Assembly (NCBI RefSeq): GCF_009905605.1
Contig: NZ_JAAAKZ010000001.1
Location: 186,001-250,000, forward strand
Direction of reading: 5' to 3'
Length of the DNA stretch: 64,000 nt
Source of the DNA: Runella sp. CRIBMP
Lineage (GTDB): Bacteria > Bacteroidota > Bacteroidia > Cytophagales > Spirosomataceae
Shown here: positions 1 to 64,000 of the stretch, one piece after another
How positions within the stretch are numbered: the first letter of the stretch is position 1
How the letters are laid out: every line of letters begins with the position of its first letter
Program-made: the position numbers and the translations under genes
The notes under the pieces: generated by a model
What the model was told of the DNA's origin: nothing
The model's database searches: none
The model's input: the letters and a program-made list of their open reading frames with translations, nothing else

Positions 1-917
1 GAGCCTCATTATTTATACTTTCTGTACTTTGGGCAGTTTCCTGCAAGAGGCCAGAAGATTCAACGTCTCACGGCCGGGTTACTATTACTGCGGATGAGTC
101 TCTCCAACCCATGCTTGATCAGGTGTATCAGGCTTATGAGCATACCTTTCCAGAAACGCATTTTGATGTTCGGTATCTCCCTGAACATCAAGCGGCTGCT
201 TTTATGTTGAAAGACAGCGCTCGTCTGGCATTTGTGACCCGTGAGTTCACGTCCGAAGAACAGAAAGTTTTTAAGTCTAAAGGAATAAAATACAATCCTC
301 AACACATTGCCACGGATGGGGTGGCTTTGTTAATAAATCGTTCTAATCCCGATACACTGATTACGCTAGAGCAAATATCAGGGGTATTTAAAGGAACAAT
401 CAAAACATGGGGGCAGCTTGGAAGGGCTAATCATGCAGAGGATATTGTTCTGGTATTTGACAATGCCAATTCGAGTAACCTTAATTTTATCATGAAAAAA
501 TTTGGCCTGTCGGATGTGAAAGGACTTAATATTTTTTCGGCAGGTTCCAACAAAAAAGTCATAGAATATGTAAAGCAACACCCCAATGCTTTAGGGTTTA
601 TTGGGGTAAGTTGGATAAGTGATGGAGAGGCGCCACTTACGGCCGAACTTTCTCAAGGGCTGCGCGTAATGGGAGTAGCTGAGAAACCAAATCCTGCCAA
701 AGAAGATTATTATCAGCCTTTTCAGGATGATTTAAAGTGGAGAAGATACCCGCTGCATCGGAAAGTGTACGTTATAAGTCGTGAGATGCACTCGGGCTTA
801 GGCAGTGGATTGGTCAATTATATTATGCGGGATGTGGGGAGTTTAGTTATTGAAAAGTGCGGTCTGTGGCCGGCAAAACCATTTAATCGGGAAGTAATTT
901 TAAAGAAAGAAATATAA
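1..917 (+). CDS. PstS-like phosphate-binding lipoprotein (5' end outside window)
   Basis: The frame is open from base 3 to the stop at 917, so the start codon lies left of the window. The first residues visible are a hydrophobic segment ending in AVSC (Cys codon at 42-44), a lipobox, so the protein is probably an exported, lipid-anchored periplasmic binding protein. The body has the PBP-like order of phosphate-binding proteins: the stretch with TDGVALLINRSNPD followed by LEQISGVFKGTIKTWGQL matches the usual pattern before the ligand loop of PstS. Total visible length is about 305 residues, close to family size. Substrate is inferred; other anions are possible. No pst transporter genes follow. 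Confidence 0.75.
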   Translation, partial: ASLFILSVLWAVSCKRPEDSTSHGRVTITADESLQPMLDQVYQAYEHTFPETHFDVRYLPEHQAAAFMLKDSARLAFVTREFTSEEQKVFKSKGIKYNPQHIATDGVALLINRSNPDTLITLEQISGVFKGTIKTWGQLGRANHAEDIVLVFDNANSSNLNFIMKKFGLSDVKGLNIFSAGSNKKVIEYVKQHPNALGFIGVSWISDGEAPLTAELSQGLRVMGVAEKPNPAKEDYYQPFQDDLKWRRYPLHRKVYVISREMHSGLGSGLVNYIMRDVGSLVIEKCGLWPAKPFNREVILKKEI

Positions 918-943
918 AATTTTTCGGTTATCTAACAATTTCA

Positions 944-951
944 TAGTTTTG
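944..951 (+). promoter_or_regulatory. Candidate -7 element of the TPR gene
   Basis: TAGTTTTG fits the Bacteroidota -7 consensus TAnnTTTG and lies 65 bases before the ATG at 1016. No perfect -33 TTTG is seen at the usual distance. Confidence 0.4.
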
Positions 952-1015
952 TTACCCGTTGTTTGAGTCATTTAAACTTTTTTTTATATCACCTCCATTT
1001 TCAACCTACTGAAAG

Positions 1016-2776
1016 ATGAACATTAGATTCAAATCGTGGTTGGTAGCGTTTGCAGCAAGTGCGTTTGTCTACAGTCAGACTTCTGCTCAAGACATCGCCA
1101 CCGGTCTAAAGCAATTGGACGGCAACCAGGCTTGCTTGGCGAAAGAAACATTTGAGAAGTTGGCCACTGCCACCCCTTCTGCCGACAACCAGTTCTACTT
1201 AGGCTACTACTACCTCCGCACCAAGCAGCCTGATCTCGCAAAAGCTGCATTTGAAAAAGGCTTAGCCGCAGACCCCAAGAGCAAAGAAAACCTCAATAAG
1301 GTAGGAATGGGAGCTGTTGCTTTGGCCCAAGGTGACCGTACAGGCGCCCAAACGATTTTTGCCGAAGTGCTAAAGGCAACCAAAAACAAGAATGTAAATG
1401 TACTGCAACGTATCAGCGAAGCGTACACTGGCTATGTGGTGATAGATTCAATGAAACCTATCTACAAAACAACTGACCCAGCCAAGGCGGTAGAATTAGC
1501 TGATATTGCGATTGCATTGATGCTGAAAGGCGGAGATAAAAATCAGGAAGTTTACATGGCCAAGGGAGATGCATTTTACATTAAAGGCGAAGCAGGACCT
1601 GCGGTGTCGGCTTATGAAGATGCCATTAATGTCACTCCAGGCTTAGGAAAAGCTTTCGCTAAAGTGGCTAAAATTTATTGGGGTGGCCGCAATTACGAAT
1701 TGGCCCAAACCAACTTTAAAAAAGCAATTGAGGTAGACCCCAATTATGCACCTGCCAACAAAGAATACGCTGAACTGTACTTCTACGTTCGTCAATATAA
1801 GCAAGCATCTCGTTACATGGACGCTTACATAGAAAAGATTGCGGCGTGTGCTTCAGATGATGAAGTGTTGCGTAGTGCGCAGTTTAACTTCGTAGCGGAG
1901 GAGTTCTCAAAAGTAAACTCGAAAATTGCGAAAGTAATGAGCAGTGGCCGCACCAGCGATGTGCTGTATCGTATGATGGGATGGGCCGCGTACAAAGAAA
2001 ATCAGTATGAGAAAGCCATCGAAAACCTGAATAAGTTTTTGAAACAGGCACCACAAAAAGCAATTGATAACGATTATCGCTACCTTGGAAATGCGATGTT
2101 GCGTGTTTCTCCAGCGGATACCGCTGCCGCCGTGGCGAATTTGGAGAAAGCAGCAGAAATGGACACCGTTGATAACGGTTACAAAGAAATTGCCGCGTTT
2201 TACAATGCTGCCAAGGATTACGAAAAAGCGATTGTTTACTACAAGAAAGTAATTGCTCGCGAAAAAACGCCAGGCTTACAAGATTATGTAAACCTCTCTT
2301 TGCCTTTGTATAACGTTGCCAACAGAACCTTTGCTTCGGGGCCTGACTCTCTTGCTTTGCGTGAGAAAAAGCGTAACTACTTCTTAGCGGCAGATTCATT
2401 GTATATAAAAATGATTGAGCGTAAGCCAGATTATCTATACGCTCACGGCCAACGGGCAAAAGCTAATTACTTTGCCTACACCCGTGAAGAAGCGATGACA
2501 AATGGTATTGCGATTCCGCTCATGGAAAACTATATCAAGCTTGCTTCGGCCGTTCCAATGGACGATGCTATAAAGGCCAACTTCAAGTTGTTTTACCAAG
2601 TGCTTGGGGCATACAGTGTGATTACGCTTAAGGATGAAGCCAAAGCGAAGGAATGGTTTACTAAATTGTTGGAGATTGATCCAGGCAATAAAGTAGCGAA
2701 TGACTTCCTGAACCCGCCAGCACCAGAGCAGCCTGCTCAACCAGCAGCTAAGCCTCCAGTGAAGAAAAAAGCATAA
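1016..2776 (+). CDS. Secreted TPR-repeat protein
   Basis: 586 residues with an N-terminal signal peptide (hydrophobic stretch up to SQTSAQ, cleavage near residue 24) followed almost entirely by tetratricopeptide repeats; recognisable units include NQFYLGYYYLRTKQPDLAKAAF, the repeat around GKAFAKVAKIYWGGRNYELA, and NDYRYLGNAMLRVSPADT further on. The tail is Pro/Ala rich and ends in a run of lysines. TPR proteins are scaffolds for protein interactions; partner and role cannot be read here. It stands alone, flanked by a candidate promoter and a clear terminator at 2791-2827. Confidence 0.85.
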   Translation: MNIRFKSWLVAFAASAFVYSQTSAQDIATGLKQLDGNQACLAKETFEKLATATPSADNQFYLGYYYLRTKQPDLAKAAFEKGLAADPKSKENLNKVGMGAVALAQGDRTGAQTIFAEVLKATKNKNVNVLQRISEAYTGYVVIDSMKPIYKTTDPAKAVELADIAIALMLKGGDKNQEVYMAKGDAFYIKGEAGPAVSAYEDAINVTPGLGKAFAKVAKIYWGGRNYELAQTNFKKAIEVDPNYAPANKEYAELYFYVRQYKQASRYMDAYIEKIAACASDDEVLRSAQFNFVAEEFSKVNSKIAKVMSSGRTSDVLYRMMGWAAYKENQYEKAIENLNKFLKQAPQKAIDNDYRYLGNAMLRVSPADTAAAVANLEKAAEMDTVDNGYKEIAAFYNAAKDYEKAIVYYKKVIAREKTPGLQDYVNLSLPLYNVANRTFASGPDSLALREKKRNYFLAADSLYIKMIERKPDYLYAHGQRAKANYFAYTREEAMTNGIAIPLMENYIKLASAVPMDDAIKANFKLFYQVLGAYSVITLKDEAKAKEWFTKLLEIDPGNKVANDFLNPPAPEQPAQPAAKPPVKKKA

Positions 2777-2790
2777 AAACATTATGTATA

Positions 2791-2827
2791 AAAAAAGCCT
2801 CTCGTGTCGATCACGAGGGGCTTTTTT
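2791..2827 (+). terminator. Rho-independent terminator of the TPR gene
   Basis: A 16-base stem (AAAAAAGCCTCTCGTG with its complement, one G-T pair) around a short TCGAT loop ends in a T run. It is A-rich on the left, so it could also serve the convergent small gene. Confidence 0.85.
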
Positions 2828-2842
2828 GTAGCGCTTAAAAAA

Positions 2843-3049
2843 TTAAAGAGCCAATTGTTGTCTACTAAAATACTGATTTAATACAACGTGGTATTTTTCA
2901 TTAAAATGTTCATAACACCACGTTTTAAGCCGTTTTACATCTTCAGGCAACAGCACCTTCAGCGCCTTTCGTAACTCTTTTTCAAACAGCTTTTTGTCAA
3001 AACTTACTTTCACAAGCACAGTCTTAATAAACTCTAACATAGTCGCCAT
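2843..3049 (-). CDS. Small protein of unknown function
   Basis: 68 residues, rich in Lys and Leu, predicted helical; ends in RQQLAL. No signal peptide, no membrane segment and no domain I recognise. It begins with MATMLEF, so the start could be either Met at residue 1 or 4. It faces the TPR gene across the terminator at 2791-2827 and is transcribed away from the BatD-like gene. A conserved short Cytophagales hypothetical is likely but unproven. Confidence 0.45.
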   Translation of the reverse strand: MATMLEFIKTVLVKVSFDKKLFEKELRKALKVLLPEDVKRLKTWCYEHFNEKYHVVLNQYFSRQQLAL

Positions 3050-3162
3050 AGTAGATTCATAATTTTAAAGAAATGGATAAGAGGATGGACCTTTGGTAAA
3101 TTAACGAACTGGGTGTAGGTATTATGTCGTACGAGTCTGTTAATTTTGCATTAAATATAACG

Positions 3163-4578
3163 ATGAAAAAAGAAAACAGATATATACTTTTTTTGATTTT
3201 TTTTTGGACTATATCCATAGCTCAATCTCAAGTGCCTGAAAACCCCTTTGAGATTGAATTTAGCGGTACAAAAATTAACGTACAGGAGCCTTTTACCATC
3301 TCAGTTAAAGTAACGGGACTTGAACAAGTACCATTGATTTCATTCCCTGACAATATCAAAAATTTTCAAAAACGAGAAAGTTCGCGGTCAAGTCTTACAA
3401 ATCAGGTGGGTGGGAAAACGATTGTGACATACACCATTTCACAGAATTATTATCCGATAAAAACGGGGACGTTTACAATAGGTTCACTTGAAATTTTAGT
3501 AAATAAGCAAATCCTGCGCTCAGAAGGGACTACAGTGACGGTTGAATCTGCCACTGAGGAAGAAACAGAAGAAATCTCTCAAGAATCGGCTGAAATAAGT
3601 GCAGAATTGGAAAAAGAGGCTTCACAAGGAGTGTTTTTAGCGGTTAGTGTAGATAAAAAGCGGGTATATGTGCAACAGGGTTTTAACTTGCGACTTTCCT
3701 TGCTCGTTTCTGAGAACAATGCCGCAGAAATGGATTTCTACGAAGTAGAAAAGCAGCTGGAAAAAGTCCTCAAACTACTCAAGCCAGCCAATTGTTGGGA
3801 AGAAAATTTCGGTATTCAGGAAATTCCTGATATTCCGATAACTATTAATGGAAAACGATTTACTGAGTATCGGATTTATCAGGCTTCCTTTTTTCCTCTA
3901 AATAACCAATCTATTAGACTTCCTTCGGTGGGTTGGATGATGAAAATGATAACAAAGTCGGAAGAAGGAAAAGATGTGATAGAATTAAAAACCTATACCT
4001 CTAAACCGCTCACGATTGAAGTAATGAGTCTTCCGCCTCACCCGCTACGAAATCAGGTCATCGTTGGAAATTTTAGATTAGAAGAAAAAATTAACAGCAG
4101 TCAACTTAAGACTGGAAATAGTTATCGGTATAATTTTAGCATAGTGGGCGAAGGAAATATTCAATCTATTCGTGAACCAACATTTACGAATATGGCATTA
4201 TTTGATGTATACCCGCCTGATATTGAAAATAACATAGTGCGACAAAAAAACAGGATTGCTGGTGCAAAAACGCTTCAGTATCAGGTGATTCCAAAACAAA
4301 GTGGTAATTATTCGTTAAACAATTTGGTATTTTGGGTCTATTTTAACCCTCAGAAGCAAAAATACGATACGCTGCATTCAACGCTGAATCTGACGATTGT
4401 TGGAGAAAATGTTCAGAATACGCAATTGTTGACTTCGGATGCCGAGTCGGTTTATACGGGCATTGAGCAATGGGACAGTATGAAACCAGTGGTTGATTAC
4501 CAGACCATTATTCGCAATATTGCCAACATCTTAATTGTAATAATGTTGATTGTAATGATTTTTATGTTTAGAAAATAA
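3163..4578 (+). CDS. BatD-like (oxygen tolerance) membrane protein
   Basis: About 471 residues from the ATG at 3163; an in-frame ATG at 3124 exists but would put 13 residues before an obvious signal peptide ([22 protein letters not shown]). After it comes the BatD hallmark start [21 protein letters not shown] and two Ig-like beta domains, an acidic spacer rich in Glu around residues 150-175, and one C-terminal membrane helix ([17 protein letters not shown]). BatD proteins sit in the cell envelope with BatA/B/C/E; here none of the partners is adjacent. It is shorter than usual BatD and overlaps aroC by one base, so the two are co-translated. Confidence 0.7.
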
Positions 4579-5660
4579 TGAGCAGTACGTACGGAAAAAT
4601 ATTTAAAATAGCCACCTTCGGCGAATCACACGGCGCCGCCATTGGGGTAGTTGTAGAAGGATGTCCTGCGGGCGTAACGTTTGATTTGGCGTTTATTCAG
4701 CAAGAGCTAGATCGTCGCAAACCTGGCCAATCGCGCATTACAACCCAACGCCGCGAAGCTGATACGGTGCAGGTTTTGTCAGGGGTGTTTGAAGAAAAAA
4801 CAACGGGTACGCCCATCTCAATGGTGATTTGGAACGAAGACCAGCGCAGCAAGGATTATTCACACATTGCTGATCAATATCGGCCGTCACACGCGGATTT
4901 TACCTATCAAACCAAGTATGGTGTTCGGGATTATCGGGGAGGAGGGCGTAGTTCTGCCCGCGAAACGGCGGCCAGGGTGGCTGCGGGAGCCTTAGCAAAA
5001 TTAGTACTTGCTGACCTCGGTGTAACGGTCCAGGGGTATGTTTCGCAGGTTGGAAAGTTGAAATTGGATAAAGAATATCACGAACTTGACCTATCGCTGA
5101 CCGACTCTAACGCCGTTCGTTGTCCCGATCCAGTGATGGCGCAATCAATGTTTGACTACATTGACGCTATTCGTAAGGAAGGCGATTCCATCGGTGGTAT
5201 TGTAAGCTGCGTACTCAAAGGTGTTCCAGTAGGATGGGGCGAGCCCGTATTTGATAAACTTCATGCGGAGCTTGGGAAAGCAATGCTCAGTATCAATGCT
5301 GTTAAAGGATTTGAATACGGCAGTGGGTTTGCGGGCGTGGAATTGCTGGGTTCTGAACACAACGACGCTTTTTATACCGACGAGGACGGCAGAGTACGTA
5401 CCCGTACCAATCATTCAGGAGGGATTCAGGGCGGAATTTCCAACGGTGAAGATATTTTCTTTAACGTGGCTTTTAAGCCCGTAGCGACCATCATGCAGGA
5501 GCAAGAAAGTGTAAACCGTGAAGGAGAGAAAATTTTGGTACAGGGCAAGGGAAGGCACGACCCGTGCGTGTTGCCAAGAGCCGTCCCAATCGTGGAAGCT
5601 ATGGCCGCGCTGGTCTTGGTAGATTTCTACCTGAGAGATAGGACAATCCGGCATAAATAG
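4578..5660 (+). CDS. aroC: Chorismate synthase
   Basis: 360 residues, the normal family length. It converts 5-enolpyruvylshikimate-3-phosphate to chorismate with reduced FMN, the last step of the shikimate pathway. Family signatures are present in order: [18 protein letters not shown] near the N-terminus, then [14 protein letters not shown] and [21 protein letters not shown], and the late [13 protein letters not shown] motif. The ATG overlaps the TAA of the upstream BatD-like gene (TAATG), so start and co-translation are well supported. Confidence 0.97.
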
Positions 5661-5674
5661 TTTGACTTTAGCCG

Positions 5675-5682
5675 TATCTTTG
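5675..5682 (+). promoter_or_regulatory. Candidate -7 element of dnaN
   Basis: TATCTTTG matches TAnnTTTG and lies 35 bases before the dnaN start in the short gap after aroC. No clear -33 TTTG at the usual spacing. Confidence 0.45.
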
Positions 5683-5716
5683 CTAAATTTGTTAATAAAT
5701 AAATATTTTCCTAGCT

Positions 5717-6844
5717 ATGAAATTTACTGTATCGTCGTCGGTTTTGCTTAAACAACTCGCAGCGATTAACGGCGTCGTTTCCACTAATCCGATTGTTCCT
5801 ATTCTTGAAAATTTTCTGTTTCAGCTAGATAACAACCTGCTTACTGTTACAGCGTCGGATTTACAGACGGTGATGGTAACAGAATTGCCAGTGGAATCAT
5901 CAGATAAAGGGGCGATTGCGATTCCTGCCAAACTGCTTTTAGATACCCTGCGCGGTTTACCAGAGCAGCCGATTACGCTCAACATAGATGGTGATACCTT
6001 TGGTATTGAAATTATCTCTGACAATGGCCGTTATAAACTTTCGGGAGAAAACCCCATCGACTTTCCGAAGATACCTTCGGTCAATCGGGCGTTCTCGGTT
6101 GAGTTATCGTCTCATGCCCTTTCAAATGCCATTGCCAATACGCTCTTTGCGACCAGTACCGACGAGTTGCGTCCTGCCATGACAGGGGTGTTTTTGCAAC
6201 TCGGCGCTGATTACGCCACGTTTGTGGCTACCGACGGCCACCGGCTGATTCGATATCGTCGATATGATGTCAAGTCGTTGGTCGATACTACCATGATTAT
6301 TCCACGGAAAGCGTTGAATCTATTGAAGACTTCGCTCCCCTCGGAGAGTGTACCCGTCAAAGCCGAGTTCAGCCAAGCCAACGCCTTTTTTAGTTTTGCC
6401 AATATTCGCATGATTTGCCGGTTGATTGATGAGCGCTTTCCTGACTATGAAAACGCGATTCCAACCAATAATCCAAACGTGTTGACCATCAGTCGGGGTG
6501 AGGTACTGAATTCATTGCGTCGTATTTCGATTTACTCAAACCGGACTACGCACCAAATTCGGTTGAAACTCACACCACCAAACCAACTTGTCATTTCGGC
6601 CGAAGATTTAGACTATTCTAATGAAGCCAATGAGCGCCTGTTGTGTGAATACAACGGCGATGAAATGGAGATTGGGTTCAACGCCAAGTTTTTAATTGAA
6701 ATGCTGAATAACTTAGATACAAGTACATTGTCATTTGAGTTGTCGGCACCTAACCGTGCAGGGCTTGTAGTGCCGTTGGAAAAAGAAGATGATGAGGATA
6801 TTCTGATGCTGGTCATGCCAGTGATGTTGAATACCTATGCTTAA
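5717..6844 (+). CDS. dnaN: DNA polymerase III sliding clamp, beta subunit
   Basis: 375 residues, normal for the beta clamp. The ring-shaped dimer tethers polymerase III to DNA. The N-terminus MKFTVSSSVLLKQLAAINGVV, the ENFLFQLDNN strand, the ATDGHRLIRYRR motif and the C-terminal end VMPVML are family features of the three repeated clamp domains. dnaA and recF are not beside it; in Bacteroidota dnaN is often separated from dnaA, so this gives no reliable sign of the origin. A strong terminator follows. Confidence 0.97.
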   Translation: MKFTVSSSVLLKQLAAINGVVSTNPIVPILENFLFQLDNNLLTVTASDLQTVMVTELPVESSDKGAIAIPAKLLLDTLRGLPEQPITLNIDGDTFGIEIISDNGRYKLSGENPIDFPKIPSVNRAFSVELSSHALSNAIANTLFATSTDELRPAMTGVFLQLGADYATFVATDGHRLIRYRRYDVKSLVDTTMIIPRKALNLLKTSLPSESVPVKAEFSQANAFFSFANIRMICRLIDERFPDYENAIPTNNPNVLTISRGEVLNSLRRISIYSNRTTHQIRLKLTPPNQLVISAEDLDYSNEANERLLCEYNGDEMEIGFNAKFLIEMLNNLDTSTLSFELSAPNRAGLVVPLEKEDDEDILMLVMPVMLNTYA

Positions 6845-6855
6845 TATATAAGGAT

Positions 6856-6904
6856 AAAAGTTGAAGGTTAGGGGACTTGTTGTGTTTTCTAACCTTCAAC
6901 TTTT
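6856..6904 (+). terminator. Terminator of dnaN
   Basis: A perfect 16-base inverted repeat (AAAAGTTGAAGGTTAG and its complement) with a 17-base loop, followed by T residues. Any start codon inside it for the next gene (for example at 6861) is therefore unlikely. Confidence 0.8.
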
Positions 6905-6920
6905 CAGTAGCTTATGGGCC

Positions 6921-7583
6921 ATGTCGACGCAAAAAACACCTTTACTGCCGAGTCTCTCGGCTTTTTTTTTAACGGTATTACCCTTCATTACGAGTTCGAT
7001 ATTAGGGGCTTGGATTATCAGAAATGAAGCGCTTATTGAGCGTTTTAATCTACAAGATTGGGCAATTGTGTGCGTTGTATGTGCATTGGCGTGTGCATTG
7101 GCGTTAATTCCGCCTACTTTGCTGGCTTTTGCTTTTGGGTATTTTCTGGGATGGTGGGCATTGGTCCCGTTGATTTTGCTCAATCTCGCGGCCATTGCCC
7201 TCGTGTACGAGATCACCAAACGTTTGAATGGTGAGGTGCTACTGCGTTATCTTTCGCATTTCCCGCGGGTAGTGTCGATGCTGAATCGTATTCAGAAAGA
7301 TGAATTACAATTCGTTTTTTTTACCAAACTCTCCCCCGTTGTTCCGTTTGCACTGACCAATCTTATATTCTCACTATTGAAAATACGCTTTTCCAACGTC
7401 ATTTTGGGCGGTTTCCTTGGCATGATTCCACGTACGGCGTTGGCAGTTTGGGTCGGACTTGAAGCAAAAGGATTACGTCAATTGATTGAAAATCCCAACG
7501 AAAATATAACCAGCCGGGTGGTAGTGATCATTCTAGTGATTGTATCTGTAATTGGCCTTACCCGAGTATTTGTGAAGCGGTAG
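6921..7583 (+). CDS. TVP38/TMEM64-family (VTT domain) membrane protein
   Basis: 220 residues from the ATG at 6921. The longer frame beginning at 6861 would start inside the dnaN terminator hairpin and is rejected. Several membrane helices are seen (LPSLSAFFLTVLPFITSSIL, IVCVVCALACALALI, FAFGYFLGWWALVPLILLNLA, and two more near the C-terminus). The central FAFGYFLGW...G segment and the FTKLSPVVPFALTNLIFSLLKI block are typical of the VTT (DedA/TVP38) superfamily. Members are thought to act in lipid or undecaprenyl carrier flipping; the substrate here is unknown. Confidence 0.8.
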   Translation: MSTQKTPLLPSLSAFFLTVLPFITSSILGAWIIRNEALIERFNLQDWAIVCVVCALACALALIPPTLLAFAFGYFLGWWALVPLILLNLAAIALVYEITKRLNGEVLLRYLSHFPRVVSMLNRIQKDELQFVFFTKLSPVVPFALTNLIFSLLKIRFSNVILGGFLGMIPRTALAVWVGLEAKGLRQLIENPNENITSRVVVIILVIVSVIGLTRVFVKR

Positions 7584-7622
7584 CCTTAATGTTTACGGGC
7601 TTTGAGTCGTAAAAGTAGGGTT

Positions 7623-8384
7623 TTAAACAAACCACTCCGCTACTTTTTCAATTAAACGGTGATGCCCCGTTTTAAGAATAATTGGTGCTGAATTTGGCAG
7701 GCGTTTCATTAAAGGCTGTACATAAGAAGCGGGTAATACCGCATCAAACCGCCCTAAAAATAGCTTTAAATCAATTTTATATTTGAGAATGATACTTGCT
7801 ACTGCGGGAATATCAGGCTGGATGGTGCTAAAACCAACCCATGAGCGGTAAATGCGCTCGCGTTGGGCGGCAGTGGCAAGGGTGGACTGGGCAAATTTTA
7901 CTGCGCTCTTCTCCACCAATCCTAATTTCAGAAATGGGTAAGCCAACTTTTTAAAGTGTTCGACGTTCCCAACAACGAATTTAAAGAGTTTTTTTGTTAG
8001 CCAAAATCGCGTTGCCAACCGATACCACGGGCTTTCAGTAATTCCATCGGGAGCCAATAGCCAGCAGGAGATAATCTGGTTTGGGAATAGTTGTAGCGTA
8101 GCCAAGGCAAATTTGCCTCCCATGCTGAACCCGACAACCGAAAAAGTTTGCAGGTGATTTTCGGCCAAAAAGACCTCTAGGGTGTCTTGCCACTCCGCCA
8201 TGGACAGTTTTTCGGTATCCATGGCGGGGCTTTTTCCGTGAAATGGTAAATCAAAAAGGTAAAATGTGTATTGTCTCTTCAAGACATTGACCAAGGGCAA
8301 AAAACAGCGATGGTCTTGTCCAATGCCGTGAAATGCCAAAAGAGGCAGTGGGCCATCGCCGTAGGTTTGATAATGGAGGCGCAT
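7623..8384 (-). CDS. Alpha/beta hydrolase
   Basis: 253 residues. The fold is shown by the HGIGQDHRCF oxyanion-hole segment, the nucleophile elbow VVGFSMGGK (Ser near residue 107), the acid around GRFDAVLP and the catalytic His in ILKTGHHRLI. Family members hydrolyse esters or lactones, or act in menaquinone synthesis (MenH-like); the substrate cannot be told. The start lies 9 bases after the stop of the gamma-glutamyltransferase gene, so the two probably form an operon with this gene second. Confidence 0.85.
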   Translation of the reverse strand: MRLHYQTYGDGPLPLLAFHGIGQDHRCFLPLVNVLKRQYTFYLFDLPFHGKSPAMDTEKLSMAEWQDTLEVFLAENHLQTFSVVGFSMGGKFALATLQLFPNQIISCWLLAPDGITESPWYRLATRFWLTKKLFKFVVGNVEHFKKLAYPFLKLGLVEKSAVKFAQSTLATAAQRERIYRSWVGFSTIQPDIPAVASIILKYKIDLKLFLGRFDAVLPASYVQPLMKRLPNSAPIILKTGHHRLIEKVAEWFV

Positions 8385-8393
8385 TTGAAGGAT

Positions 8394-10151
8394 TTAGTAG
8401 CCAACACTCGTATCGTCACCTCGGGGGTCAGAGCCACCTTCGAGACGACCGTCGGGCAGTACCAAAATGCAGTCCATGCGTCCGATGGTATTGCGTTGCA
8501 TTTCAAGAATGTATGATTTTGAAAGCAATCGTTGCAGAACGCCTTCCGTAAAAGCACCGTTTTCAAAAGTAGTTTTATCGGGAAGCCACTGATGGTGAAA
8601 TTTATACGCGTTTACGGCCTGTTGCATGGTCATACCGTGCTCTACCACGTTCAGGATGGTTTGAAAGACTGACGTGATGATTGTTGACCCGCCGGGCGTT
8701 CCGACAACCATGTATAATTTTTTGTCTTTTTCGAGAATCGTAGGGGTCATGGAGGATAACATTCGTTTGCCGGGAGCAATGGCGTTGGCTTTGTTGCCAA
8801 TCAATCCAAACATGTTGGGAACACCCGGTTTAATGCTGAAATCGTCCATTTCATTGTTCATAAAGAAGCCCGCTCCTTTGACAATCACGCGGCTGCCGTA
8901 GCCGCCGTTGAGGGTTGTCGTCACCGAAACAGCATTGCCTTCACGGTCTACAATCGAAAAATGCGTTGTTTCCATGCTTTCATAACCCGAAATATCACCG
9001 CCTTTGATGGCCTTGCTATCGGTTGCTTTGGCGAAATCAAAATCTTTCCAGCGATTTTTCAGGTAGTTGGAAGCGATGAGTTGTTTGATGGGTACTTTCA
9101 CAAAATCAGGGTCGCCCAAAAACTTGGCACGGTCGGCATAAACGCGACGCTCGGCCTCAATCATGACCTGAACGGTAGAGTCTGAATGCCAACCCCAACG
9201 TTTGAGAGGATAAGGTTCAACCAGTTTCATCAATTGCAATAAAGCCACGCCACCACTCGAAACGGGCGGCATCGTAATGAGTTTGTAGTCTTTGTACTTG
9301 CCAACGAGTGGCTTACGCCAAACGGCTTGGTATTGCTTTAAGTCTTCGGCCGAAATAAAACCTTTGCCACGCTGCATTTCGGCCACGAGCAAATCTGCCG
9401 TTTCACCTTCATAAAAACCTGCCCTGCCGCGTTCCTGAATACGCCGTAACGTTTTCCCCAAATCTGCTTGGATGAGGGTATCACCCGCTTGCCAATCGCG
9501 GCCATCATTGCGCCGAAAATACGTGGTATCGGCGTTGATTTTTAACAAATCACCTTTGATGCGGTTGAGACCAGTCGCTTCTTTGGTGGTAAGAATGACG
9601 CCCTTTTCCGCCAAATCAATGGCGGGTTGTAATAAGGTAGCCCAAGAAAGTTTTGAGAATTTTTCGTGGATTTGCACCATGCCGTCTACTGAACCAGGAA
9701 CCCCGCTTGCCAGGTGGCCCGTCATGCTTAATCCAGGGATTACGTTGCCTTGGGCATCCAAATACATGTCTTTATGGCCTTGGATGGGCGCTTTTTCGCG
9801 AAAATCAAGGGTGTAGTTTTTGCCTTTTTTGGAACGATAGACAAAAAAGCCGCCCCCACCAATGTTACCTGCTGACGGATGTACCACCGCCAATGCAAAC
9901 TGAACGGCCACGGCCGCATCGGCAGCGGAGCCTCCCTTTTTTAAAATTTCAGTTCCCACTCGTGAGGCTTCTGGATGAGCCGTTGCGACCATGCCATTGG
10001 AAGCAATAACTCCCTGACGGTCTGAATAAAATGGTTTTTGGTTGGGGTCGTCGGTGAGAAATTGGTAAAAACCTTTGTTTTCTTTTACTTCTTGACCAAA
10101 AGCAGAAAAGCCGATACATACGGCCAGTACGTTGATGAAAAATTTGTTCAT
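8394..10151 (-). CDS. ggt: Gamma-glutamyltransferase
   Basis: 585 residues with a signal peptide (cleavage near FSAFGQ, residue 20). It breaks glutathione and other gamma-glutamyl compounds in the periplasm. It is made as a proenzyme that cuts itself before the nucleophile Thr395 in METTHFSIVD; the small subunit starts there. Other family marks are the GGSAADAAVAVQ and SAGNIGGGGFFVY segments near the N-terminus, the GYGSRVIVKGAGFFMNNEMDDF stretch and the SSMTPTILE and GTPGGSTIITSV motifs. The gene leads a two-gene operon with the hydrolase downstream. Confidence 0.95.
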   Translation of the reverse strand: MNKFFINVLAVCIGFSAFGQEVKENKGFYQFLTDDPNQKPFYSDRQGVIASNGMVATAHPEASRVGTEILKKGGSAADAAVAVQFALAVVHPSAGNIGGGGFFVYRSKKGKNYTLDFREKAPIQGHKDMYLDAQGNVIPGLSMTGHLASGVPGSVDGMVQIHEKFSKLSWATLLQPAIDLAEKGVILTTKEATGLNRIKGDLLKINADTTYFRRNDGRDWQAGDTLIQADLGKTLRRIQERGRAGFYEGETADLLVAEMQRGKGFISAEDLKQYQAVWRKPLVGKYKDYKLITMPPVSSGGVALLQLMKLVEPYPLKRWGWHSDSTVQVMIEAERRVYADRAKFLGDPDFVKVPIKQLIASNYLKNRWKDFDFAKATDSKAIKGGDISGYESMETTHFSIVDREGNAVSVTTTLNGGYGSRVIVKGAGFFMNNEMDDFSIKPGVPNMFGLIGNKANAIAPGKRMLSSMTPTILEKDKKLYMVVGTPGGSTIITSVFQTILNVVEHGMTMQQAVNAYKFHHQWLPDKTTFENGAFTEGVLQRLLSKSYILEMQRNTIGRMDCILVLPDGRLEGGSDPRGDDTSVGY

Positions 10152-10246
10152 AAAGTGGGCATTGGAAAGTTTACGCTTTCAATTTACAAAAAGTCTTTCA
10201 TTTTGCTTCCATAACAAAAGTTTTAGAAATTGCGGCCCATAAAATC

Positions 10247-10747
10247 ATGACCAACATGGATAATTTTGACGATGACGATGACGAGGATTTTGGGTTTAGC
10301 GAAGAGGATTTCAATTCGGAAGAATCGAGGCGAGAATTTCAGCGAGAAAATGAGCGGGTAGACAATCTGCCGATTATGAAAAAAGCGCGGGAGATTTTCG
10401 ATATTGTGGATTCGCTCGTCGAATTAATTGACGACGATGATGCGTTTATCGCTCATTACCGCAGTATGTTGTTTGAAGATGCAAGCATCATTTGTGCCAA
10501 AATTGCGGGGGCCGAAGGGGGAGATTTGTACAGCCTGCGCATGGAAAATGCGGTATTAATCAAAATCCATGCGCGTAACCTGTTGGCTCAGACTTCAGGC
10601 TTGAAAATGCTTGGTTTTAAAGACGTGCGTTACCTTCAAGTGCTTCGCGACGCCATCGAGGAGTTTCGACTGCTATTTCTTGAGTGGGTTGAGGGTTTTG
10701 ACAAAACAAACGATATCTCCGATAATTGGGGTAATCTGTTTCGTTAG
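10247..10747 (+). CDS. Hypothetical acidic protein
   Basis: 166 residues; ATG at 10247 or at 10256 (MTNMDNF). The first 40 residues are extremely acidic with runs of Asp (DDDDDEDF and EEDFNSEE); the rest looks like a helical bundle (KAREIFDIVDSLVELIDDDD, then YLQVLRDAIEEFRLLFLEWVEGF). No signal peptide or membrane segment, so it should be cytoplasmic. I recognise no family. It ends 3 bases from the stop of the convergent Nudix-like gene, with no obvious terminator. Confidence 0.7.
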   Translation: MTNMDNFDDDDDEDFGFSEEDFNSEESRREFQRENERVDNLPIMKKAREIFDIVDSLVELIDDDDAFIAHYRSMLFEDASIICAKIAGAEGGDLYSLRMENAVLIKIHARNLLAQTSGLKMLGFKDVRYLQVLRDAIEEFRLLFLEWVEGFDKTNDISDNWGNLFR

Positions 10748-10750
10748 CGT

Positions 10751-11509
10751 TTATATTTCAAACAAAAATCCTCTGGAGACTAGCTCTTGGTAGCGTTTTT
10801 CGTCAAACTGAAAAAAGTACGCTCCTCGTCGTGAAGTGCCTTTTTGCTTTTCTTTGAGTTTGACCAACAAATTCATGTTTAGGATTTTTTTGCTAAAATT
10901 ACGCTTGTCGAGCGGGCGTCCTAGAATGGATTCGTACAGATTTCGCAACTCCAACATGGTGAATTTTTCGGGCAAAAGTTCAAATCCAATGGGTTGATAG
11001 CGCACTTTGCGGCGGAGCTGTTCCAGTGCTTTCTCAAACATCGTAAAGTGGTCATACACCAATTCCAACTGAAGCACCTTCGAAATTGGTTGCCACGTAG
11101 CACCGTATTCGTGGGAAAGCTGATTGAGGGTGGGTTCTACTTCAATAAGGGCGTAGTAGCACGTAGTGATGACCCGGTCGGTAGGGACTCGATACACATC
11201 TCCAAACGTATATACCTGCTCCATGTACACATCCTGAAGGCCCGTAAGTTTTACCACGGTTTTGCGCGCTGCGTCGTCGATGCTTTCTTCGGGATGCACA
11301 AAACCACCCAAAAGCGCCCAATGTCCAACCAAGGGTTCGTAGGGAAAACGGTGCAATAAAAGATGGAGTTCAGTGCCGTAAAATCCAAAAATAACGCAGT
11401 CTACAGAGTTAAGTAGACCAGTTTCTTCTTTGTGATAGTGTGGGGTGGGATGTCCGGTAAAACGAACAAACGGCCTGTTTTTTTGATTGATGGTCGAAGG
11501 TTCGCTCAT
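10751..11509 (-). CDS. Nudix-domain transcriptional regulator (NrtR/AraR-like)
   Basis: About 252 residues from the ATG at 11509; an ATG at 11581 would add 24 residues of poor quality. Residues about 20-150 form a Nudix domain (VDCVIFGFYGTELHLLLHR). Its Nudix box GGFVHPEESIDDAARKTVVKL keeps the glycines but has lost the catalytic REUxEE glutamates (RKTVVK), as in the Nudix-like regulators NrtR and AraR. The C-terminal part (FTMLELRNLYESILGRPLDKRNFSKKIL) is the winged helix usual in those proteins. It most likely binds a sugar or ADP-ribose-type ligand and regulates transcription. No catabolic target gene lies beside it. Confidence 0.8.
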   Translation of the reverse strand: MSEPSTINQKNRPFVRFTGHPTPHYHKEETGLLNSVDCVIFGFYGTELHLLLHRFPYEPLVGHWALLGGFVHPEESIDDAARKTVVKLTGLQDVYMEQVYTFGDVYRVPTDRVITTCYYALIEVEPTLNQLSHEYGATWQPISKVLQLELVYDHFTMFEKALEQLRRKVRYQPIGFELLPEKFTMLELRNLYESILGRPLDKRNFSKKILNMNLLVKLKEKQKGTSRRGAYFFQFDEKRYQELVSRGFLFEI

Positions 11510-11630
11510 CCTTAATGTGGTTTTTTTTATATTGAATAAAAAAGGCAATAGACGATGAAAAATACCAATGTGTTGCCACATTTTTCGTTTATAATGTAGT
11601 TTCTATTTGCCGTGTAACTCAACAGGTATT

Positions 11631-11663
11631 TTTGACCGTAACGGTTAGAAATTCGTATATTTG
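11631..11663 (+). promoter_or_regulatory. Promoter of the exbB-exbD operon
   Basis: A perfect Bacteroidota promoter: TTTG (11631-11634), 21 bases, TATATTTG (11656-11663). Transcription should begin near 11670, so a TTG start at 11661 is excluded and the ATG at 11727 is used. Confidence 0.75.
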
Positions 11664-11726
11664 GCCCTTATAAACAATATTCCTTTAATCCATTCCGTTT
11701 TTGACACAGCAAAAACCAAACCAGTA

Positions 11727-12416
11727 ATGATTTTACTCCAAGCGCAAACTGCCGTTGACTCCGTAGCTACTTCTGCTACTTCTGCCCAAGGAATCTCGTT
11801 ATTCGATTTATTATTAAAAGGAGGCTGGGTGATGATTCCCCTCCTGATTATGTTCTTCCTGACGCTTTTTTTGATTTTTGAACGTTGGTTGGCCATCAAT
11901 TCCAACGGCAAACTCGAAGAGAGTTTTATTGATAACATGAAAGATTTTGTGCAACAAGGAAATATCAAATCTGCCGAATCATTGTGTCGTAATCAACGCT
12001 CTGCCGCGGGACGAATTTTTGAAAAAGCCGTTGGGCGTATTGGCTATTCCATCAAAGACATTGAAAGTACCATCGAAAACGCCAGCCATATTGAAATTTC
12101 ACGCATGGAAAGCAACCTTGCCTACCTTGGGGTGATTGCGGGTATTGCGCCGATGTTGGGTTTCGTAGGAACAATCTCAGGGATTATTAACATCTTTTAT
12201 AGCATCTCGTTGTCTAATGATTTCGACATCAGCACCATTGCGAGCGGGATGTATGAGAAAATGGTAACATCTGGCGCAGGTCTGATTGTAGGTTTGGTTG
12301 CGTATATGGGTTATCACTTGTTGAACATGAAGATTGACCGCATTGCGCTAAAACTTCAGGCTGGGGCGTTTGATTTTATTGACGTTTTACAGAAACCCAT
12401 TACGAGTCGTTCATGA
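11727..12416 (+). CDS. ExbB/TolQ/MotA-family proton channel
   Basis: 229 residues from the ATG at 11727, chosen because the promoter puts the transcript start after the longer frame's TTG. There is a first membrane helix (GGWVMIPLLIMFFLTLFLIFER) and two later ones, the middle one (YLGVIAGIAPMLGFVGTISGIINIF) being the MotA/TolQ/ExbB signature, and a third near MVTSGAGLIVGLVAYMGYHLL. The protein is the stator subunit of an energy-transducing complex in the inner membrane. exbD follows 30 bases after the stop. It could power TonB (for example the TonB-dependent receptor in this window) or Tol; no tonB or tolB is adjacent. Confidence 0.9.
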   Translation: MILLQAQTAVDSVATSATSAQGISLFDLLLKGGWVMIPLLIMFFLTLFLIFERWLAINSNGKLEESFIDNMKDFVQQGNIKSAESLCRNQRSAAGRIFEKAVGRIGYSIKDIESTIENASHIEISRMESNLAYLGVIAGIAPMLGFVGTISGIINIFYSISLSNDFDISTIASGMYEKMVTSGAGLIVGLVAYMGYHLLNMKIDRIALKLQAGAFDFIDVLQKPITSRS

Positions 12417-12446
12417 TAGATAATGCATGACCGAAATGACTAAACT

Positions 12447-12839
12447 ATGAAAATCCGCCGTAAAGCAAGATTCGCCCCCGAAGTGTTCACCCAATCGCTG
12501 AACGACATCATGTTCTTCTTGATGTTGTTCTTCCTGATTATTTCGACGATGGTGAACCCCAATGTGATTAAGTTGATGCTCCCAAAGGCATCGGCTACCC
12601 AACAAATGCAGAAAAAGCAGACTACCCTCTCGGTAGATGCAGAAAAAAATTATTTTCTTGACCGTGAGCCATTGCCTAAAGAGCAGCTGGAAAGTGTTTT
12701 AGCGTCTACTTTTGCGGGAGTTGAGGAAAAGACAATCATTCTTCAGGTAGACCAAAGTATTTCTGTACAAGATTTAATAGACGTGCTGGCGGTAGGAGCC
12801 AAGCTTGATATTAAGATGGTGATGGCGGTGAAGAAATAG
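12447..12839 (+). CDS. ExbD/TolR-family protein
   Basis: 130 residues: a short cytoplasmic start, one membrane helix (LNDIMFFLMLFFLIISTMV, with the pore Asp in LNDI at the expected place), then a periplasmic domain. The block RKARFAPEVFTQSLNDIMFF is typical of ExbD/TolR, as is the C-terminal LIDVLAVGAKLDIKMVMAV strand. It forms the proton-driven stator with the ExbB-like protein upstream and is co-transcribed with it. The terminator at 12884-12920 closes the operon. Confidence 0.92.
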   Translation: MKIRRKARFAPEVFTQSLNDIMFFLMLFFLIISTMVNPNVIKLMLPKASATQQMQKKQTTLSVDAEKNYFLDREPLPKEQLESVLASTFAGVEEKTIILQVDQSISVQDLIDVLAVGAKLDIKMVMAVKK

Positions 12840-12883
12840 TCTTGAAGATTAATATAGACTTGATTATCTTTTAGTTGAATTAT

Positions 12884-12920
12884 AAAAAAGGAGCGTGTGA
12901 ATCTCACAAGCTCCTTTTTT
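12884..12920 (+). terminator. Terminator between exbD and the convergent gene
   Basis: A 17-base stem with one mismatch (AAAAAAGGAGCGTGTGA and its complement), a 3-base loop and A and T runs on both sides; it can work in both directions. Confidence 0.85.
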
Positions 12921-13467
12921 ATGGCCAATTTTTGGGAATATCTAATTGGCGGGCGTAGTTTCTGGGACAATGGCTGTGCACATAATTCAGCAGTTGCTGC
13001 ATATCTTTTTCAAAATCTACGTAGTAATCTGGGTTAAATTTTGCCAACTTTTTTAGCACGCTGTCGGTGCGCTTGGCAATGTATTCGGCACAAGAATCGC
13101 TTTTGCTGTTATGAATCAGGAGGAGCGAAGACTGCTGTTCAAAAAAAGTTAAAAGAAGGTAAATGGTTAATTCAATTTCGCCGTATTTATCCTTGGTGAT
13201 TTTTAGGTGTTGACTGATATCCCCCGACAGGTTTCGCATGTCCATCATCATCCAGCCTGGCGTATTGTGGGTCATTTGGGCGCTTTTCAGAATTCGGCGT
13301 TTGATGTCGTCGCGACGGCTCTGAACGGTGTCGCCCATTTCAATCAGTTCAAATTCAAGCCGTTGCACAAGGTTGTCGTCTTTTCCAATCAATCGAAGAA
13401 GAAGTTTGTCTTTTTCTTTTTGTGGCATTTGGACAATGGCCTTTTTTAGTTCTTCTGGAATAGTCAT
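12919..13467 (-). CDS. Hypothetical protein
   Basis: 182 residues, starting MTIPEELKKAIVQMPQKEKD. No signal peptide or membrane segment; predicted helical. It contains a Lys-rich first third and a stretch (YGEIELTIYLLLTFFEQQSS) followed by a Cys-containing middle. No family recognised. The stop overlaps the terminator at 12884-12920, and its start is 2 bases from the stop of the DUF4296 gene, so the two are almost surely one operon, perhaps working together at the envelope. Confidence 0.75.
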   Translation of the reverse strand: MTIPEELKKAIVQMPQKEKDKLLLRLIGKDDNLVQRLEFELIEMGDTVQSRRDDIKRRILKSAQMTHNTPGWMMMDMRNLSGDISQHLKITKDKYGEIELTIYLLLTFFEQQSSLLLIHNSKSDSCAEYIAKRTDSVLKKLAKFNPDYYVDFEKDMQQLLNYVHSHCPRNYARQLDIPKNWP

Positions 13468-13468
13468 C

Positions 13469-13828
13469 TTACAAACCTTTGTAATTTTTTTTCTTTTGGC
13501 GGATTTCTAAATCTTTCACCACAGTGTTATAAATACGCTCCATAAAAACAGGGTTGGTGGAATAAAATTGATAGCTGCGATTGTAAGTTGCCGAATCGAC
13601 ACCGTATTTTTTAAACACCTTAGCCTTCATGTACTCAGTAACAATCGTGGAAGAATCGAGGGATGTCATTCCTAGCCTGCTCACTCTTGCTTCGATAATG
13701 TGAATATCGGTTAAAATTTGCGCCATTTTGGCTTCGGGTACGGTGCCCGCAGGGATTTCGGGTTCATCCTGACAGCCATAGAGTAGCAAAGTAAAGACGG
13801 AAAAATAAAGGAGGGTACGGCGTATCAT
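13469..13828 (-). CDS. DUF4296 lipoprotein
   Basis: 119 residues. The N-terminus is a lipoprotein signal (RRTLLYFSVFTLLLYGCQDE), lipobox LYGC. The body is the DUF4296 domain, recognised by PEAKMAQILTDIHIIEARV at the start and the YYSTNP-like pattern (YQFYSTNPVFMERIYNTVV) later. The family is widespread in Bacteroidota and has no known function. It leads an operon with the following hypothetical gene. Confidence 0.9.
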   Translation of the reverse strand: MIRRTLLYFSVFTLLLYGCQDEPEIPAGTVPEAKMAQILTDIHIIEARVSRLGMTSLDSSTIVTEYMKAKVFKKYGVDSATYNRSYQFYSTNPVFMERIYNTVVKDLEIRQKKKNYKGL

Positions 13829-13840
13829 GACTGAATTTTG

Positions 13841-13869
13841 TATTTTTGAGGTACTGAGCTACAAAAATA
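13841..13869. promoter_or_regulatory. Divergent -7 elements between the DUF4296 and DUF58 genes
   Basis: TATTTTTG on the plus strand at 13841-13848 (for DUF58) and TATTTTTG on the minus strand, complement of 13862-13869 (for DUF4296), share 45 bases between the two starts. Each would give a leader of about 20-30 bases. No clear -33 for either. Confidence 0.4.
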
Positions 13870-13872
13870 CGC

Positions 13873-14742
13873 ATGATTGAGCAATTTATTACAAAGATTC
13901 GTCAGTACGAGATTCGGATTCGAAAAGCCGTCAATGCCGACATGCGCGGTAGCTTTCGGTCGGTTTTTAAAGGCTCGGGGGTAGAGTTTGCGGATTTGCG
14001 CGAATACCAATACGGCGACGATGTGCGTACCATCGACTGGAACGTATCGGCCAAAGGCCACGGAACGTTCGTGAAGATTTTCAGGGAAGAGAAAGAGCAA
14101 ACGGTTTTTTTTATTTTAGACGTGAGCGGCTCTCAACAAGTGGGTCATGCCAATCATTCAAAATTGGATACCGCCAAAGAAATCTGTGGCGTGCTAGCTT
14201 TATCGGCGATTCAAGAAGCAAGTCATGTGGGTTTGCTGTGTTTTTCGGACCAAAAAGAAAAATACATTCGCCCCTCCAACGGCATGAAACACGGCTACGA
14301 GGTGATTACTGAATTGTACAAACTCAAACCTGTCTCCTCTAAAACCAACTTAGCAGAAGGCATACTTTTTACCCTCAACGTACTCAAACGCCGCAGCGTA
14401 GTGATTTTTATTTCAGACTTTATCGATAAAAACTACGAGCACAATCTGCGGGCCTTGGCGCGTAAGCACGATTTGGTCATGGTGCACTTGCTCGACAAAC
14501 GAGAAACTGATTTGCCGCGTTTGGGCATTATTCCGATGGTAGATCCTGAATCTAACCGTACCGTTTGGGTAAATGCCTCTTCTCCGTGGTTTCGCAAACG
14601 GGTACGAGAAGATTTTGCGCAGGTGGGAAAAAAAATCGAACAATTTGCTCGTCAAAACGACATCAATTACGTATCCATTGATTCCCAACAAGACTATGTT
14701 GAGCCGTTGGTTAAACTCTTTCGCATACGCCGAAAAAAGTAG
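13873..14742 (+). CDS. DUF58 (vWA-like) protein
   Basis: 289 residues. The DUF58 core is clear: MRGSFRSVFKGSGVEFADLREYQYGDDVRTIDWN, followed by a von Willebrand-A-like domain with the MIDAS start FILDVSGSQQ. There is no membrane helix. DUF58 proteins work with MoxR-type AAA ATPases and BatA/BatB; a chaperone-like role is inferred. No moxR is beside it in this window, although the BatD-like gene at 3163 belongs to the same functional group. Confidence 0.9.
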   Translation: MIEQFITKIRQYEIRIRKAVNADMRGSFRSVFKGSGVEFADLREYQYGDDVRTIDWNVSAKGHGTFVKIFREEKEQTVFFILDVSGSQQVGHANHSKLDTAKEICGVLALSAIQEASHVGLLCFSDQKEKYIRPSNGMKHGYEVITELYKLKPVSSKTNLAEGILFTLNVLKRRSVVIFISDFIDKNYEHNLRALARKHDLVMVHLLDKRETDLPRLGIIPMVDPESNRTVWVNASSPWFRKRVREDFAQVGKKIEQFARQNDINYVSIDSQQDYVEPLVKLFRIRRKK

Positions 14743-14755
14743 GATTGCGTAACGG

Positions 14756-14787
14756 GTTGCTAAGAATCAGAAAGCGTTATATATTTG
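14756..14787 (+). promoter_or_regulatory. Promoter of the TauE/SafE gene
   Basis: GTTG (14756-14759), 20 bases, TATATTTG (14780-14787) fit the Bacteroidota consensus and place the transcript start about 15 bases before the ATG at 14808. Confidence 0.55.
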
Positions 14788-14807
14788 AGGGAATAACGAA
14801 TTTCTGA

Positions 14808-15536
14808 ATGATGCAAGAGTATTGGCAACCGCTGTTGATTGGTATCATGGCTTTTTTGTACGCTTCTGTGGGGCATGGTGGGGCGAGTGGATATTTGGCG
14901 CTGATGGCTATTTTTGGCACTTCTCCTGCTTTGATGAAATCTTCGGCGTTGATTCTCAACGTATTTGTTTCTCTCGTTGCGTTCATTCAATATTACCGAG
15001 CGGGGCATTTTCGGTGGAATTTATTCTGGCCTTTTGCCCTTGCGAGCATTCCCCTTTCCTACATTGGTGCTACGCTGCCGATTACAGATTCACTTTATAA
15101 AAAATTATTGGCCGTAGCTTTGGCCATTGCTATTGCGAGGATGCTATTTCAACCCGTGGAAAAAGCCGAAAATAAACCTGTGCCTTTGATGGGTGCATTT
15201 GCAATTGGGGCGGTCATTGGTCTATTGTCGGGGATGCTGGGCATTGGCGGGGGCATTGTTTTGAGTCCAGTCATTTTGTTGTTGGGCTGGGGACGCGTGA
15301 AAGAAACGGCCGCAGTTTCGGCTTTGTTTATCTTTGTTAATTCCATGTCGGGGTTGTACGGGTTGTTTCAAAAAGGATTTGAACCCAATGGTCAACTAAC
15401 TTCTTGGCTAGTAGCGGCTTTGGTAGGTGGGTTTATTGGGGCCTATCAGGGAAGTTTTAAGTTTAATCTGCAAACATTACGTTATATTTTGGCTTCGGTA
15501 TTGTTGATTGCGGTAGCAAAACTATATTTGACCTAA
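14808..15536 (+). CDS. TauE/SafE-family sulfite/sulfonate permease
   Basis: 242 residues, almost all membrane helices (at least seven). The family repeats GHGGASGYLALMAIFGTSPA and LLSGMLGIGGGIVLSPV, with the characteristic GG(G) pairs at the start of each half, are visible. The family exports or imports sulfite, sulfoacetate or other small organic anions; the substrate is not clear here. The start could be either of two adjacent ATGs (14808 or 14811). It stands alone with its own promoter. Confidence 0.85.
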   Translation: MMQEYWQPLLIGIMAFLYASVGHGGASGYLALMAIFGTSPALMKSSALILNVFVSLVAFIQYYRAGHFRWNLFWPFALASIPLSYIGATLPITDSLYKKLLAVALAIAIARMLFQPVEKAENKPVPLMGAFAIGAVIGLLSGMLGIGGGIVLSPVILLLGWGRVKETAAVSALFIFVNSMSGLYGLFQKGFEPNGQLTSWLVAALVGGFIGAYQGSFKFNLQTLRYILASVLLIAVAKLYLT

Positions 15537-15561
15537 CTTCTCGCCTACAATCGTTTTGTCA

Positions 15562-16170
15562 GTGAAAAAATACCTTTTCTTTTTGTGTTTGTTTTCGTGG
15601 AAAATAAGCGCCCAAAATTTAGATACCCGCCTGCTGCAAGACGTGTATGGTTCCAACCAACCCACCGATGTAAGTGCGGCAAAGTTCATTTCGTCCACCG
15701 CTAAGCCGTTGAGTTTGGCGCTTCCAGCGGGCTTGTTGATTGCGGGTTTTTCAACCAAAAATAAGACCTTGCAACAGCAGGGCTGGCAGGCGTTGGGCGG
15801 GTTTGTGATTGGGACGGGTATTACGCAAGTGACCAAACGAATTGTCTTGAGAGACAGGCCTTTTATTGAGCATCCTACGCTTTTTGCGGCGCGGGTAGAA
15901 GGTGAAGAGCCGCACTATTCATTTCCGTCGGGTCATACCACGGTGGCGTTTTCAACGGCTACGACCTTGGCCATCAATTATCGTAAATGGTACGTCATCG
16001 TGCCGGCTTATGCGTGGGCAGGAGCGGTGGGGTATTCACGAATGCGTTTGGGGGTACATTACCCGAGTGATATTTTGGGGGCTGCAGTCACAGGTGCAGC
16101 AAGCGCGTGGCTTTCGTACAAAATTCAGCAGAAATGGTTGAATAGAACGAAGCGAAAAACACCCAACTAA
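15562..16170 (+). CDS. PAP2-family membrane-associated phosphatase
   Basis: 202 residues; GTG at 15562 is proposed because it opens a good signal peptide (VKKYLFFLCLFSWKISAQ), whereas a TTG six bases earlier is less likely. The PAP2 catalytic motifs are seen in order: KRIVLRDRPF (KxxxxxxRP), FPSGHTT (PSGH) and SRMRLGVHYPSD (SRxxxxxHxxxD). It may be an undecaprenyl or lipid pyrophosphatase, or a phosphatidate phosphatase, acting in the envelope. It is 25 bases downstream of the TauE gene, possibly co-transcribed. Confidence 0.88.
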   Translation: MKKYLFFLCLFSWKISAQNLDTRLLQDVYGSNQPTDVSAAKFISSTAKPLSLALPAGLLIAGFSTKNKTLQQQGWQALGGFVIGTGITQVTKRIVLRDRPFIEHPTLFAARVEGEEPHYSFPSGHTTVAFSTATTLAINYRKWYVIVPAYAWAGAVGYSRMRLGVHYPSDILGAAVTGAASAWLSYKIQQKWLNRTKRKTPN

Positions 16171-16177
16171 AAACATA

Positions 16178-16210
16178 TTTGCATTTTTCTAAGTTATCCT
16201 CTTACCTTTG
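16178..16210 (+). promoter_or_regulatory. Promoter of the TPP-riboswitch leader
   Basis: TTTG (16178-16181), 21 bases, TACCTTTG (16203-16210): a perfect Bacteroidota promoter just before the riboswitch, so the leader starts near 16217. Confidence 0.75.
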
Positions 16211-16239
16211 CGGTCAGTTCTGACGCGCAGAATTTTTTA

Positions 16240-16318
16240 CAAAACGGGGTGCCCTAACATGACGGGCTGAGATTATACCCTTACCACCTGAACCGGGTAA
16301 TGCCGGCGGAGGGAATTA
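16240..16318 (+). promoter_or_regulatory. TPP riboswitch (THI element)
   Basis: The thi-box is plainly visible: ACGGGGTGCCC near 16244, the GGGCTGAGATTATACCC block near 16264, and ACCTGAACCGGGTAATGCCGG then CGGAGGGAA ending near 16315. These are the conserved parts of the thiamine pyrophosphate riboswitch. It ends only about 5 bases before the ATG at 16322, so TPP binding most likely hides the ribosome site (translation control) of the TonB-dependent receptor. Confidence 0.95.
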
Positions 16319-16321
16319 AAA

Positions 16322-18790
16322 ATGCTAAAGTTTACATCTTGGTTTTTGGCCGTGGCAACGGGAGTGTTGCTGTACGTGCCTGCACTTGCCCAACTATCTG
16401 TGTCGGGCAAAATCGTTGACGCCGAAGACGGCAAACCGCTACCGGGGGCAACCATCCGAGCTGGAAGTTTTCGGGGAACGGTGACAAACGAAAAAGGCGA
16501 ATTCTCGCTAAAAAATCTTCCTAAAGATACTGATTTACTGGAGTTTTCGTACGTAGGCTATGAGAACCAGAAAATGGTGTTGGCTTCCCTTCAAAGTTCG
16601 AATTCAAACGTAGAAATTAAATTAGTCCGCAGTTCTTTCTCGGCTGACGAAGTGGTCATCAACGCTACCCGGGCCAATCAAAATTCTGGGGTGGCGTTTA
16701 CCAATGTCGGAAAACTTGAATTGAGTAAGCAGAATTTAGGGCAAGACTTGCCCGTATTGCTCAATTTTACGCCCTCACTTGTCACTACCTCTGATGCGGG
16801 AGCGGGGGTTGGGTACACGGGATTACGTATTCGTGGCACAGATGCCACGCGTATCAACGTGACCATCAACGGAATTCCGTACAACGACGCCGAAAGTCAG
16901 GGAACGTTTTGGGTAAATATGCCCGATTTCAGCTCGTCGGTCAGCAGTGTGCAGATTCAGCGTGGGGTAGGGACTTCTACCAACGGGGCGGCCGCATTTG
17001 GGGCTACGGTCAACATCAACACCAACGAATTTAGAAAAGAAGCCTACGCCGAAATCAACAATTCGGTGGGTTCTTTCAAAACCCGTAAGCATACCGTTAT
17101 GGCGGGTACGGGTTTGTTGAACAACAAATTTACGTTGGACGCTCGTTTATCAAAAATCACCTCCGACGGCTTCATTGACCGCGCTAAGTCGGATTTGGGG
17201 TCGTTTTATGTCTCTGGGGCTTATTTTGGAAAGAAAAGCTCGGTGCGTTTGAACGTGTTTTCGGGGAAAGAAATAACGTATCAGGCATGGGAAGGAACCC
17301 CAGAAGCGCGAATTAAAGGCGACCGAGAAGGAATGTTGGCTTACATCGACCGCAACGGCCTAAATGAGCGTGATGCCCAAAATCTCTTAAATTCCGATAG
17401 TCGGACGTACAATCTTTATTTGTACGATAATCAAGTAGATAACTATCAGCAAGACCATTATCAACTGATTTCGTCGCATACGCTCAGCAAAAACTGGACA
17501 TTTAACCTTAATGGATTTTTGGTGAAAGGCCGTGGGTATTATGAGCAATACCGCGACAACGATAGGCTCAGAAACTATAAATTACCCTCAGTAATTGTGG
17601 GCGGAGACACCATTACGCGCAGCGATTTGGTTCGTCGTAGGTGGTTGGATAATTCTTTCTACGGTACTACGTTTTCGTTGGACTATAACAGTTTCCAAAA
17701 ACTCACCGCCAACATCGGTGGAGGATGGAATCAATACGATGGTAACCACTTTGGGGAAGTGATTTGGGCGCGCTTTGCGAGCAATAGCAGCATTCGTCAG
17801 CGGTATTATCAAAACGTTGGAATGAAAACGGATTTCAATCTTTACGGTAAGGTGTATTATCAACTCACTGACAAACTGAACGTGTTTGCCGATGCCCAAG
17901 TCAGAAAAATCGGTTATTTTGTAAAAGGCGACGACAACCAGCAACGGCAGCAATCGCATGATGTCAATTATACTTTTTTCAATCCTAAAGCAGGTTTAAC
18001 CTATCAGGTGTCAGAAAGTAGCACAGCTTTTGCCTCTTTCAGCTTGGCGCACCGCGAACCAAACCGTGATGATTTTACGGAATCTACGCGTCAGATTCAG
18101 CCCCAACCCGAGGTATTGCGTGACTTAGAGTTTGGCTATCGTTTCCAAAAAGGCCGCGTCGCGGCGTCTGTTGGTGGGTACTATATGAATTACAAGAACC
18201 AATTGGTGGTATCGGGGCAGTTGAACGACGTAGGAAATCCCATTAAAATCAACGTGCCAGAAAGCTATCGTGCAGGAATTGAATTGGAGTTTGGGGCGCA
18301 GTTGAGTAAACAATGGAAATGGAATGCCAACGCGACGTTCAGCCAAAATAAAATCAAGAATTTTACCGAATACATTGTTAATTACGACGACGAAAATGGT
18401 GGTTATCAGACCACAAACCACGGAAATACAAACATTGCGCTTTCGCCAAATGTGATTGTAGGAAGCCAACTTATTTACACGCCCGTGAAGAACCTAGAGG
18501 TGGCGTTGTTGACCAAGTACGTAGGGAAACAATATTTGGACAATACCTCTAACGAAGGCCGTAAATTGGACGCGTATTTTACCAATGACCTTCGGCTGAT
18601 TTATCGCATTAAGCCTAAATGGATGAATGAAATCACGGTGAGTGCCTTGGCCAACAATATTTTCAATGAGTTGTACGAATCCAACGGATACACCTACAGC
18701 TATATTTACGGCGGTCAGACTACCACCGAAAATTTCTACTACCCGCAGGCTGGGCGTAATTTCTTGGTGAGTGTTGGTTTGAAGTTTTAA
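16322..18790 (+). CDS. TonB-dependent receptor, probable thiamine(-precursor) importer
   Basis: 822 residues. Signal peptide to about residue 23 (VPALAQ), then a carboxypeptidase-like regulatory domain (LSVSGKIVDAEDGKPLPGATI), the plug (GLRIRGTDATRINVTINGIPYNDAESQG) and a 22-strand barrel ending in the aromatic residue of GRNFLVSVGLKF. TonB-dependent receptors import large or scarce nutrients across the outer membrane with ExbB/ExbD energy. The TPP riboswitch directly upstream points to thiamine or a precursor, as for the Omr1 receptors in Bacteroidota thiamine regulons; no thi or pnuT gene is adjacent. Substrate is an inference from the riboswitch. Confidence 0.93.
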   Translation: MLKFTSWFLAVATGVLLYVPALAQLSVSGKIVDAEDGKPLPGATIRAGSFRGTVTNEKGEFSLKNLPKDTDLLEFSYVGYENQKMVLASLQSSNSNVEIKLVRSSFSADEVVINATRANQNSGVAFTNVGKLELSKQNLGQDLPVLLNFTPSLVTTSDAGAGVGYTGLRIRGTDATRINVTINGIPYNDAESQGTFWVNMPDFSSSVSSVQIQRGVGTSTNGAAAFGATVNINTNEFRKEAYAEINNSVGSFKTRKHTVMAGTGLLNNKFTLDARLSKITSDGFIDRAKSDLGSFYVSGAYFGKKSSVRLNVFSGKEITYQAWEGTPEARIKGDREGMLAYIDRNGLNERDAQNLLNSDSRTYNLYLYDNQVDNYQQDHYQLISSHTLSKNWTFNLNGFLVKGRGYYEQYRDNDRLRNYKLPSVIVGGDTITRSDLVRRRWLDNSFYGTTFSLDYNSFQKLTANIGGGWNQYDGNHFGEVIWARFASNSSIRQRYYQNVGMKTDFNLYGKVYYQLTDKLNVFADAQVRKIGYFVKGDDNQQRQQSHDVNYTFFNPKAGLTYQVSESSTAFASFSLAHREPNRDDFTESTRQIQPQPEVLRDLEFGYRFQKGRVAASVGGYYMNYKNQLVVSGQLNDVGNPIKINVPESYRAGIELEFGAQLSKQWKWNANATFSQNKIKNFTEYIVNYDDENGGYQTTNHGNTNIALSPNVIVGSQLIYTPVKNLEVALLTKYVGKQYLDNTSNEGRKLDAYFTNDLRLIYRIKPKWMNEITVSALANNIFNELYESNGYTYSYIYGGQTTTENFYYPQAGRNFLVSVGLKF

Positions 18791-18814
18791 GAAAAAGAAA
18801 TATTGACACAATTT

Positions 18815-18847
18815 AACGTCGGCGAGGCTTTGGGCCTCGCCGACGTT
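18815..18847. terminator. Stem-loop between convergent genes
   Basis: A perfect 14-base inverted repeat (AACGTCGGCGAGGC and its complement) with a 5-base loop, between the TonB receptor and the convergent isomerase gene. It lacks a long T run but is in the usual place of a bidirectional terminator. Confidence 0.7.
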
Positions 18848-18850
18848 GGT

Positions 18851-19774
18851 TTACAGCCAGCCCGCAAAAACTTGTTTTGCGTAGGCCAAATCGCGTTGGT
18901 GTGCTTCTACGGCTTTTACGGTATTGGGTGATTGACCTTCCAGACATTGCTCCAATACAAGCAACGGCTTTACTTTCAGGGCTTGCAGCTCACGTACCAA
19001 CCGTGGATAGTCAATGTCGCCTTCACCAAAAATTTCTCCCCAAACGTTGCCGACAGATTGGCGTATGTGCAATTCTACTACGCGCTTGCCGTACATTTTT
19101 ACTACATCAAAAAGGGCCACTTGTGAGTTGCCTGCGCCTCTGTAAACCCAATGTACATCCAGACAGAAACCTACATTTTTTGGGTCGGTATTTTGAAGCA
19201 TGTGGTGAAACTCGCGGGCACCAGCGCGCAGCTCCACATCGTGGGTATGATAAGCGAGAATCACGCCGCGTTTGCGAAGTTCACTACCTAAAAACTCCAG
19301 ATTTTTGGCTTGCTCAATCAGTTGAGAGTCATTCTTAATGTCGCTACTACCCCATTTCAACGGGCTGGGGTTGGAAACCAATATTTTCAGTCCTAGAGGT
19401 TGCGCTGCTTCAGCAATTGCCAATGCCGTTTCGATAGAACGTTTCCCCTCCGTGGGGTCGTGCAAGACACTGCCTACGTAAGCCGAAGGCATGGTCAAAT
19501 TATGTTTTTTGAGCAACGGAGCCAGCCTTTTTACCTCTTCTACGTTAGAGAAACTGGGCTCGTAGGCCGTTAGTCCCGATTTGACGTATTCGGCCAAAGA
19601 CGCATCCAAATCGGCGTTCCAATCGCGTTTGTCGCGGTTATAAAATGTAATCCACGCATATTGGTTGGAAGAAATAGGGCTCGCTTTGGGAGCAAAAGCC
19701 GTGGCCGAGTTGGTCAATAAGACCGCGCTGCTGGCGGTAAGGGTTTCTATAAAACGACGACGATTGTAATGCAT
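18851..19774 (-). CDS. Sugar phosphate isomerase/epimerase (xylose isomerase-like TIM barrel)
   Basis: 307 residues from the ATG at 19774 (an ATG at 19807 adds 11 residues before the export signal). The N-terminus HYNRRRFIETLTASSAVLL resembles a twin-arginine signal, so the protein is probably exported, then a TIM barrel of the AP-endonuclease 2 / xylose-isomerase superfamily. Metal-ligand type motifs are visible: VELHIRQSVGNVWGEIFGEGDIDYPRL and GFCLDVHWVYRGAG, and VLEQCLEG near the C-terminus. Such Tat-exported sugar isomerases are common in Cytophagales; the substrate is unknown. Confidence 0.8.
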   Translation of the reverse strand: MHYNRRRFIETLTASSAVLLTNSATAFAPKASPISSNQYAWITFYNRDKRDWNADLDASLAEYVKSGLTAYEPSFSNVEEVKRLAPLLKKHNLTMPSAYVGSVLHDPTEGKRSIETALAIAEAAQPLGLKILVSNPSPLKWGSSDIKNDSQLIEQAKNLEFLGSELRKRGVILAYHTHDVELRAGAREFHHMLQNTDPKNVGFCLDVHWVYRGAGNSQVALFDVVKMYGKRVVELHIRQSVGNVWGEIFGEGDIDYPRLVRELQALKVKPLLVLEQCLEGQSPNTVKAVEAHQRDLAYAKQVFAGWL

Positions 19775-19901
19775 GTGCGTATTTTTAAGAAAAAGGCCTA
19801 CATGCACCTAAACTTACTTTAATATGCTACAAAGGAACTATTTTCATGGGACGTGGCAGTTGTTAATTTACCAGAAATTGAAGTTTATTTTTCGGTTAAA
19901 T

Positions 19902-20468
19902 TTACATTAATCGCCTTATAATCAAACTTTTGACTAGTTCGTAAAAGGGTTGCGGCTGCATGGTACGCCAGTTTTCCAAGTGGAGTGTGCCGCCAAAATT
20001 GAGATAATAATCTAAACGATAGCGCTTCCATTCGCGCTCGATGTGGTCGCGGGAGCCAACCACGGCAATCCATCCGTCTTCAATTTCTTCAAACCACTCG
20101 GCATAATACTCGTCGTCGGAGCCGTGAAAATTAAGAATATTTTCTCCAATCAAAATAAATTGGCTGATACCTTCGGCCAATAAATGGTCAATGACATTAC
20201 GCTTGAAATACATGATGTCGTTGTGGAGGGTATCGTTCCATTCGCCAAACAACTCAATGACCGCAAAAGTCTTTTTATAGTCGGCAAAAAGAATTTTCAC
20301 GTAGAGTGTTTCAGAGTCGATGTCATCCCAAAGAGGATGAATATAATAACCGTAAATGTCGTGTTCGTATTGATTCATGTTATAGTCGCGGCCATAAAAA
20401 GGGGATTTACGGTCTTCAGCGGCTACATAGTGTTTTTCCCAATTATAAAAAGGCTCAATTTCATGCAT
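19902..20468 (-). CDS. Hypothetical protein
   Basis: 188 residues, very rich in aromatic and acidic residues (YNWEKHY, DDEYYAEWFEEIEDGW). No signal peptide, membrane helix or domain I recognise. The middle contains HGSDDEYYAEWFEEIEDGWI and the C-terminus is basic (KSLIIRRLM). It stands alone between the isomerase gene and nuoD, with 252 bases of non-coding sequence upstream of it, in which I see nothing except a candidate nuoD promoter element. Confidence 0.7.
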   Translation of the reverse strand: MHEIEPFYNWEKHYVAAEDRKSPFYGRDYNMNQYEHDIYGYYIHPLWDDIDSETLYVKILFADYKKTFAVIELFGEWNDTLHNDIMYFKRNVIDHLLAEGISQFILIGENILNFHGSDDEYYAEWFEEIEDGWIAVVGSRDHIEREWKRYRLDYYLNFGGTLHLENWRTMQPQPFYELVKSLIIRRLM

Positions 20469-20680
20469 AGTTCACCACGGTCAAAGCCCAGGTGGGCAAT
20501 CCCACAAATAATAACAAATATACAATCTGAGAAGCAAAGGATAACTGGGAGAAGGGCTTATTTATTTCGAAGTCAGTTGCTATAAAAAAGGCGTAGACAA
20601 CTTGCTTACGCAGGTATTATTTTTCTGCTAATAGCCAAGAGCAAGTTAAAAAATTGGACCTGTTCTTTGGTAAAATCTAT

Positions 20681-20688
20681 TACTTTTG
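20681..20688 (+). promoter_or_regulatory. Candidate -7 element of nuoD
   Basis: TACTTTTG fits TAnnTTTG 33 bases before the ATG at 20721. A TTG-type -33 lies 23 bases upstream, a little too far. It supports 20721, not the GTG/ATG near 20667, as start. Confidence 0.45.
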
Positions 20689-20720
20689 GCTTAACAAAGC
20701 AGTTTGAATTGTTTTTTGAG

Positions 20721-21941
20721 ATGCCTACTGATTCTATTCAATATAAGTACAGTCCCGAACATTTACAGGTTTCGGAACCTGGTAAATATACCTCCGAGCA
20801 TCTTCGTACCGAAGAAATGGTCATTAATATTGGCCCGCAACACCCATCTACCCACGGTGTGCTGCGACTGGAGGTGGTGTCGGATGGAGAAATCATTGTC
20901 GATGTGGTGCCCCATATTGGGTACCTGCACCGTTGTTTCGAAAAACACGCCGAGTCGTTGCCGTTCAATCAAATCATTCCTTACGTAGACCGTATGGACT
21001 ATGTAGCGGCCATGAACTCCGAGCACGCCTACGTGATGGGCGTTGAGCGGATGCTCGGCATTGATAAAGACCTACCCAAGCGCGTCGAATACATTCGGGT
21101 ATTGGTGGCTGAACTCAACCGCTTGGCATCGCATTTTGTAGCCATAGGCACCTACGCCATGGACATTGGAGCGTATACGCCTTTCCTCTGGATGATGCGC
21201 GACCGTGAGCATATTTTGCGGATGTTGGAGTGGCTTTCGGGCGCAAGAATGCTCTACAATTATATCTGGGTGGGTGGTTTGTTTTATGATGTCCCCGTGG
21301 GTTTTGAGGAGCGTTGTTTGGAGTTTGTTAATTATCTCAAACCTAAATTAGAAGAACTTCAACAACTGGTTATTGACAATAAAATTTTTGTACAACGCAC
21401 GGCCAATGTAGGTGTACTGCCTTTATCAGTTGCGATAAATTATGGCTGCTCAGGACCCGTATTGCGTGGTTCGGGATTGCGATGGGATTTACGTAAAGTA
21501 GATGGTTATTCGGTTTATCCCGAATTGGATTTTGACGTACCGATGGGAGAAGGACTGGTCGGAAGCGTCGGAGATTGTTGGGACCGAAATTATGTACGGG
21601 TGCTAGAATGTAGAGAGTCTGTTAAAATCATCAAGCAATGCGTTGAGAAATTGCTGGGTGAACACCGCCGTACGCCTGATTTTGACCCGCAGGCTTTTGT
21701 TCCCAAAAAAATTCGTCCGCAGGCAATGGATTACTATGTACGCGCTGAAAATCCCAAAGGAGAATTAGGCTTTTTCTTTCGTACGGATGGCAAATCCGAT
21801 ATTCCTGTTCGCTGCAAAGCCCGGGCTTGTTCATTTAATAATCTCTCGGTGATTGCCGAAATTTCCCGTGGTGCAATGCTCGCCGATTTGGTAGCAATTA
21901 TCGGCTCTATTGATGTAGTGATGGGAGAGGTAGATAGATAA
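20721..21941 (+). CDS. nuoD: NADH-quinone oxidoreductase subunit D
   Basis: About 406 residues from the ATG at 20721 (MPTDSIQYK). The 49-kDa-type subunit of complex I lies at the quinone pocket in the peripheral arm. Family blocks are plain: [34 protein letters not shown] ([14 protein letters not shown]), [14 protein letters not shown], and the C-terminal [12 protein letters not shown]. The end is canonical. Unusually it stands alone: no nuoC, nuoB or nuoE-I gene touches it, while subunits are normally in one cluster. It may be a solitary copy elsewhere from the main cluster. Confidence 0.95.
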
Positions 21942-21946
21942 GCGGC

Positions 21947-22001
21947 AGTTTGCAGTAGGTAATTTAAAAATGATATAATTACTACCTGCCTACTGCAAAC
22001 T
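21947..22001. terminator. Stem-loop between nuoD and the response regulator
   Basis: A 13-base perfect inverted repeat (AGTTTGCAGTAGG and its complement) with inner pairs (TAATT/AATTA) around a 29-base spacer, in the gap between convergent genes. Confidence 0.65.
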
Positions 22002-22014
22002 ACTTACGCTAAAA

Positions 22015-22716
22015 CTATTCGTCGGTAAACATATACCCCACACCTTTGAGCGTTCTGATGTAGGTTTCGCCTACTTTTTCCCGCACTTTTCGGATGTGCA
22101 CGTCTACGGTTCGTTCGAGAACGTAAATATCAGCTCCCCAGATTTTTTGGAGCAATTCTTCTCTATTAAATACTTTGTTTGGGTGGTTGGCTAAGAAAAA
22201 GAGTAATTCAAACTCTTTTTTGGGCAAAACCACCGATTTATCGGCCTTCGTGACTGTGTAGTTTTTTCGGTTGATAGACAGACCCGCAATCTCAATCTGC
22301 GACTCAGGCTCGGCTTTTTGGGCCTCTCTTCTAAACAATGCATTGATACGACTCATCAAGGCCCGTGGTTTGATGGGTTTTGTAATGTAATCATCCGCGC
22401 CGATTTCGAAGGCGGCTACCTCCGAATACTCTTCCGAACGAGCGGTCAGAAACAAGAGATACGTGTTCCGAAAATCGGGAATGTCCCGCAACAGGCGGGC
22501 GGTTTCGATGCCGTCCATTTGGGGCATCATAATGTCGAGTACGACAAGCTCAGGAATGAAAGTACGGGCGATTTCCAACGCATTTTTTCCGTTGGAAGCC
22601 GTAGCTACTTCGTAGCCTTCTTTTTCCAAATTGTAAGCAAGAAGCTCAACAATATCCGGGTCGTCGTCGACGACTAATACTTTGTGTGCAATTTGAGCCG
22701 ATTTAGCTGCGCTCAT
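22015..22716 (-). CDS. OmpR/PhoB-family response regulator
   Basis: 233 residues: receiver domain with the acidic pocket VVDDDPDI, phospho-acceptor Asp61 (VVLDIMMPQMDG), Thr in LFLTARSEEY and Lys in DYITKPIKP; then a winged-helix DNA-binding domain (VLPKKEFELLFFLANHPNKVFNREELL, ERTVDVHIRKVREKVG, YIRTLKGVGYMF). It is a two-component activator or repressor. No histidine kinase is next to it, so the partner is unknown. The first ten residues (MSAAKSAQIA) may be unstructured; a later start is not seen. Confidence 0.95.
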   Translation of the reverse strand: MSAAKSAQIAHKVLVVDDDPDIVELLAYNLEKEGYEVATASNGKNALEIARTFIPELVVLDIMMPQMDGIETARLLRDIPDFRNTYLLFLTARSEEYSEVAAFEIGADDYITKPIKPRALMSRINALFRREAQKAEPESQIEIAGLSINRKNYTVTKADKSVVLPKKEFELLFFLANHPNKVFNREELLQKIWGADIYVLERTVDVHIRKVREKVGETYIRTLKGVGYMFTDE

Positions 22717-22860
22717 GGCATGGGAGTTGATTTCGAGGACGAAAGTACGAGACGTGTCAGGAATTTTAACACCGCTTATTCATTCTTAACACAAAGTTAA
22801 CAGTAGATTTGTATAAATGGAAGGTTGAAAAAAGGTTATAAAAGGTAATTTCTTCACTTT

Positions 22861-23337
22861 TTAAGCATCTAAACGCTCAGCGGAAGGATTTGCCGCTTCA
22901 TCCATCGCTTTTGCCATCCGACCAATGAGTTTTTGCATCGAGCGCTCAATGACTTCATATTCTACTTTTTCTTTGGCAATTAATACAAACGCAATGTAGG
23001 AAGGAGCACGGTGCGCGGGTGTTTCAAAAAAAAGGTGTTTGTTTTTGCGATAAGCTTCGCGGCAGCGGCGGCGCAGGAGGTTGCGGTCAACGGCCCGCTT
23101 AAAATTTCGCTTCGAAATTGTAAACAGCACTTGAGGAAGTGCCTGTGCAGAGGGAGAAAGTTCGTAAAGGTAAAATACCTTAAAAGGAAAAAGGTAGGAC
23201 GTTTGGGTTTCCGTGCTACCTTTTTCAAACAAACGGCCAATTACTTTTGGGCTGCTTAACCGTTCTATTTTTTGTAATGTCTGTCTCAATGTTTGAATCG
23301 TTTGAACTACTGCACTTGTTTGAGAAGCTTTCTTCAA
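22861..23337 (-). CDS. rnpA: Ribonuclease P protein component
   Basis: 158 residues, somewhat longer than the usual 110-120 because of a C-terminal extension rich in Ala and Glu. RnpA binds the RNA subunit of RNase P, which removes tRNA 5' leaders. The RNR motif is present: NFKRAVDRNLLRRRCREAYRKNK, with the basic helix. It begins 37 bases after rpmH, in the normal rpmH-rnpA operon order. Confidence 0.95.
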   Translation of the reverse strand: MKKASQTSAVVQTIQTLRQTLQKIERLSSPKVIGRLFEKGSTETQTSYLFPFKVFYLYELSPSAQALPQVLFTISKRNFKRAVDRNLLRRRCREAYRKNKHLFFETPAHRAPSYIAFVLIAKEKVEYEVIERSMQKLIGRMAKAMDEAANPSAERLDA

Positions 23338-23374
23338 CTTTCAAACAAACAAACTCCCCAAACACGCAAACAAA

Positions 23375-23533
23375 TTATTGCTTGTGACGTTTTTCGTCCG
23401 AAACTGTAAGTTTCCAACGGCCTTTTTTGCGACGAGCGGCCAACACCTTGCGGCCATTGGCTGATTCCATCCGCTCACGGAAACCGTGCTTGTTACGTCT
23501 TTTGCGGTTTGAAGGTTGATATGTACGTTTCAT
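23375..23533 (-). CDS. rpmH: 50S ribosomal protein L34
   Basis: A 52-residue protein read directly from the minus strand: [19 protein letters not shown] then [20 protein letters not shown]. This is the L34 sequence with its KRTYQPS start and highly basic core; the C-terminal tail [13 protein letters not shown] is longer than in many bacteria, as in Bacteroidota. Stop TAA at 23375-23377. It precedes rnpA in the same operon with the promoter at 23582-23613. Confidence 0.97.
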
Positions 23534-23581
23534 TTTTTTGACCTTTTATTTCTTGTAAATCCTTGATTTCAAAAGAGTCCG

Positions 23582-23613
23582 CAAAGGTACGGAAACTTCC
23601 AAAAGTTTACAAA
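23582..23613 (-). promoter_or_regulatory. Promoter of rpmH-rnpA
   Basis: On the minus strand: TTTG (complement of 23610-23613), 20 bases, TACCTTTG (complement of 23582-23589). A perfect Bacteroidota promoter, about 50 bases before the rpmH start. Confidence 0.75.
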
Positions 23614-23706
23614 CTATTTTTTGATTGAACGGTCGAAATTTGGAAGGCCTGTGAATTAATTGTTATTTCACGGGTATTAATTGAGCGGAGAAATACTGCG
23701 TTTGCT

Positions 23707-25071
23707 ATGCCCAAAGCCCCCCAAAATGCCTCTATTCTGTGGTTTCTTCTTTTTATCCTCGTTAGTACGGCGGGATATAGCTTGGTGGGGTATCATTGGA
23801 AACGAACCCAAGCGGGAGAACTTATTCTGACCTTTGGGGGATTATTTTTGATGTATGCATTAGTTATTAGCCAAAAATGGGACAAACGACAAACCCAAAA
23901 ATGGATTTGGTACGCCATTAGCTTCCGCGTTTTACTGCTGTTTTCGGTACCTGCACTGTCCGACGATTATTTTCGGTTTATTTGGGATGGACGTTTGTTA
24001 TCAGCGGGTTACAACCCCTATCTGTATCTACCTTCCGAAATAATCACTACTTCTGTCGCCGCCGATGCGCACCTAAACCAAGTACTTTTTCAGGGGCTTA
24101 ATTCTCCGAATTACTTCACGGTTTATCCCCCCCTGAATCAATGGATGTTTGGCCTGTCGGCTTGGATGGCGGGCGATAGTGTCTTACTCAACATTATGGC
24201 ATTGCGGTCATTTATTTTTATGGCCGAGCTCGGCACTATTTACCTATTAACTACTTTCAGATTTCCTAAATATAAAGAAAAGGGCATGCAAAACGCGGTG
24301 CTGATTTACGCACTCAATCCATTCGTTATCATTGAATTGACGGGAAATTTGCATTTTGAAGCGGTGACGCTGTTTTGTGTTTTGTTGGCAGTGAGGTGGA
24401 TTGACAGGCCGTTTCGTGGAGATAAATACAATGTCGGGTCGGCAGGAGCATTGGCAATGGGAGCCGCCGTAAAACTGTTGCCGTTGATTTTCCTACCGCT
24501 TATTTTCAAACGACTTGGATTTCGTCAAGGTCTTGTTTATTGTGTAATTGTAGGCTTGATTTTATTGACATTGTTTGCTCCGTTCCTGGGCCATGAACTG
24601 TTTGTCAATTTCGGCAAAAGCCTTGATTTATACTTTCAGAAATTTGAATTTAACGCCAGCTTTTACTATTTGTTCCGGAAGGTGGGTTATTGGATTACGG
24701 GTTATAATATCATCCATTTATTGGGCCCGTTGCTGTCGCTGGTGACGTTGGTTTGTATTGCTAAAATAACGTTTCAGCGTCGAAGTTTACTCGAAAAAAT
24801 GCTACTGGGGCTGACCGTTTATTTTTTGTGCGCCACGACCGTCCATCCTTGGTACATCACTACCTTGGTGGCTTTGGGGGCGCTCACTGGGCGTTGGTAC
24901 CCCGTGGTTTGGTCGGCGTTGTTGCCGCTTACTTACGTTGTGTACGCTTCACAGCCTTATGAAGAAAACCTGCGGATTGTGGCGTTTGAGTATATCCTGG
25001 TGATTGGCTGTCTGGTGTATGAGCTATTCGTAAAAGGGATTGATTGGAATGCCCCAACAAAGGATGTTTAG
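23707..25071 (+). CDS. GT-C-like polytopic membrane glycosyltransferase
   Basis: 454 residues with about a dozen membrane helices. The motif SDDYFRFIWDGRLLSAGYNPY in an early loop is typical of GT-C (GT87-like, mannosyltransferase-type) enzymes that use polyprenyl-phosphate sugars; it carries the acidic pair expected for the active site. Further on are conserved segments FTVYPPLNQWMFGLSAW and VYFLCATTVHPWYITTLVAL. It may add a sugar to a lipid or glycan in the envelope. No glycan cluster is adjacent. Confidence 0.75.
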   Translation: MPKAPQNASILWFLLFILVSTAGYSLVGYHWKRTQAGELILTFGGLFLMYALVISQKWDKRQTQKWIWYAISFRVLLLFSVPALSDDYFRFIWDGRLLSAGYNPYLYLPSEIITTSVAADAHLNQVLFQGLNSPNYFTVYPPLNQWMFGLSAWMAGDSVLLNIMALRSFIFMAELGTIYLLTTFRFPKYKEKGMQNAVLIYALNPFVIIELTGNLHFEAVTLFCVLLAVRWIDRPFRGDKYNVGSAGALAMGAAVKLLPLIFLPLIFKRLGFRQGLVYCVIVGLILLTLFAPFLGHELFVNFGKSLDLYFQKFEFNASFYYLFRKVGYWITGYNIIHLLGPLLSLVTLVCIAKITFQRRSLLEKMLLGLTVYFLCATTVHPWYITTLVALGALTGRWYPVVWSALLPLTYVVYASQPYEENLRIVAFEYILVIGCLVYELFVKGIDWNAPTKDV

Positions 25072-25847
25072 TGTTCATGCTTAATTTTTTCCTGCAAAAA
25101 CTTCACCCGTAAATTCGTTGAATCGGCGGGCGTTTCATAATTGAGCCACAGGTAAGACGCGCGGGTATCTTTGGGTAAAAACAGCAAACCACGTACCGAT
25201 TCGCCCACGGGCAAGGTGGTTTTGCGGAGTGCCATGTCTTGCCAATTGGCGCGCTCATGTTGCAATTGGTCGGTACGTATTTTTTGAAGCTGTACGTCGG
25301 CAATCTGCTTTTGAATAATAAAATTGTACGCCTGCGCATGATTGTAGCGATTGTTGGCCTGTTGCTGCCATGAGCGGTCGTTGCGATTTGAACTGTGAAT
25401 ATCGCTCGCAATAGTCGCCACTAACATCACCCCATTAAAAATAGATGCCGCGACTAAGCGTTGTTTTTGGCGTTTTATTTCCAGGGTTGCCTGTTCAATT
25501 TTTTGCTCTGGGTCGGTAGCGCGGTAAGTGGCGGAGTACGGAGAATTAGTTTTTTTGCGTAAGGTGTCGCCTTTTTCTTCAAAAGGAAAGTAAGTGAAAT
25601 CGTTGGGGTCAACCAATAATGGGGCGGTGGTTCGGTTTTTGATTTCGACATCCAATACCAAATGATGCGGATCTTCAAACTCGTAGGAAGCCACCAATAC
25701 CACCCCGTTTTGCTCCACCCGCGTCACCTCACGTCCATCAATCCAGGCGATGTCGCCCGAAGCAGGGCGTAAATGATAAAAGCTTGGGGTACAACCAGCC
25801 AGCCAGACAAGGCTCGCGCATAAAAGAATGTTTAGTTTGTTTTTCAT
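25068..25847 (-). CDS. Hypothetical lipoprotein
   Basis: 259 residues from the ATG at 25847; the longer frame (to 25934) puts 29 residues in front of the signal MKNKLNILLCASLVWLAGCT, so it is rejected. Lipobox LAGC. The mature protein starts TPSFYHLRPASGDIAWIDG, then a beta-rich domain (HLVLDVEIKNRTTAPLLVDPNDFTY) and a helical part with many Gln. No family known to me. It overlaps the convergent GT gene by 4 bases at the stop. Confidence 0.8.
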   Translation of the reverse strand: MKNKLNILLCASLVWLAGCTPSFYHLRPASGDIAWIDGREVTRVEQNGVVLVASYEFEDPHHLVLDVEIKNRTTAPLLVDPNDFTYFPFEEKGDTLRKKTNSPYSATYRATDPEQKIEQATLEIKRQKQRLVAASIFNGVMLVATIASDIHSSNRNDRSWQQQANNRYNHAQAYNFIIQKQIADVQLQKIRTDQLQHERANWQDMALRKTTLPVGESVRGLLFLPKDTRASYLWLNYETPADSTNLRVKFLQEKIKHEH

Positions 25848-25966
25848 GGCAGGAATTATACTTTTTTGTTCTGGATGAACGATTGATGGTTTCAAAATCA
25901 ATCGTATTGCTGTTTGACAAAAATAGATATTCACTCAGCCGTTTCAAACAGATTTTTGATAAACGG

Positions 25967-26545
25967 TTATGACTGCACAAAGGGCAGCAACAGTTCATAT
26001 ACTTTATGCAAAGGCAGGCCCATAATGGTATAAAAAGAACCTTCAATGCGATTGATTCCCATCATGCCAATCCATTCTTGCACACCGTAAGCACCTGCTT
26101 TGTCGAAGGGGCGATAATGCTGAATATAATAGTCAATTTCGGCGTCGGTAAGGGTTTTAAACTCCACCTTGGCTACATCGCTGACGGTTTGGTAACCACG
26201 GCTGCTCAACAGACAAATGCCCGTGATGACCTCGTGGCTGCGTCCTGAAAGCTGCTGGAGCATGGCTTTGGCTTCGAAGGCGTTGGCGGGTTTGTTGAGA
26301 ATCATGTTGTCTACCACCACAATCGTATCGGCACAGAGGACGAGGCATTTGCTTAAATCTGACTCAAATTGTGATGCTTTGTGTTTTGCCAAATACCCCG
26401 CCACTTCGGCGGCGGGCATATCGGCAGGAAAAAGCTCATCGGTGGGGCGAACCTCAACGGTAAAATCAAACCCCAACTCACGCAACAATTGCTGACGGCG
26501 CGGAGAGTTGGAGGCAAGAACGAGGGGGTGGGTGAGCAGCAGCAT
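25967..26545 (-). CDS. maf: Maf-family nucleotide pyrophosphatase
   Basis: 192 residues, normal for Maf. It hydrolyses non-canonical or dTTP/UTP-type nucleotides to monophosphates and may act as a house-cleaning enzyme. The signature LASNSPRRQQLLRELG at the N-terminus, VLCADTIVV with the metal-binding Asp, SGRSHEVITGI and the QEWIGMMGINRIEGSFYTIMGLP end are all present. It is the last gene of a minus-strand trio with maoC and the SDR gene. Confidence 0.92.
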   Translation of the reverse strand: MLLLTHPLVLASNSPRRQQLLRELGFDFTVEVRPTDELFPADMPAAEVAGYLAKHKASQFESDLSKCLVLCADTIVVVDNMILNKPANAFEAKAMLQQLSGRSHEVITGICLLSSRGYQTVSDVAKVEFKTLTDAEIDYYIQHYRPFDKAGAYGVQEWIGMMGINRIEGSFYTIMGLPLHKVYELLLPFVQS

Positions 26546-26559
26546 TTAAATAGTAGGCG

Positions 26560-26967
26560 TTAGATTTTCTCCTTGTGCATCAGCGTAGCCACGCCTTTGG
26601 TGGTGATTTTATTGGTAGTTACATCAAAAACTTCGCCCAAAATCTCACCCGTATGTTTTTCAGGATTTAGCGTGATGACCGTAAATTTTACTTTATAATC
26701 GGTATCCACAAACATCGGTCGCAAAAACTGGAAAGTTTGTCCGACGTAGATGGAGCCATAGCCTGGAAACTTTGTACCGATCACTTTGGTGAATACGCTC
26801 GCGCCCAGCATTCCGTGAATGATGGGTCGTTTGAAGGGCGTCGTGGCGGCGTATTCGGGGTCTAAATGCAACGGATTGTCGTCGCCGGTGAGTTGGGCAA
26901 AGGCAATAACATCATCTTGAGAAAAACGGAATTCGTATTCGTAGGTATCGCCGAGGGAAAGTTTCAT
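26560..26967 (-). CDS. MaoC-family (R)-specific enoyl-CoA hydratase-like protein
   Basis: 135 residues, a single hot-dog fold. The hydratase motif is seen as FAQLTGDDNPLHLDPEYAA, with the catalytic Asp and His in GDDNPLH, followed by PIIHGML. It would hydrate a trans-2-enoyl-CoA to an (R)-3-hydroxyacyl-CoA, in fatty acid or PHA-type metabolism. It lies 14 bases before maf and 36 bases after the SDR gene, so the three are probably one operon. Confidence 0.88.
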   Translation of the reverse strand: MKLSLGDTYEYEFRFSQDDVIAFAQLTGDDNPLHLDPEYAATTPFKRPIIHGMLGASVFTKVIGTKFPGYGSIYVGQTFQFLRPMFVDTDYKVKFTVITLNPEKHTGEILGEVFDVTTNKITTKGVATLMHKEKI

Positions 26968-27003
26968 AGAAGTTGGGTTTTAGCGTTTGATAAAAATATG
27001 GTT

Positions 27004-27792
27004 TTATAATGACCCCGTTTTTCCACCGTCAACGGGAATATTAATGCCGCTGATGGCGGCGGCGGCTGGACTGCACAGAAAAGCCACGGCGGCGGCGACT
27101 TCTTCTGGTTCGGCAAAGCGCCCGATTGGAATTTCGGATTGGAGCTGGTCCGCGATTTCTTCGACACTTTTGCCAGTAACCTCGGCGCGTTGTTTATTAA
27201 TCGAATCCAAACGTCCCGTTTTGGTGTAGCCTGGCAAAACGTTATTGACCGTGATGCCGAATTTGCCAATCTCCAGCGAAAGCGTTTTGGCCCAACTCGC
27301 CACGGCCCAGCGGATGGTATTAGAAACCCCTAACCCCACAATCGGCTGTTTGACCGACGTCGAAATGATGTTTACAATGCGCCCGAAACCCGCTTTTTTC
27401 ATGGCTGGAACAACCGCCTGCGCCAATACCTGATTATTGACGAGGTGCATTTCAAAGGTCTTCATAAATTGCTCTGGAGTCGCATCAATGATGGGGCCGC
27501 CCGTTGGGCCTCCTGTGTTGTTGATGAGAATGTGGACTTCTGGAACCGTCGCCAAATAGGTGTCAATGGCGCTTTTTACGTTTTCAGGATTGGAAAAATC
27601 AGCCACAATATAGCGGTGCGTTTGCCCTTTGCTCACGTCCAACGTACTGAGTGTTTGTTGCAATGCGGCTTCATTGCGCGCCATAAGCGTTACATTGGCA
27701 CCCATCAGGGCCAATTCTACCGCCGATGCGCGCCCGATACCTTGCGTACTGCCGCAGACAATGGCGGTTTTTTTGGTTAAATCAAGATTCAT
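27004..27792 (-). CDS. SDR-fold protein, atypical: catalytic Tyr/Lys missing
   Basis: 262 residues with the Rossmann start AIVCGSTQGIGRASAVELA and the NNTGGPTGG and PGYTKTGR segments of short-chain dehydrogenases. But where the catalytic Tyr-x3-Lys belongs, the protein reads VSNTIRWAVASWAKTL: Tyr is replaced by Ser and Lys by Arg. This resembles the divergent, FabG-like SDR subgroup that lacks the standard tetrad. It may not be a normal oxidoreductase, or the active site uses other residues. First gene of the probable operon with maoC and maf. Confidence 0.85.
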   Translation of the reverse strand: MNLDLTKKTAIVCGSTQGIGRASAVELALMGANVTLMARNEAALQQTLSTLDVSKGQTHRYIVADFSNPENVKSAIDTYLATVPEVHILINNTGGPTGGPIIDATPEQFMKTFEMHLVNNQVLAQAVVPAMKKAGFGRIVNIISTSVKQPIVGLGVSNTIRWAVASWAKTLSLEIGKFGITVNNVLPGYTKTGRLDSINKQRAEVTGKSVEEIADQLQSEIPIGRFAEPEEVAAAVAFLCSPAAAAISGINIPVDGGKTGSL

Positions 27793-27975
27793 AGCTAGTG
27801 GCCCAATTTTTTAGGCTGTTTTACGGGTGGAAATCCTTTTGGCTAAAAATTAAGTATGTATTCTAAAACGTATGCTGATTTGATTTCTGAAAACGTTTTC
27901 TGCTGATGGTGAATTATTTGCTTTGTGACATTGTACTAACATCATATCAATTGTACCACTCAACTTCTTAAAACT

Positions 27976-28734
27976 ATGCGCTGTTTTGTTTTAATTGTTT
28001 TTTTGGTGATGGCAGTATTTAGTAGCTGTACCGCTACGCCCACGTCTACTGCGGCCCCCGTTGACCACGCGGCTTGGGACAAACTTCTGAAAAAACACGT
28101 AAACGACAAAGGTTTTGTCAATTACACTGCATTCAAAAAAGATTACGCCGAACTTAAAAAATACCTAGATATGCTCAGTGCGAGCGCTCCCAACGACAAA
28201 TGGAGCAAAGATGAGCAGTTGGCGTACTGGATTAATGCCTACAATGCATTTACGATTCAGTTGATATTAGACAATTATCCGGGTATCACGAGCATCAAAG
28301 ACATTGGCTCAAAAATCAAGATTCCGTTTGTTAATACCCCTTGGGATGTAAAGTTTATTACCATTGGCGGAAAAAAAATGGATTTGAATAACATCGAACA
28401 CGGGATTATCCGTAAAAAATTTGATGAGCCTCGGATTCACTTTGCGCTGGTGTGCGCGGCCAAATCGTGCCCACCGTTGCGCAATGAAGCATTTGTGGCG
28501 GAGCGTTTGGATAAGCAGTTGGATGAGCAAGGACGAGATTTTATCAATGATAAAACCAAGAATAACGTCACTAAAAACAAGGCAGATTTATCGAAAATTT
28601 TGTCTTGGTACGGGGGAGATTTTACGAAGACAATGCCCATTATTGATTGGGTAAATAAATATTCAACGGTAAAAGCCGACAAAAAAGCCAGCGTTACGCA
28701 CATGGATTACGACTGGGATTTGAACGGAAAATAA
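27976..28734 (+). CDS. DUF547 lipoprotein
   Basis: 252 residues. Lipoprotein signal (FVLIVFLVMAVFSSCTA, lipobox FSSC), then a DUF547 domain: the order YWINAYNAFTIQLILDNYPG..IKDI, LNNIEHGIIRKKFDEPRIHFALVCAAKSCPPLRNEAF is the family signature. DUF547 is a common extracellular domain of unknown activity. It stands alone with 183 bases of non-coding sequence before it; no convincing promoter seen. Confidence 0.9.
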   Translation: MRCFVLIVFLVMAVFSSCTATPTSTAAPVDHAAWDKLLKKHVNDKGFVNYTAFKKDYAELKKYLDMLSASAPNDKWSKDEQLAYWINAYNAFTIQLILDNYPGITSIKDIGSKIKIPFVNTPWDVKFITIGGKKMDLNNIEHGIIRKKFDEPRIHFALVCAAKSCPPLRNEAFVAERLDKQLDEQGRDFINDKTKNNVTKNKADLSKILSWYGGDFTKTMPIIDWVNKYSTVKADKKASVTHMDYDWDLNGK

Positions 28735-28738
28735 TTGA

Positions 28739-28773
28739 TAGCTTCCCGAAAGTAGTCAACTTTCGGGAAGCTA
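28739..28773. terminator. Terminator between DUF547 gene and convergent Gfo/Idh gene
   Basis: A perfect 15-base inverted repeat (TAGCTTCCCGAAAGT and its complement) with a 5-base loop between convergent stops. Confidence 0.75.
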
Positions 28774-28782
28774 AATCTTCGA

Positions 28783-30132
28783 TTATGATTTTATCGCTAC
28801 GGGTTTTAAGTCGGTAAGGTCGGCAATTTTGACGGGTTGGCCCGTCTTCATGCTTTTACGGGCACCGATTCCTACCAAAATGGCCATTGCTCCGTCGCGG
28901 CTTCCTGCCGATTGGCGGAAGGTGTCTGCTGCGTTGGGATTGCGGAAAATTTTGTCTCGTAAGCGTGCATCGCCGCCGCCGTGCCCTTCGGCTTGCGGAA
29001 TTTTGATGTATTCTACTTCGCCGAAATTCTTGGAAAGCATCAATTCATCGTAGGGTTCACGCGTCATTTTTCCTGATTCTTTAACCCATGCTTCCAAACG
29101 CCCTTTGGTACCGTTGAACGCGATTCTGTAGCCTTCATATGGCGAATAGGTCGTTAGAGAGTAGCTCACGTTCACGCCGTTGGCGTAGTGAATGGTGGCC
29201 GCCATTTTATCATAAATATTGATGTCTTCTTTGAATACACAGCCGTCGCGGTGATAGCCGTCGTATTTTTCGTTGTCCACGTACAGCGCGGTAAGTCGTT
29301 TGTCTTTGGTGACGTCAAAATAAAACTTACACTCGGCTTTATGCGCACAGCTGCGGCAGTTGGTGCCTCTTATAGTGCCATTTTTGCCATAGTGTTCTAA
29401 TGCTCCTTGGGCATATACACTTTCGGGCTCAGATTCTAGCCACCAGTTTAATAAGTCAAAATGGTGACTTGCTTTGTGTACCCAAAGCGAACCGCTTTTT
29501 TCTTCCAAACGGTGCCAACGACGGAAATAATCGGCTCCGTGGCTGGTGTCAAGATACCAGTGAAAATCCACGGAAGTAACTTTCCCAATGGCTCCTTCGC
29601 GCAGCAGTTCGTATAATTTTTGGCGGTGTGGAGAATAACGGTAGTTGAACGTCACCGTTACTTTTTTGCCCGTGCGTTTTTCGGCGTCCAAAATGGCCTG
29701 GCATTTACCTTCGTCGGTGGTCATGGGTTTTTCCGTCACAATGTCGGCTCCCATTTCCATGCCTTTGATGATAAATTGGTCGTGGGTGGCGTCAACGGTG
29801 GTGACGATGAGGATGTCAGGCTTGGTTTCCCGCATCATTTTTTCAAAATCAGTGAACAGCGGGCAGTTCACATTCAGCATTTTACGGGCGGTTTCGGCGC
29901 GGCCAGGGTTGATGTCGCAAAGCCCCACAAACTCGATGACATCGCTAAATTCTCTGACCACTGCTACACCCCACATACTCGTACCACGGTGGCCAGTACC
30001 TACCATTGCTACTTTGCGTTTGGCCGAAGTACCGCTTGCAAATACGGAAGCAGAGGCCAACACGCCCGCGCTGGCCAAGGTTGATTTTTGTAAAAACTCC
30101 CGTCGATTAAGGGTTTCTTGAAGATTATGCAT
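28783..30132 (-). CDS. Gfo/Idh/MocA-family oxidoreductase, Tat-exported
   Basis: 449 residues from the ATG at 30132; a longer frame to 30270 has 46 implausible residues and is rejected. The N-terminus has a twin-arginine signal (NRREFLQKSTLASAGVLAS). Rossmann start VAMVGTGHRGTSMW; the EKPMTTDEGKCQAIL motif carries the conserved EKP lysine. C-terminally, NCRSCAHKAECKFYFD gives a cysteine-rich insert found in some family members. Probably NAD-dependent, acting on a sugar or cyclitol in the periplasm. It follows rhaM by 47 bases, suggesting rhamnose or a related sugar. Confidence 0.88.
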   Translation of the reverse strand: MHNLQETLNRREFLQKSTLASAGVLASASVFASGTSAKRKVAMVGTGHRGTSMWGVAVVREFSDVIEFVGLCDINPGRAETARKMLNVNCPLFTDFEKMMRETKPDILIVTTVDATHDQFIIKGMEMGADIVTEKPMTTDEGKCQAILDAEKRTGKKVTVTFNYRYSPHRQKLYELLREGAIGKVTSVDFHWYLDTSHGADYFRRWHRLEEKSGSLWVHKASHHFDLLNWWLESEPESVYAQGALEHYGKNGTIRGTNCRSCAHKAECKFYFDVTKDKRLTALYVDNEKYDGYHRDGCVFKEDINIYDKMAATIHYANGVNVSYSLTTYSPYEGYRIAFNGTKGRLEAWVKESGKMTREPYDELMLSKNFGEVEYIKIPQAEGHGGGDARLRDKIFRNPNAADTFRQSAGSRDGAMAILVGIGARKSMKTGQPVKIADLTDLKPVAIKS

Positions 30133-30179
30133 GTTTGAAGGTTTTGATTTACAATAGGTTATTATTTTGCTTATTTGAA

Positions 30180-30494
30180 TCAATCCATGTGAAAAACGCA
30201 CTCCAAAGACGTGCTCTCGGGCGAGTTGTCGGGATTGGTGTCCATTATATCGGCCATGTAGGCCCACCATTTTTTTACGATGGGGAGTTGGGGTAAATTA
30301 TTGGCGGTATTGTTTTCCGTTAGTTTCTGAACGGCAAACAGCACGCCCGTAGTACGGTCGAGATAAATTGAATAGTCGCTTACTCCAGCTTCGGTCAGTG
30401 CTGCCGAAAGTTCGGGCCAGATTTCGTCGTGACGTTTTTTGTATTCTTCCTCAAAACCAGGTTTGAGTTTCATCAAAAAGGCAATTTTTTGCAT
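30180..30494 (-). CDS. rhaM: L-rhamnose mutarotase
   Basis: 104 residues, the family length. The start KIAFLMKLKPGFEEEYKKRHDEIW and the YSIYLDRTTGVLFAVQKL and WWAYMADIM segments are the RhaM signature. It interconverts alpha and beta anomers of L-rhamnose so that the isomerase can use them. It is the first gene of the pair with the Gfo/Idh protein; no rhaA, rhaB or rhaD is seen. Confidence 0.92.
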   Translation of the reverse strand: MQKIAFLMKLKPGFEEEYKKRHDEIWPELSAALTEAGVSDYSIYLDRTTGVLFAVQKLTENNTANNLPQLPIVKKWWAYMADIMDTNPDNSPESTSLECVFHMD

Positions 30495-30625
30495 GGTATC
30501 GGATGGATTACTTTAAAAGTGGCAAGGCGTTTATAACACAAATAGAAAAGGATGTTTTGAACCAACCCTCCTGTACTTATATGGCTTGAAATTAATTTCT
30601 ATTCGCAAAAATTCTTATTTGTAAT

Positions 30626-30670
30626 ATATTTTATAAAATACAGGTTTAAATAAAAAATATTTTATAAAAT
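30626..30670. promoter_or_regulatory. Twin palindromes, candidate operator
   Basis: The 14-base sequence ATATTTTATAAAAT occurs twice, at 30626-30639 and 30657-30670, 31 bases apart, and its core ATTTTATAAAAT is a perfect 12-base palindrome. The pair sits between the divergent rhaM operon and the GH20 gene, about 30 bases before the GH20 start. The AT-rich background makes a chance match possible. Confidence 0.4.
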
Positions 30671-30700
30671 CGCATTGTTTTTAAACCATATTACCTAACA

Positions 30701-32905
30701 ATGAAGCAGATTTTTGTCGGATTATTGATTGTGTTGACGGTCCAACTCAATGCTCAAGTTTCAATCATTCCCAAACCGCAACTCCTCCAACTTCATACGG
30801 GAGAATTTACCCTGACGCCCTCCACGGCGATTCAGACCGCCCCTGAGGTGAAAGCAGAAGAAGTGGTTCGTTTTTTGGTCGAATCGGTCAAGGCACAAAC
30901 GGGAATACAACTCTTGCCCAACGCCAAATCGTTGCCTTTTATTTATCTTAAATCAGATGCCTCTCTGCAAAACGATGAAGCCTATCGCCTTACGGTTACT
31001 GCTGAGCGCATTTTGATTGAGGCCAAAACCAATCAGGGGTTTTTCTGGGCGGTGCAGTCATTGCGTCAATTGTTGCCTTTTCAGAAAACGACTTCGGCCA
31101 AAATTCCTTGTCAGATGATGGAAGATGCGCCTAGTTTTCGGTGGCGCGGGCATATGATGGACGTAGCGCGGCATTTCTTTCCCGTAAGTTTTATCAAAAA
31201 GCAACTGGATTTGATGTCGTTATATAAACTCAATATTTTTCATTGGCACCTGACCGACGACCAAGGTTGGCGCATCGAAATCAAAAAATATCCTAAACTA
31301 ACTTCCGTAGGTGCGTGGCGAAAAGAGCCCGATGGTAGCATACACGGTGGTTTTTATACCCAAGCCGAAATTAAAGAAGTGGTAGAATATGCCCGCCGGC
31401 GCAACATCACGGTGATTCCCGAAATCGAAATGCCGGGCCATTGCGTTGCGGCGTTGGTGGCTTATCCCGAATTGGCCTGTACCAATGAAAAACGGGTGGT
31501 TCCCAACAGTTGGGGTGTTTTTGGGGATGTGTTTTGCGTTGGTAAAGAGAACGTATACGTGTTTTTGCAAAACGTACTGGATGAAGTTATGCCGCTGTTT
31601 CCGAGTCGCTATGTTCACATCGGTGGCGATGAAGTGCCCAAAACTGCGTGGCAGGCTTCGCCCGAATGTCAGGCGTTGATGAAAGCCCAAGGCTTAAAAG
31701 ATGAACATGAATTGCAGAGTTATTTTATAAAACGTATTCAAAAATACCTGCAATCCAAAGGAAAAACGCTCATTGGGTGGGACGAAATCTTGGAAGGCGG
31801 AGCCGACAAAGACGCCATTGTGGAAGTGTGGCGGGGTGAAGCCGAAGGCCGAAAAGCACTGGCAAATGGCAATCGGATTATTCACGCAGGGCCTTATTAT
31901 TTCGATTCTCCCAACGCCAATTTGACCCTCAAAAAAGTCTACGAGTACGATAACCTCAGCGACCCAGCCTACCGACAAAACAGCACTCAAGTTTGGGGAG
32001 CTGAGTGTCCATTGTGGACAGAGCGCGTCACGACTTACAACGCCGAATATATGTTGTATCCTAGAATGTTGGCATTTAGCGAAAGCCTTTGGAACAACGG
32101 TACGCGCAATTTTGAGGAGTTTCGGGCCCGAGTGCAGCAGCATTATCCCATTCTGACGGCCCTAAAAGTAGCCTATGGTGCCGAAGACAAAAGCTTGATT
32201 GATACTAAAATAGAATTTGATGCGGCTCATAAATCATGGTCGCTGCGCAGTTATTTGGGCATGAAAGACTTAGCCATTCGGTACACCCTCAACGGCACCA
32301 AGCCCACCGCTCAGTCGCCCAAGGCGCAGGAAGTTTTGACGGTAACGAAGCCCGGCAAGATTACGTTTGCGCCGTTTAGGGGAGATAAACAGTACCGCGA
32401 CGCGCAAAGCTACCAAATCATTGAAAATAAGGCCGTGGCCAAAAAGACCACTTGGAATAGTAAACCCGATGCGCAGTACGCTAAACCTGGTGAATACGGT
32501 TTGGTGGATGGCTTGAAAGGTGGAGAATCTTTTGGCGACGGAGTTTGGATGGGTTGGTCGGGGCGGCCCGTGGATGCAGTGGTTGACATGGGCGAAAAAA
32601 CAACGTTCCGTTCGGTAAAAATTGATTTTATTCAGGAAGCAAAATCATGGATATTGTTGCCTAAAAGCGTCAAAATCTCCGCTTCTGACGATGGTATAAT
32701 CTTTACAACTCTTATTGAGAAAACCTTTGACGTGAAGCCCTTATTGGATGGAATCGTGAAAGAAACGGTGGGCTATGAGTCGAAGCAGCCTATTCAAAAA
32801 AGATACTTAAAGGTAGAAGCTATTCCGTACGGTAAACTCCCCGTTGGGCACAATGGCGCTGGCGGTGAAGCTTGGCTTTTTACGGATGAATTGATCGTTA
32901 ACTAA
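30701..32905 (+). CDS. Beta-N-acetylhexosaminidase (GH20)
   Basis: 734 residues with a signal peptide (VLTVQLNAQ). Residues about 25-150 are the GH20b-type N-terminal domain, then the TIM barrel: SLYKLNIFHWHLTDDQGWRIEI, EIEMPGH, and the catalytic pair in YVHIGGDEVPKTAW (Asp310-Glu311), which uses substrate assistance. The C-terminal third holds a chitobiase-type cap and a discoidin-like domain (RSVKIDFIQEAKSWILLPKS). It removes N-acetylglucosamine or -galactosamine from chitin, peptidoglycan or glycoproteins. No polysaccharide utilisation locus genes are adjacent. Confidence 0.95.
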   Translation: MKQIFVGLLIVLTVQLNAQVSIIPKPQLLQLHTGEFTLTPSTAIQTAPEVKAEEVVRFLVESVKAQTGIQLLPNAKSLPFIYLKSDASLQNDEAYRLTVTAERILIEAKTNQGFFWAVQSLRQLLPFQKTTSAKIPCQMMEDAPSFRWRGHMMDVARHFFPVSFIKKQLDLMSLYKLNIFHWHLTDDQGWRIEIKKYPKLTSVGAWRKEPDGSIHGGFYTQAEIKEVVEYARRRNITVIPEIEMPGHCVAALVAYPELACTNEKRVVPNSWGVFGDVFCVGKENVYVFLQNVLDEVMPLFPSRYVHIGGDEVPKTAWQASPECQALMKAQGLKDEHELQSYFIKRIQKYLQSKGKTLIGWDEILEGGADKDAIVEVWRGEAEGRKALANGNRIIHAGPYYFDSPNANLTLKKVYEYDNLSDPAYRQNSTQVWGAECPLWTERVTTYNAEYMLYPRMLAFSESLWNNGTRNFEEFRARVQQHYPILTALKVAYGAEDKSLIDTKIEFDAAHKSWSLRSYLGMKDLAIRYTLNGTKPTAQSPKAQEVLTVTKPGKITFAPFRGDKQYRDAQSYQIIENKAVAKKTTWNSKPDAQYAKPGEYGLVDGLKGGESFGDGVWMGWSGRPVDAVVDMGEKTTFRSVKIDFIQEAKSWILLPKSVKISASDDGIIFTTLIEKTFDVKPLLDGIVKETVGYESKQPIQKRYLKVEAIPYGKLPVGHNGAGGEAWLFTDELIVN

Positions 32906-32916
32906 CCATATATTAA

Positions 32917-32950
32917 AGTCTTTCCAAGGTTTCAAGACCTTGGAAAGACT
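32917..32950. terminator. Terminator between GH20 and aldo-keto reductase genes
   Basis: A perfect 14-base inverted repeat (AGTCTTTCCAAGGT and its complement) with a 6-base loop between convergent genes; its outer end overlaps the stop region of the reductase only slightly. Confidence 0.75.
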
Positions 32951-32956
32951 CCGTTA

Positions 32957-33943
32957 TTACCACAAGTGATGCACTTGCGGCTTGATGTATTTTTCATAAA
33001 TACCGTTGACAGCCGCGCATTGTTCCGCGCTCAAATTGGGAATACGCAATGCTTCCAAATTGGCAGTTGCCTGTTCGGGGTTAGAGGCCCCAGGAATAAT
33101 CGTGCTGACGGCCGCAAATTGTAATATCCAACGCAAGGCTACGGGCGCGAGGTTAGCGTAGGCGGGGAAAACGCACTTTAGTTCCTCCACTGCGGCTAGG
33201 CCAGTTTCGTAATCAATCCCCGAGAAGGTTTCTCCTTTGTCAAATCGTTCGCCGTTGCGGTTAAAGAAACGATGGTCGCCTTCGGTAAATGAAGAACTTT
33301 TGGAAAACTTTCCTGTGAGCAGGCCGCTCGCCAGCGGTACCCGTACAATGATGCCTACGTTGCGTTTCTGCGCTTGTTCAAAAAACAGCTCGGCAGGACG
33401 CTGACGAAACATGTTGAAAATGATTTGGACCGTCGTAACGTTTTCGTATTCAATGCCTTTAAGGGCTTCTTCTACTTTTTCGACGCTGATGCCTAAGTTC
33501 AGGATTTTCCCTTCGTCTTTCAGACGGTCAAACAATTCAAAGATTTCGGGACGGTAATACACTTCCGTGGGCGGGCAGTGGAGTTGAATCAAATCGAGGG
33601 TTTCGAGGCCCATGTTTTGAAGGCTGTCCTCTACGAATTTGCGTAGCACCGCTGGCTGATAGGCTTCGCTGACGTGCGGGCTGAGCTGACGTCCGCATTT
33701 GGTGGCTACATAAATCCGCTCTGAGCGGCTTTTTACAAATTTGCCTACGGCTTTTTCGCTTTCTCCCGCGCCGTACACGTCGGCCGTATCTATGAAGTTA
33801 ATGCCCGCATCAACGGCGGCGTGCAGGATTTTCTCGGCGTTGTCGTGGCTGAAATCGTCGCCCCATTTGCCGCCTACCTGCCACGTACCGAGGCTGATTT
33901 CTGAAATGTCAAATCCTGTCTTTCCTAATCTTCGATAATTCAT
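32957..33943 (-). CDS. Aldo/keto reductase
   Basis: 328 residues, a TIM barrel of the AKR superfamily. The N-terminus MNYRRLGKTGFDISEISLGTW and the VDAGINFIDTADVYGAGESEKAVGK block give the catalytic Asp and Tyr; IYVATKCGRQL gives Lys and DLIQLHCPP gives His. NADPH-dependent carbonyl reduction; the substrate is unknown. It is convergent with the GH20 gene and is followed by 171 non-coding bases upstream in which I see no clear promoter. Confidence 0.92.
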   Translation of the reverse strand: MNYRRLGKTGFDISEISLGTWQVGGKWGDDFSHDNAEKILHAAVDAGINFIDTADVYGAGESEKAVGKFVKSRSERIYVATKCGRQLSPHVSEAYQPAVLRKFVEDSLQNMGLETLDLIQLHCPPTEVYYRPEIFELFDRLKDEGKILNLGISVEKVEEALKGIEYENVTTVQIIFNMFRQRPAELFFEQAQKRNVGIIVRVPLASGLLTGKFSKSSSFTEGDHRFFNRNGERFDKGETFSGIDYETGLAAVEELKCVFPAYANLAPVALRWILQFAAVSTIIPGASNPEQATANLEALRIPNLSAEQCAAVNGIYEKYIKPQVHHLW

Positions 33944-34114
33944 CAGTAATTAATTTTAATGGTCTGCTTCAAGTTTACTATTTAATAGGTTGTCGCGGAA
34001 ATTTCTACTTACTCATTTTAACGGGAGTGGATTTTTAGGAACTAAATGGGGCATTGTTTTGTAATTTATATGTATCTACATATATTTATTGTAGAATTGA
34101 TTTTGCACCGCAAA

Positions 34115-34987
34115 ATGAAAAGAAACGAATTTATAAAAAGTGCCCTGGGAGGGGCTATTGCGATGGAATCGTTAAAAGATTTGTATAAATGGAACGAACA
34201 ACTGGCCGTTAAAGACAGTCTAATGCCGATGCTGTTTGTGGGGCATGGCTCGCCCATGAACGGTATTGAAAACAATGAATTCAGTCAAAACTGGAAGAAA
34301 TTTGGGACCGAAATTTCCGTACCTACGGCCGTATTGGTTGTGTCGGCACACTGGTATATCCCTAGCACCAAGGTAACGGCCATGAATGCTCCTCGTACGA
34401 TTCACGATTTCGGGGGCTTTCCCAAGGCGCTGTTTGATGTCCGATATCCCGTGCCGGGCAGCCCAGCGCTGGCCCAAGAAACCGCGTCGCTGATTCATAA
34501 AACAAAGGTAGGCCTCGACCATGAATGGGGCCTCGACCACGGTACTTGGACGGTGGTGCGACACATGTACCCCAAAGCCAATATTCCCGTTTTGCAGTTG
34601 AGTATCGACTATACAAAGCCACCGCGCTATCACTATGAGTTGGCAAAAGAACTAGCGGCATTGCGTAAAAAAGGCGTACTGATTATCGGTAGCGGCAACA
34701 TGGTTCATAACCTTCGCATCATCGACTGGCACCTGCGTGATAAAGGCTACGATTGGGCGATTGAAATGAATGAGACTTTTAAGTCGTTGATTATCCGCAA
34801 TGAACATGAGGCGCTGATTAATTACGAGCGTTTGGGGCAAGCCGGAAAACTGTCTATTCCTACGCCAGAACACTATCTGCCGCTGTTGTATATTTTGGGA
34901 CTTAAAGAAGAGAAAGACAAAGTAAGTTTCTTCAACGATAAAACCATGTTAGGGGCTATTTCAATGACTTCGGTAAAAGTAGGATAA
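34115..34987 (+). CDS. Extradiol ring-cleavage dioxygenase, LigB/DODA family
   Basis: 290 residues from the ATG at 34115 (MKRNEFIKSALGG, perhaps a Tat-like start); an ATG at 34046 would add 23 hydrophobic residues. The family marks are PMLFVGHGSPMNGIENNEF, VVSAHWYIPSTKV, FDVRYPVPG, LDHGTWTVVRHMYP and LIIGSGNMVHNL, with the metal ligands His in GHGSP and SAHW. This is the 4,5-DOPA dioxygenase (YgiD) branch; it cleaves catechols, possibly to betalamic acid-type or other ring-opened compounds. Substrate is inferred. Confidence 0.88.
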   Translation: MKRNEFIKSALGGAIAMESLKDLYKWNEQLAVKDSLMPMLFVGHGSPMNGIENNEFSQNWKKFGTEISVPTAVLVVSAHWYIPSTKVTAMNAPRTIHDFGGFPKALFDVRYPVPGSPALAQETASLIHKTKVGLDHEWGLDHGTWTVVRHMYPKANIPVLQLSIDYTKPPRYHYELAKELAALRKKGVLIIGSGNMVHNLRIIDWHLRDKGYDWAIEMNETFKSLIIRNEHEALINYERLGQAGKLSIPTPEHYLPLLYILGLKEEKDKVSFFNDKTMLGAISMTSVKVG

Positions 34988-35004
34988 TGCCATAACTAAG
35001 TACT

Positions 35005-35042
35005 AAAAATGCGCTCTTTTTCTGACAAACGAGCGCATTTTT
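35005..35042 (+). terminator. Terminator of the LigB gene
   Basis: AAAAATGCGCTC and its complement GAGCGCATTTTT, 14-base loop, followed by T residues. Confidence 0.8.
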
Positions 35043-35103
35043 GGTTTATAAAAGGGTTGGTGATGGGTTTATGATTTCACTATTTTCTTCCAGAGAAAAA
35101 AGG

Positions 35104-35111
35104 TATTTTTG
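35104..35111 (+). promoter_or_regulatory. Candidate -7 element of the HMG-CoA reductase gene
   Basis: TATTTTTG fits TAnnTTTG 23 bases before the ATG at 35134. It rules out the earlier ATG at 35041, which lies in the terminator. Confidence 0.45.
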
Positions 35112-35133
35112 TTGGTATTCCAACCCTCTACCC

Positions 35134-36306
35134 ATGAGTAACGCAAAACTACCGATCGATAAGACCGATAATTATACATCTGAAATAGCGCAAGCGCGTC
35201 GGACGTTTGTGACTGAGCAAACAGGCGTTGATTTTCAGCACATTGACAAACACTCGTTTGACCCCTCCGTATTGAAAGGAAATATTGAAAATTTTGCGGG
35301 TGTCGCCCAAGTTCCGATTGGTTTTGCAGGGCCCTTAAAAGTACTCGGCGAATATGCCCAAGGTGATTTTTACGTTCCCATGGCCACTACCGAAGGTACA
35401 CTGGTGGCAAGCTACAACCGGGGCATGAAATTGTGCCGCGAAGCAGGGGGCATAGTTACCACCGTAATGGACGACGCCATGCAACGCGCTCCTTTGTTTG
35501 TTTTTGAAAATGCCCGCTGTTCAAGAGCTTTCGGCGACTGGGTAGCCGCTCATTTTGACCAACTTAAAGCACAGGCCGAAGAAACAACCTCCGTTGGAAA
35601 ACTGATTGACATTGAGCAATATACCGTTGGAAAACTCCATTGGCTGCGCTTCAATTACTCTACCGGTGATGCTGCCGGGCAGAACATGGTCACCAAAGCC
35701 ACGCACCGGGCGTGTCATTGGGTATTGGAACAAAACATCGAAGGATTGGAGCATTTTACGATGGCGGCCAATATGGATACCGACAAAAAACACTCCCACC
35801 TGAATACGCTCCAAACCCGAGGTAAGCGGGTGGTGGCCGAGATCACACTTCCCAACGAACTGTTGCAGCGCATTATGCACGTGAGCAGTGAGGCCTTGTT
35901 TAAACAAAGAAACTATTCCAACGTAGGGTCGATGTTGTCCAATGCCATCAGCAACGGGTCACATTTTGCCAATGGCATCACGGCTGTTTTTATCGCCACG
36001 GGACAGGATGTGGCCAACGTAGCCGAATCTTCGGCAGGAATAGTGTATGTAGAACTGAAGCCCAACGGAGACTATTATTTTTCCGTTACCCTTCCCTCGC
36101 TCATCGTGGCTACTTACGGCGGTGGTACGGGGTTACCCACGCAACGGGAATGTTTGGAAATGATGGATTGCTATGGTGCCGGAAAAGTGAATAAATTAGC
36201 CGAAATTGTTGCCGCTACGGTATTGTGCGGCGAATTGTCACTGGGCGCGGCCATCGTCGCCAACGAATGGGTCAGCAGCCACGAACAATACGGCCGCAAT
36301 CGTTAA
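35134..36306 (+). CDS. Hydroxymethylglutaryl-CoA reductase
   Basis: 390 residues from the ATG at 35134. HMG-CoA reductase motifs: ENFAGVAQVPIGFAGPL (ENVIG-type substrate loop), EGTLVASYNRG, TGDAAGQNMVTKAT, the catalytic Lys in DTDKKHSHLNTLQTRGKRVVAE, and GTGLPTQRECLEM. It reduces HMG-CoA to mevalonate (or runs in reverse). The sequence has features of class I. It may feed a mevalonate pathway for isoprenoids; no other mevalonate gene is here. The next gene begins 47 bases later. Confidence 0.85.
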   Translation: MSNAKLPIDKTDNYTSEIAQARRTFVTEQTGVDFQHIDKHSFDPSVLKGNIENFAGVAQVPIGFAGPLKVLGEYAQGDFYVPMATTEGTLVASYNRGMKLCREAGGIVTTVMDDAMQRAPLFVFENARCSRAFGDWVAAHFDQLKAQAEETTSVGKLIDIEQYTVGKLHWLRFNYSTGDAAGQNMVTKATHRACHWVLEQNIEGLEHFTMAANMDTDKKHSHLNTLQTRGKRVVAEITLPNELLQRIMHVSSEALFKQRNYSNVGSMLSNAISNGSHFANGITAVFIATGQDVANVAESSAGIVYVELKPNGDYYFSVTLPSLIVATYGGGTGLPTQRECLEMMDCYGAGKVNKLAEIVAATVLCGELSLGAAIVANEWVSSHEQYGRNR

Positions 36307-36353
36307 AACACGTCATTCTCACTCCTGAATTCTGACTTCTAACTCCTGAAATC

Positions 36354-37109
36354 ATGTATCAAGACATTCTTTTTTCGCAAACCGACGGCATTGCCCGCAT
36401 TACGTTCAATCGCCCATCGGTGCTCAACGCCCTCAGTCCTAATCTCATCGCCGAGCTCACTGACGCGACCCAAAAAGTAGCTTTGGACGAATCCGTCAAA
36501 GTACTCATCGTGACGGGTACGGGCAGAGCGTGGTCGGCTGGAGTAGATTTAAAAGCCCTCAACGAAAGTATTCAGAGCGGGCATTTCTCCAATTTTGAAG
36601 TGATGGAAATGGGCGTTGCGTTTATTTTGGCGCTTCAATCCATGCCTCAAGTGACCATCGCGCAGGTAAATGGACATTGCTATACTGGGGCGACGGAATT
36701 GATGATGGCATTCGACTTGGTCTATGCCGCCGACGAGGCACAAATTGGCGATACGCACACCAAATGGGGCATTGCTCCCAAGTGGGGAATGACTCAACGG
36801 TTACAGCAAAAAGTGGGTTTGATGAAAGCCATGGAAATGTCGTTTACGGCGCAACCCGTGTCGGGGAAAGAAGCCGAACGCATCGGTTTGGTCAATAAAT
36901 CAGTACCCTTGGCGGAGTTGGAAACTACGGTGAATGAGGTGGCCGAAAAAATTAAGGGCAACTCCGCTCAGACCATTGCCGCCATGAAAAAGATGTACTA
37001 TTTCGGGGCACATCACGGCCTGCACCGCGGCTTGGAATACGAATGGGATGCCGATTTTAAAATCACGGACCGAGAAGATTTTTTACGAAATTTTGAGAAG
37101 AATAAATAA
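36354..37109 (+). CDS. Enoyl-CoA hydratase/crotonase-family protein, atypical active site
   Basis: 251 residues, crotonase fold. The first oxyanion-hole segment is GRAWSAGVDLKAL, and the second is NGHCYTGATELMMAFD, keeping the first catalytic Glu (ATEL). At the place of the second catalytic Glu (GxPExxLG in true hydratases) it reads GDTHTKWGIAPKWGMTQRL, i.e. His instead of Glu. It may thus be an isomerase, a thioesterase or another crotonase, not a hydratase. It is between HMG-CoA reductase (47 bases) and the 4-hydroxybutyryl-CoA dehydratase homologue (94 bases, with a hairpin). Confidence 0.85.
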   Translation: MYQDILFSQTDGIARITFNRPSVLNALSPNLIAELTDATQKVALDESVKVLIVTGTGRAWSAGVDLKALNESIQSGHFSNFEVMEMGVAFILALQSMPQVTIAQVNGHCYTGATELMMAFDLVYAADEAQIGDTHTKWGIAPKWGMTQRLQQKVGLMKAMEMSFTAQPVSGKEAERIGLVNKSVPLAELETTVNEVAEKIKGNSAQTIAAMKKMYYFGAHHGLHRGLEYEWDADFKITDREDFLRNFEKNK

Positions 37110-37117
37110 GCATGCGA

Positions 37118-37165
37118 AGACTTGGAAAGTTTTATACTCATAAGAATACGAAACTTCCCAAGTCT
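37118..37165 (+). terminator. Hairpin between the crotonase and the dehydratase-like gene
   Basis: AGACTTGGAAAGTTT pairs with AAACTTCCCAAGTCT (one mismatch) around an 18-base loop. It is 85 bases before the next ATG and may stop or reduce transcription between the genes. Confidence 0.5.
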
Positions 37166-37203
37166 GTGTCTCATCTTTTTAGTACTTTAAAATTGCTGCT
37201 TTT

Positions 37204-38718
37204 ATGCCTGTTCAAACCAAAATCCAAACCTCCCAAGACTACCGCGAAAGTCTCAAAGGCCGCAAATTGAAAGTGTATTTGTTTGGGGAATTGGTTGAAG
37301 AACCTTCCGAGCACCCCATGATTCGTCCGTCGGTGAATGCCGTGGCCGAAACCTATGATTTGGCGCTTCGGGAGCCCGAATTGGCGTCGGTGATTTCACC
37401 TTTTACGGGCGAGTGCATCAATCGCTTTCTGCACATTTCGACGAGCGCCAACGATTTGGTCCTGCAAAATAAAATGCAGCGCAAACTCGGTCAAAATACG
37501 GGCACCTGCTTCCAGCGCTGCGTAGGGATGGACGCGTTCAATGCGCTGTTTTCGACAACGTTTGAAATGGACAAAAAATACAAAACAACCTATCACGAGC
37601 GGTTTGTGGACTTTTTGACTGAGATGCACCGTCGTAATTTTGTCATTGGCGGAGCCATGACCGACGTCAAAGGTGACCGCAGCAAAGCCCCGCACGAGCA
37701 AGTTGACCCTGATTTGTTTGTCCACATTACCCGCCGTACCTCCGAAGGAGTTTATATAACAGGGGCTAAAGCGCACCAAACGGGCTGTCTTAATTCGCAT
37801 TGGCTGCTGGTGATGCCGACCATGCGCTTGGGCGAACAAGACAAAGACTACGCCATTGTAGGCGCGGTACCCGTGGAGGCGCCGGGCATTACGTACATCT
37901 ACGGACGACAATCGTGCGATACGCGCAGCATGGAAGGCGGCAGCATGGATGCGGGCAATGCCAACTTTGGCGGACAGGAAGCAATGGTGATTTTTGAAGA
38001 TGTATTCATTCCTAATCCGCTGATTTTCATGGATGGGGAATATGAATTTGCGTCGATGTTGGTGGAGCGTTTTACGTGCTATCACCGTCGGAGTTATGTC
38101 TGTAAAAGTGGCGTGGGCGATGTGTTGATTGGGGCCGCAGCCAATATCGTGGAAATGAACGGAGCCGAAAAAGCGAGCCACATCAAAGATAAATTGGTGG
38201 AAATGACGCACCTCAACGAAACCATTTACGGCACGGGCATTGCGGCGTCGTACCAAGGCTATCCGACCGAATCGGGGGCGTATTTACCCGACGATGTATT
38301 GGCCAATGTCTGCAAACACCACGTGACGCGTTTCCCCTACGAGATCAGCCGTTTGGCGCAGGATTTGGCGGGTGGATTGATGGTCACGCTGCCTTCTGAG
38401 CAGGATTACAACAACCCCGAAACCCACGAACTCCTCAAAAAATACCTCAAAGGAAAGCCCAACGTACCGACCGAAGACCGTTTTCGCATGTTTCGCCTTA
38501 TCGAAAACATGACCTTGGGCCGCAATGCCGTGGGCTACCTCACCGAGTCCATGCACGGTGCCGGTTCGCCCCAAGCCCAGCGGATTCAAATTGCGCGTTT
38601 AATGCAGTTGGAATACAAAAAACGCCTGGCGAAAGTGTTGGCAGGGATTGAAGTAACTGATACAGAGGCGGTGGTGGAAGAGGCGGGGAGTTATTTTGGA
38701 CGGGTGTTTGAGATTTGA
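37204..38718 (+). CDS. 4-hydroxybutyryl-CoA dehydratase / 4-hydroxyphenylacetate hydroxylase-family protein
   Basis: 504 residues. Two-domain HpaB fold. Unlike HpaB monooxygenases it carries a cysteine-rich motif GTCFQRCVGMDAF (Cys102 and Cys106) and later YHRRSYVCKSG (His294, Cys300), which match the [4Fe-4S] ligands of the radical enzyme 4-hydroxybutyryl-CoA dehydratase (AbfD). However, His-Cys spacing is six, one less than the seven I recall in the Clostridium enzyme. It would make crotonyl-CoA, or act as vinylacetyl-CoA isomerase. Such an oxygen-sensitive enzyme in an otherwise aerobic-looking organism is unusual. Confidence 0.75.
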   Translation: MPVQTKIQTSQDYRESLKGRKLKVYLFGELVEEPSEHPMIRPSVNAVAETYDLALREPELASVISPFTGECINRFLHISTSANDLVLQNKMQRKLGQNTGTCFQRCVGMDAFNALFSTTFEMDKKYKTTYHERFVDFLTEMHRRNFVIGGAMTDVKGDRSKAPHEQVDPDLFVHITRRTSEGVYITGAKAHQTGCLNSHWLLVMPTMRLGEQDKDYAIVGAVPVEAPGITYIYGRQSCDTRSMEGGSMDAGNANFGGQEAMVIFEDVFIPNPLIFMDGEYEFASMLVERFTCYHRRSYVCKSGVGDVLIGAAANIVEMNGAEKASHIKDKLVEMTHLNETIYGTGIAASYQGYPTESGAYLPDDVLANVCKHHVTRFPYEISRLAQDLAGGLMVTLPSEQDYNNPETHELLKKYLKGKPNVPTEDRFRMFRLIENMTLGRNAVGYLTESMHGAGSPQAQRIQIARLMQLEYKKRLAKVLAGIEVTDTEAVVEEAGSYFGRVFEI

Positions 38719-38899
38719 AGGTAAAAGGTTTCCCCGCAGATGTTCACAGATTTGGTTGTGCTGATATTCGCAGAATAAAAAAATCAGCGAATATAATTAG
38801 GACTTATCTGTTAATTTAAGCCTTGTTCTACACAGACTCACTCAAACGATTTTAGGTCTTCGAGGATGCAGACCAATGTGTTGAGAGTTTCAGTATATC

Positions 38900-39442
38900 C
38901 TAAATTTTAGAAATAGGAGACTGAAAAGCAGCACTTACCCGGATTGTATCCGTCAGACTCCTGAAATCCTTTTCAGTAACTACAAATGACAAGCTGAAGG
39001 AGCCTTCTACGGTATTGGCAACGGTATCTATTTTTGAAATAATGATTTCATTGCGCTCATTTTTTCCTTCAAAAATATCGTATCTGCTGACCGCCTCGTC
39101 AAAATCTAGCCAAATAACTGATCCCTCAACTTGGTTGCAATTTCTGGGAAATATCTTTTTTACAACTGTATACCGTCCCGTAACGGTAGGGATATGAACT
39201 ATACTCATTTCTTCCTTAAAGGGGAAAGAAGCTATATCCGCATAAATGTAAAGCTCAAATCTGTCTTTTTTGGGGAGACAGTAATTCAAATAATAAGTGT
39301 TCAGTCTGGGATTTGGCCAAACTTTTCCGTTATGTCGGCCGGTCATTTTTCTGGGAAACTGCGGGTCTGTTTTATTTTGATCACATCCTCCTACAAGATA
39401 TACAGCACCCAATACGAAAATCAGCAACCTCAGGCTTTTCAT
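38900..39442 (-). CDS. Hypothetical lipoprotein
   Basis: 180 residues with a lipoprotein signal (LRLLIFVLGAVYLVGGCDQ, lipobox VGGC). The mature protein is beta-rich (TVVKKIFPRNCNQVEGSVIWLDFDE) with no domain I recognise. It stands alone, between 181 bases of non-coding sequence and a 155-base gap. The first gap holds the AbfD-like stop and short repeats of no clear meaning. Confidence 0.7.
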   Translation of the reverse strand: MKSLRLLIFVLGAVYLVGGCDQNKTDPQFPRKMTGRHNGKVWPNPRLNTYYLNYCLPKKDRFELYIYADIASFPFKEEMSIVHIPTVTGRYTVVKKIFPRNCNQVEGSVIWLDFDEAVSRYDIFEGKNERNEIIISKIDTVANTVEGSFSLSFVVTEKDFRSLTDTIRVSAAFQSPISKI

Positions 39443-39597
39443 ATTTTCAGATATAATGTTTCTTAGTTTTGAAAGGGACTTTAAACTTTATCTAAAAAAT
39501 AGGGATTAATGATTAACGGATGTTAGTTTTTGCCCCCCAAAGGCTTACTTAAACGATATTTAATCTGTTGGGATAATGAAAATCAGGAATTAAAATC

Positions 39598-41277
39598 TCA
39601 CCACTCCAAAGTCACCAAACCCACTCCCTGTCGAGGCAACGTAGTTGAAAAAATTAATTGCCCGTCTTTCACGGTTTGGCGCTTGGACTCGCCGTAACGG
39701 GCAAGTTGTCCCGCTTTTTCTAGTTCGGTGATTTGTTCCGCCGTGGGGTTGGTGGGGGAGCCCATTTTTTTCCACACTTCGTAGCTGTTGCTGTGCTCAT
39801 TGTCGATGCGGTAGTGCGTGATGTTGACTTTTTTAGCCGGAATGTTCTTGAGGGTTATGTCGATTGTGGCTGTCGTGCCCGCGACATCATCGTCGTGGTA
39901 ATTCCAAAGCATCACGGCCGCCGTGCCTTCGTCTTTGGTGCCCAATCCGCCGATGTCGGGAGTGGCGCGGCGAATGCTGGAATCCCGTACCGTCAGCGTG
40001 GGGTACATCAAGTTTCCTTTGACGTCCACGCGTTTTCCGTTCATCATCCCAAACATTCTGAATACGTTCAACACGGGTTTGTCCACGCCGTTGGTGGCCA
40101 GATCCCGAAATCCGTAGAACCAAGGTTGGTCTTCAAACTCAAACGACCACGAAACCGCGCCTTTGAAATTGACTTGGTGCAGATCAGCCAATGCGTATTT
40201 TCGCGCAAACGAAGCCGCCGTGTAGCTCGAATACATGGTACCGTTGCGGTAAGCATTTTGCGGATCGGTTTTCATGCCGCAGGCCGCGCAGCCCTCAGGG
40301 TCAGACTCTCCGATGATGATGGGTATGTTTTTGAGTTGCGGAAACGACGCCACGATCTCAAATCCCGTTGAAATATCCCGCAGCTGCGTGCCCATGTTCA
40401 TCTGTACGTGCCCGTTCACGAGTTTGGGCGCGCCTTTGGCGTGAAAAGCCACAAAATCCAGGGGCGTGCCGATTTTGCCCGTCACGTAGTTGGTGTCTTG
40501 GGTGCAGTGTTTCAAAAAGGTTTTCAGGAAATTACCCCCTCTGCGTCCTGCCGGGCCGGTCACGTGTGGGCCACCGATTTTGGCCGTGGGCAGTGCGCGT
40601 CGCACAGCGTCAGCAGAGTAATCGTACAGTTTGCAATATTCCTGTACTGTGCCTCCCCAATAAGGGCTGTCGGGTTCGTTCCACAATTCCCAATACCAGC
40701 TTTCCACTTCTTTTTGCCCATACCGCGCTACAGAATGTTTGACCCATTGGTAGACCAATTCGGCCCATTTTTTATAGTCTTTGGGCGGGTAGGTCCAGCC
40801 GGTAAATATCGTTGTATACGATTGTCCGGGAACAAAATGATGTCGATAAGGCTCGGGTTTGGTGGAAAGGGCTTCGGGCATGAAGCCAATCTGGGCGAGC
40901 GGTTTCATGCCGCGCTCAATGTAAGTATCGAATATTTTATCCACAATGGTCCAATCATATATCGGATTGCCCTGCGCGTCTTCGGTATAAGCATTGGTCG
41001 AACCCCATTTCAGCGCGGGAGTTCCGTCGCCAGTGGTGAGCAGGTTGTGGGCGCGTACGTATACTGGTACGGGGCTGAGAGCGGCGATTTCGGTCAACAA
41101 TTTTTTGCCGTCTTTCATGTAGGTATAATTCGGCTCGTCGTAGCCAAACCACGCCCAGGCGGGTTGCATGGGGCCGATTTCTTTGCTGAAATCAACGGTG
41201 AGGGTGGCTTTTTGTCCCCAACCACTTATGCAGCAAAACCACAAAATCAAAATTCTGGCGAAGGGTATGTTTTTCAT
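39598..41277 (-). CDS. Secreted glycoside hydrolase, GH39-like
   Basis: 559 residues from the ATG at 41277 (an earlier ATG at 41319 puts 14 residues before the signal KNIPFARILILWFCCISGWGQ). A TIM barrel follows with the acid/base in WYWELWNEPDSPYW and a candidate nucleophile in IPIIIGESDPEGCAACG. A beta-rich C-terminal domain follows (TATIDITLKNIPAKKVNITHYR). This is the pattern of GH39 beta-xylosidases/iduronidases and related Bacteroidota hydrolases. The insertion PEGCAACG is unusual. No PUL neighbours. Confidence 0.75.
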   Translation of the reverse strand: MKNIPFARILILWFCCISGWGQKATLTVDFSKEIGPMQPAWAWFGYDEPNYTYMKDGKKLLTEIAALSPVPVYVRAHNLLTTGDGTPALKWGSTNAYTEDAQGNPIYDWTIVDKIFDTYIERGMKPLAQIGFMPEALSTKPEPYRHHFVPGQSYTTIFTGWTYPPKDYKKWAELVYQWVKHSVARYGQKEVESWYWELWNEPDSPYWGGTVQEYCKLYDYSADAVRRALPTAKIGGPHVTGPAGRRGGNFLKTFLKHCTQDTNYVTGKIGTPLDFVAFHAKGAPKLVNGHVQMNMGTQLRDISTGFEIVASFPQLKNIPIIIGESDPEGCAACGMKTDPQNAYRNGTMYSSYTAASFARKYALADLHQVNFKGAVSWSFEFEDQPWFYGFRDLATNGVDKPVLNVFRMFGMMNGKRVDVKGNLMYPTLTVRDSSIRRATPDIGGLGTKDEGTAAVMLWNYHDDDVAGTTATIDITLKNIPAKKVNITHYRIDNEHSNSYEVWKKMGSPTNPTAEQITELEKAGQLARYGESKRQTVKDGQLIFSTTLPRQGVGLVTLEW

Positions 41278-41427
41278 TTTTTTTAGTATTACTGAAGAGA
41301 GAACGTAATGACGGCTCAACTAAGGCTTTTTGCCACTTTATTTATTAATAAGCAGGATTGAATAAACTTTACTTCCTGAATTTTGTTTTTCCAAGAAAAG
41401 AAGGCAACAAGCGGCCTCTTTTTTGAC

Positions 41428-41435
41428 TATTTTTG
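41428..41435 (+). promoter_or_regulatory. Candidate -7 element of gcvP
   Basis: TATTTTTG, 38 bases before the ATG at 41473; no clear -33. It excludes the earlier ATG at 41383. Confidence 0.45.
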
Positions 41436-41472
41436 CGAAAATTTACACTCACATACCGCTCTGATAAATCGG

Positions 41473-44358
41473 ATGAAAATCAGTCTTCACCAACAAGAAT
41501 CCTTCGAGCGCCGTCACCACGGCCAAAGTCCCAAAGATTTACAGGAAATGCTGAAAACGGTCGGCGTAGCTACGCTCGACGAGTTGATAGAGCAAACGGT
41601 GCCGGCGGCTATCCGTCTGGCCCAACCGTTAAACTTACCCGCCCCGAAGTCAGAATCTGACTTTTTGAACGATTTGAAAAAAGTAGCGCGTCAAAACCGC
41701 ATTTTTCAATCTTACATCGGAACAGGTTATTACGATACCCATGTACCCAATGTGATTTTACGGAATATTCTGGAAAATCCTGCTTGGTACACGGCGTATA
41801 CACCTTACCAAGCCGAAATCGCGCAGGGACGTTTGGAGATGTTGCTCAACTTCCAAACGGCGGTCATTGATTTGACGGGCATGGAAATCGCTAATGCCTC
41901 TTTGTTGGATGAAGCCACCGCTGCTGCCGAAGCCATGACGATGCTCCACAGCCTTCGCCCTGCGGCCAAGAAAAAAGCGGAAACGTTCTTTGTGTCGGAC
42001 CGTTGTCATCCACAAACCATTGATTTGATCTATACCCGTGCTACTCCATTGAATATCAACGTAGTAGTGGGCGACCATACCAAGGTAGATTTGACCGACC
42101 CTGCCATTTATGGAGTGTTGGTGCAATATCCTGCTACCGACGGTGAAGTCATTGATTATACCGATTTTATCGCTGCTGCGCACGAACTGAATATTTTTGT
42201 GGCCGTTGCCGCTGATTTATTAAGCCTTACTTTGCTAAAAGCACCCGGTGAAATGGGCGCCGATGTAGTCGTAGGTTCGGCCCAGCGTTTTGGGGTTCCG
42301 ATGGGCTACGGTGGCCCGCACGCAGCTTTTTTTGCAACAAAAGATGCCTTTAAGCGTCAGATTCCAGGCCGTATTATTGGTGTGTCTATTGATGCCGAAG
42401 GAAATCGGGCGCTACGTATGGCGCTCCAAACGCGCGAGCAACATATTCGTCGCGAAAAAGCGACTTCCAATATTTGTACCGCTCAAGTGTTACTTTCGGT
42501 CATGGCGGCGGCTTACGCTGTCTATCACGGACCCGAAGGTTTGAAAGCGATTGCTTCTAAAATTCACGGATTGACCAAAGCCTTTGCCGATTCGGTGTCG
42601 CACATGGGCTATGAAGTGTTGACCCAAAACTATTTTGATACCGTTACGGTAAAGGTGCACAATGCCGACAACTTGCGCGAAGAAGCTGAAAAACGTTGGA
42701 TTAACTTACGTTACAGCGCAAATGGGCACGTAGGTGTGTCGTTTGATGAAGTAAAGTCATTCAGTGATTTGATTGCTATCTTGGATTTGTTCGCCACGGC
42801 TTCAGGCGAAGGCGTGGAGATGACGGTTCCGAGCGAAGTGGACGTAATTTTCCCCGAGAATTTGGCCCGTCAGTCGGATTATTTGACGCATCCCGTCTTC
42901 GGCACGTACCATACCGAGCACGATATGCTTCGTTATTTGAAGTCGTTGGAAAGCAAAGATTTATCGTTGGTTCATTCCATGATTTCGTTGGGAAGTTGTA
43001 CAATGAAACTCAACGCTACGGCCGAGATGATTCCCGTTACGTGGCCTGAGTTCGGTAAGATGCACCCTTTTGCCCCCGTAAATCAAACGGCGGGTTACCA
43101 ATTGTTGTTCAAACATTTGAACGATTGGCTGTGCGAAATCACGGGCTTCGCGGCCATGTCGCTGCAACCCAACTCGGGTGCGCAGGGCGAGTACGCAGGC
43201 TTGATGGTGATTCGGGCGTATCACGAGGCGCGCGGCGACAGCCACCGCAACGTGGCCTTGATTCCGTCGTCGGCGCACGGTACCAACCCAGCTTCGGCCG
43301 TGATGGCAGGTATGAAAGTGGTGGTGACCAAATGCGACGAACGCGGAAACATCGACGTAGCTGACCTCAAAGCCAAAGCCGAGCAGTACAGCAACGAGTT
43401 GGCGTGTTTGATGGTGACTTATCCTTCGACTCACGGCGTATTTGAAGAAAGTATCATTGAAATTTGCCAAGTTATCCACAATCACGGTGGACAAGTATAC
43501 ATGGACGGGGCAAACATGAACGCACAGGTAGGCTTGACCAGCCCTGCCACGATTGGCGCAGATGTTTGTCACCTCAACTTGCACAAAACCTTCTGTATTC
43601 CTCACGGCGGCGGTGGTCCGGGTATGGGGCCCATCGGCGTAGCGGCGCATTTAGTGCCGTATTTGCCGGGACACGTGAATCTTTCTGATTCGACCGATAA
43701 AGTTCATGGTGCCGTTTCTGCCGCTCCTTATGGCTCGGCCAGCATCCTGACCATCTCGCATGCCTACATCGCTATGATGGGGGCAGAAGGAGTTACCAAT
43801 GCTACAAAAATGGCGATTTTGAACGCCAACTACATCAAACAGCGTTTGGCCGGTGACGGTCAGTTTGAAATCCTGTATACAGGGGCAAACGGTCGTTGTG
43901 CGCACGAAATGATCGTAGATTGTCGCCCATTCAAAGCGGCGGGTATTGAAGCGGAGGATTTGGCCAAGCGCTTGATGGACTACGGATTCCACGCGCCAAC
44001 CTTGTCGTTCCCGGTAGCGGGTACGCTAATGATTGAACCAACAGAATCGGAGTCAAAAGCAGAATTGGATCGTTTTTGCGATGCGCTGTTAAGCATCCGT
44101 GCCGAAATCCGCGAAGTAGAAGAAGGTATTGCCGATAAAGCCGATAACGTTCTGAAAAATGCCCCTCACACGGCACGCGTGGTATTGACCGAAAATTGGG
44201 AGCGCCCTTACACTCGCGAGAGAGCGGCTTTCCCGTTACCTCATTTGCGTTTCAATAAGTTTTGGCCAAGCGTAAGCCGCATTGATTCAGCCTATGGTGA
44301 CCGTCATTTGGTGTGCGCATGTGTGCCAGTTGAAGAATACGCGCAGGCAGAAGCATAA
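41473..44358 (+). CDS. gcvP: Glycine dehydrogenase (decarboxylating), P-protein
   Basis: 961 residues from the ATG at 41473; the 30 residues before it lie on the promoter. The P-protein of the glycine cleavage system takes the CO2 from glycine with PLP. The N-terminal half ([32 protein letters not shown]) and the C-terminal half (MKLNATAEM) are the two repeats; the PLP Lys is in [21 protein letters not shown] (Lys705). The fused, long form is normal for Bacteroidota. gcvT and gcvH are not next to it. Terminator at 44406-44441. Confidence 0.97.
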
Positions 44359-44405
44359 TCAAATAAAACCAGATTTTTGGTTGTTGATAACTGACACCAA
44401 TTAAT

Positions 44406-44441
44406 AAATCCCTCGGTTGCTTTGGCGGTCGGGGGATTTTT
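44406..44441 (+). terminator. Terminator of gcvP
   Basis: AAATCCCTCG pairs with CGGGGGATTT (one G-T pair) over a 14-base loop, then T residues. Confidence 0.65.
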
Positions 44442-44539
44442 ATTGAAAATGACAAAAAGCATTTTTTGGGGATGTTGTTGGTCATAAAGTATTTGGCGGG
44501 AAATGGTGAATATTGAACATCACAAAAAACAATTTCCCA

Positions 44540-44956
44540 ATGAAAAGAAGAGAACCAGTTTCGCACATCATGACCAAAAACGTGTTTACCGTAAAAGTAA
44601 CCGACGATTTACACGAAGTAATTGAATTAGTTAAAAAGAATCACATTCGTCACTTGCCCGTTTTGGACGGGACAGAAGTGGTAGGAATCATAAGTAGCAC
44701 GGACATTAATCGGCTAACATTCAGTTCGTTGTTTGAGAATCAGGAGGGGGCCGACGAAGCCATTTTAGAAATGCTTTCCATTCAACAGGTAATGACCCAA
44801 AAGCCGCGTACGGTAGAGGCTTCTCTGAGCATCAGAGAAGTGGCCGAAATCCTTACGACCGAAGAATACCACGCTTTACCAGTGGTTGAAAATGGTCATT
44901 TGGCGGGCATTGTGACCACCACCGACGTGATAAAATATATGCTGGAACAATACTAG
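44540..44956 (+). CDS. CBS-domain protein
   Basis: 138 residues from the ATG at 44540 (a TTG at 44513 is not needed). Two CBS motifs in tandem: HIMTKNVFTVKVTDDLHEVI..HLPVLDGTEVVGIISSTDI and QVMTQKPRTVEASLSIREVA..YHALPVVENGHLAGIVTTTDV. The pair forms a Bateman module that binds adenosine nucleotides and regulates a partner protein; the partner is unknown. Followed by a terminator at 44975-45016. Confidence 0.9.
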   Translation: MKRREPVSHIMTKNVFTVKVTDDLHEVIELVKKNHIRHLPVLDGTEVVGIISSTDINRLTFSSLFENQEGADEAILEMLSIQQVMTQKPRTVEASLSIREVAEILTTEEYHALPVVENGHLAGIVTTTDVIKYMLEQY

Positions 44957-44974
44957 CTTTTAAAACAATCTACC

Positions 44975-45016
44975 AAACGGCGTGGTTTGTAGCAATACAA
45001 ATACGCCGTTTTTTTT
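44975..45016 (+). terminator. Terminator of the CBS gene
   Basis: AAACGGCGT and ACGCCGTTT with a 19-base loop, then a T run that ends at the ATG of the photolyase gene. Confidence 0.75.
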
Positions 45017-46327
45017 ATGCATACTCCTCTTACGCTTTTTTGGTTTCGTCGCGATTTGCGCTTACACGACAATGCAGGATTGTATCACGCGCTCAAGTCA
45101 GGCAATCCAGTTTTGCCCGTGTTTATTTTTGATACCGAGATTTTGGACCAATTGGAGGACAAAAAAGACCGTCGGGTAGAGTTTATTCATCTGGCCATTC
45201 ATGAACTTCAAACGCAATTAACGCAACTCGGCAGTACACTCATTGTAAAATACGGCAAGCCCTCAGAAGTATGGCAGCAGCTTTCGGACGAATACTACAT
45301 CGCTGAAGTGCATACTAATCACGATTACGAACCCTACGCCCTTGCCCGCGACAAAGCAATCGGTGAGTTTTTGAACAGTCGAGGGACGGCTTTTTATACC
45401 CACAAAGACCAGTGTATATTTGAAAAAAGCGAAGTGCTAAGCGGCGCGGGAACGCCTTATACTGTTTTTACGCCTTATAGTCGCAAGTGGAAAGAAACCG
45501 TCAACGATTTTTATCTGCGCTCGTACCCGACTGAGGCGTATTTTGAGGCGTTTCTCAAAACAAAACCATTGGAGATTCCCTCGCTCGAACGCATGGGATT
45601 TGAACCGACGGGCCAACCGTTTCCGTCGAAAACGGTGCGAAATGAGCTCATTGAGCACTACAAAGAACGTCGGGATATACCGTCGATTCCGGGCACTTCA
45701 CGCTTGAGTGTACACTTGCGGTTCGGAACTATTTCGATTCGAGAATTGGCCCGTAAAGCCCAAACGTTGAACGAAACCTTTCTGAACGAACTGATTTGGC
45801 GGGATTTTTACATGCAGATTCTCTGGCATTTTCCGCACGTAGGGCAGGGCAGAGCCTTCCGACCCGAGTATGATAAAATTGAATGGCGACACGATGATGC
45901 CCAATTTCAGGCGTGGTGCGAAGGCCGCACGGGCTACCCGATTGTGGATGCGGGTATGCGCGAACTAAACGTCACGGGTTTTATGCACAACCGCGTCCGG
46001 ATGGTAGTGGCGAGCTTTCTGACCAAACATTTGCTCATTGACTGGCGTTGGGGCGAAGCCTATTTTGCCCAAAAACTATTGGATTATGATATGTCGGCCA
46101 ACAACGGCGGCTGGCAGTGGGCGTCGGGCTCGGGAACAGATGCGGCGCCTTATTTCCGGATTTTTAACCCCACTTCTCAAACCCAAAAGTTTGACCCACA
46201 GCTTGTTTATATTAAAAAATGGGTTCCTGAAATCAATAGTTTTGAGTACCCCCGCCCCATCGTCGATCATGCGTTTGCGCGGGAGCGGTGCTTGAAAGTG
46301 TATCAGAAGGCGTTGAAAGGCATATAA
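45017..46327 (+). CDS. phr: Deoxyribodipyrimidine photolyase (cryptochrome/photolyase family)
   Basis: 436 residues. FAD-dependent, light-driven repair of UV dimers in DNA. The N-terminal antenna domain starts TLFWFRRDLRLHDNAGLY; the FAD domain shows TSRLSVHLRFGTISIREL, LIWRDFYMQILWHFP and DAGMRELNVTGFMHNRVRMVVASFLTKHLLIDWRWGE, and WQWASGSGTDAAPYFRIFNP. This is class I CPD photolyase-like. A terminator directly precedes its ATG, so its promoter must lie in or before that hairpin. Confidence 0.95.
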   Translation: MHTPLTLFWFRRDLRLHDNAGLYHALKSGNPVLPVFIFDTEILDQLEDKKDRRVEFIHLAIHELQTQLTQLGSTLIVKYGKPSEVWQQLSDEYYIAEVHTNHDYEPYALARDKAIGEFLNSRGTAFYTHKDQCIFEKSEVLSGAGTPYTVFTPYSRKWKETVNDFYLRSYPTEAYFEAFLKTKPLEIPSLERMGFEPTGQPFPSKTVRNELIEHYKERRDIPSIPGTSRLSVHLRFGTISIRELARKAQTLNETFLNELIWRDFYMQILWHFPHVGQGRAFRPEYDKIEWRHDDAQFQAWCEGRTGYPIVDAGMRELNVTGFMHNRVRMVVASFLTKHLLIDWRWGEAYFAQKLLDYDMSANNGGWQWASGSGTDAAPYFRIFNPTSQTQKFDPQLVYIKKWVPEINSFEYPRPIVDHAFARERCLKVYQKALKGI

Positions 46328-46378
46328 TTGTTTTGTCGTTCTGTTTGTTTAAATTGCATAAGCAAACCGATTAAAAGA

Positions 46379-46684
46379 ATGAAACTCAAGGATATTATTA
46401 CGATTGACCCGGAAACATTGGGCGGCACGCCTGTTTTCACGGGAACGCGTGTGCCGGTGTGGTCGTTGTTTGTACATTTAGAAAAAGGAGTATCACTGGA
46501 AGAGTTTTTGGATGACTTTCCGACCGTGAAGCATGAATATGCGGTTGCTTTATTGGAAATAGTACAGCAGACGTTTTCTTCCGAAAAGACATCCGTCAGT
46601 TATATGAAAGTGCTGCTTGATGAAAATGTGCCTCGTAAAAACCCCCTTCACTTCAACAGCCGCGCTTCCAGTTCTCCTTTATAA
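46379..46684 (+). pseudogene. DUF433 antitoxin fused to a truncated DUF5615 toxin start
   Basis: The DUF433 protein starts at 46379 (KLKDIITIDPETLGGTPVF..RVPVWSLFVHLEKGVSLEEF) and continues in frame past its normal end to ATGAAAGTGCTGCTTGATGA at 46604. That ATG and the residues MKVLLDENVPRK are the N-terminal PIN-like beginning of the partner toxin DUF5615. The toxin breaks off about 12 residues later, close to the stop of the convergent LytTR gene at 46648, so only a fragment of the toxin remains. DUF433 and DUF5615 form a common toxin-antitoxin pair; here the toxin is lost. Confidence 0.8.
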
Positions 46685-47325
46685 CTCCCCGCCAGTGGAA
46701 TGGTGACATTGCCAACTGTTACCTGATGGCGTTCCATTTTCTGAATGGCGTTGAGCGCCACCAAATAGGATTTATGAATGCGCAAAAAGCGGTCGGGCGG
46801 CAGCTGGGCCAACATTTCATTGAGCGTCATGCGGGTCGTGACCTTGCGGGTGCGTTCATGGATAAACAGTAGGTTGGTGTCTGACTGAATATACAAAATT
46901 TCGTCCACATTGACCCTGACCCAATCGTAGCCGTCTTTGACAAAAATACCCGACGACTCACCCGTTTTTTTGGAGTGCTGCCCCAGTGCGCGGTTGCAAG
47001 CCTGCAAAAAGCGCCCGAACTCGACGGGTTTGAGCAGGTAATCTAGGGCGTGCAATGCAAAACCTTCCACGGCATAATCAGGATATGCCGTCACAAAAAT
47101 GATGTGTGTTTTAGTATTATTGAGCAATCGGGCAAAGTCTGTTCCGAGCATATCGGGCATTTGCACGTCCAAAAACAAAACATCAACGGTATTTTGGCCC
47201 AGAAATGCCAAAGCATCTGCCGTACTTACAAACGTGTGTGTGAGGCTGATAAAGGGTACTTTTTCGGCGTGCCGGCGCAAGATTTCGAGGGCAGCGGGTT
47301 CATCATCAAGGGCAATGGCAATCAT
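46648..47325 (-). CDS. LytTR-family response regulator
   Basis: 225 residues from the ATG at 47325; a longer frame reaches 47367 but would begin inside the histidine kinase gene. Receiver domain with phospho-acceptor Asp53 (FLDVQMPDMLG), the AY in VTAYPDYAVEG and KPVEF; then the LytTR DNA-binding domain (VDEILYIQSDTNLLFIHE, PDRFLRIHKSYLVAL, VTIPLAGSYKGELEARLLK). LytTR proteins bind two direct repeats 21 bases apart; such repeats lie upstream of this operon at 49635-49669. Confidence 0.95.
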   Translation of the reverse strand: MIAIALDDEPAALEILRRHAEKVPFISLTHTFVSTADALAFLGQNTVDVLFLDVQMPDMLGTDFARLLNNTKTHIIFVTAYPDYAVEGFALHALDYLLKPVEFGRFLQACNRALGQHSKKTGESSGIFVKDGYDWVRVNVDEILYIQSDTNLLFIHERTRKVTTRMTLNEMLAQLPPDRFLRIHKSYLVALNAIQKMERHQVTVGNVTIPLAGSYKGELEARLLK

Positions 47326-47335
47326 CGTTTCAAAA

Positions 47336-48355
47336 TCAGTAAAGATCCATTTGTAAATGTATTTCAAAAACGTTGTTTTCTTCTTTTATCTTCAGTGTAT
47401 GTCGGTGGGCATAGAGTAATTTCAGGCGTTGTTGTACATTGGCGATGCCCACGCCGTGGCCTTTGCGATGGGCTTCCTTGGCAATTGTGCTATTTTGAAG
47501 ATAGAAATCAAGGGTCTGATTTTCAACGTATAGTTTCATACGAATAAAACATGGATGCTTCATGCTGATGCCGTATTGAAACGCGTTTTCCACAAAGGGA
47601 ATCAACAGCAACGGGGCGATTTGGGCAGGCTGGCCGTCGTATTCAATGTGGATGTCTAAGCGAATGCTGTCACTGTGGGGCAATCGGGCGCGTTGTAGGG
47701 TGAGATATTTGTCCAAAAAAGCTAACTCACTTTCAATACTGATATACGGTTTGGCTGATTCCTGCAAGGTAAAGCGCATGATACCCGCCAATTGTTGTAC
47801 CAAATCAGCAACGGTATCGTTGTTGGCTCCGGCGGCTTCGTTGTAAATCGTGTTGAGGGTATTAAACAAAAAATGGGGGTTGATCTGCGATTTCAGCGCG
47901 GTCAGTTCGGCTTCCGTTTTTTGTTGCTGCAACACCAACTGCTCCCGACGTGCCCGAAAAGCATCGGCGATGTACCCAAAACCGATGATGATTCCCATCA
48001 ACACCAGCGTGACCAAGCTGTTTTCGTCCACAAATTCTAGCTCTCTGTCTTGACGGAGCTGCAGTAGTTCAAACACCAACCAAGTAAGGGCCACTATCCA
48101 CGTCCAATACCACCAACGTTTTTCAGAGGCTAAGAGCCACCACCGAAAAGGACCACGATAATTGAGCCAGCCTATTGTCCAAACTCCCGCGACCAACAGT
48201 ACATAGCTCGCCAAAAACTTACCGAATCCGCTCAGGCTTTCTCCATCATTGCTGAATTGCGTTTTTAGACTTACGTACAGCAAAAACCCCAGGTAACCGC
48301 TGAACGTAATCATCAACAACAGGAACACTAAGCGGCTGTAAGGGAAGGGTTTCAT
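47336..48355 (-). CDS. LytS-like sensor histidine kinase
   Basis: 339 residues: four or five membrane helices in the first 150 residues, then the LytS/YehU-type His-kinase domain with SQINPHFLFNTLNTIYNEA (His in HFLFNTLN), and an ATPase lobe with LLIPFVENAFQYGISM and GVGIANVQQRL. It phosphorylates the LytTR regulator, whose start lies 10 bases after the stop. It overlaps the preceding DUF2846-like gene by 4 bases. Confidence 0.95.
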   Translation of the reverse strand: MKPFPYSRLVFLLLMITFSGYLGFLLYVSLKTQFSNDGESLSGFGKFLASYVLLVAGVWTIGWLNYRGPFRWWLLASEKRWWYWTWIVALTWLVFELLQLRQDRELEFVDENSLVTLVLMGIIIGFGYIADAFRARREQLVLQQQKTEAELTALKSQINPHFLFNTLNTIYNEAAGANNDTVADLVQQLAGIMRFTLQESAKPYISIESELAFLDKYLTLQRARLPHSDSIRLDIHIEYDGQPAQIAPLLLIPFVENAFQYGISMKHPCFIRMKLYVENQTLDFYLQNSTIAKEAHRKGHGVGIANVQQRLKLLYAHRHTLKIKEENNVFEIHLQMDLY

Positions 48356-48765
48356 TCGACTTTTTTGAGGGCGGTTTCGTCTGGTTTCAATTTGGTCATT
48401 TCTTTGGCCGCTTGGTCACTGGCGGTACGTTTAAAATAGAGGGCATTGCTCAAGTAATCATAATCGACAATGCCTTTCAAAAAAAGCGTTTCGTTGGCAT
48501 TGACGGTAAATATCATGCTTTTCTTTTCGGTAATAAAATCGCCTTCGGTCTCTATCCTGATCTTTCCCGCTGGGACTTCCAGCCGAAAGTATTCGTTATT
48601 GCTGAACCGTTGTGTAACCACCTGACTGTTTATTTTCACCGTAAAGTCTGAGCCAAAATAATCTTTTCTTCGGTACAGCACCACTGTTGCCCGTTCGACA
48701 GAGGGTAGTTCCTCTCCAAAACTAGGAAAGTAAAGCCAAAGCAGCATAATTGTTCGGAGTTTCAT
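48352..48765 (-). CDS. DUF2846-like secreted protein
   Basis: 137 residues. Signal peptide (LRTIMLLWLYFPSFGEE). The region VVLYRRKDYFGSDFTVKINSQVVTQRFSNNEYFRLEVPAGKIRIETEGD is the DUF2846 pattern (a beta-rich domain). Its role is unknown. It overlaps the LytS-like gene by 4 bases (ATGA), so they are co-translated, and it follows the membrane-protein-like gene upstream by 9 bases. Confidence 0.75.
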   Translation of the reverse strand: MKLRTIMLLWLYFPSFGEELPSVERATVVLYRRKDYFGSDFTVKINSQVVTQRFSNNEYFRLEVPAGKIRIETEGDFITEKKSMIFTVNANETLFLKGIVDYDYLSNALYFKRTASDQAAKEMTKLKPDETALKKVE

Positions 48766-48774
48766 GGCTGTATA

Positions 48775-49524
48775 TCAGACTTTTGACTTCCGTTTATGGC
48801 TTTTGCTGATGACGAAGATGCTTTGGATAAATACCTGATGTATGCGGTCAACGGGGGCGTTGGAAAGGAGGATATTATTGTCTGTTTTCCAGGGTACGGT
48901 GTTTATTCCCAAGCGGTAGCCTATCCGAAAGACCGAGTTTAGGCTGACGGGGCGAGAGGGCCGGATGGTTCGCTCCAGTGAAAGTTCAAAAAAAGTATTT
49001 TTATGGACCAATGCGGGCGATTGCCCAACGATGGGTGTAGAAAGGAGATTATTAAAGGCCAGTGTTTGGGAGGCATCGGTCGTATATACGCTGGCGGTGG
49101 ATTCAACCCTGCCTACGCCTATGTTGATAAAATACTGCCGGTTTCGCTCAAAAAAAACTGCATAGCCAGCATTCAACAAGTACGCTATATAACTCCCTGT
49201 GACTTTGGTTTGTTTTTTTGTATCGCTTCCTGGAAGCCCATAGATGGCTTCTACCCCAAACTTATAACGACCTCCCTGCAAAGCACCGCCGTAGGAAGCG
49301 ATGGTGTTGAATTGGACGGCTGAGTACCCAACCCCCTGACTTTTAAATGCCTGCCTCAGGTGTGGATAATGCGTTATGTTAAAATTGACGAACGGCGCTC
49401 CGATGTAAATATGTGAATGCCATTTAAATTCATCAGGATCGGGAATGGCTACAGAATCCTGTTGGGCGTTGCTTTTGACAAACGTGCTAAAAACAATCAG
49501 GGGGAATAGACAAAATAATTTCAT
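48775..49524 (-). CDS. Hypothetical secreted/outer membrane beta-barrel-like protein
   Basis: 249 residues with a signal peptide (LFCLFPLIVFSTFVKSNAQQ). The rest is rich in aromatic and beta-strand residues (GVGYSAVQFNTIASYGGALQGGRYKFGVEAIYGLPG; SLNSVFRIGYRLGINTVPW), suggesting an outer membrane barrel. No known family. First gene of the operon that ends with the LytTR regulator; the LytTR-type repeats at 49635-49669 lie 111-145 bases before its start, so this is the likely target. Confidence 0.7.
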   Translation of the reverse strand: MKLFCLFPLIVFSTFVKSNAQQDSVAIPDPDEFKWHSHIYIGAPFVNFNITHYPHLRQAFKSQGVGYSAVQFNTIASYGGALQGGRYKFGVEAIYGLPGSDTKKQTKVTGSYIAYLLNAGYAVFFERNRQYFINIGVGRVESTASVYTTDASQTLAFNNLLSTPIVGQSPALVHKNTFFELSLERTIRPSRPVSLNSVFRIGYRLGINTVPWKTDNNILLSNAPVDRIHQVFIQSIFVISKSHKRKSKV

Positions 49525-49634
49525 AAAAGTTGTACTGGTTATCTTTCAAAGGATTGTAAAAATTTTTCAGGGCTGCTAACAGGCGTGCCAGTTAGACGAT
49601 ACAAATCAACCTACCGATGGATGCTTTAGCAAGG

Positions 49635-49669
49635 GTTTGTGGCCAAAGCAGCGGAGTTTGTGGGCAAAG
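49635..49669 (-). promoter_or_regulatory. Candidate LytTR operator
   Basis: Two 14-base direct repeats, GTTTGTGGCCAAAG at 49635-49648 and GTTTGTGGGCAAAG at 49656-49669, one mismatch, exactly 21 bases apart (two helix turns). This spacing is the known LytTR arrangement. It lies 111-145 bases before the first gene of the LytS/LytTR operon. Confidence 0.6.
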
Positions 49670-49677
49670 TCAATAAC

Positions 49678-49765
49678 TTTGAGGTGAGCCGTGGTTTTAC
49701 AATAACTTTGAATGAATAAACAGTACTTTAATCATTGGCCCAAGGATGAATAATGGGCCCTTTTA
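49678..49765 (+). ncRNA. Possible small RNA with its own promoter
   Basis: TTTG (49678-49681), 21 bases, TAACTTTG (49703-49710) is a perfect plus-strand promoter, but no plus-strand gene follows for 7.8 kb. A GGCCCA/TGGGCC stem at 49737-49759 followed by CTTTT could end a transcript of about 50 bases. No known RNA family recognised. Confidence 0.3.
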
Positions 49766-49846
49766 AAAAACTTTGATCGCGTTAGCACGATGGTTTTTGG
49801 GTCATAAATATGTGTTTGGGAGTATGATAAACACAGACGTACTATT

Positions 49847-50128
49847 TTATTGGGCATTAATTTCGCCTACGTACTTTAAAATGACAGGATACCCATGAAA
49901 CGTTTTAGGGATTTGTTTTTTCAGAGAGTCAGTATTGCTTGATACAAGTACCAAGATAATGTCTTTCCCTTTTTCCACCGATTGGGCAACCCCCACTACC
50001 CCTGCATAATCGAGCCAAGGATTTGCTTTTTGAACAACATCTTCGATTTTCATGGTTTTATCTTTTTTGGTTTCAAACGAACAGGAAGTAGCTACAAAAA
50101 TCCCGAAAAACAGCAGAATTTGTTTCAT
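49847..50128 (-). CDS. Small lipoprotein resembling the N-terminal domain of the adjacent protease
   Basis: 93 residues from the ATG at 50128. The signal KQILLFFGIFVATSCSFE has lipobox ATSC. The mature part, YAGVVGVAQSVEKGKD..ILVLVSSNTDSLKKQIPKTFHGYPVILKYVGEI, resembles residues 30-90 of the trypsin-like protease upstream (NVVGVAISHKVKNGKE..LTVYVES..LIPSTIG..TDVIESGTI). It could be a stand-alone prodomain, inhibitor or chaperone of that protease. It begins 44 bases after the protease stop, so they share an operon. Confidence 0.7.
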   Translation of the reverse strand: MKQILLFFGIFVATSCSFETKKDKTMKIEDVVQKANPWLDYAGVVGVAQSVEKGKDIILVLVSSNTDSLKKQIPKTFHGYPVILKYVGEINAQ

Positions 50129-50172
50129 AAGAAAAATGACCTTTGCCAGGGAAGGCAAAGGTCGGAATAATA

Positions 50173-51114
50173 TTAGATAAATTTGATACCCAATGATGAC
50201 ATAACGGGGGCAATAGGATTAACGATGGTAATAATTGAAGAGCCCGCAAAAAGCAATCCTACGGCTTGGTTTTGCATGTTCAATACTAGGCTTCCAGAAT
50301 CGCCGCCCGCACTCATATCGGAGGTGATGATTTGATTCACAAATCGAGCCACTCTGCCGCCTCCGTAATTAACATTTATTGTACCATTTATGGCTTGGAC
50401 TTTGCCAGTAGAATGTGCGGTAGTACGGCCACATTTCTGAACAATCATCCCTACACTCGCTAACGCGGTGCCATTGCAATAGCCTATCCAGTTGATTTCG
50501 CGGTTGAGTACGTTGAAATCGCCTTCTGCAATAGCGGCATCCACCAAATTGGTAGATCCTGCGGCGAAGTTAATCGGGACAAAACGCGCTAATTTCGCTA
50601 CTACATCAGCAGGATTGAGCCCTCCGTCGTAGGGGCCCGGCTGTAAGATGGCGTCTCCTAGTGAGGCATCATTTGAATTTGCCAACACGTGATTATTGCT
50701 TAAGATATAAAACCGTGGGGTTTTGCCAATCGACGGCGTAATGTCCTTTACACAGGTAGCAATGGTCCCCGCCGTAATTTTATAATGGCCCACGCTCAGG
50801 CCACCCTGTACAGGCCGCTGGCGACGGGTGGTTTCTAAGAGGCTGCCTGCCATGATGGTGCCGCTTTCAATTACATCGGTTTTGAAGTTGCCAATTGTAG
50901 AAGGAATTAATTCGTCAGTATCAATCAACCTTTTGTCCAGTTTACTTTCAACATAAACGGTCAAGCAAGGGTCGCCTGTTTCTTTTCCATTTTTGACTTT
51001 GTGCGAAATGGCAACACCTACAACATTTTGACGGGCGAGGAGGCTGTTTTGCTCTACATTCTGCGTTTCAGCAAGTGAAAGGTACTCACCTTTCATTTCA
51101 AAAAGATTCATCAT
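50173..51114 (-). CDS. Trypsin-like serine protease (Nal1-type)
   Basis: 313 residues, no signal peptide or membrane segment visible. Residues about 28-90 form the N-terminal domain (NVVGVAISHKVKNGKETGD..LIPSTIGNF..DVIESG). Then the chymotrypsin fold with the triad His142 (ILSNNHVLANSND), Asp192 (NLVDAAIAEGD) and Ser273 (SAGGDSGSLV). It resembles Nal1-type putative trypsin-like proteases. It is followed 44 bases later by the small lipoprotein and preceded 59 bases earlier by another protease gene. Confidence 0.8.
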   Translation of the reverse strand: MMNLFEMKGEYLSLAETQNVEQNSLLARQNVVGVAISHKVKNGKETGDPCLTVYVESKLDKRLIDTDELIPSTIGNFKTDVIESGTIMAGSLLETTRRQRPVQGGLSVGHYKITAGTIATCVKDITPSIGKTPRFYILSNNHVLANSNDASLGDAILQPGPYDGGLNPADVVAKLARFVPINFAAGSTNLVDAAIAEGDFNVLNREINWIGYCNGTALASVGMIVQKCGRTTAHSTGKVQAINGTINVNYGGGRVARFVNQIITSDMSAGGDSGSLVLNMQNQAVGLLFAGSSIITIVNPIAPVMSSLGIKFI

Positions 51115-51173
51115 TTTGATAGAATTTAAGGGTTTAAAGAATGAATGTTAATCAGATGAAAAATAAATTTGGA

Positions 51174-52202
51174 CTAGGGGTGGTCGGTTCGTGCTCGAAT
51201 GACCAGATTGACCATATCGCTGCCACCGCTCGCAAAATTGGCCGAAGCATTATGGGCGCTTTGAATAGCTACGGCATAGGGTGAACTGTTCCACCAACCA
51301 AAGAAGGGGCCTCCCGATTGGCCCGGCCAAACGTCGGCTTTATGGGTTAAATATTGGTGGGCGTCGGCAAGTTCATCAGCACCGTTTAAGGCAAAATTCC
51401 CCTGGAAAGTAGGACGTTGGCCCCCCGTTAAATCTCCTGGATACCCAACGTGAGACCAATAAAGGCCGCCATCCCAGCTGTCGGTGTAAGATTTGCTGCC
51501 CAGCCATCCCGTTTGATCACCAATTCTTCTATCCAAAACAATCACCACATAATCGTATTGAAGCTCCGTGTAATCCACGCCCCCTGCTCCAGAAACTTTG
51601 TATTTATAATAGGTCAAGGTCGACCAAGCTGCTCCAAAAGGAGCACTGCCGTTGTAATAAGCAGGGGTAAATTTCAGCCAGCCAGTGGTATTGTTGGGTT
51701 TCCAATCCACAATATGGCTACACGTCAATAAGTGACGTGGGCCAATCATTACGCCGCTACCCGAGCCAAGTGAAGATTCGACCCGACCAAAACAGCGCCA
51801 GGGATAAGCCGTACTGTTGAACACGCGACGGTCGTCAGGACTGAAAATCGTTTCAATATCTGCACCGTTCATGAAGCTTTTACGGTCAATAAAAGCAGGA
51901 AGGGCATCTTTTTTAGATTCAGCCGCTGCCTTAGGTTCAAAATCTGCAAAACTTGGAATGAAGCCTTTTGTTTCTAAAGGCTCAGCAATGGTTGCTAATT
52001 CTGCTTTTGTAAATGCTTTAAAACCGACCGACTTACCACCCACAGGAAACACCCGGGTACCCAAAGGAACGGGCTCCGAAGAAATCACGGCCTCGCTAAC
52101 CACAGGGCTTATCATTGGAGGCGTTGTCTTTGCTTTTTGAGCAGTCATTTTTTTAATTTCCTCAGCCGACATAGGCTGTCCAACTACCAAATCAGTTGCC
52201 AT
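51174..52202 (-). CDS. V8/trypsin-like serine protease, no visible signal peptide
   Basis: 342 residues. The first ~125 residues are Lys/Ala/Pro rich and look like a propeptide (MSAEEIKKMTAQKAKTTPPM). Then the triad His163 (HLLTCSHIVDW), Asp217 (LQYDYVVIVLD) and Ser296 (VWPGQSGGPFFGW) of the glutamyl endopeptidase/trypsin type. No signal peptide is seen, although proteases of this kind are usually exported, so the secretion route is unclear. First gene of the operon; it carries the box at 52331-52352 and the promoter at 52240-52256. Confidence 0.85.
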   Translation of the reverse strand: MATDLVVGQPMSAEEIKKMTAQKAKTTPPMISPVVSEAVISSEPVPLGTRVFPVGGKSVGFKAFTKAELATIAEPLETKGFIPSFADFEPKAAAESKKDALPAFIDRKSFMNGADIETIFSPDDRRVFNSTAYPWRCFGRVESSLGSGSGVMIGPRHLLTCSHIVDWKPNNTTGWLKFTPAYYNGSAPFGAAWSTLTYYKYKVSGAGGVDYTELQYDYVVIVLDRRIGDQTGWLGSKSYTDSWDGGLYWSHVGYPGDLTGGQRPTFQGNFALNGADELADAHQYLTHKADVWPGQSGGPFFGWWNSSPYAVAIQSAHNASANFASGGSDMVNLVIRARTDHP

Positions 52203-52239
52203 TTTTAGAAAAAGTTAAAGGTTGAAAAGTGACATTCTT

Positions 52240-52256
52240 GTAGAAACTTATCACGC
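52240..52256 (-). promoter_or_regulatory. Core promoter of the protease operon
   Basis: On the minus strand GCGTGATAAGTTTCTAC (complement of 52240-52256) nearly repeats GCGTGATAGGTTTTTAC before the ThuA-like gene (54092-54108), at the same distance, 36-54 bases before each ATG. TAAGTTT fits the -7 element; no -33 TTTG is seen, suggesting an activator is needed. Confidence 0.5.
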
Positions 52257-52330
52257 CAGCCGCACAGTGCTTAGCTGGAAGCCGTTTTAAATACCTTGAC
52301 AAAGTTCTTGACTTTTATGGCGGTTTGTGC

Positions 52331-52352
52331 CCGCCAATTCGGGTGGTATTTG
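52331..52352 (-). promoter_or_regulatory. Palindromic box 1, before the protease operon
   Basis: CCGCCAATTCGGGTGG followed by TATTTG, 129-150 bases before the ATG at 52202. Copies at 54181-54202 and 56399-56420 give the shared pattern CCNCCAATTYGGGKGG. A probable binding site of the NarL-type regulator encoded at 55623. Confidence 0.55.
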
Positions 52353-52366
52353 GGAGGGTATATAAA

Positions 52367-52397
52367 TTAAAAAAAGCCACTTCTATGGAAGTGGCTT
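52367..52397 (-). terminator. Terminator of the ThuA-like gene
   Basis: AAGCCACTTC and its complement (52374-52383, 52388-52397) with a 4-base loop; on the minus strand the stem is followed by a T run (complement of 52367-52373). It lies 25 bases after the stop at 52422. Confidence 0.8.
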
Positions 52398-52421
52398 CAT
52401 ACCTGTTGAAAAAACAAGTAC

Positions 52422-54056
52422 CTATTTACTCAGCAATTCTTTCAGAACCTTTGTGGTATTTACCTGTTCGTCTAGTATTGTTACTATGCTATCTACGCCC
52501 AATTTAACCCCTTCTTGAACGAGTATTTCCAGTTTTTTATCGTCTGATTTGTCAGTAAAGAGTTGTGCAGATTCTTGCGGAAATTCGGGTAACGAGTTTA
52601 CAATGCTTTGCATTACTCCCCCCAGGAGGGCATCTATAACCGTATCTTCCGACAAAAGGGGCGTTTTTGTTTTGGCTTTTTCTTCATTTGCAATAGAAAT
52701 ATTAAGGAGTTTACTCAACACATGTGGCTCTTTTTCGCCCAGAAAATCCACAAATGTCTTTGCTGCTTCCACTACTTCGGTGTCGGAGAAGGTTTGTTGT
52801 ATCATTTTACGGGTTTGTTGACCTACCTCTATTATTTCCTCCCATTTGGGTTTTGGATTAGGTCTAACCTCCCAAATAAGCGGGAATTTATAACGGATAA
52901 AATAGATATATCTAAATCTAAAACAGCGTTGTAGGTAGGTGGGGCTAATCCACAAAGCTATATTTCTAAAATATTGTTTGATGTCTTCATATTCTGGGGT
53001 CGGATTGCCATTGACGTAAAAACCCGTATCTCCTGCCCGAGTACTTCCCTCTCCATTTAGATTTATGTTTAAGAAATGGTGCCAAGTGGCATCAACCGAA
53101 ACACGCCCCTTGCCCGCTAAATGCCCATCATAGGCTACAATTGCCCCAAAACATCGCGGATTAACCGCAGGTTTGAAGCTATCTGTTAAGGCTCCTGCAC
53201 CAGAATATGAAATTGCCACCAATTGGGGGCTTACTCTTGAGCCCCCACCAATCGCGGCGGGGTATTCATCGCGCATATCGCCTGGCAGCACTTTCTCAGT
53301 TAGGTTACTGGGGACTACACACTCGCCTTCGTGTGCATGGTCTGGTAAAAATCGAATCACGCCTCTACTTTTACTAAGTAGTGGGTGAGGAACAGCCGAC
53401 GTCCCGATCGTAAAAAAACGAGGAATAATATTTTGCGGGGTTTCGTCTGATTGGTCATTGAATTGATAACCAGCAGTATCTCCAACGACGGTTGTGTCTA
53501 GTCTATTTGCGGAGCCTCCATCAGGGGCTACTTGTCGGCCTGCTGGAGCATTAGGCCAATACCATTTGCGCATACTCCTGACACGCGGTATCTCTGCGCA
53601 CATGGCTTTCCCTAAATCTTCGTGGTCGCCAGTGGCAAAAACTCCCCCACCTGCTTCCATAAAGTTGGTAATAGCCAGCAATTCTGCGGTGGGGAGTATT
53701 GGGCTTCTCTGAACACCAAAAAGCCAAACTTGGTCATAGTTAGTATTATTGAAGGCTTTAGCGGCGGCTGGTGCGGGCACCTGTGAGTTGTCAAACTTAA
53801 AGTTATTTATATCAGCTCCTGTACCTACCCCTCGATGTGCCTTTGTAATCACAAAATCCACAAAGGGTCTGCTACTTGTATTGAGGGCTTTGGTGATGAG
53901 TTCTGCTAACCCAAAATCGTTATTGCCAAATGCGATACCACCATCTGACACAATTAAAATTCTAACCTTGCACCTTCGCCATGGCCAAAGTATAATTTTG
54001 TCGAAATCAACAGGTTTAAAATTGTCTTTGATTGGCTTTAATCTGAGGTTTAACAT
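52422..54056 (-). CDS. Large protein of unknown function with a ThuA/class I GATase-like N-terminal part
   Basis: 544 residues. It starts with a Rossmann-like segment (RILIVSDGGIAFGNNDFGLAELITKAL) and YDQVWLFGVQRSPILPTAELLAITNFMEAGGGVFATGDHEDLG, typical of ThuA or GATase-like folds. The middle has HAHEGECVVPSN and ISYSGAGALTD; the C-terminal 180 residues are helical, with a short WPRRCK-like basic region early and no membrane segments. No signal peptide, no close family known to me. It is alone between two terminators but carries the same box and promoter as the protease operon. Confidence 0.65.
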   Translation of the reverse strand: MLNLRLKPIKDNFKPVDFDKIILWPWRRCKVRILIVSDGGIAFGNNDFGLAELITKALNTSSRPFVDFVITKAHRGVGTGADINNFKFDNSQVPAPAAAKAFNNTNYDQVWLFGVQRSPILPTAELLAITNFMEAGGGVFATGDHEDLGKAMCAEIPRVRSMRKWYWPNAPAGRQVAPDGGSANRLDTTVVGDTAGYQFNDQSDETPQNIIPRFFTIGTSAVPHPLLSKSRGVIRFLPDHAHEGECVVPSNLTEKVLPGDMRDEYPAAIGGGSRVSPQLVAISYSGAGALTDSFKPAVNPRCFGAIVAYDGHLAGKGRVSVDATWHHFLNINLNGEGSTRAGDTGFYVNGNPTPEYEDIKQYFRNIALWISPTYLQRCFRFRYIYFIRYKFPLIWEVRPNPKPKWEEIIEVGQQTRKMIQQTFSDTEVVEAAKTFVDFLGEKEPHVLSKLLNISIANEEKAKTKTPLLSEDTVIDALLGGVMQSIVNSLPEFPQESAQLFTDKSDDKKLEILVQEGVKLGVDSIVTILDEQVNTTKVLKELLSK

Positions 54057-54091
54057 GATTGTAAAAGATTAATGTTTCGGGTTTATTTGTC

Positions 54092-54108
54092 GTAAAAACC
54101 TATCACGC
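54092..54108 (-). promoter_or_regulatory. Core promoter of the ThuA-like gene
   Basis: On the minus strand GCGTGATAGGTTTTTAC, nearly identical to the protease operon promoter, 36-52 bases before the ATG at 54056. TAGGTTTT is a near -7 element and no -33 TTTG is seen. Confidence 0.5.
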
Positions 54109-54180
54109 ATGCTATTGCAGGTGCCAGCAAGAAAGCATGTTCAATGCCTCAAAATTCCACATTAATCTTATTTGTCTATC

Positions 54181-54202
54181 CCACCAATTTGGGGGGTATT
54201 TG
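54181..54202 (-). promoter_or_regulatory. Palindromic box 2, before the ThuA-like gene
   Basis: CCACCAATTTGGGGGG followed by TATTTG, 125-146 bases before the ATG at 54056, matching box 1 in sequence and position. Confidence 0.55.
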
Positions 54203-54218
54203 AAAGTCATTAAAATGC

Positions 54219-54248
54219 CAACAACCACCCTGAAGGGGGTGGTTGTTG
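54219..54248 (-). terminator. Stem-loop after the membrane-protein gene
   Basis: A perfect 12-base inverted repeat (CAACAACCACCC and its complement) with a 6-base loop, 43 bases after the stop of the gene at 54291 (minus strand). T content is low on that side. Confidence 0.55.
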
Positions 54249-54290
54249 ATAAAACGATAGGCAGGATTTGAGTCCTGAGTTTTCAAAATC

Positions 54291-55037
54291 TCAATATTCT
54301 TTGGGCAGAAAACGCAAGAATTTGTACTGCCAGATGCCGACCATTAGTAAGATGAGGCCCAGAATTTGGCTTGCATTCCGTACCAAGTACCATTTATAGA
54401 AACTTATGGTATCGGTTTGATAGAGTTTTGTAAAAATAAATTCCAAAAACACTTCAGCCAAAGCGGGAAGGAAAAGGCCCATAAAAATCCAGAAATAAAG
54501 ATTTTTATGGAGTGTTACACTTATATTAGGGTGAATATAAATGCGATATAACATTAGCCCTGAACCAGCTAAAACGAAAATATTTTTTACGGTAGGGGAT
54601 ACCGAATCGTAGCCCCGATAACTCTTAAAAACAAAAACCTGTATCAATTCAAACATAATAAGCCCTAAAACAGCATAACCAAAAAAGGCCTTCCAATTTT
54701 TGTTTTTGACTAAATCTCGAAAAAAAAGGCCAATAAAAGTAAAACGGGCAAAATAGTGAAGAGGGTTAAGGAAAGTCATATGATCTACATTATGCGCTTT
54801 CGTAAAAGGCCTAATATGGGTCGTATAGTAGGGAAATGAGTCATGAAAAATATATTCAACCAACACCCATTCAATAAGTGCTAATGAAGCACAACATCCT
54901 ATCCAAACGGTAAACCATTTGGTTGGATAAGAGGATAGATACTTCTGCTTGGTCAAGGCAAAAGTCCAAATCCCTACTTTGAGTGTTAGAATAAATAGTG
55001 CTGAATAGCGCAGGGAGTCTTCTAAGATGTCCAACAT
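54291..55037 (-). CDS. Polytopic membrane protein of unknown function
   Basis: 248 residues from the ATG at 55037 (an ATG at 55088 lies inside the neighbour gene). About seven membrane helices, such as YSALFILTLKVGIWTFAL, WFTVWIGCCASLALIEWVLV and YFWIFMGLFLPALAEVFLEFIF. Charged loops contain HIRPFTKAHNVDHMTF. No known family. The start is one base from the stop of the preceding gene, so it is in the operon of the NarL-type regulator. Confidence 0.75.
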   Translation of the reverse strand: MLDILEDSLRYSALFILTLKVGIWTFALTKQKYLSSYPTKWFTVWIGCCASLALIEWVLVEYIFHDSFPYYTTHIRPFTKAHNVDHMTFLNPLHYFARFTFIGLFFRDLVKNKNWKAFFGYAVLGLIMFELIQVFVFKSYRGYDSVSPTVKNIFVLAGSGLMLYRIYIHPNISVTLHKNLYFWIFMGLFLPALAEVFLEFIFTKLYQTDTISFYKWYLVRNASQILGLILLMVGIWQYKFLRFLPKEY

Positions 55038-55038
55038 G

Positions 55039-55590
55039 TTATTCTTCTTGAGGTGGTCGTGGTATTCGAATAGGCATATCAGATTCATTGCGCTTAGGAT
55101 GTAAAAACACTACATACCTTCCATCCTTGTATTGACCAATGCGGGCATCAATATATTCTTCAATTTCAAAAACTATCTGTCTTAGATAAGTAGGTTCTAA
55201 AATGAGAATAGGAAATTTGATATTCGCTTTTTTTCTTGCTGAATCGGTTTTTGAGATGGAATTTTTTATTTCGTCTGCTAGGTGTTCGGGGGAAGCCCAA
55301 AAATAATCTAGGATCAATTCGTGATTTACTTCACTGATAATAAGGCCCAAAAGGGAACTTGAGCTTTCCAGTTGTTTTATTACTTCGTCACATTTGATTT
55401 GAAATAATTCACCTGAAGAATTCTTACGGTAAAGCAGCTTTGCTAAGCTTTCACTTTTTTTCTTACGTGGTGGATATAATTTGCGGAGTTCATAATCACC
55501 GAACAGGCGGTCAATCGGGCTAAAAAATGCTCGGATTGTTTTTGTTTTTTTGCTGCGAAGCAGCTTTCCTTGGTCGAAAAAAAAGTCCAT
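55039..55590 (-). CDS. Hypothetical cytoplasmic protein
   Basis: 183 residues from the ATG at 55590; a TTG at 55626 would overlap the regulator's stop and is less likely. Basic first part (KLLRSKKTKTIRAFF, PPRKKKSES), then alpha/beta with SLLGLIISEVNHELILDYFW and FEIEEYIDARIGQYKDGRY, and a Pro-rich end (RIPRPPQEE). No family recognised. Between regulator and membrane gene, so in the same operon. Confidence 0.65.
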   Translation of the reverse strand: MDFFFDQGKLLRSKKTKTIRAFFSPIDRLFGDYELRKLYPPRKKKSESLAKLLYRKNSSGELFQIKCDEVIKQLESSSSLLGLIISEVNHELILDYFWASPEHLADEIKNSISKTDSARKKANIKFPILILEPTYLRQIVFEIEEYIDARIGQYKDGRYVVFLHPKRNESDMPIRIPRPPQEE

Positions 55591-55622
55591 AGTATTGTTT
55601 TGTGTAAAGTGTTGTTTATTTT

Positions 55623-56258
55623 TCAAATCAATCGCCCCTCAATTGCTTTGGCTACGGCCTCAGGCGCGGAGTTGACGTGGAGTTTTTCATAAATATGCTT
55701 AACGTGCCAATGCACGGTATGGAAGCTCAGGGTACAGGCGTCGGCTATCATCTTGTAACTCATTCCTTTGACCATACAGCCTAAAATTTCACGTTCGCGG
55801 TCGGTGAGCGATACGTAAGTCGGTTGCGTTCTTACAAATTGGTGTTGAAACATCCGTAGTACCTTAGCCGCAATACTTGGCGTCATCCATGCGCCGCCGC
55901 TATGTACATCTAGGATGGCTTGCAACATTACTTCGGGGTCGGGGTTTTTGAGTACGTAACCGTTGGCCCCCGCACAGATGGCCGCAAAGACCCGGTGGTC
56001 ATCATCAAAAACCGTTTGCATTAGCACTTTCGTGTCGGGTAAGGCCGCTTTTATTTCCTGTAAGGCTTCAATGCCCGAGATACCCGGCATCTGAATGTCC
56101 ATCAACACTACATCGGGTTTGTAGCGTTTGATTTTGCCCACGCAGCCTTCGGCGTCGCCAAACGAAGCGCACATAAATACCTCGTCAGAGCCAGCCAGAT
56201 ACAGCGACAGACTTTGGCGAAAGCTTTTGTTATCTTCAAAGAGTACGACGCGAATCAT
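55623..56258 (-). CDS. NarL/FixJ-family response regulator
   Basis: 211 residues from the ATG at 56258. Receiver with acidic FEDN, phospho-acceptor Asp54 (VLMDIQMPG) and Lys in GYVLKNPD; then a LuxR-type HTH (SLTDREREILGCMVKGMSYKMIADACTLSFHTVHWHVKHIYEKLHV). It is the DNA-binding partner of the histidine kinase upstream. Box 3 lies 141-162 bases before its start, so it may regulate its own operon as well as the protease and ThuA-like genes. Confidence 0.95.
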   Translation of the reverse strand: MIRVVLFEDNKSFRQSLSLYLAGSDEVFMCASFGDAEGCVGKIKRYKPDVVLMDIQMPGISGIEALQEIKAALPDTKVLMQTVFDDDHRVFAAICAGANGYVLKNPDPEVMLQAILDVHSGGAWMTPSIAAKVLRMFQHQFVRTQPTYVSLTDREREILGCMVKGMSYKMIADACTLSFHTVHWHVKHIYEKLHVNSAPEAVAKAIEGRLI

Positions 56259-56398
56259 AGGCTTGGGAGTCAGAAACAAAGAGACGAAGAAAGAGGTCCA
56301 AATAGCACTTATTCCTATGACTTTTACCCTTTGTTAAAAGTAAAGTTTTATGCTTGATACTTTGCAACAAAAATCCCGAAAGTTATCGAACGGTCACC

Positions 56399-56420
56399 CC
56401 CCCAATTTGGGTGGGGTGAG
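56399..56420 (-). promoter_or_regulatory. Palindromic box 3, before the NarL-type regulator
   Basis: CCCCCAATTTGGGTGG within a run of C, 141-162 bases before the ATG at 56258, in the 169-base gap between kinase and regulator. Same pattern as boxes 1 and 2. It fits autoregulation. Confidence 0.5.
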
Positions 56421-56427
56421 TATGAGG

Positions 56428-57516
56428 TTATATAGATATGACTGTGACTTCCAATTGGGTGCCTTTTCCTGGGTTTGAGCCCAGTTTTACCTCCATAAAG
56501 CTCTCGGAGGCACGTTTTTGGTAGTTTTTGAGGCCATTGCCCTCATAACGTTGGGTAGCGTCAAATCCTTTGCCGTTGTCAGCTATGGTCATGAGAAGTT
56601 CTTGTCCGTTCATGTTGAGCGTAACATTCACCACGGTTGCCTCAGCGTGTTTGAGGATGTTGTTGAGGGCTTCTTTGAAAATTAGGTAAAGATTTTGACG
56701 TTGCTCCATGCTGAATTGGAGTCGGGTTGTTTCGGTAGAAGAAAGTTGATTATTAAAACTCAGTGAAATATCCTGTGGAGTGAGCAATTGAAACGCCAAC
56801 GAGCGCATTTTTTCAAATAACTGCTCCGTAGAATCATTGTTGGGGTTGAGTGTCCAGACCGTGTCGCGGATGGTTTGGATGGTTTCTTCGGAGTCGGTTT
56901 TGATTTGTTGTAAAATAGACAGCATTCCTGGAGCTTGTTGCCCGTATTTTTTTTCAACCAAGCGCGTCGAAATGGCAATGCTACTTAGGGTCGCGCCCAC
57001 TTCGTCGTGGAGATCGGCGGCGATGCGGTTGCGGAGGCTTTGCAGTTTGAGTTTTTGGCGAAAATTATACAGCAGAAAAAAGTAAATCGCCGCGCCTGCC
57101 AACAGCAATACATACACCGCTACGGCGGGCCAAAACCACCATTCTTCCATGATGCTTTCTTCTATTTCGAGCGTGATTTGGGCGGGCTCTGACCATTGGC
57201 CGTTTTGTTGTGCCTGTACCCAAAAATGATACTCACCTCCTTTAAGATTGTTGTAGCGTGCAATAGGGTGGTTTAATGTAACTGTATCGGGGTCTAATCC
57301 AGCCGTGTAGTAGCGGTAGGTACAATCGCAGGGTTTCCATTCAATGTGCAGATCATTTTCCAACGCGGCCAGTTTTACCACGGAGTCGGTAGAAACAACT
57401 TTTGCTTTCCCGTTGGATTGAATAGATACGATGGAGGGCGTGGATTGCGCCGTTGCCGTTATGAAAACAAAAAAAATCAATCCCCACGCGCCTGCCCCGA
57501 TCGCCGTTTTGTTCAT
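56428..57516 (-). CDS. NarL-type sensor histidine kinase with Y_Y_Y domain
   Basis: 362 residues. Signal/anchor at the start, a beta-sandwich Y_Y_Y domain (residues about 45-118, with HIEWKPCDCTYRYYTAGLDPDTVTL and GEYHFWVQAQQNGQWSEP), a membrane helix (AVAVYVLLLAGAAIYFFLL), a HisKA_3 domain with His170 (RIAADLHDEVGATLSSIAIS), and an ATPase lobe (NGLKNYQKRASES). The long beta-propeller repeats found in typical Y_Y_Y sensors are absent, so it is a short version. It lies 169 bases upstream of its regulator. Confidence 0.93.
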   Translation of the reverse strand: MNKTAIGAGAWGLIFFVFITATAQSTPSIVSIQSNGKAKVVSTDSVVKLAALENDLHIEWKPCDCTYRYYTAGLDPDTVTLNHPIARYNNLKGGEYHFWVQAQQNGQWSEPAQITLEIEESIMEEWWFWPAVAVYVLLLAGAAIYFFLLYNFRQKLKLQSLRNRIAADLHDEVGATLSSIAISTRLVEKKYGQQAPGMLSILQQIKTDSEETIQTIRDTVWTLNPNNDSTEQLFEKMRSLAFQLLTPQDISLSFNNQLSSTETTRLQFSMEQRQNLYLIFKEALNNILKHAEATVVNVTLNMNGQELLMTIADNGKGFDATQRYEGNGLKNYQKRASESFMEVKLGSNPGKGTQLEVTVISI

Positions 57517-57599
57517 GATTTTAAAAATAATTCGCAGGATAATGCCTTTGCAAATTAAGGTTTTTGGGTAACTTTCCTCTATTGTTCCCTTTTTTAATC

Positions 57600-59090
57600 A
57601 TGGAAAAGTTACTGAAAGAACTTCAAGCTGCCGAGTTGGAGCGCCAAACGCGGCGGTATTTTCTGCAAACACTGGGCGCAGGAATCGGGTCGTTAGGATT
57701 TGGTTCATTGTTAAGCAGTTGTGGGTATTTTGGAAAAGAAGAGGCGAGCTCGGCACCGCTTCAGTCAGCTGATGCCATGGGAGTACGACTGCCGCAGTTT
57801 GCACCCAAAGCCAAACAAGTGATTTATATTCACATGGCGGGCGCGCCGTCACAGTTAGAACTGTTTGACTATAAACCTGAACTCGAAAAATACCACGGCA
57901 AAGACTGTCCAGCGGAATTTCTGGAGGGAAAGAAGTTTGCCTTCATTAAAGGCGTTCCCAAGATGTTGGGGCCGAAGGGAAAATTTGCCCAACACGGCCA
58001 ATCTGGCGCGTGGATTTCGGATTATCTGCCGTATTTACAAACCGTGGCCGACGATGTTTCTTTCGTCAAGGCCATGTATACCGACCAGTTCAATCACGCA
58101 CCCGCGCAGTTGCTGATGCACACTGGCAGCGCCCGTTTGGGCCGCCCGAGCATTGGCGCTTGGACAGTTTATGGACTGGGGTCAGAGAATAAAAATCTGC
58201 CCGGTTTTATCGTTTTAGCATCGGGTGGGAAACAGCCCGACGCTGGTAAATCTGTGTGGGGGAGCGGCTTTCTGCCAACGGTGTATCAGGGTGTACAATG
58301 CCGAACGGGTGGTGACCCCGTTTTGTACGTTTCAGACCCGCAGGGGATGAACCGCGACATTCGGAAGCAAACCATTGAGGCCATCAACGAAATCAATAAA
58401 CAGACTTATGAAGAAGTCAAAGACCCCGAAATTCTGACGCGTATTAGCCAATACGAAATGGCGTTTCGGATGCAGATGTCGGTGCCAGAAGTGATGGATG
58501 TGAGCAAAGAACCGCAGTACATTTTGGATATGTACGGCGTAAAACCGGGCGAAGGTTCTTTTGCTATGAACTGTTTACTGGCCCGTAAACTCGTCGAAAA
58601 CGGGGTGCGCTTTGTGCAATTATTTGACTGGGGGTGGGACACGCATGGCACAAGTGAAGATGGCTCGGTAGAAATTGGCCTTCATAAAAAGTGCCAAGCC
58701 TCCGACCAAAGCGTGACGGCGTTGCTGAAAGATCTTAAAATGAGGGGTTTATTGGACGAGACGCTCGTCGTATGGGGTGGTGAATTTGGTCGGACCCCCA
58801 TGCAGGAAAACCGCGATGGACAGGTGCTACCTTACTCAGGCCGCGACCACCATTTGGAGGCGTTTACGGTTTGGATGGCGGGCGGGGGTGTCAAAAAAGG
58901 CTTTTCCATCGGTGAAACCGACCCGTTGGGCTATTATGGCGTCAAAGACCGTACCCACGTCCACGATCTACAGGCCACGATTCTGCATTTAATGGGCTTC
59001 AATCATGAAAAATTTACCTATCCTTTCCAAGGACGAAACTTCCGTTTGACGGATGTGGCGGGGAAGGTCATCAAGCCGATTTTGGCTTAA
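57600..59090 (+). CDS. DUF1501 protein, Tat-exported
   Basis: 496 residues from the ATG at 57600; an ATG at 57564 adds 12 residues. The N-terminus carries a twin-arginine signal (RQTRRYFLQTLGAGIGSLGFGSL). The DUF1501 domain follows, with YIHMAGAPSQLELFDYKPEL, AQLLMHTGSARLGRPSIGAW and DETLVVWGGEFGRTPMQ. The family is often next to DUF1553/DUF1549 cytochrome proteins and is related to sulfatases; here it is alone. Function unknown. Confidence 0.9.
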   Translation: MEKLLKELQAAELERQTRRYFLQTLGAGIGSLGFGSLLSSCGYFGKEEASSAPLQSADAMGVRLPQFAPKAKQVIYIHMAGAPSQLELFDYKPELEKYHGKDCPAEFLEGKKFAFIKGVPKMLGPKGKFAQHGQSGAWISDYLPYLQTVADDVSFVKAMYTDQFNHAPAQLLMHTGSARLGRPSIGAWTVYGLGSENKNLPGFIVLASGGKQPDAGKSVWGSGFLPTVYQGVQCRTGGDPVLYVSDPQGMNRDIRKQTIEAINEINKQTYEEVKDPEILTRISQYEMAFRMQMSVPEVMDVSKEPQYILDMYGVKPGEGSFAMNCLLARKLVENGVRFVQLFDWGWDTHGTSEDGSVEIGLHKKCQASDQSVTALLKDLKMRGLLDETLVVWGGEFGRTPMQENRDGQVLPYSGRDHHLEAFTVWMAGGGVKKGFSIGETDPLGYYGVKDRTHVHDLQATILHLMGFNHEKFTYPFQGRNFRLTDVAGKVIKPILA

Positions 59091-59491
59091 ATTAATGATA
59101 CTTTCATCAGGTTTTGACCAAAAGCATGAATGGCAGATTCAATTTTTTGAACCTGCTGGGCGGAAGGATGCTTCACACCCGAAACATACTGTCTCATTAA
59201 TGCTTTGTTGATACCTGCTTTTTCAGCGATGGAATTGATTTTTAGAGGGGAAAATAAATCGAAAAACGCTGTTAAATCGTAGCGATAATCGAACTCTATA
59301 CTTTCAAGGGTGACACCTTTCCAATATTCGTGTTCTTTTCCCTCGTTTTCTAAAAAATCTTCAATCAATTCAAGCATATTTTGGGTAATTTCTGCTTCAG
59401 AATTGCCCACGGTGACGTTCAGAAATCCCGGAGCTTCTACACGTCCCCAGATCTCACCGTCTCCTTTTTCTATAATTATTGTTAATCGCAT
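59087..59491 (-). CDS. hicB: HicB-family antitoxin
   Basis: 134 residues. The N-terminal HicB-like domain (IIEKGDGEIWGRVEAPGFLNVTVGNSEAEITQNMLELIEDFLENEGKE) is followed by a small HTH domain (INSIAEKAGINKALMRQYVSGVKHPSAQQVQKIE). The HTH form acts as repressor of its own promoter. The gene starts one base after the hicA frame, and overlaps the convergent DUF1501 gene's end by 4 bases. It should still be able to repress the palindrome-containing promoter upstream of hicA. Confidence 0.88.
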   Translation of the reverse strand: MRLTIIIEKGDGEIWGRVEAPGFLNVTVGNSEAEITQNMLELIEDFLENEGKEHEYWKGVTLESIEFDYRYDLTAFFDLFSPLKINSIAEKAGINKALMRQYVSGVKHPSAQQVQKIESAIHAFGQNLMKVSLI

Positions 59492-59492
59492 T

Positions 59493-59678
59493 TTATTTAA
59501 TGCCTGCTTTTTTCAGGATAGCTTTCAATGTGCCTATCGGAATATCTTTATTTCCATGATCTGCTACCGGAATATTGTCGGTAATCGTTGGATGTTTGAA
59601 AATACGGTGACTGCCTTTTTGTCTTACTTCAATTCATCCGTTTTCTTCTAAAAGTCTGATGACCTGTTTGGCATTCAT
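59493..59678 (-). pseudogene. hicA: hicA toxin with an in-frame stop
   Basis: Read on the minus strand from the ATG at 59678: MNAKQVIRLLEENG, then TGA at 59634-59636, then IEVRQKGSHRIFKHP and continuing in frame to a normal end (LKAILKKAGIK) and TAA at 59493-59495. The stop sits where HicA has Trp (ENGW). So a TGG became TGA. The rest of the frame, including the RNase core GSHRIFKHP with its catalytic His, is intact. The break may be a real loss or an error in the sequence. It overlaps hicB by none and is separated by one base. Confidence 0.85.
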
Positions 59679-59755
59679 AGAAATTATTGGGGGGTAAATT
59701 AGTTTTTTCTTTCATAGTTTTTATCGGGAGGAGTATACGTTTGAGAGTTATTATA

Positions 59756-59787
59756 CAAAGGTAGCATAAAAGCTACCTGATTGCAAA
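59756..59787 (-). promoter_or_regulatory. Promoter of hicAB
   Basis: On the minus strand TTTG (complement of 59784-59787), 20 bases, TACCTTTG (complement of 59756-59763). A perfect Bacteroidota promoter, about 80 bases before the hicA ATG, embedded in the palindrome at 59761-59810. Confidence 0.7.
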
Positions 59788-59810
59788 TTTTCAGGTAGCT
59801 TTTATGCTAC
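59761..59810. promoter_or_regulatory. 20-base perfect inverted repeat, candidate HicB operator
   Basis: Arms at 59761-59780 and 59791-59810 are perfect complements (20 bases, GTAGCATAAAAGCTACCTGA) with a 10-base loop, and each arm again contains a smaller repeat GTAGC/GCTAC. It overlaps both promoter elements, so binding would block transcription of hicAB. The other reading is a terminator, but no T run follows on either side. Confidence 0.65.
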
Positions 59811-59876
59811 TTATCAAAATTAAAGTGGAAATGTGCTTCTGGATTCTCAAATCCGAAAATCTTTGGCACGTTCTCT

Positions 59877-59900
59877 CGGCAGGTTGTGAGTAACCTGCCG
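59877..59900. terminator. Stem-loop after the M28 peptidase gene
   Basis: CGGCAGGTT and AACCTGCCG with a 6-base loop, 26 bases after the stop at 59926 on the minus strand; no T run. Confidence 0.45.
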
Positions 59901-59925
59901 CACGAGCAGCGCAGCACCCACAAGT

Positions 59926-61290
59926 TTAAATCCCGTATTTATCCAACAAATAAATAATGGCTGCCATTGACGCAGTGCCCAGGTCTAGCTCGCGTTTGTT
60001 GACGTTCTCAAAATTATCATTAGCAGCGTGGTGATAATCAAAATACCGTTGTGTATCAGGTTTATAGCCAAAAAGTACCGTGCCCGACTGCGCCAGTGGT
60101 CCAATATCGGCCCCGCCCCCGCCCGGCCCGATTTCGTGAAGATGGTATGGGGAGAGTAAATATTTCCATTCGGCTATTTTGGCTTTCTGCTCGGCTTTTC
60201 CGACAATGCCGAAGCCGCGAGGGGTAAAGCCCCCGTTGTCGGATTCTACGGCCGCAATATGCTTTTCGTTGTTTTGTTTGGCCAAATCGGCGTATTTCAC
60301 ACCGCCGCGCAGACCGTTTTCTTCATTCATAAACATCACCGCCCGAATCGTGCGCTTGGGCGTGTAGCCGATGGCTTTCAAAAGGCGTAAAACCTCGATG
60401 GATTGGACACAGCCCGCGCCGTCGTCGTGGGCACCTTCGGCCAAATCCCACGAGTCCAAATGCCCGCCCACAACGATGATTTCTTCGGGCTTTTCACTGC
60501 CTTTGAGTTCGCCTACTACATTGTGTGAGTCAGCGTCGGGGAGTGTTTCGCAGTGTTGACGGAAATAGAACGTAAGGCTTGGGTTTTCTTTCAGCTTCTG
60601 ACTCAATAAGTTGGCGGCGTTGGTACTGATGGCTGCTGTCGGAATCAACGGCACGCCCGTGGCGTAGCGCATACTGCCCGTGTGCGGCACGTCATCCTGT
60701 AAAGTAGTGACCGAGCGCACAATGGCACCTACTGCACCGAGATTGCCGGCTTCGGTGGCCCCGTTGGCGCGTTGCTCTACGGCTCCGCCGTACGCTTCAA
60801 AGGTATTGAGTTTGGTCGGGTCCATGGGACGGTTGAAAAAGACGATTTTGCCTTTCACTTTGTCTTTGCCCAGCTCGCGCAGTTGCTGAAAGCTTTTTAC
60901 TTCGATCACTTCAGCTTCTACGCCTTTGGGAGCGGTAGCGACCGAGCCCCCCAAAGCGGCGATGGGAACGTTGATCTTTTGTTTGCCAACTTTGATGTAG
61001 GCATTTTCTTTGGCCCCACGCACCCAATGCGGCACTTTGACATCCTGCAAAAACACGCGGTCAAAAGCCTGTTTTTCCATAAGCTCTTTGGTATAGGTTA
61101 CGGCTTTTTGGGCGCCGATGGAGCCGCTGAGGCGCGGGCCGACCTGCTTGCAGAGATACCGCAGCCATTCGTAGGCCTGTCCGTTGGTGAGTACTTCGTT
61201 GTAGATTTTGCGAATCATGATGGAATCTTCGCGGGTCTGGGATAAAGCGGTTGTGCTGATGAAGAGGAGGAGGAAGAGCGATTTTTTCAA
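59926..61290 (-). CDS. M28-family metallopeptidase
   Basis: 454 residues from TTG at 61290, which opens a good signal peptide (KKSLFLLLFISTTALSQ); an ATG at 61380 would add 30 residues before it. A PA domain insert and the M28 zinc core follow: EEIIVVGGHLDSWDLAEGAHDDGAGCVQSIEVL, VMFMNEENGLRGGVKYADL with the catalytic Glu, and VESDNGGFTPRGFG, and the C-terminal His in YHHAANDNFENV. This is an aminopeptidase of the outside or periplasm. Alone in the minus strand. Confidence 0.9.
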   Translation of the reverse strand: MKKSLFLLLFISTTALSQTREDSIMIRKIYNEVLTNGQAYEWLRYLCKQVGPRLSGSIGAQKAVTYTKELMEKQAFDRVFLQDVKVPHWVRGAKENAYIKVGKQKINVPIAALGGSVATAPKGVEAEVIEVKSFQQLRELGKDKVKGKIVFFNRPMDPTKLNTFEAYGGAVEQRANGATEAGNLGAVGAIVRSVTTLQDDVPHTGSMRYATGVPLIPTAAISTNAANLLSQKLKENPSLTFYFRQHCETLPDADSHNVVGELKGSEKPEEIIVVGGHLDSWDLAEGAHDDGAGCVQSIEVLRLLKAIGYTPKRTIRAVMFMNEENGLRGGVKYADLAKQNNEKHIAAVESDNGGFTPRGFGIVGKAEQKAKIAEWKYLLSPYHLHEIGPGGGGADIGPLAQSGTVLFGYKPDTQRYFDYHHAANDNFENVNKRELDLGTASMAAIIYLLDKYGI

Positions 61291-61394
61291 AGGTGTTGAC
61301 GGTTTATCGGTTGGAGAATCGAAAGCGTACAAAAATAGGGCTTTAGAGTTGTTATGCCTAGCAAAGTAGAAAATTGGCATAACACGAAGGACTT

Positions 61395-61435
61395 AAAAAA
61401 TAAATTCCTGTAAATTTTTGATTTACAGGAATTTA
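61395..61435 (-). terminator. Terminator of the M3 peptidase gene
   Basis: A perfect 15-base inverted repeat (TAAATTCCTGTAAAT and its complement) with a 5-base loop; on the minus strand a T run (complement of 61395-61400) follows. Lies 30 bases after the stop at 61465. Confidence 0.85.
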
Positions 61436-61464
61436 TAGTTGGCGAATGGTGAAGAAGCTAACTC

Positions 61465-63189
61465 TTATCCTTTCAACCCTTCCAATTCTTCCCTCACAAA
61501 ATTCATTAACTCCGTAATGTATTCTTTGGAGAAATCGAACGGAATGTTGGCGGCGGCGTAGATGGCACTGATAGGGGCCGTGTAGCCGAGTTTGAGGGCA
61601 TTCAGGTAGCCTTGCAAACCCTTTTGTGGGTTTTGCTTATAATTCCGCCATACGCCGATGGCTCCCAGCTGCGCCATGCCGTATTCGATATAATAAAAGG
61701 GCACTTCATAAATGTGTAACTGCTTTTGCCAAATGTATTTTTTAAACTCCTCAAAACTACTCCAGTCGGTGATGGAATCGCTGAACTGCTCGTAGATTTG
61801 AAGCCACATCGTCTGGCGCTCTTCAATACTGTGCGCAGGGTTTTCGTATAGCCAATGCTGGAATTTATCAATCGTAGCCACCCACGGAAGGGTTTCGATG
61901 ATAGACTCTAAATGTTGAATTTTGGCGCGGCGCAGGTCTTCTTCGTTGTCAAAAAAGACGTTCCAATAGTCCATCGTCAACAATTCCATGCTCATGGAGG
62001 CCAGCTCAGCCACTTCGGCGGGTGGGTTTTTGAAGGAGTTGAGCAGCAAATCACGCGTGACGAAATTGTGGACGGCGTGGCCGCCTTCGTGCAGCAGCGT
62101 GACCAAATCGCGGAGGTTGGAGGTGGCGTTCATGAAGATAAACGGCACACCGATTTCTTCCAGCGGATAGTTATACCCGCCCGGTGCCTTGCCCTTGCGC
62201 GACTCGAGGTCGAGGTGGCCCATGGCTTTCATTACGCGTAGATAATCACCCAATTCGGCATTAAGAAGGGTGAAACAGGTGATGGTTTTTTCCAACAATT
62301 CTTCCCCCGTGCTGAACGGCTTGAGCGGCGGGCGGTTTTGAGGGTCTACCTTAAAATCCCACGGGCGCAGGCTGTCGAGTTGGAGGGCTTCTTTGCGCTC
62401 AGCGGCCATGTCGTTGAGCATAGGCACCACGGCTTCGGCCACCGATTCATGGAAGTTAAAGCAGTCTTGTGGCGTGTAATCAAAGCGGCCCAGTGCGGCA
62501 AACATATAATCACGAAAATTGGCAAAACCTGCATTAACAGCCAGTTGATGCCGTAAATCGCGTAGTGTGTTTAGTAATTCATCCAATTGGTCTTTGCTTT
62601 CAAATCGGCGCACCTGAAGTTTATTCCAGACCAGTTCGCGCAGGACACGGTCGGTGGATTGGAGATAATCAGAGGCTTTTTGAAGGGTTACTTCTTCGCC
62701 ATCGATGTTGACGGTCATGGCTCCAACGATGGCCCCGTATTTGGCCTGCTCGGTTTGGATTTGGGTTTGAATCGGTATGTTTTCTTCACGAAAGATTTCA
62801 ATCGCTTTTTTCATACTCCGCAGTGTAATGTCGAAGCCGCTGTCTTTCAATTCGCCCAAATACGGGCTTTCCAACGCTTTTTTATCCAACTCGTTGCCGT
62901 AAGCGGAAAGGTGGGGTTGGAAATTTTCCACAAAATCGTTGAACTCCTTTTGGTACTGCTCACTTGCGGTGTCGCAGGTCATGCGGATATAACGCCACGC
63001 AAAATTTTCGGAAAGGTAAGACTCTAATTCGCTTTTGTCCAGAAACCACTGGCGCAGGTCATCTACGGAATAAATTGCGCGTTTTTTAAGGTTTTCGTAA
63101 AACGGCTGCAGTTGCTCCCACGTTGTTAATTCAAATTCTTCGCCCAAAAAGGTACGTGCGGGACGTTGAGGGATGGTTATTGCTGACAT
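61465..63189 (-). CDS. M3-family oligoendopeptidase F-like
   Basis: 574 residues, normal for the family. No signal peptide, so probably cytoplasmic. The zinc motif HEGGH is at His367-His371 (TLLHEGGHAVHNF), with the catalytic Glu368. Family segments such as IRMTCDTASEQY, GGYNYPLEEIGVPFIFMNATSNLRDL and YYIEYGMAQLGAIGVW are visible. It cleaves short peptides after import. Its own terminator follows. Confidence 0.93.
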   Translation of the reverse strand: MSAITIPQRPARTFLGEEFELTTWEQLQPFYENLKKRAIYSVDDLRQWFLDKSELESYLSENFAWRYIRMTCDTASEQYQKEFNDFVENFQPHLSAYGNELDKKALESPYLGELKDSGFDITLRSMKKAIEIFREENIPIQTQIQTEQAKYGAIVGAMTVNIDGEEVTLQKASDYLQSTDRVLRELVWNKLQVRRFESKDQLDELLNTLRDLRHQLAVNAGFANFRDYMFAALGRFDYTPQDCFNFHESVAEAVVPMLNDMAAERKEALQLDSLRPWDFKVDPQNRPPLKPFSTGEELLEKTITCFTLLNAELGDYLRVMKAMGHLDLESRKGKAPGGYNYPLEEIGVPFIFMNATSNLRDLVTLLHEGGHAVHNFVTRDLLLNSFKNPPAEVAELASMSMELLTMDYWNVFFDNEEDLRRAKIQHLESIIETLPWVATIDKFQHWLYENPAHSIEERQTMWLQIYEQFSDSITDWSSFEEFKKYIWQKQLHIYEVPFYYIEYGMAQLGAIGVWRNYKQNPQKGLQGYLNALKLGYTAPISAIYAAANIPFDFSKEYITELMNFVREELEGLKG

Positions 63190-63345
63190 AAAGCTAATTT
63201 TGCAATGTTTTGGTTTTGTTCACTAACAAAGGAAGCCAAAAAATGGTTTTATCAACAAAGAATGTCAAACAAGTAATTGACCCTAGATAAAGACCGTTGA
63301 AAAGTTATTTGTAAATCTTTGTTTATCAGTATACTACTAGCCGTT

Positions 63346-63789
63346 ATGTTTTTAAATATTCTTCTGGTTGTCGGAACATTTGTTTTTATGGAGGGCTTTG
63401 CGTGGTTTGCGCACAAGTACATTATGCACGGATTGATGTGGAATTGGCACGAATCGCACCATGTGCATCATAAAGGATGGTGGGAAACCAATGATTTGTT
63501 CGGGATTATTTTTGGAGTTACGGCCACAGCCCTAATTGTGATCGGTTCTGAAATTGAATCCCTGCGTTGGTTGATGTACGTGGGCTTTGGTATTACGCTT
63601 TATGGTATTTCTTACTTTATTTTTCATGATGTGATTGTGCATCGGCGGGTTAAAATCAAATTCAAAACCAAAAATCGTTACTTAAACCGCATCATTCGGG
63701 CGCATTATGTACACCACAAAGTGCATGAGCGCGACGGCGCGGAAGCCTTCGGATTTTTATACGCCCCCAAAAAATACGAAAAATCGTAG
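63346..63789 (+). CDS. crtZ: Beta-carotene 3-hydroxylase (fatty acid hydroxylase superfamily)
   Basis: 147 residues from the ATG at about 63346; an alternative TTG nine residues earlier is less likely. The four histidine boxes of the di-iron hydroxylase are visible in order: FAHKYIMHG, HESHHVHHKG, FHDVIVHRR and HYVHHKVHERDG, with membrane helices between. CrtZ adds hydroxyl groups to beta-carotene rings, giving zeaxanthin, in line with a pink or orange bacterium. Other carotenoid genes are not seen here. Confidence 0.9.
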   Translation: MFLNILLVVGTFVFMEGFAWFAHKYIMHGLMWNWHESHHVHHKGWWETNDLFGIIFGVTATALIVIGSEIESLRWLMYVGFGITLYGISYFIFHDVIVHRRVKIKFKTKNRYLNRIIRAHYVHHKVHERDGAEAFGFLYAPKKYEKS

Positions 63790-63894
63790 GGGCGGGGCCG
63801 AATCGTGGGGCTGTTTACCTCGGCCCTTTTTCTTTAAAAGTCAAATAGTAGTTTTGTGGAGAGCCTTTCTTTTATCTGAAAATACTGGACAATT

Positions 63895-64000
63895 ATGAGA
63901 AATACGTTTTATCTCTGCGCGTTACTTTTTGCGCTTTCAATCAGTTCGTTTGGACAGAAAAAGAAAAAAGTTGCTGCGACCAAAGACGCCATTTTGGTTT
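63895..64000 (+). CDS. Start of a secreted protein (3' end outside window)
   Basis: From the ATG at 63895, 35 codons are readable: a signal peptide (NTFYLCALLFALSISSFGQ) then KKKKVAATKDAILV. The frame is open at the window edge. The tail looks like the start of Bacteroidota peptidyl-prolyl isomerases of the SurA/PpiC kind, which also begin with a Lys-rich stretch before the first strand, but this is too little to be sure. Confidence 0.55.
   Translation, partial: MRNTFYLCALLFALSISSFGQKKKKVAATKDAILV

Follow-up and report, generated by a model that had tools for sequence, protein, structure and literature searches.

A palindromic box at a fixed promoter distance is the predicted operator of a NarL-type regulator in Runella sp. 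CRIBMP and related Spirosomataceae

A stretch of 64,000 nucleotides from the genome of Runella sp. CRIBMP (here called the window) carries three copies of a palindromic box, and we consider it highly likely that the NarL-type regulator encoded next to them uses this box as its operator; the phosphorylated regulator dimer would activate the regulator's own operon and two cargo operons. The computation shows the boxes, their fixed spacing to the core promoter, their conservation in relatives, and the covariation of box class with residues 183/184 of the recognition helix; on these grounds it is very probable that the regulator binds the box and, through it, controls its own expression and a local regulon. 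In the scheme that we infer, the kinase would phosphorylate the regulator, and a regulator dimer would bind the CCNCCMA-NN-TTGGNGG inverted repeat (7-2-7), centered at about -43.5, and bring RNA polymerase to promoters in which the Bacteroidota -7 TTTG is present but a -33 element is missing. The bound dimer would activate, rather than repress, its own operon (the regulator, a small variable protein, and a membrane protein) and two neighboring operons encoding a 544-amino-acid (aa) protein and two trypsin-like proteins, whose role as cargo belongs to the same inferred scheme.

Copies of the box and their frequency in the genome

The initial annotation had placed CCNCCAATTYGGGKGG at 52331, 54181, and 56399, and each position holds an exact copy with 0 mismatches (52331-52346, 54181-54196, and 56399-56414). 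Read toward the genes on the minus strand, the box is the 17-mer CCNCCCRAATTGGNGGG. Box 1 (CCACCCGAATTGGCGGG, 52330..52346, centered at about -43.5) is the predicted operator of the protease operon, box 2 (CCCCCCAAATTGGTGGG, 54180..54196) that of the 544-aa gene, and box 3 (CCACCCAAATTGGGGGG, 56398..56414), which lies 13 nucleotides (nt) after the stop codon of the kinase gene, that of the regulator operon. The distance from the 17-mer to the ATG is 127 nt for the gene at 51174-52202, 123 nt for that at 52422-54056, and 139 nt for the regulator. The TATTTG described as common to two copies corresponds to CAAATA just upstream of the box in the gene-ward direction; what is general across promoters at -56 to -52 is only a preference for A/T.

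Exact CCNCCAATTYGGGKGG occurs three times in the whole genome (7,129,087 bp), always inside the window, so that the random frequency named beforehand as grounds for refutation does not apply. Seven one-mismatch matches were found outside the window; six of them fall within open reading frames (ORFs) of at least 70 aa, and the seventh (L009) is intergenic but has no TTTG at the promoter spacing. With up to three mismatches to CCNCCAATTYGGGKGG, the window gave 17 matches, against a mean of 6.92 and a largest value of 14 in shuffles. Thirty first-order Markov copies of the window yielded a total of 0 exact structured matches, 1 with up to one mismatch, and 8 with up to two, against 3 exact in the window itself. 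A chance origin of the boxes was rejected on the mismatch shuffles, the genome counts, the reversed controls, the fixed spacing, and the Markov copies.

Promoter architecture

The box consists of two inverted 7-mers, 2 bp apart, with the consensus CCNCCMA-NN-TTGGNGG, and some relatives have a perfect 7-2-7 dyad (for example, TCCCCAATATTGGGGA). Its position directly ahead of the core promoter is constant: among 28 nonredundant promoters selected by the box alone (28 of 34 were kept once near-identical ones had been removed), TTTG starts exactly 26 nt past the box in 25 and TTTA in the other 3, while TTTG was found at 5 of 1,586 other positions. The composition of the -33, -12, -11, and -5 elements was counted in 29 promoters kept after redundancy removal, the two numbers differing because the compared lengths differ. 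The two-mismatch cargo box L130:8590, which has TTTG at +26, and one-mismatch cargo boxes found later were omitted from the promoter counts. Promoters of Bacteroidota that use sigma-A have TTG as the -33 element; within -36 to -29, TTG was present in only 2 of the 29 promoters. The tally for the -7 element TAnnTTTG gave A at -11 in 27/29, TTT in 29/29, and G at -5 in 26/29, with T at -12 in only 6/29.

One study places TAnnTTTG at -12 to -5 in Bacteroidota promoters (PMC9723704), and we positioned the -7 elements accordingly; with TTTG taken as the end of this element, the dyad is centered at about -43.5. On the minus strand, the predicted -7 elements are GAACTTTG (52300..52307) for the protease operon, where TTTG lies 26 nt past the box, GAATTTTG (54150..54157) for the 544-aa gene, and GATTTTTG (56368..56375) for the regulator operon, with predicted transcription starts at about 52295, 54145, and 56363, respectively. 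Most likely the dyad is a NarL-like 7-2-7 activator site that replaces the -33 element, the binding itself being predicted. A regulator that binds the box could also act as a repressor, excluding RNA polymerase until dephosphorylation or another signal, as position alone does not prove activation. However, the constant helical phase to the -7 element and the missing -33 element are what an activator-dependent promoter needs, and we regard repression as very unlikely.

The leaders of the two cargo operons have an element in common (GCGTGATAAGTTTCTACAA, 52238..52256, and GCGTGATAGGTTTTTACGA, 54090..54108, both on the minus strand).

Regulator and kinase

The regulator gene (55623..56258, minus strand), with its start corrected to the ATG at 56258, encodes 211 aa and a NarL/FixJ (LuxR-type) response regulator with a receiver domain (PF00072, 80.8 bits) and a C-terminal GerE helix-turn-helix (PF00196, 60.2 bits). 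It was matched to VraR, DevR, and NarL by phmmer, and its recognition helix is TVHWHVKHIYEKL (H183, W184). The kinase gene (56428..57516, minus strand) encodes a HisKA_3 (NarX/UhpB-type) histidine kinase in which Pfam domains, with the transmembrane segment placed by eye, give the order Y_Y_Y, transmembrane segment, HisKA_3 (52.4 bits), and HATPase (HATPase_c, 35.5 bits), the last two both above the cutoff. Y_Y_Y domains are common in the hybrid two-component systems of Bacteroides.

Genes and terminator-like hairpins of the three operons

Each copy of the box heads a group of genes that closes with a terminator-like hairpin; a consensus scan found 20 such hairpins in the region, against a mean of 10.0 in shuffles. 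Those that concern us here, all on the minus strand, follow the protease operon (50138..50163), lie between the 544-aa gene and box 1 (52373..52398), and follow the membrane-protein gene before box 2 (54218..54249).

All of the genes downstream of the boxes are likewise on the minus strand. The first gene of the box 1 operon (51174..52202) encodes a trypsin-like peptidase of 342 aa (PF13365, 29.9 bits with a cutoff of 27.6), with matches in 3 of 99 genomes (its own included) at E values of 1e-10 or below. The second (50173..51114, 313 aa) scored above the cutoff for NAL1_N but below that for Pfam Trypsin_2, which qualifies the two proteases of the initial annotation. The 544-aa protein (52422..54056) has homologs in 9 of 99 genomes, its own included, and could be assigned to no named family; the earlier name "ThuA-like" is not supported, there being no match in Pfam (to E 0.1), NCBIfam (to E 0.01), or the PDB sequences (to E 1). 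In the regulator operon, the small variable protein (55039..55626; 183 aa in its ATG-initiated form, with the tail ..MPIRIPRPPQEE) has homologs and had no match in Pfam, NCBIfam, or PADLOC. The signature gene of the module (54291..55088) encodes a multihelix membrane protein of 265 aa, with no family match in Pfam or NCBIfam, for which an AF2 model (mean pLDDT, 73.6) has eight helices. It was matched in 43 of 222 genomes of the family (E of 1e-19 or better in 25) and in 31 of 341 genomes of an order-wide sample at E 1e-6 or better; among these 341, every strong match (E below 1e-48) comes from the same family, and the weak ones outside it come mostly from one genus. One of the protein searches scored only 7999 candidates, those sharing most words.

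Conservation in relatives and exchange of cargo

The exact 17-mer has 12 matches in 8 of 247 genomes (its own included), against 0 for the reversed pattern. In relatives, the box lies between the kinase and response-regulator genes and then again before downstream genes. A structured pattern gave 40 matches in 18 of 222 genomes of the family, against 5 with the reversed control; it was composed from promoters already known, and 13 of the 40 matches are new, 3 of these lying inside ORFs. Module loci, one of them decayed, contain 28 of the 40. The TCCC-class pattern gave 67 matches in 46 of the 222 genomes, against 4 for its control; 10 of the 67 are, by coordinates, tabulated regulator-gap boxes, and the remainder includes one in the genome studied here.

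All 26 kinase-regulator gaps counted contain a box, 20 recognized by sequence, 1 drifted and placed by script with a low score, and 5 drifted and placed by eye. This tally excludes L082:16037, where a gene intervenes between a regulator copy and the kinase and no box is visible, L083, where the contig end cuts the regulator, and the duplicate loci L095 and L096. The conservation that had been proposed as a test is thus seen before the regulator orthologs but is absent before homologs of the protease and 544-aa genes, a box being missing from all of those fetched (8 for the 544-aa gene, 2 for the trypsin gene). The core of the module is the kinase, the regulator, the small variable protein, and the membrane protein, to which a C39-like peptidase is often added, and the protease and 544-aa genes look like swapped cargo of the present species. 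The initial annotation's small regulon, run through the box by the regulator at 55623, draws its support from the rarity of the box and its conservation before the regulator, the binding being predicted.

The cargo between the boxes varies among species in which the flanking genes are 92 to 97% identical, an exchange that would be explained if the box were a recombination or cassette boundary and not an operator. The box also precedes the conserved regulator, however, where the 26 nt to TTTG or TTTA are kept, and a role as part of a terminator is countered by the presence of distinct terminator-like hairpins; we give either role hardly any credence.

Box class and the recognition helix

Box class follows residues 183/184 of the recognition helix. 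Regulators with HW or HY have CCnCC..GGnGG boxes, those with HS have TCCCCA..GGGGAT, those with CD or CT have TCCCC or CCCCC..nGGAT, and those with AT have TCCATA..TTGAT. With classes drawn by hand, 139 variable regulator columns were ranked by how strongly they are associated with box class: residues 184, 183, and 180 came 1, 3, and 5, and two columns that are not part of the recognition helix, 208 and 59, came 2 and 4. The covariation is partly confounded by the phylogeny that regulators and boxes have in common. The five drifted boxes in this data set were positioned by eye, and the G131 box was moved one base from where the script had put it, to fit the palindrome of its class.

The boxes might be real operators that are read by one or more other NarL-type regulators, for example, a type with the recognition helix TVETHR that is linked to TPR kinases, the adjacent regulator then being one more target. 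Similar boxes do precede TVETHR-type regulator genes in the genomes G012 and G010 and in G007 (with one mismatch, the gene being broken), where the box is present without a close ortholog of our regulator (best, 54%); similar boxes may therefore serve more than one regulator. The genome studied here also encodes a 58% relative of the TVETHR-type regulator. However, neither that relative nor nine further NarL-type regulator loci of the genome have such a box nearby (up to two mismatches, with the spacing), and box class shifts with the helix of the regulator encoded in the module. Among 13 Runella genomes, moreover, class 1 boxes occur in 7/7 with an ortholog (one of them a remnant, in G011), against 1/6 of the others. 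We therefore hold control by another regulator to be improbable and retain the adjacent regulator as the predicted reader of the box.

Comparison with known systems and possible wider meaning

The NarL heptamer has the consensus TACYYMT, unlike the Runella half-site CCnCC(A/C)A, and the Runella regulator is not NarL itself (NCBIfam NF007935, 122.9 bits; cutoff, 250). The layout of the site is similar: as reported in PMC7419079 and PMC4549865, 7-2-7 sites are bound by Escherichia coli NarL, and one such site lying just upstream of -35 is enough at yeaR-yoaG (PMC7419079). In that source, the sites at yeaR-yoaG and ogt (NarL II at -44.5) have inverted 7-base half-sites 2 bp apart, like the Runella box, and a dimer of the NarL family is bound next to -35, its Runella counterpart being predicted. 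The Runella box differs in that it would replace the -33 element, with a Bacteroidota -7 element and an autoregulated local regulon. PorY-PorX-SigP of Porphyromonas gingivalis, which serves type IX secretion, is likewise a Bacteroidota two-component system with export functions, but it is reported to work via an extracytoplasmic function (ECF) sigma factor (PMC4800418), and its regulator differs in architecture. The hybrid systems of Bacteroides, membrane sensors for polysaccharide-use genes (PMC11253607), have kinase and regulator fused, whereas Runella has two proteins and a NarL-type output domain.

Among the sources accessible to our literature search, we recognized no description of the present regulator-operator pair. 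Few such pairs seem, to our knowledge, to be known among the many NarL-type systems of Bacteroidota. The correspondence of residues 183/184 with box class offers a readable operator code, the fixed activator-type architecture can be used for prediction across Spirosomataceae, and together they open a route to the targets of an unnamed signaling module with cargo exchanged among species. It is conceivable, if doubtful, that the module is an undescribed family-wide signaling-effector island, working as a circuit for self-recognition or peptide signaling that turns on interchangeable genes of the exported or effector kind. Its parts, on an equally speculative view, would be the kinase and regulator, the C39-like peptidase, the fast-changing small protein, and the multihelix membrane protein; a similarly tentative suggestion is that coevolved pairs of operator and recognition helix keep paralogous islands within a cell insulated from one another. 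We know of no quorum-sensing layout in Bacteroidota in which a peptidase releases the tail of a small protein as a peptide signal, which would be the boldest form of this idea. The tail of the small protein carries [KR][IVLF]P, often following a Gly-rich stretch.

A palindromic element at three promoters of one locus

Read along the minus strand, the locus runs from a kinase gene (57516-56428) through box 3, the NarL-type regulator (56258-55623), a small variable protein (55626-55039), a membrane protein (55088-54291), a hairpin (54249-54218), box 2, the gene for a 544-aa protein (54056-52422), a second hairpin (52398-52373), box 1 and two trypsin-like genes (52202-50173) to a last hairpin (50163-50138). 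This order gives three gene groups, each with a box at its start and a terminator-like hairpin at its end; the hairpins are consensus matches, of which 8 kb held 20 against a mean of 10.0 in shuffled sequences.

The initial annotation placed the box at 52331, 54181 and 56399 and named random occurrence across the genome as the observation that would speak against a regulatory role. These three positions were exact, and they were the only exact copies in the 7,129,087-bp genome, which rules out a random frequency. Allowing one mismatch added seven matches, six of them inside open reading frames and the other intergenic without TTTG at promoter spacing. The 17-mer read towards the gene, CCNCCCRAATTGGNGGG, had 12 exact occurrences in 8 of 247 genomes, a set that includes this genome with its three copies, and its reversed control was absent from all 247. 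Very probably, the box serves the adjacent regulator as its operator, at an activator position and within a local regulon that is autoregulated. Devices of this operator/regulator kind are known from NarL; the present form is new.

Promoter architecture

In 26 kinase-regulator gaps, a box follows the stop codon of the kinase gene. Among 28 non-redundant promoters (from 34), TTTG starts exactly 26 nt past the 17-mer in 25 and TTTA stands there in the other three, while TTTG was found at other positions within the first 60 nt in 5 of 1,586 cases. The promoters were picked by box alone and spacing played no part, except that the box of genome G131 was moved one base to align with the palindrome of its class. 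The 26-nt spacing is also kept in six drifted boxes (three non-redundant), although they are not independent evidence for it since five of the six were placed by eye.

In PMC9723704, TAnnTTTG is described as the −12 to −5 element, which puts the dyad of the box between −44 and −43. An A at −11 was present in 27 of 29 promoters and TTT in all 29, and TTG in the −33 zone in only two. The half-sites are arranged as a 7-2-7 inverted repeat, a layout shared with NarL-bound sites (PMC4549865, PMC7419079). PMC7419079 also reports that a single 7-2-7 site just upstream of −35 is enough at yeaR-yoaG and that an improved site at −44.5 is active by itself at ogt, without nitrate coupling.

Correspondence of box and recognition helix

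Four box classes match four recognition-helix types at regulator residues 183/184 (HW/HY, HS, CD/CT and AT); in 2 of 26 regulators (G268 and G123) the aligned sequence was too short for a reading at these residues. Alignment to VraR places residues 183/184 as the pair that follows TV in the recognition helix. We take them to be the equivalents of the base-contacting K188/V189 of NarL, an assumption that a literature search did not confirm. Across 139 variable columns of 18 non-redundant regulators, normalized association with box class ranked residue 184 first, followed by 208, 183, 59 and 180; as we drew the classes ourselves and phylogeny confounds the test, the association is support and not proof. 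Runella defluvii carries two modules that differ in both box and helix, which suggests that the paralogues are insulated.

Distribution in the family

The structured pattern (box, N27, TTTG) gave 40 matches in 18 of 222 family genomes versus 5 when reversed, and 13 of the 40 were still undiscovered when the pattern was designed. Modules accounted for 28 matches (one decayed), open reading frames elsewhere for 3 and other intergenic sites for 9, with five of these nine in one island of R. aurantiaca and G010 that also encodes TPR-type kinases and a TVETHR-type regulator. Genome G007 has a box of the structured type and lacks a close orthologue of the regulator (best, 54%). This island and the G007 box are what chiefly speaks against a strict reading of one box for one regulator. 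The island of R. aurantiaca (contig C17) and G010, a second one at L174-L177, has box-preceded genes and encodes, among others, a 1,524-aa Ig_7/Laminin_G_3 protein and a LytTR protein.

The TCCC-class pattern gave 67 matches in 46 of 222 genomes versus 4 reversed. Six TCCC-class structured boxes lie in G145 and five in G045, numbers that suggest larger regulons or several paralogous modules.

The module in relatives

Neighborhoods of exact-box matches and membrane-protein homologues showed one recurring order: kinase, box and regulator come first, a C39-like peptidase often follows, then come the small variable protein and the membrane protein, frequently a second box, and finally cargo. Nine of 10 peptidases scanned match Peptidase_C39_2 at E < 0.01 and six reach the Pfam cutoff; the window's module has no peptidase gene at the corresponding place. 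The membrane protein has matches in 43 of 222 family genomes (25 at E of 1e-19 or better), and its homologues, where named, are mostly called hypothetical, in single cases "uncharacterized integral membrane protein" or "AzlD." Pfam and NCBIfam gave no match at E 0.01 for either this protein or the small one, and Pfam, NCBIfam, homologue and literature searches returned no name for the module.

The small proteins (55039-55626 in the window; L082-L145 in relatives) barely align in their bodies despite a common C-terminal tail, often preceded by a Gly-rich stretch. By eye, [KR][IVLF]P lies within about the last dozen residues in 22 of 27, possibly as a recognition or processing tag. At L179:8076-8543 in G011, kinase and box are retained, the regulator reading frame is just 115 aa long, and neither the small nor the membrane protein is present; this is a decayed island.

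Exchangeable cargo

Species differ in the genes that lie behind cargo boxes or close the regulator operon. These genes encode the 544-aa and two trypsin-like proteins in the window, collagen-repeat, T9SS-tail (below its cutoff) and DUF4440 proteins in R. aurantiaca, and a 118-aa LytTR protein in G112. A box-preceded cargo reading frame of R. defluvii (L086:9707-11551) has a match to the family of thiol-activated cytolysins (PF01289; E = 1.6e-10), so the module can carry a pore-forming-like protein. Some relatives' cargo appears exported; no obvious signal peptide was seen by eye in the window's two proteases or 544-aa protein, and "exported effectors" is therefore a lead only.

R. aurantiaca and G010 have related cargo, which showed no match to that of the window, and their low-coordinate-side flanks are 93 to 97% and 92 to 96% identical, respectively, to this genome. 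The island is a cargo-exchange site beside conserved flanks. Between window positions 46648-49524 and L085 and L087, a LytTR regulator, a sensor kinase and two other proteins are 92 to 97% identical and the island content differs. The window's trypsin has matches in 3 of 99 genomes, its own included and no other Runella among them, and the 544-aa protein in 9 of 99. The expectation that the box would be conserved before orthologous genes failed for this cargo, as no box preceded the relatives' copies examined. What stays constant is the regulator with its box; what is exchangeable is the cargo.

The protease and 544-aa operons also have in common a 19-nt leader element (52238-52256 and 54090-54108), found nowhere else in the genome with up to one mismatch, which lies 35 and 33 nt, respectively, before the ATG within the predicted untranslated leaders.
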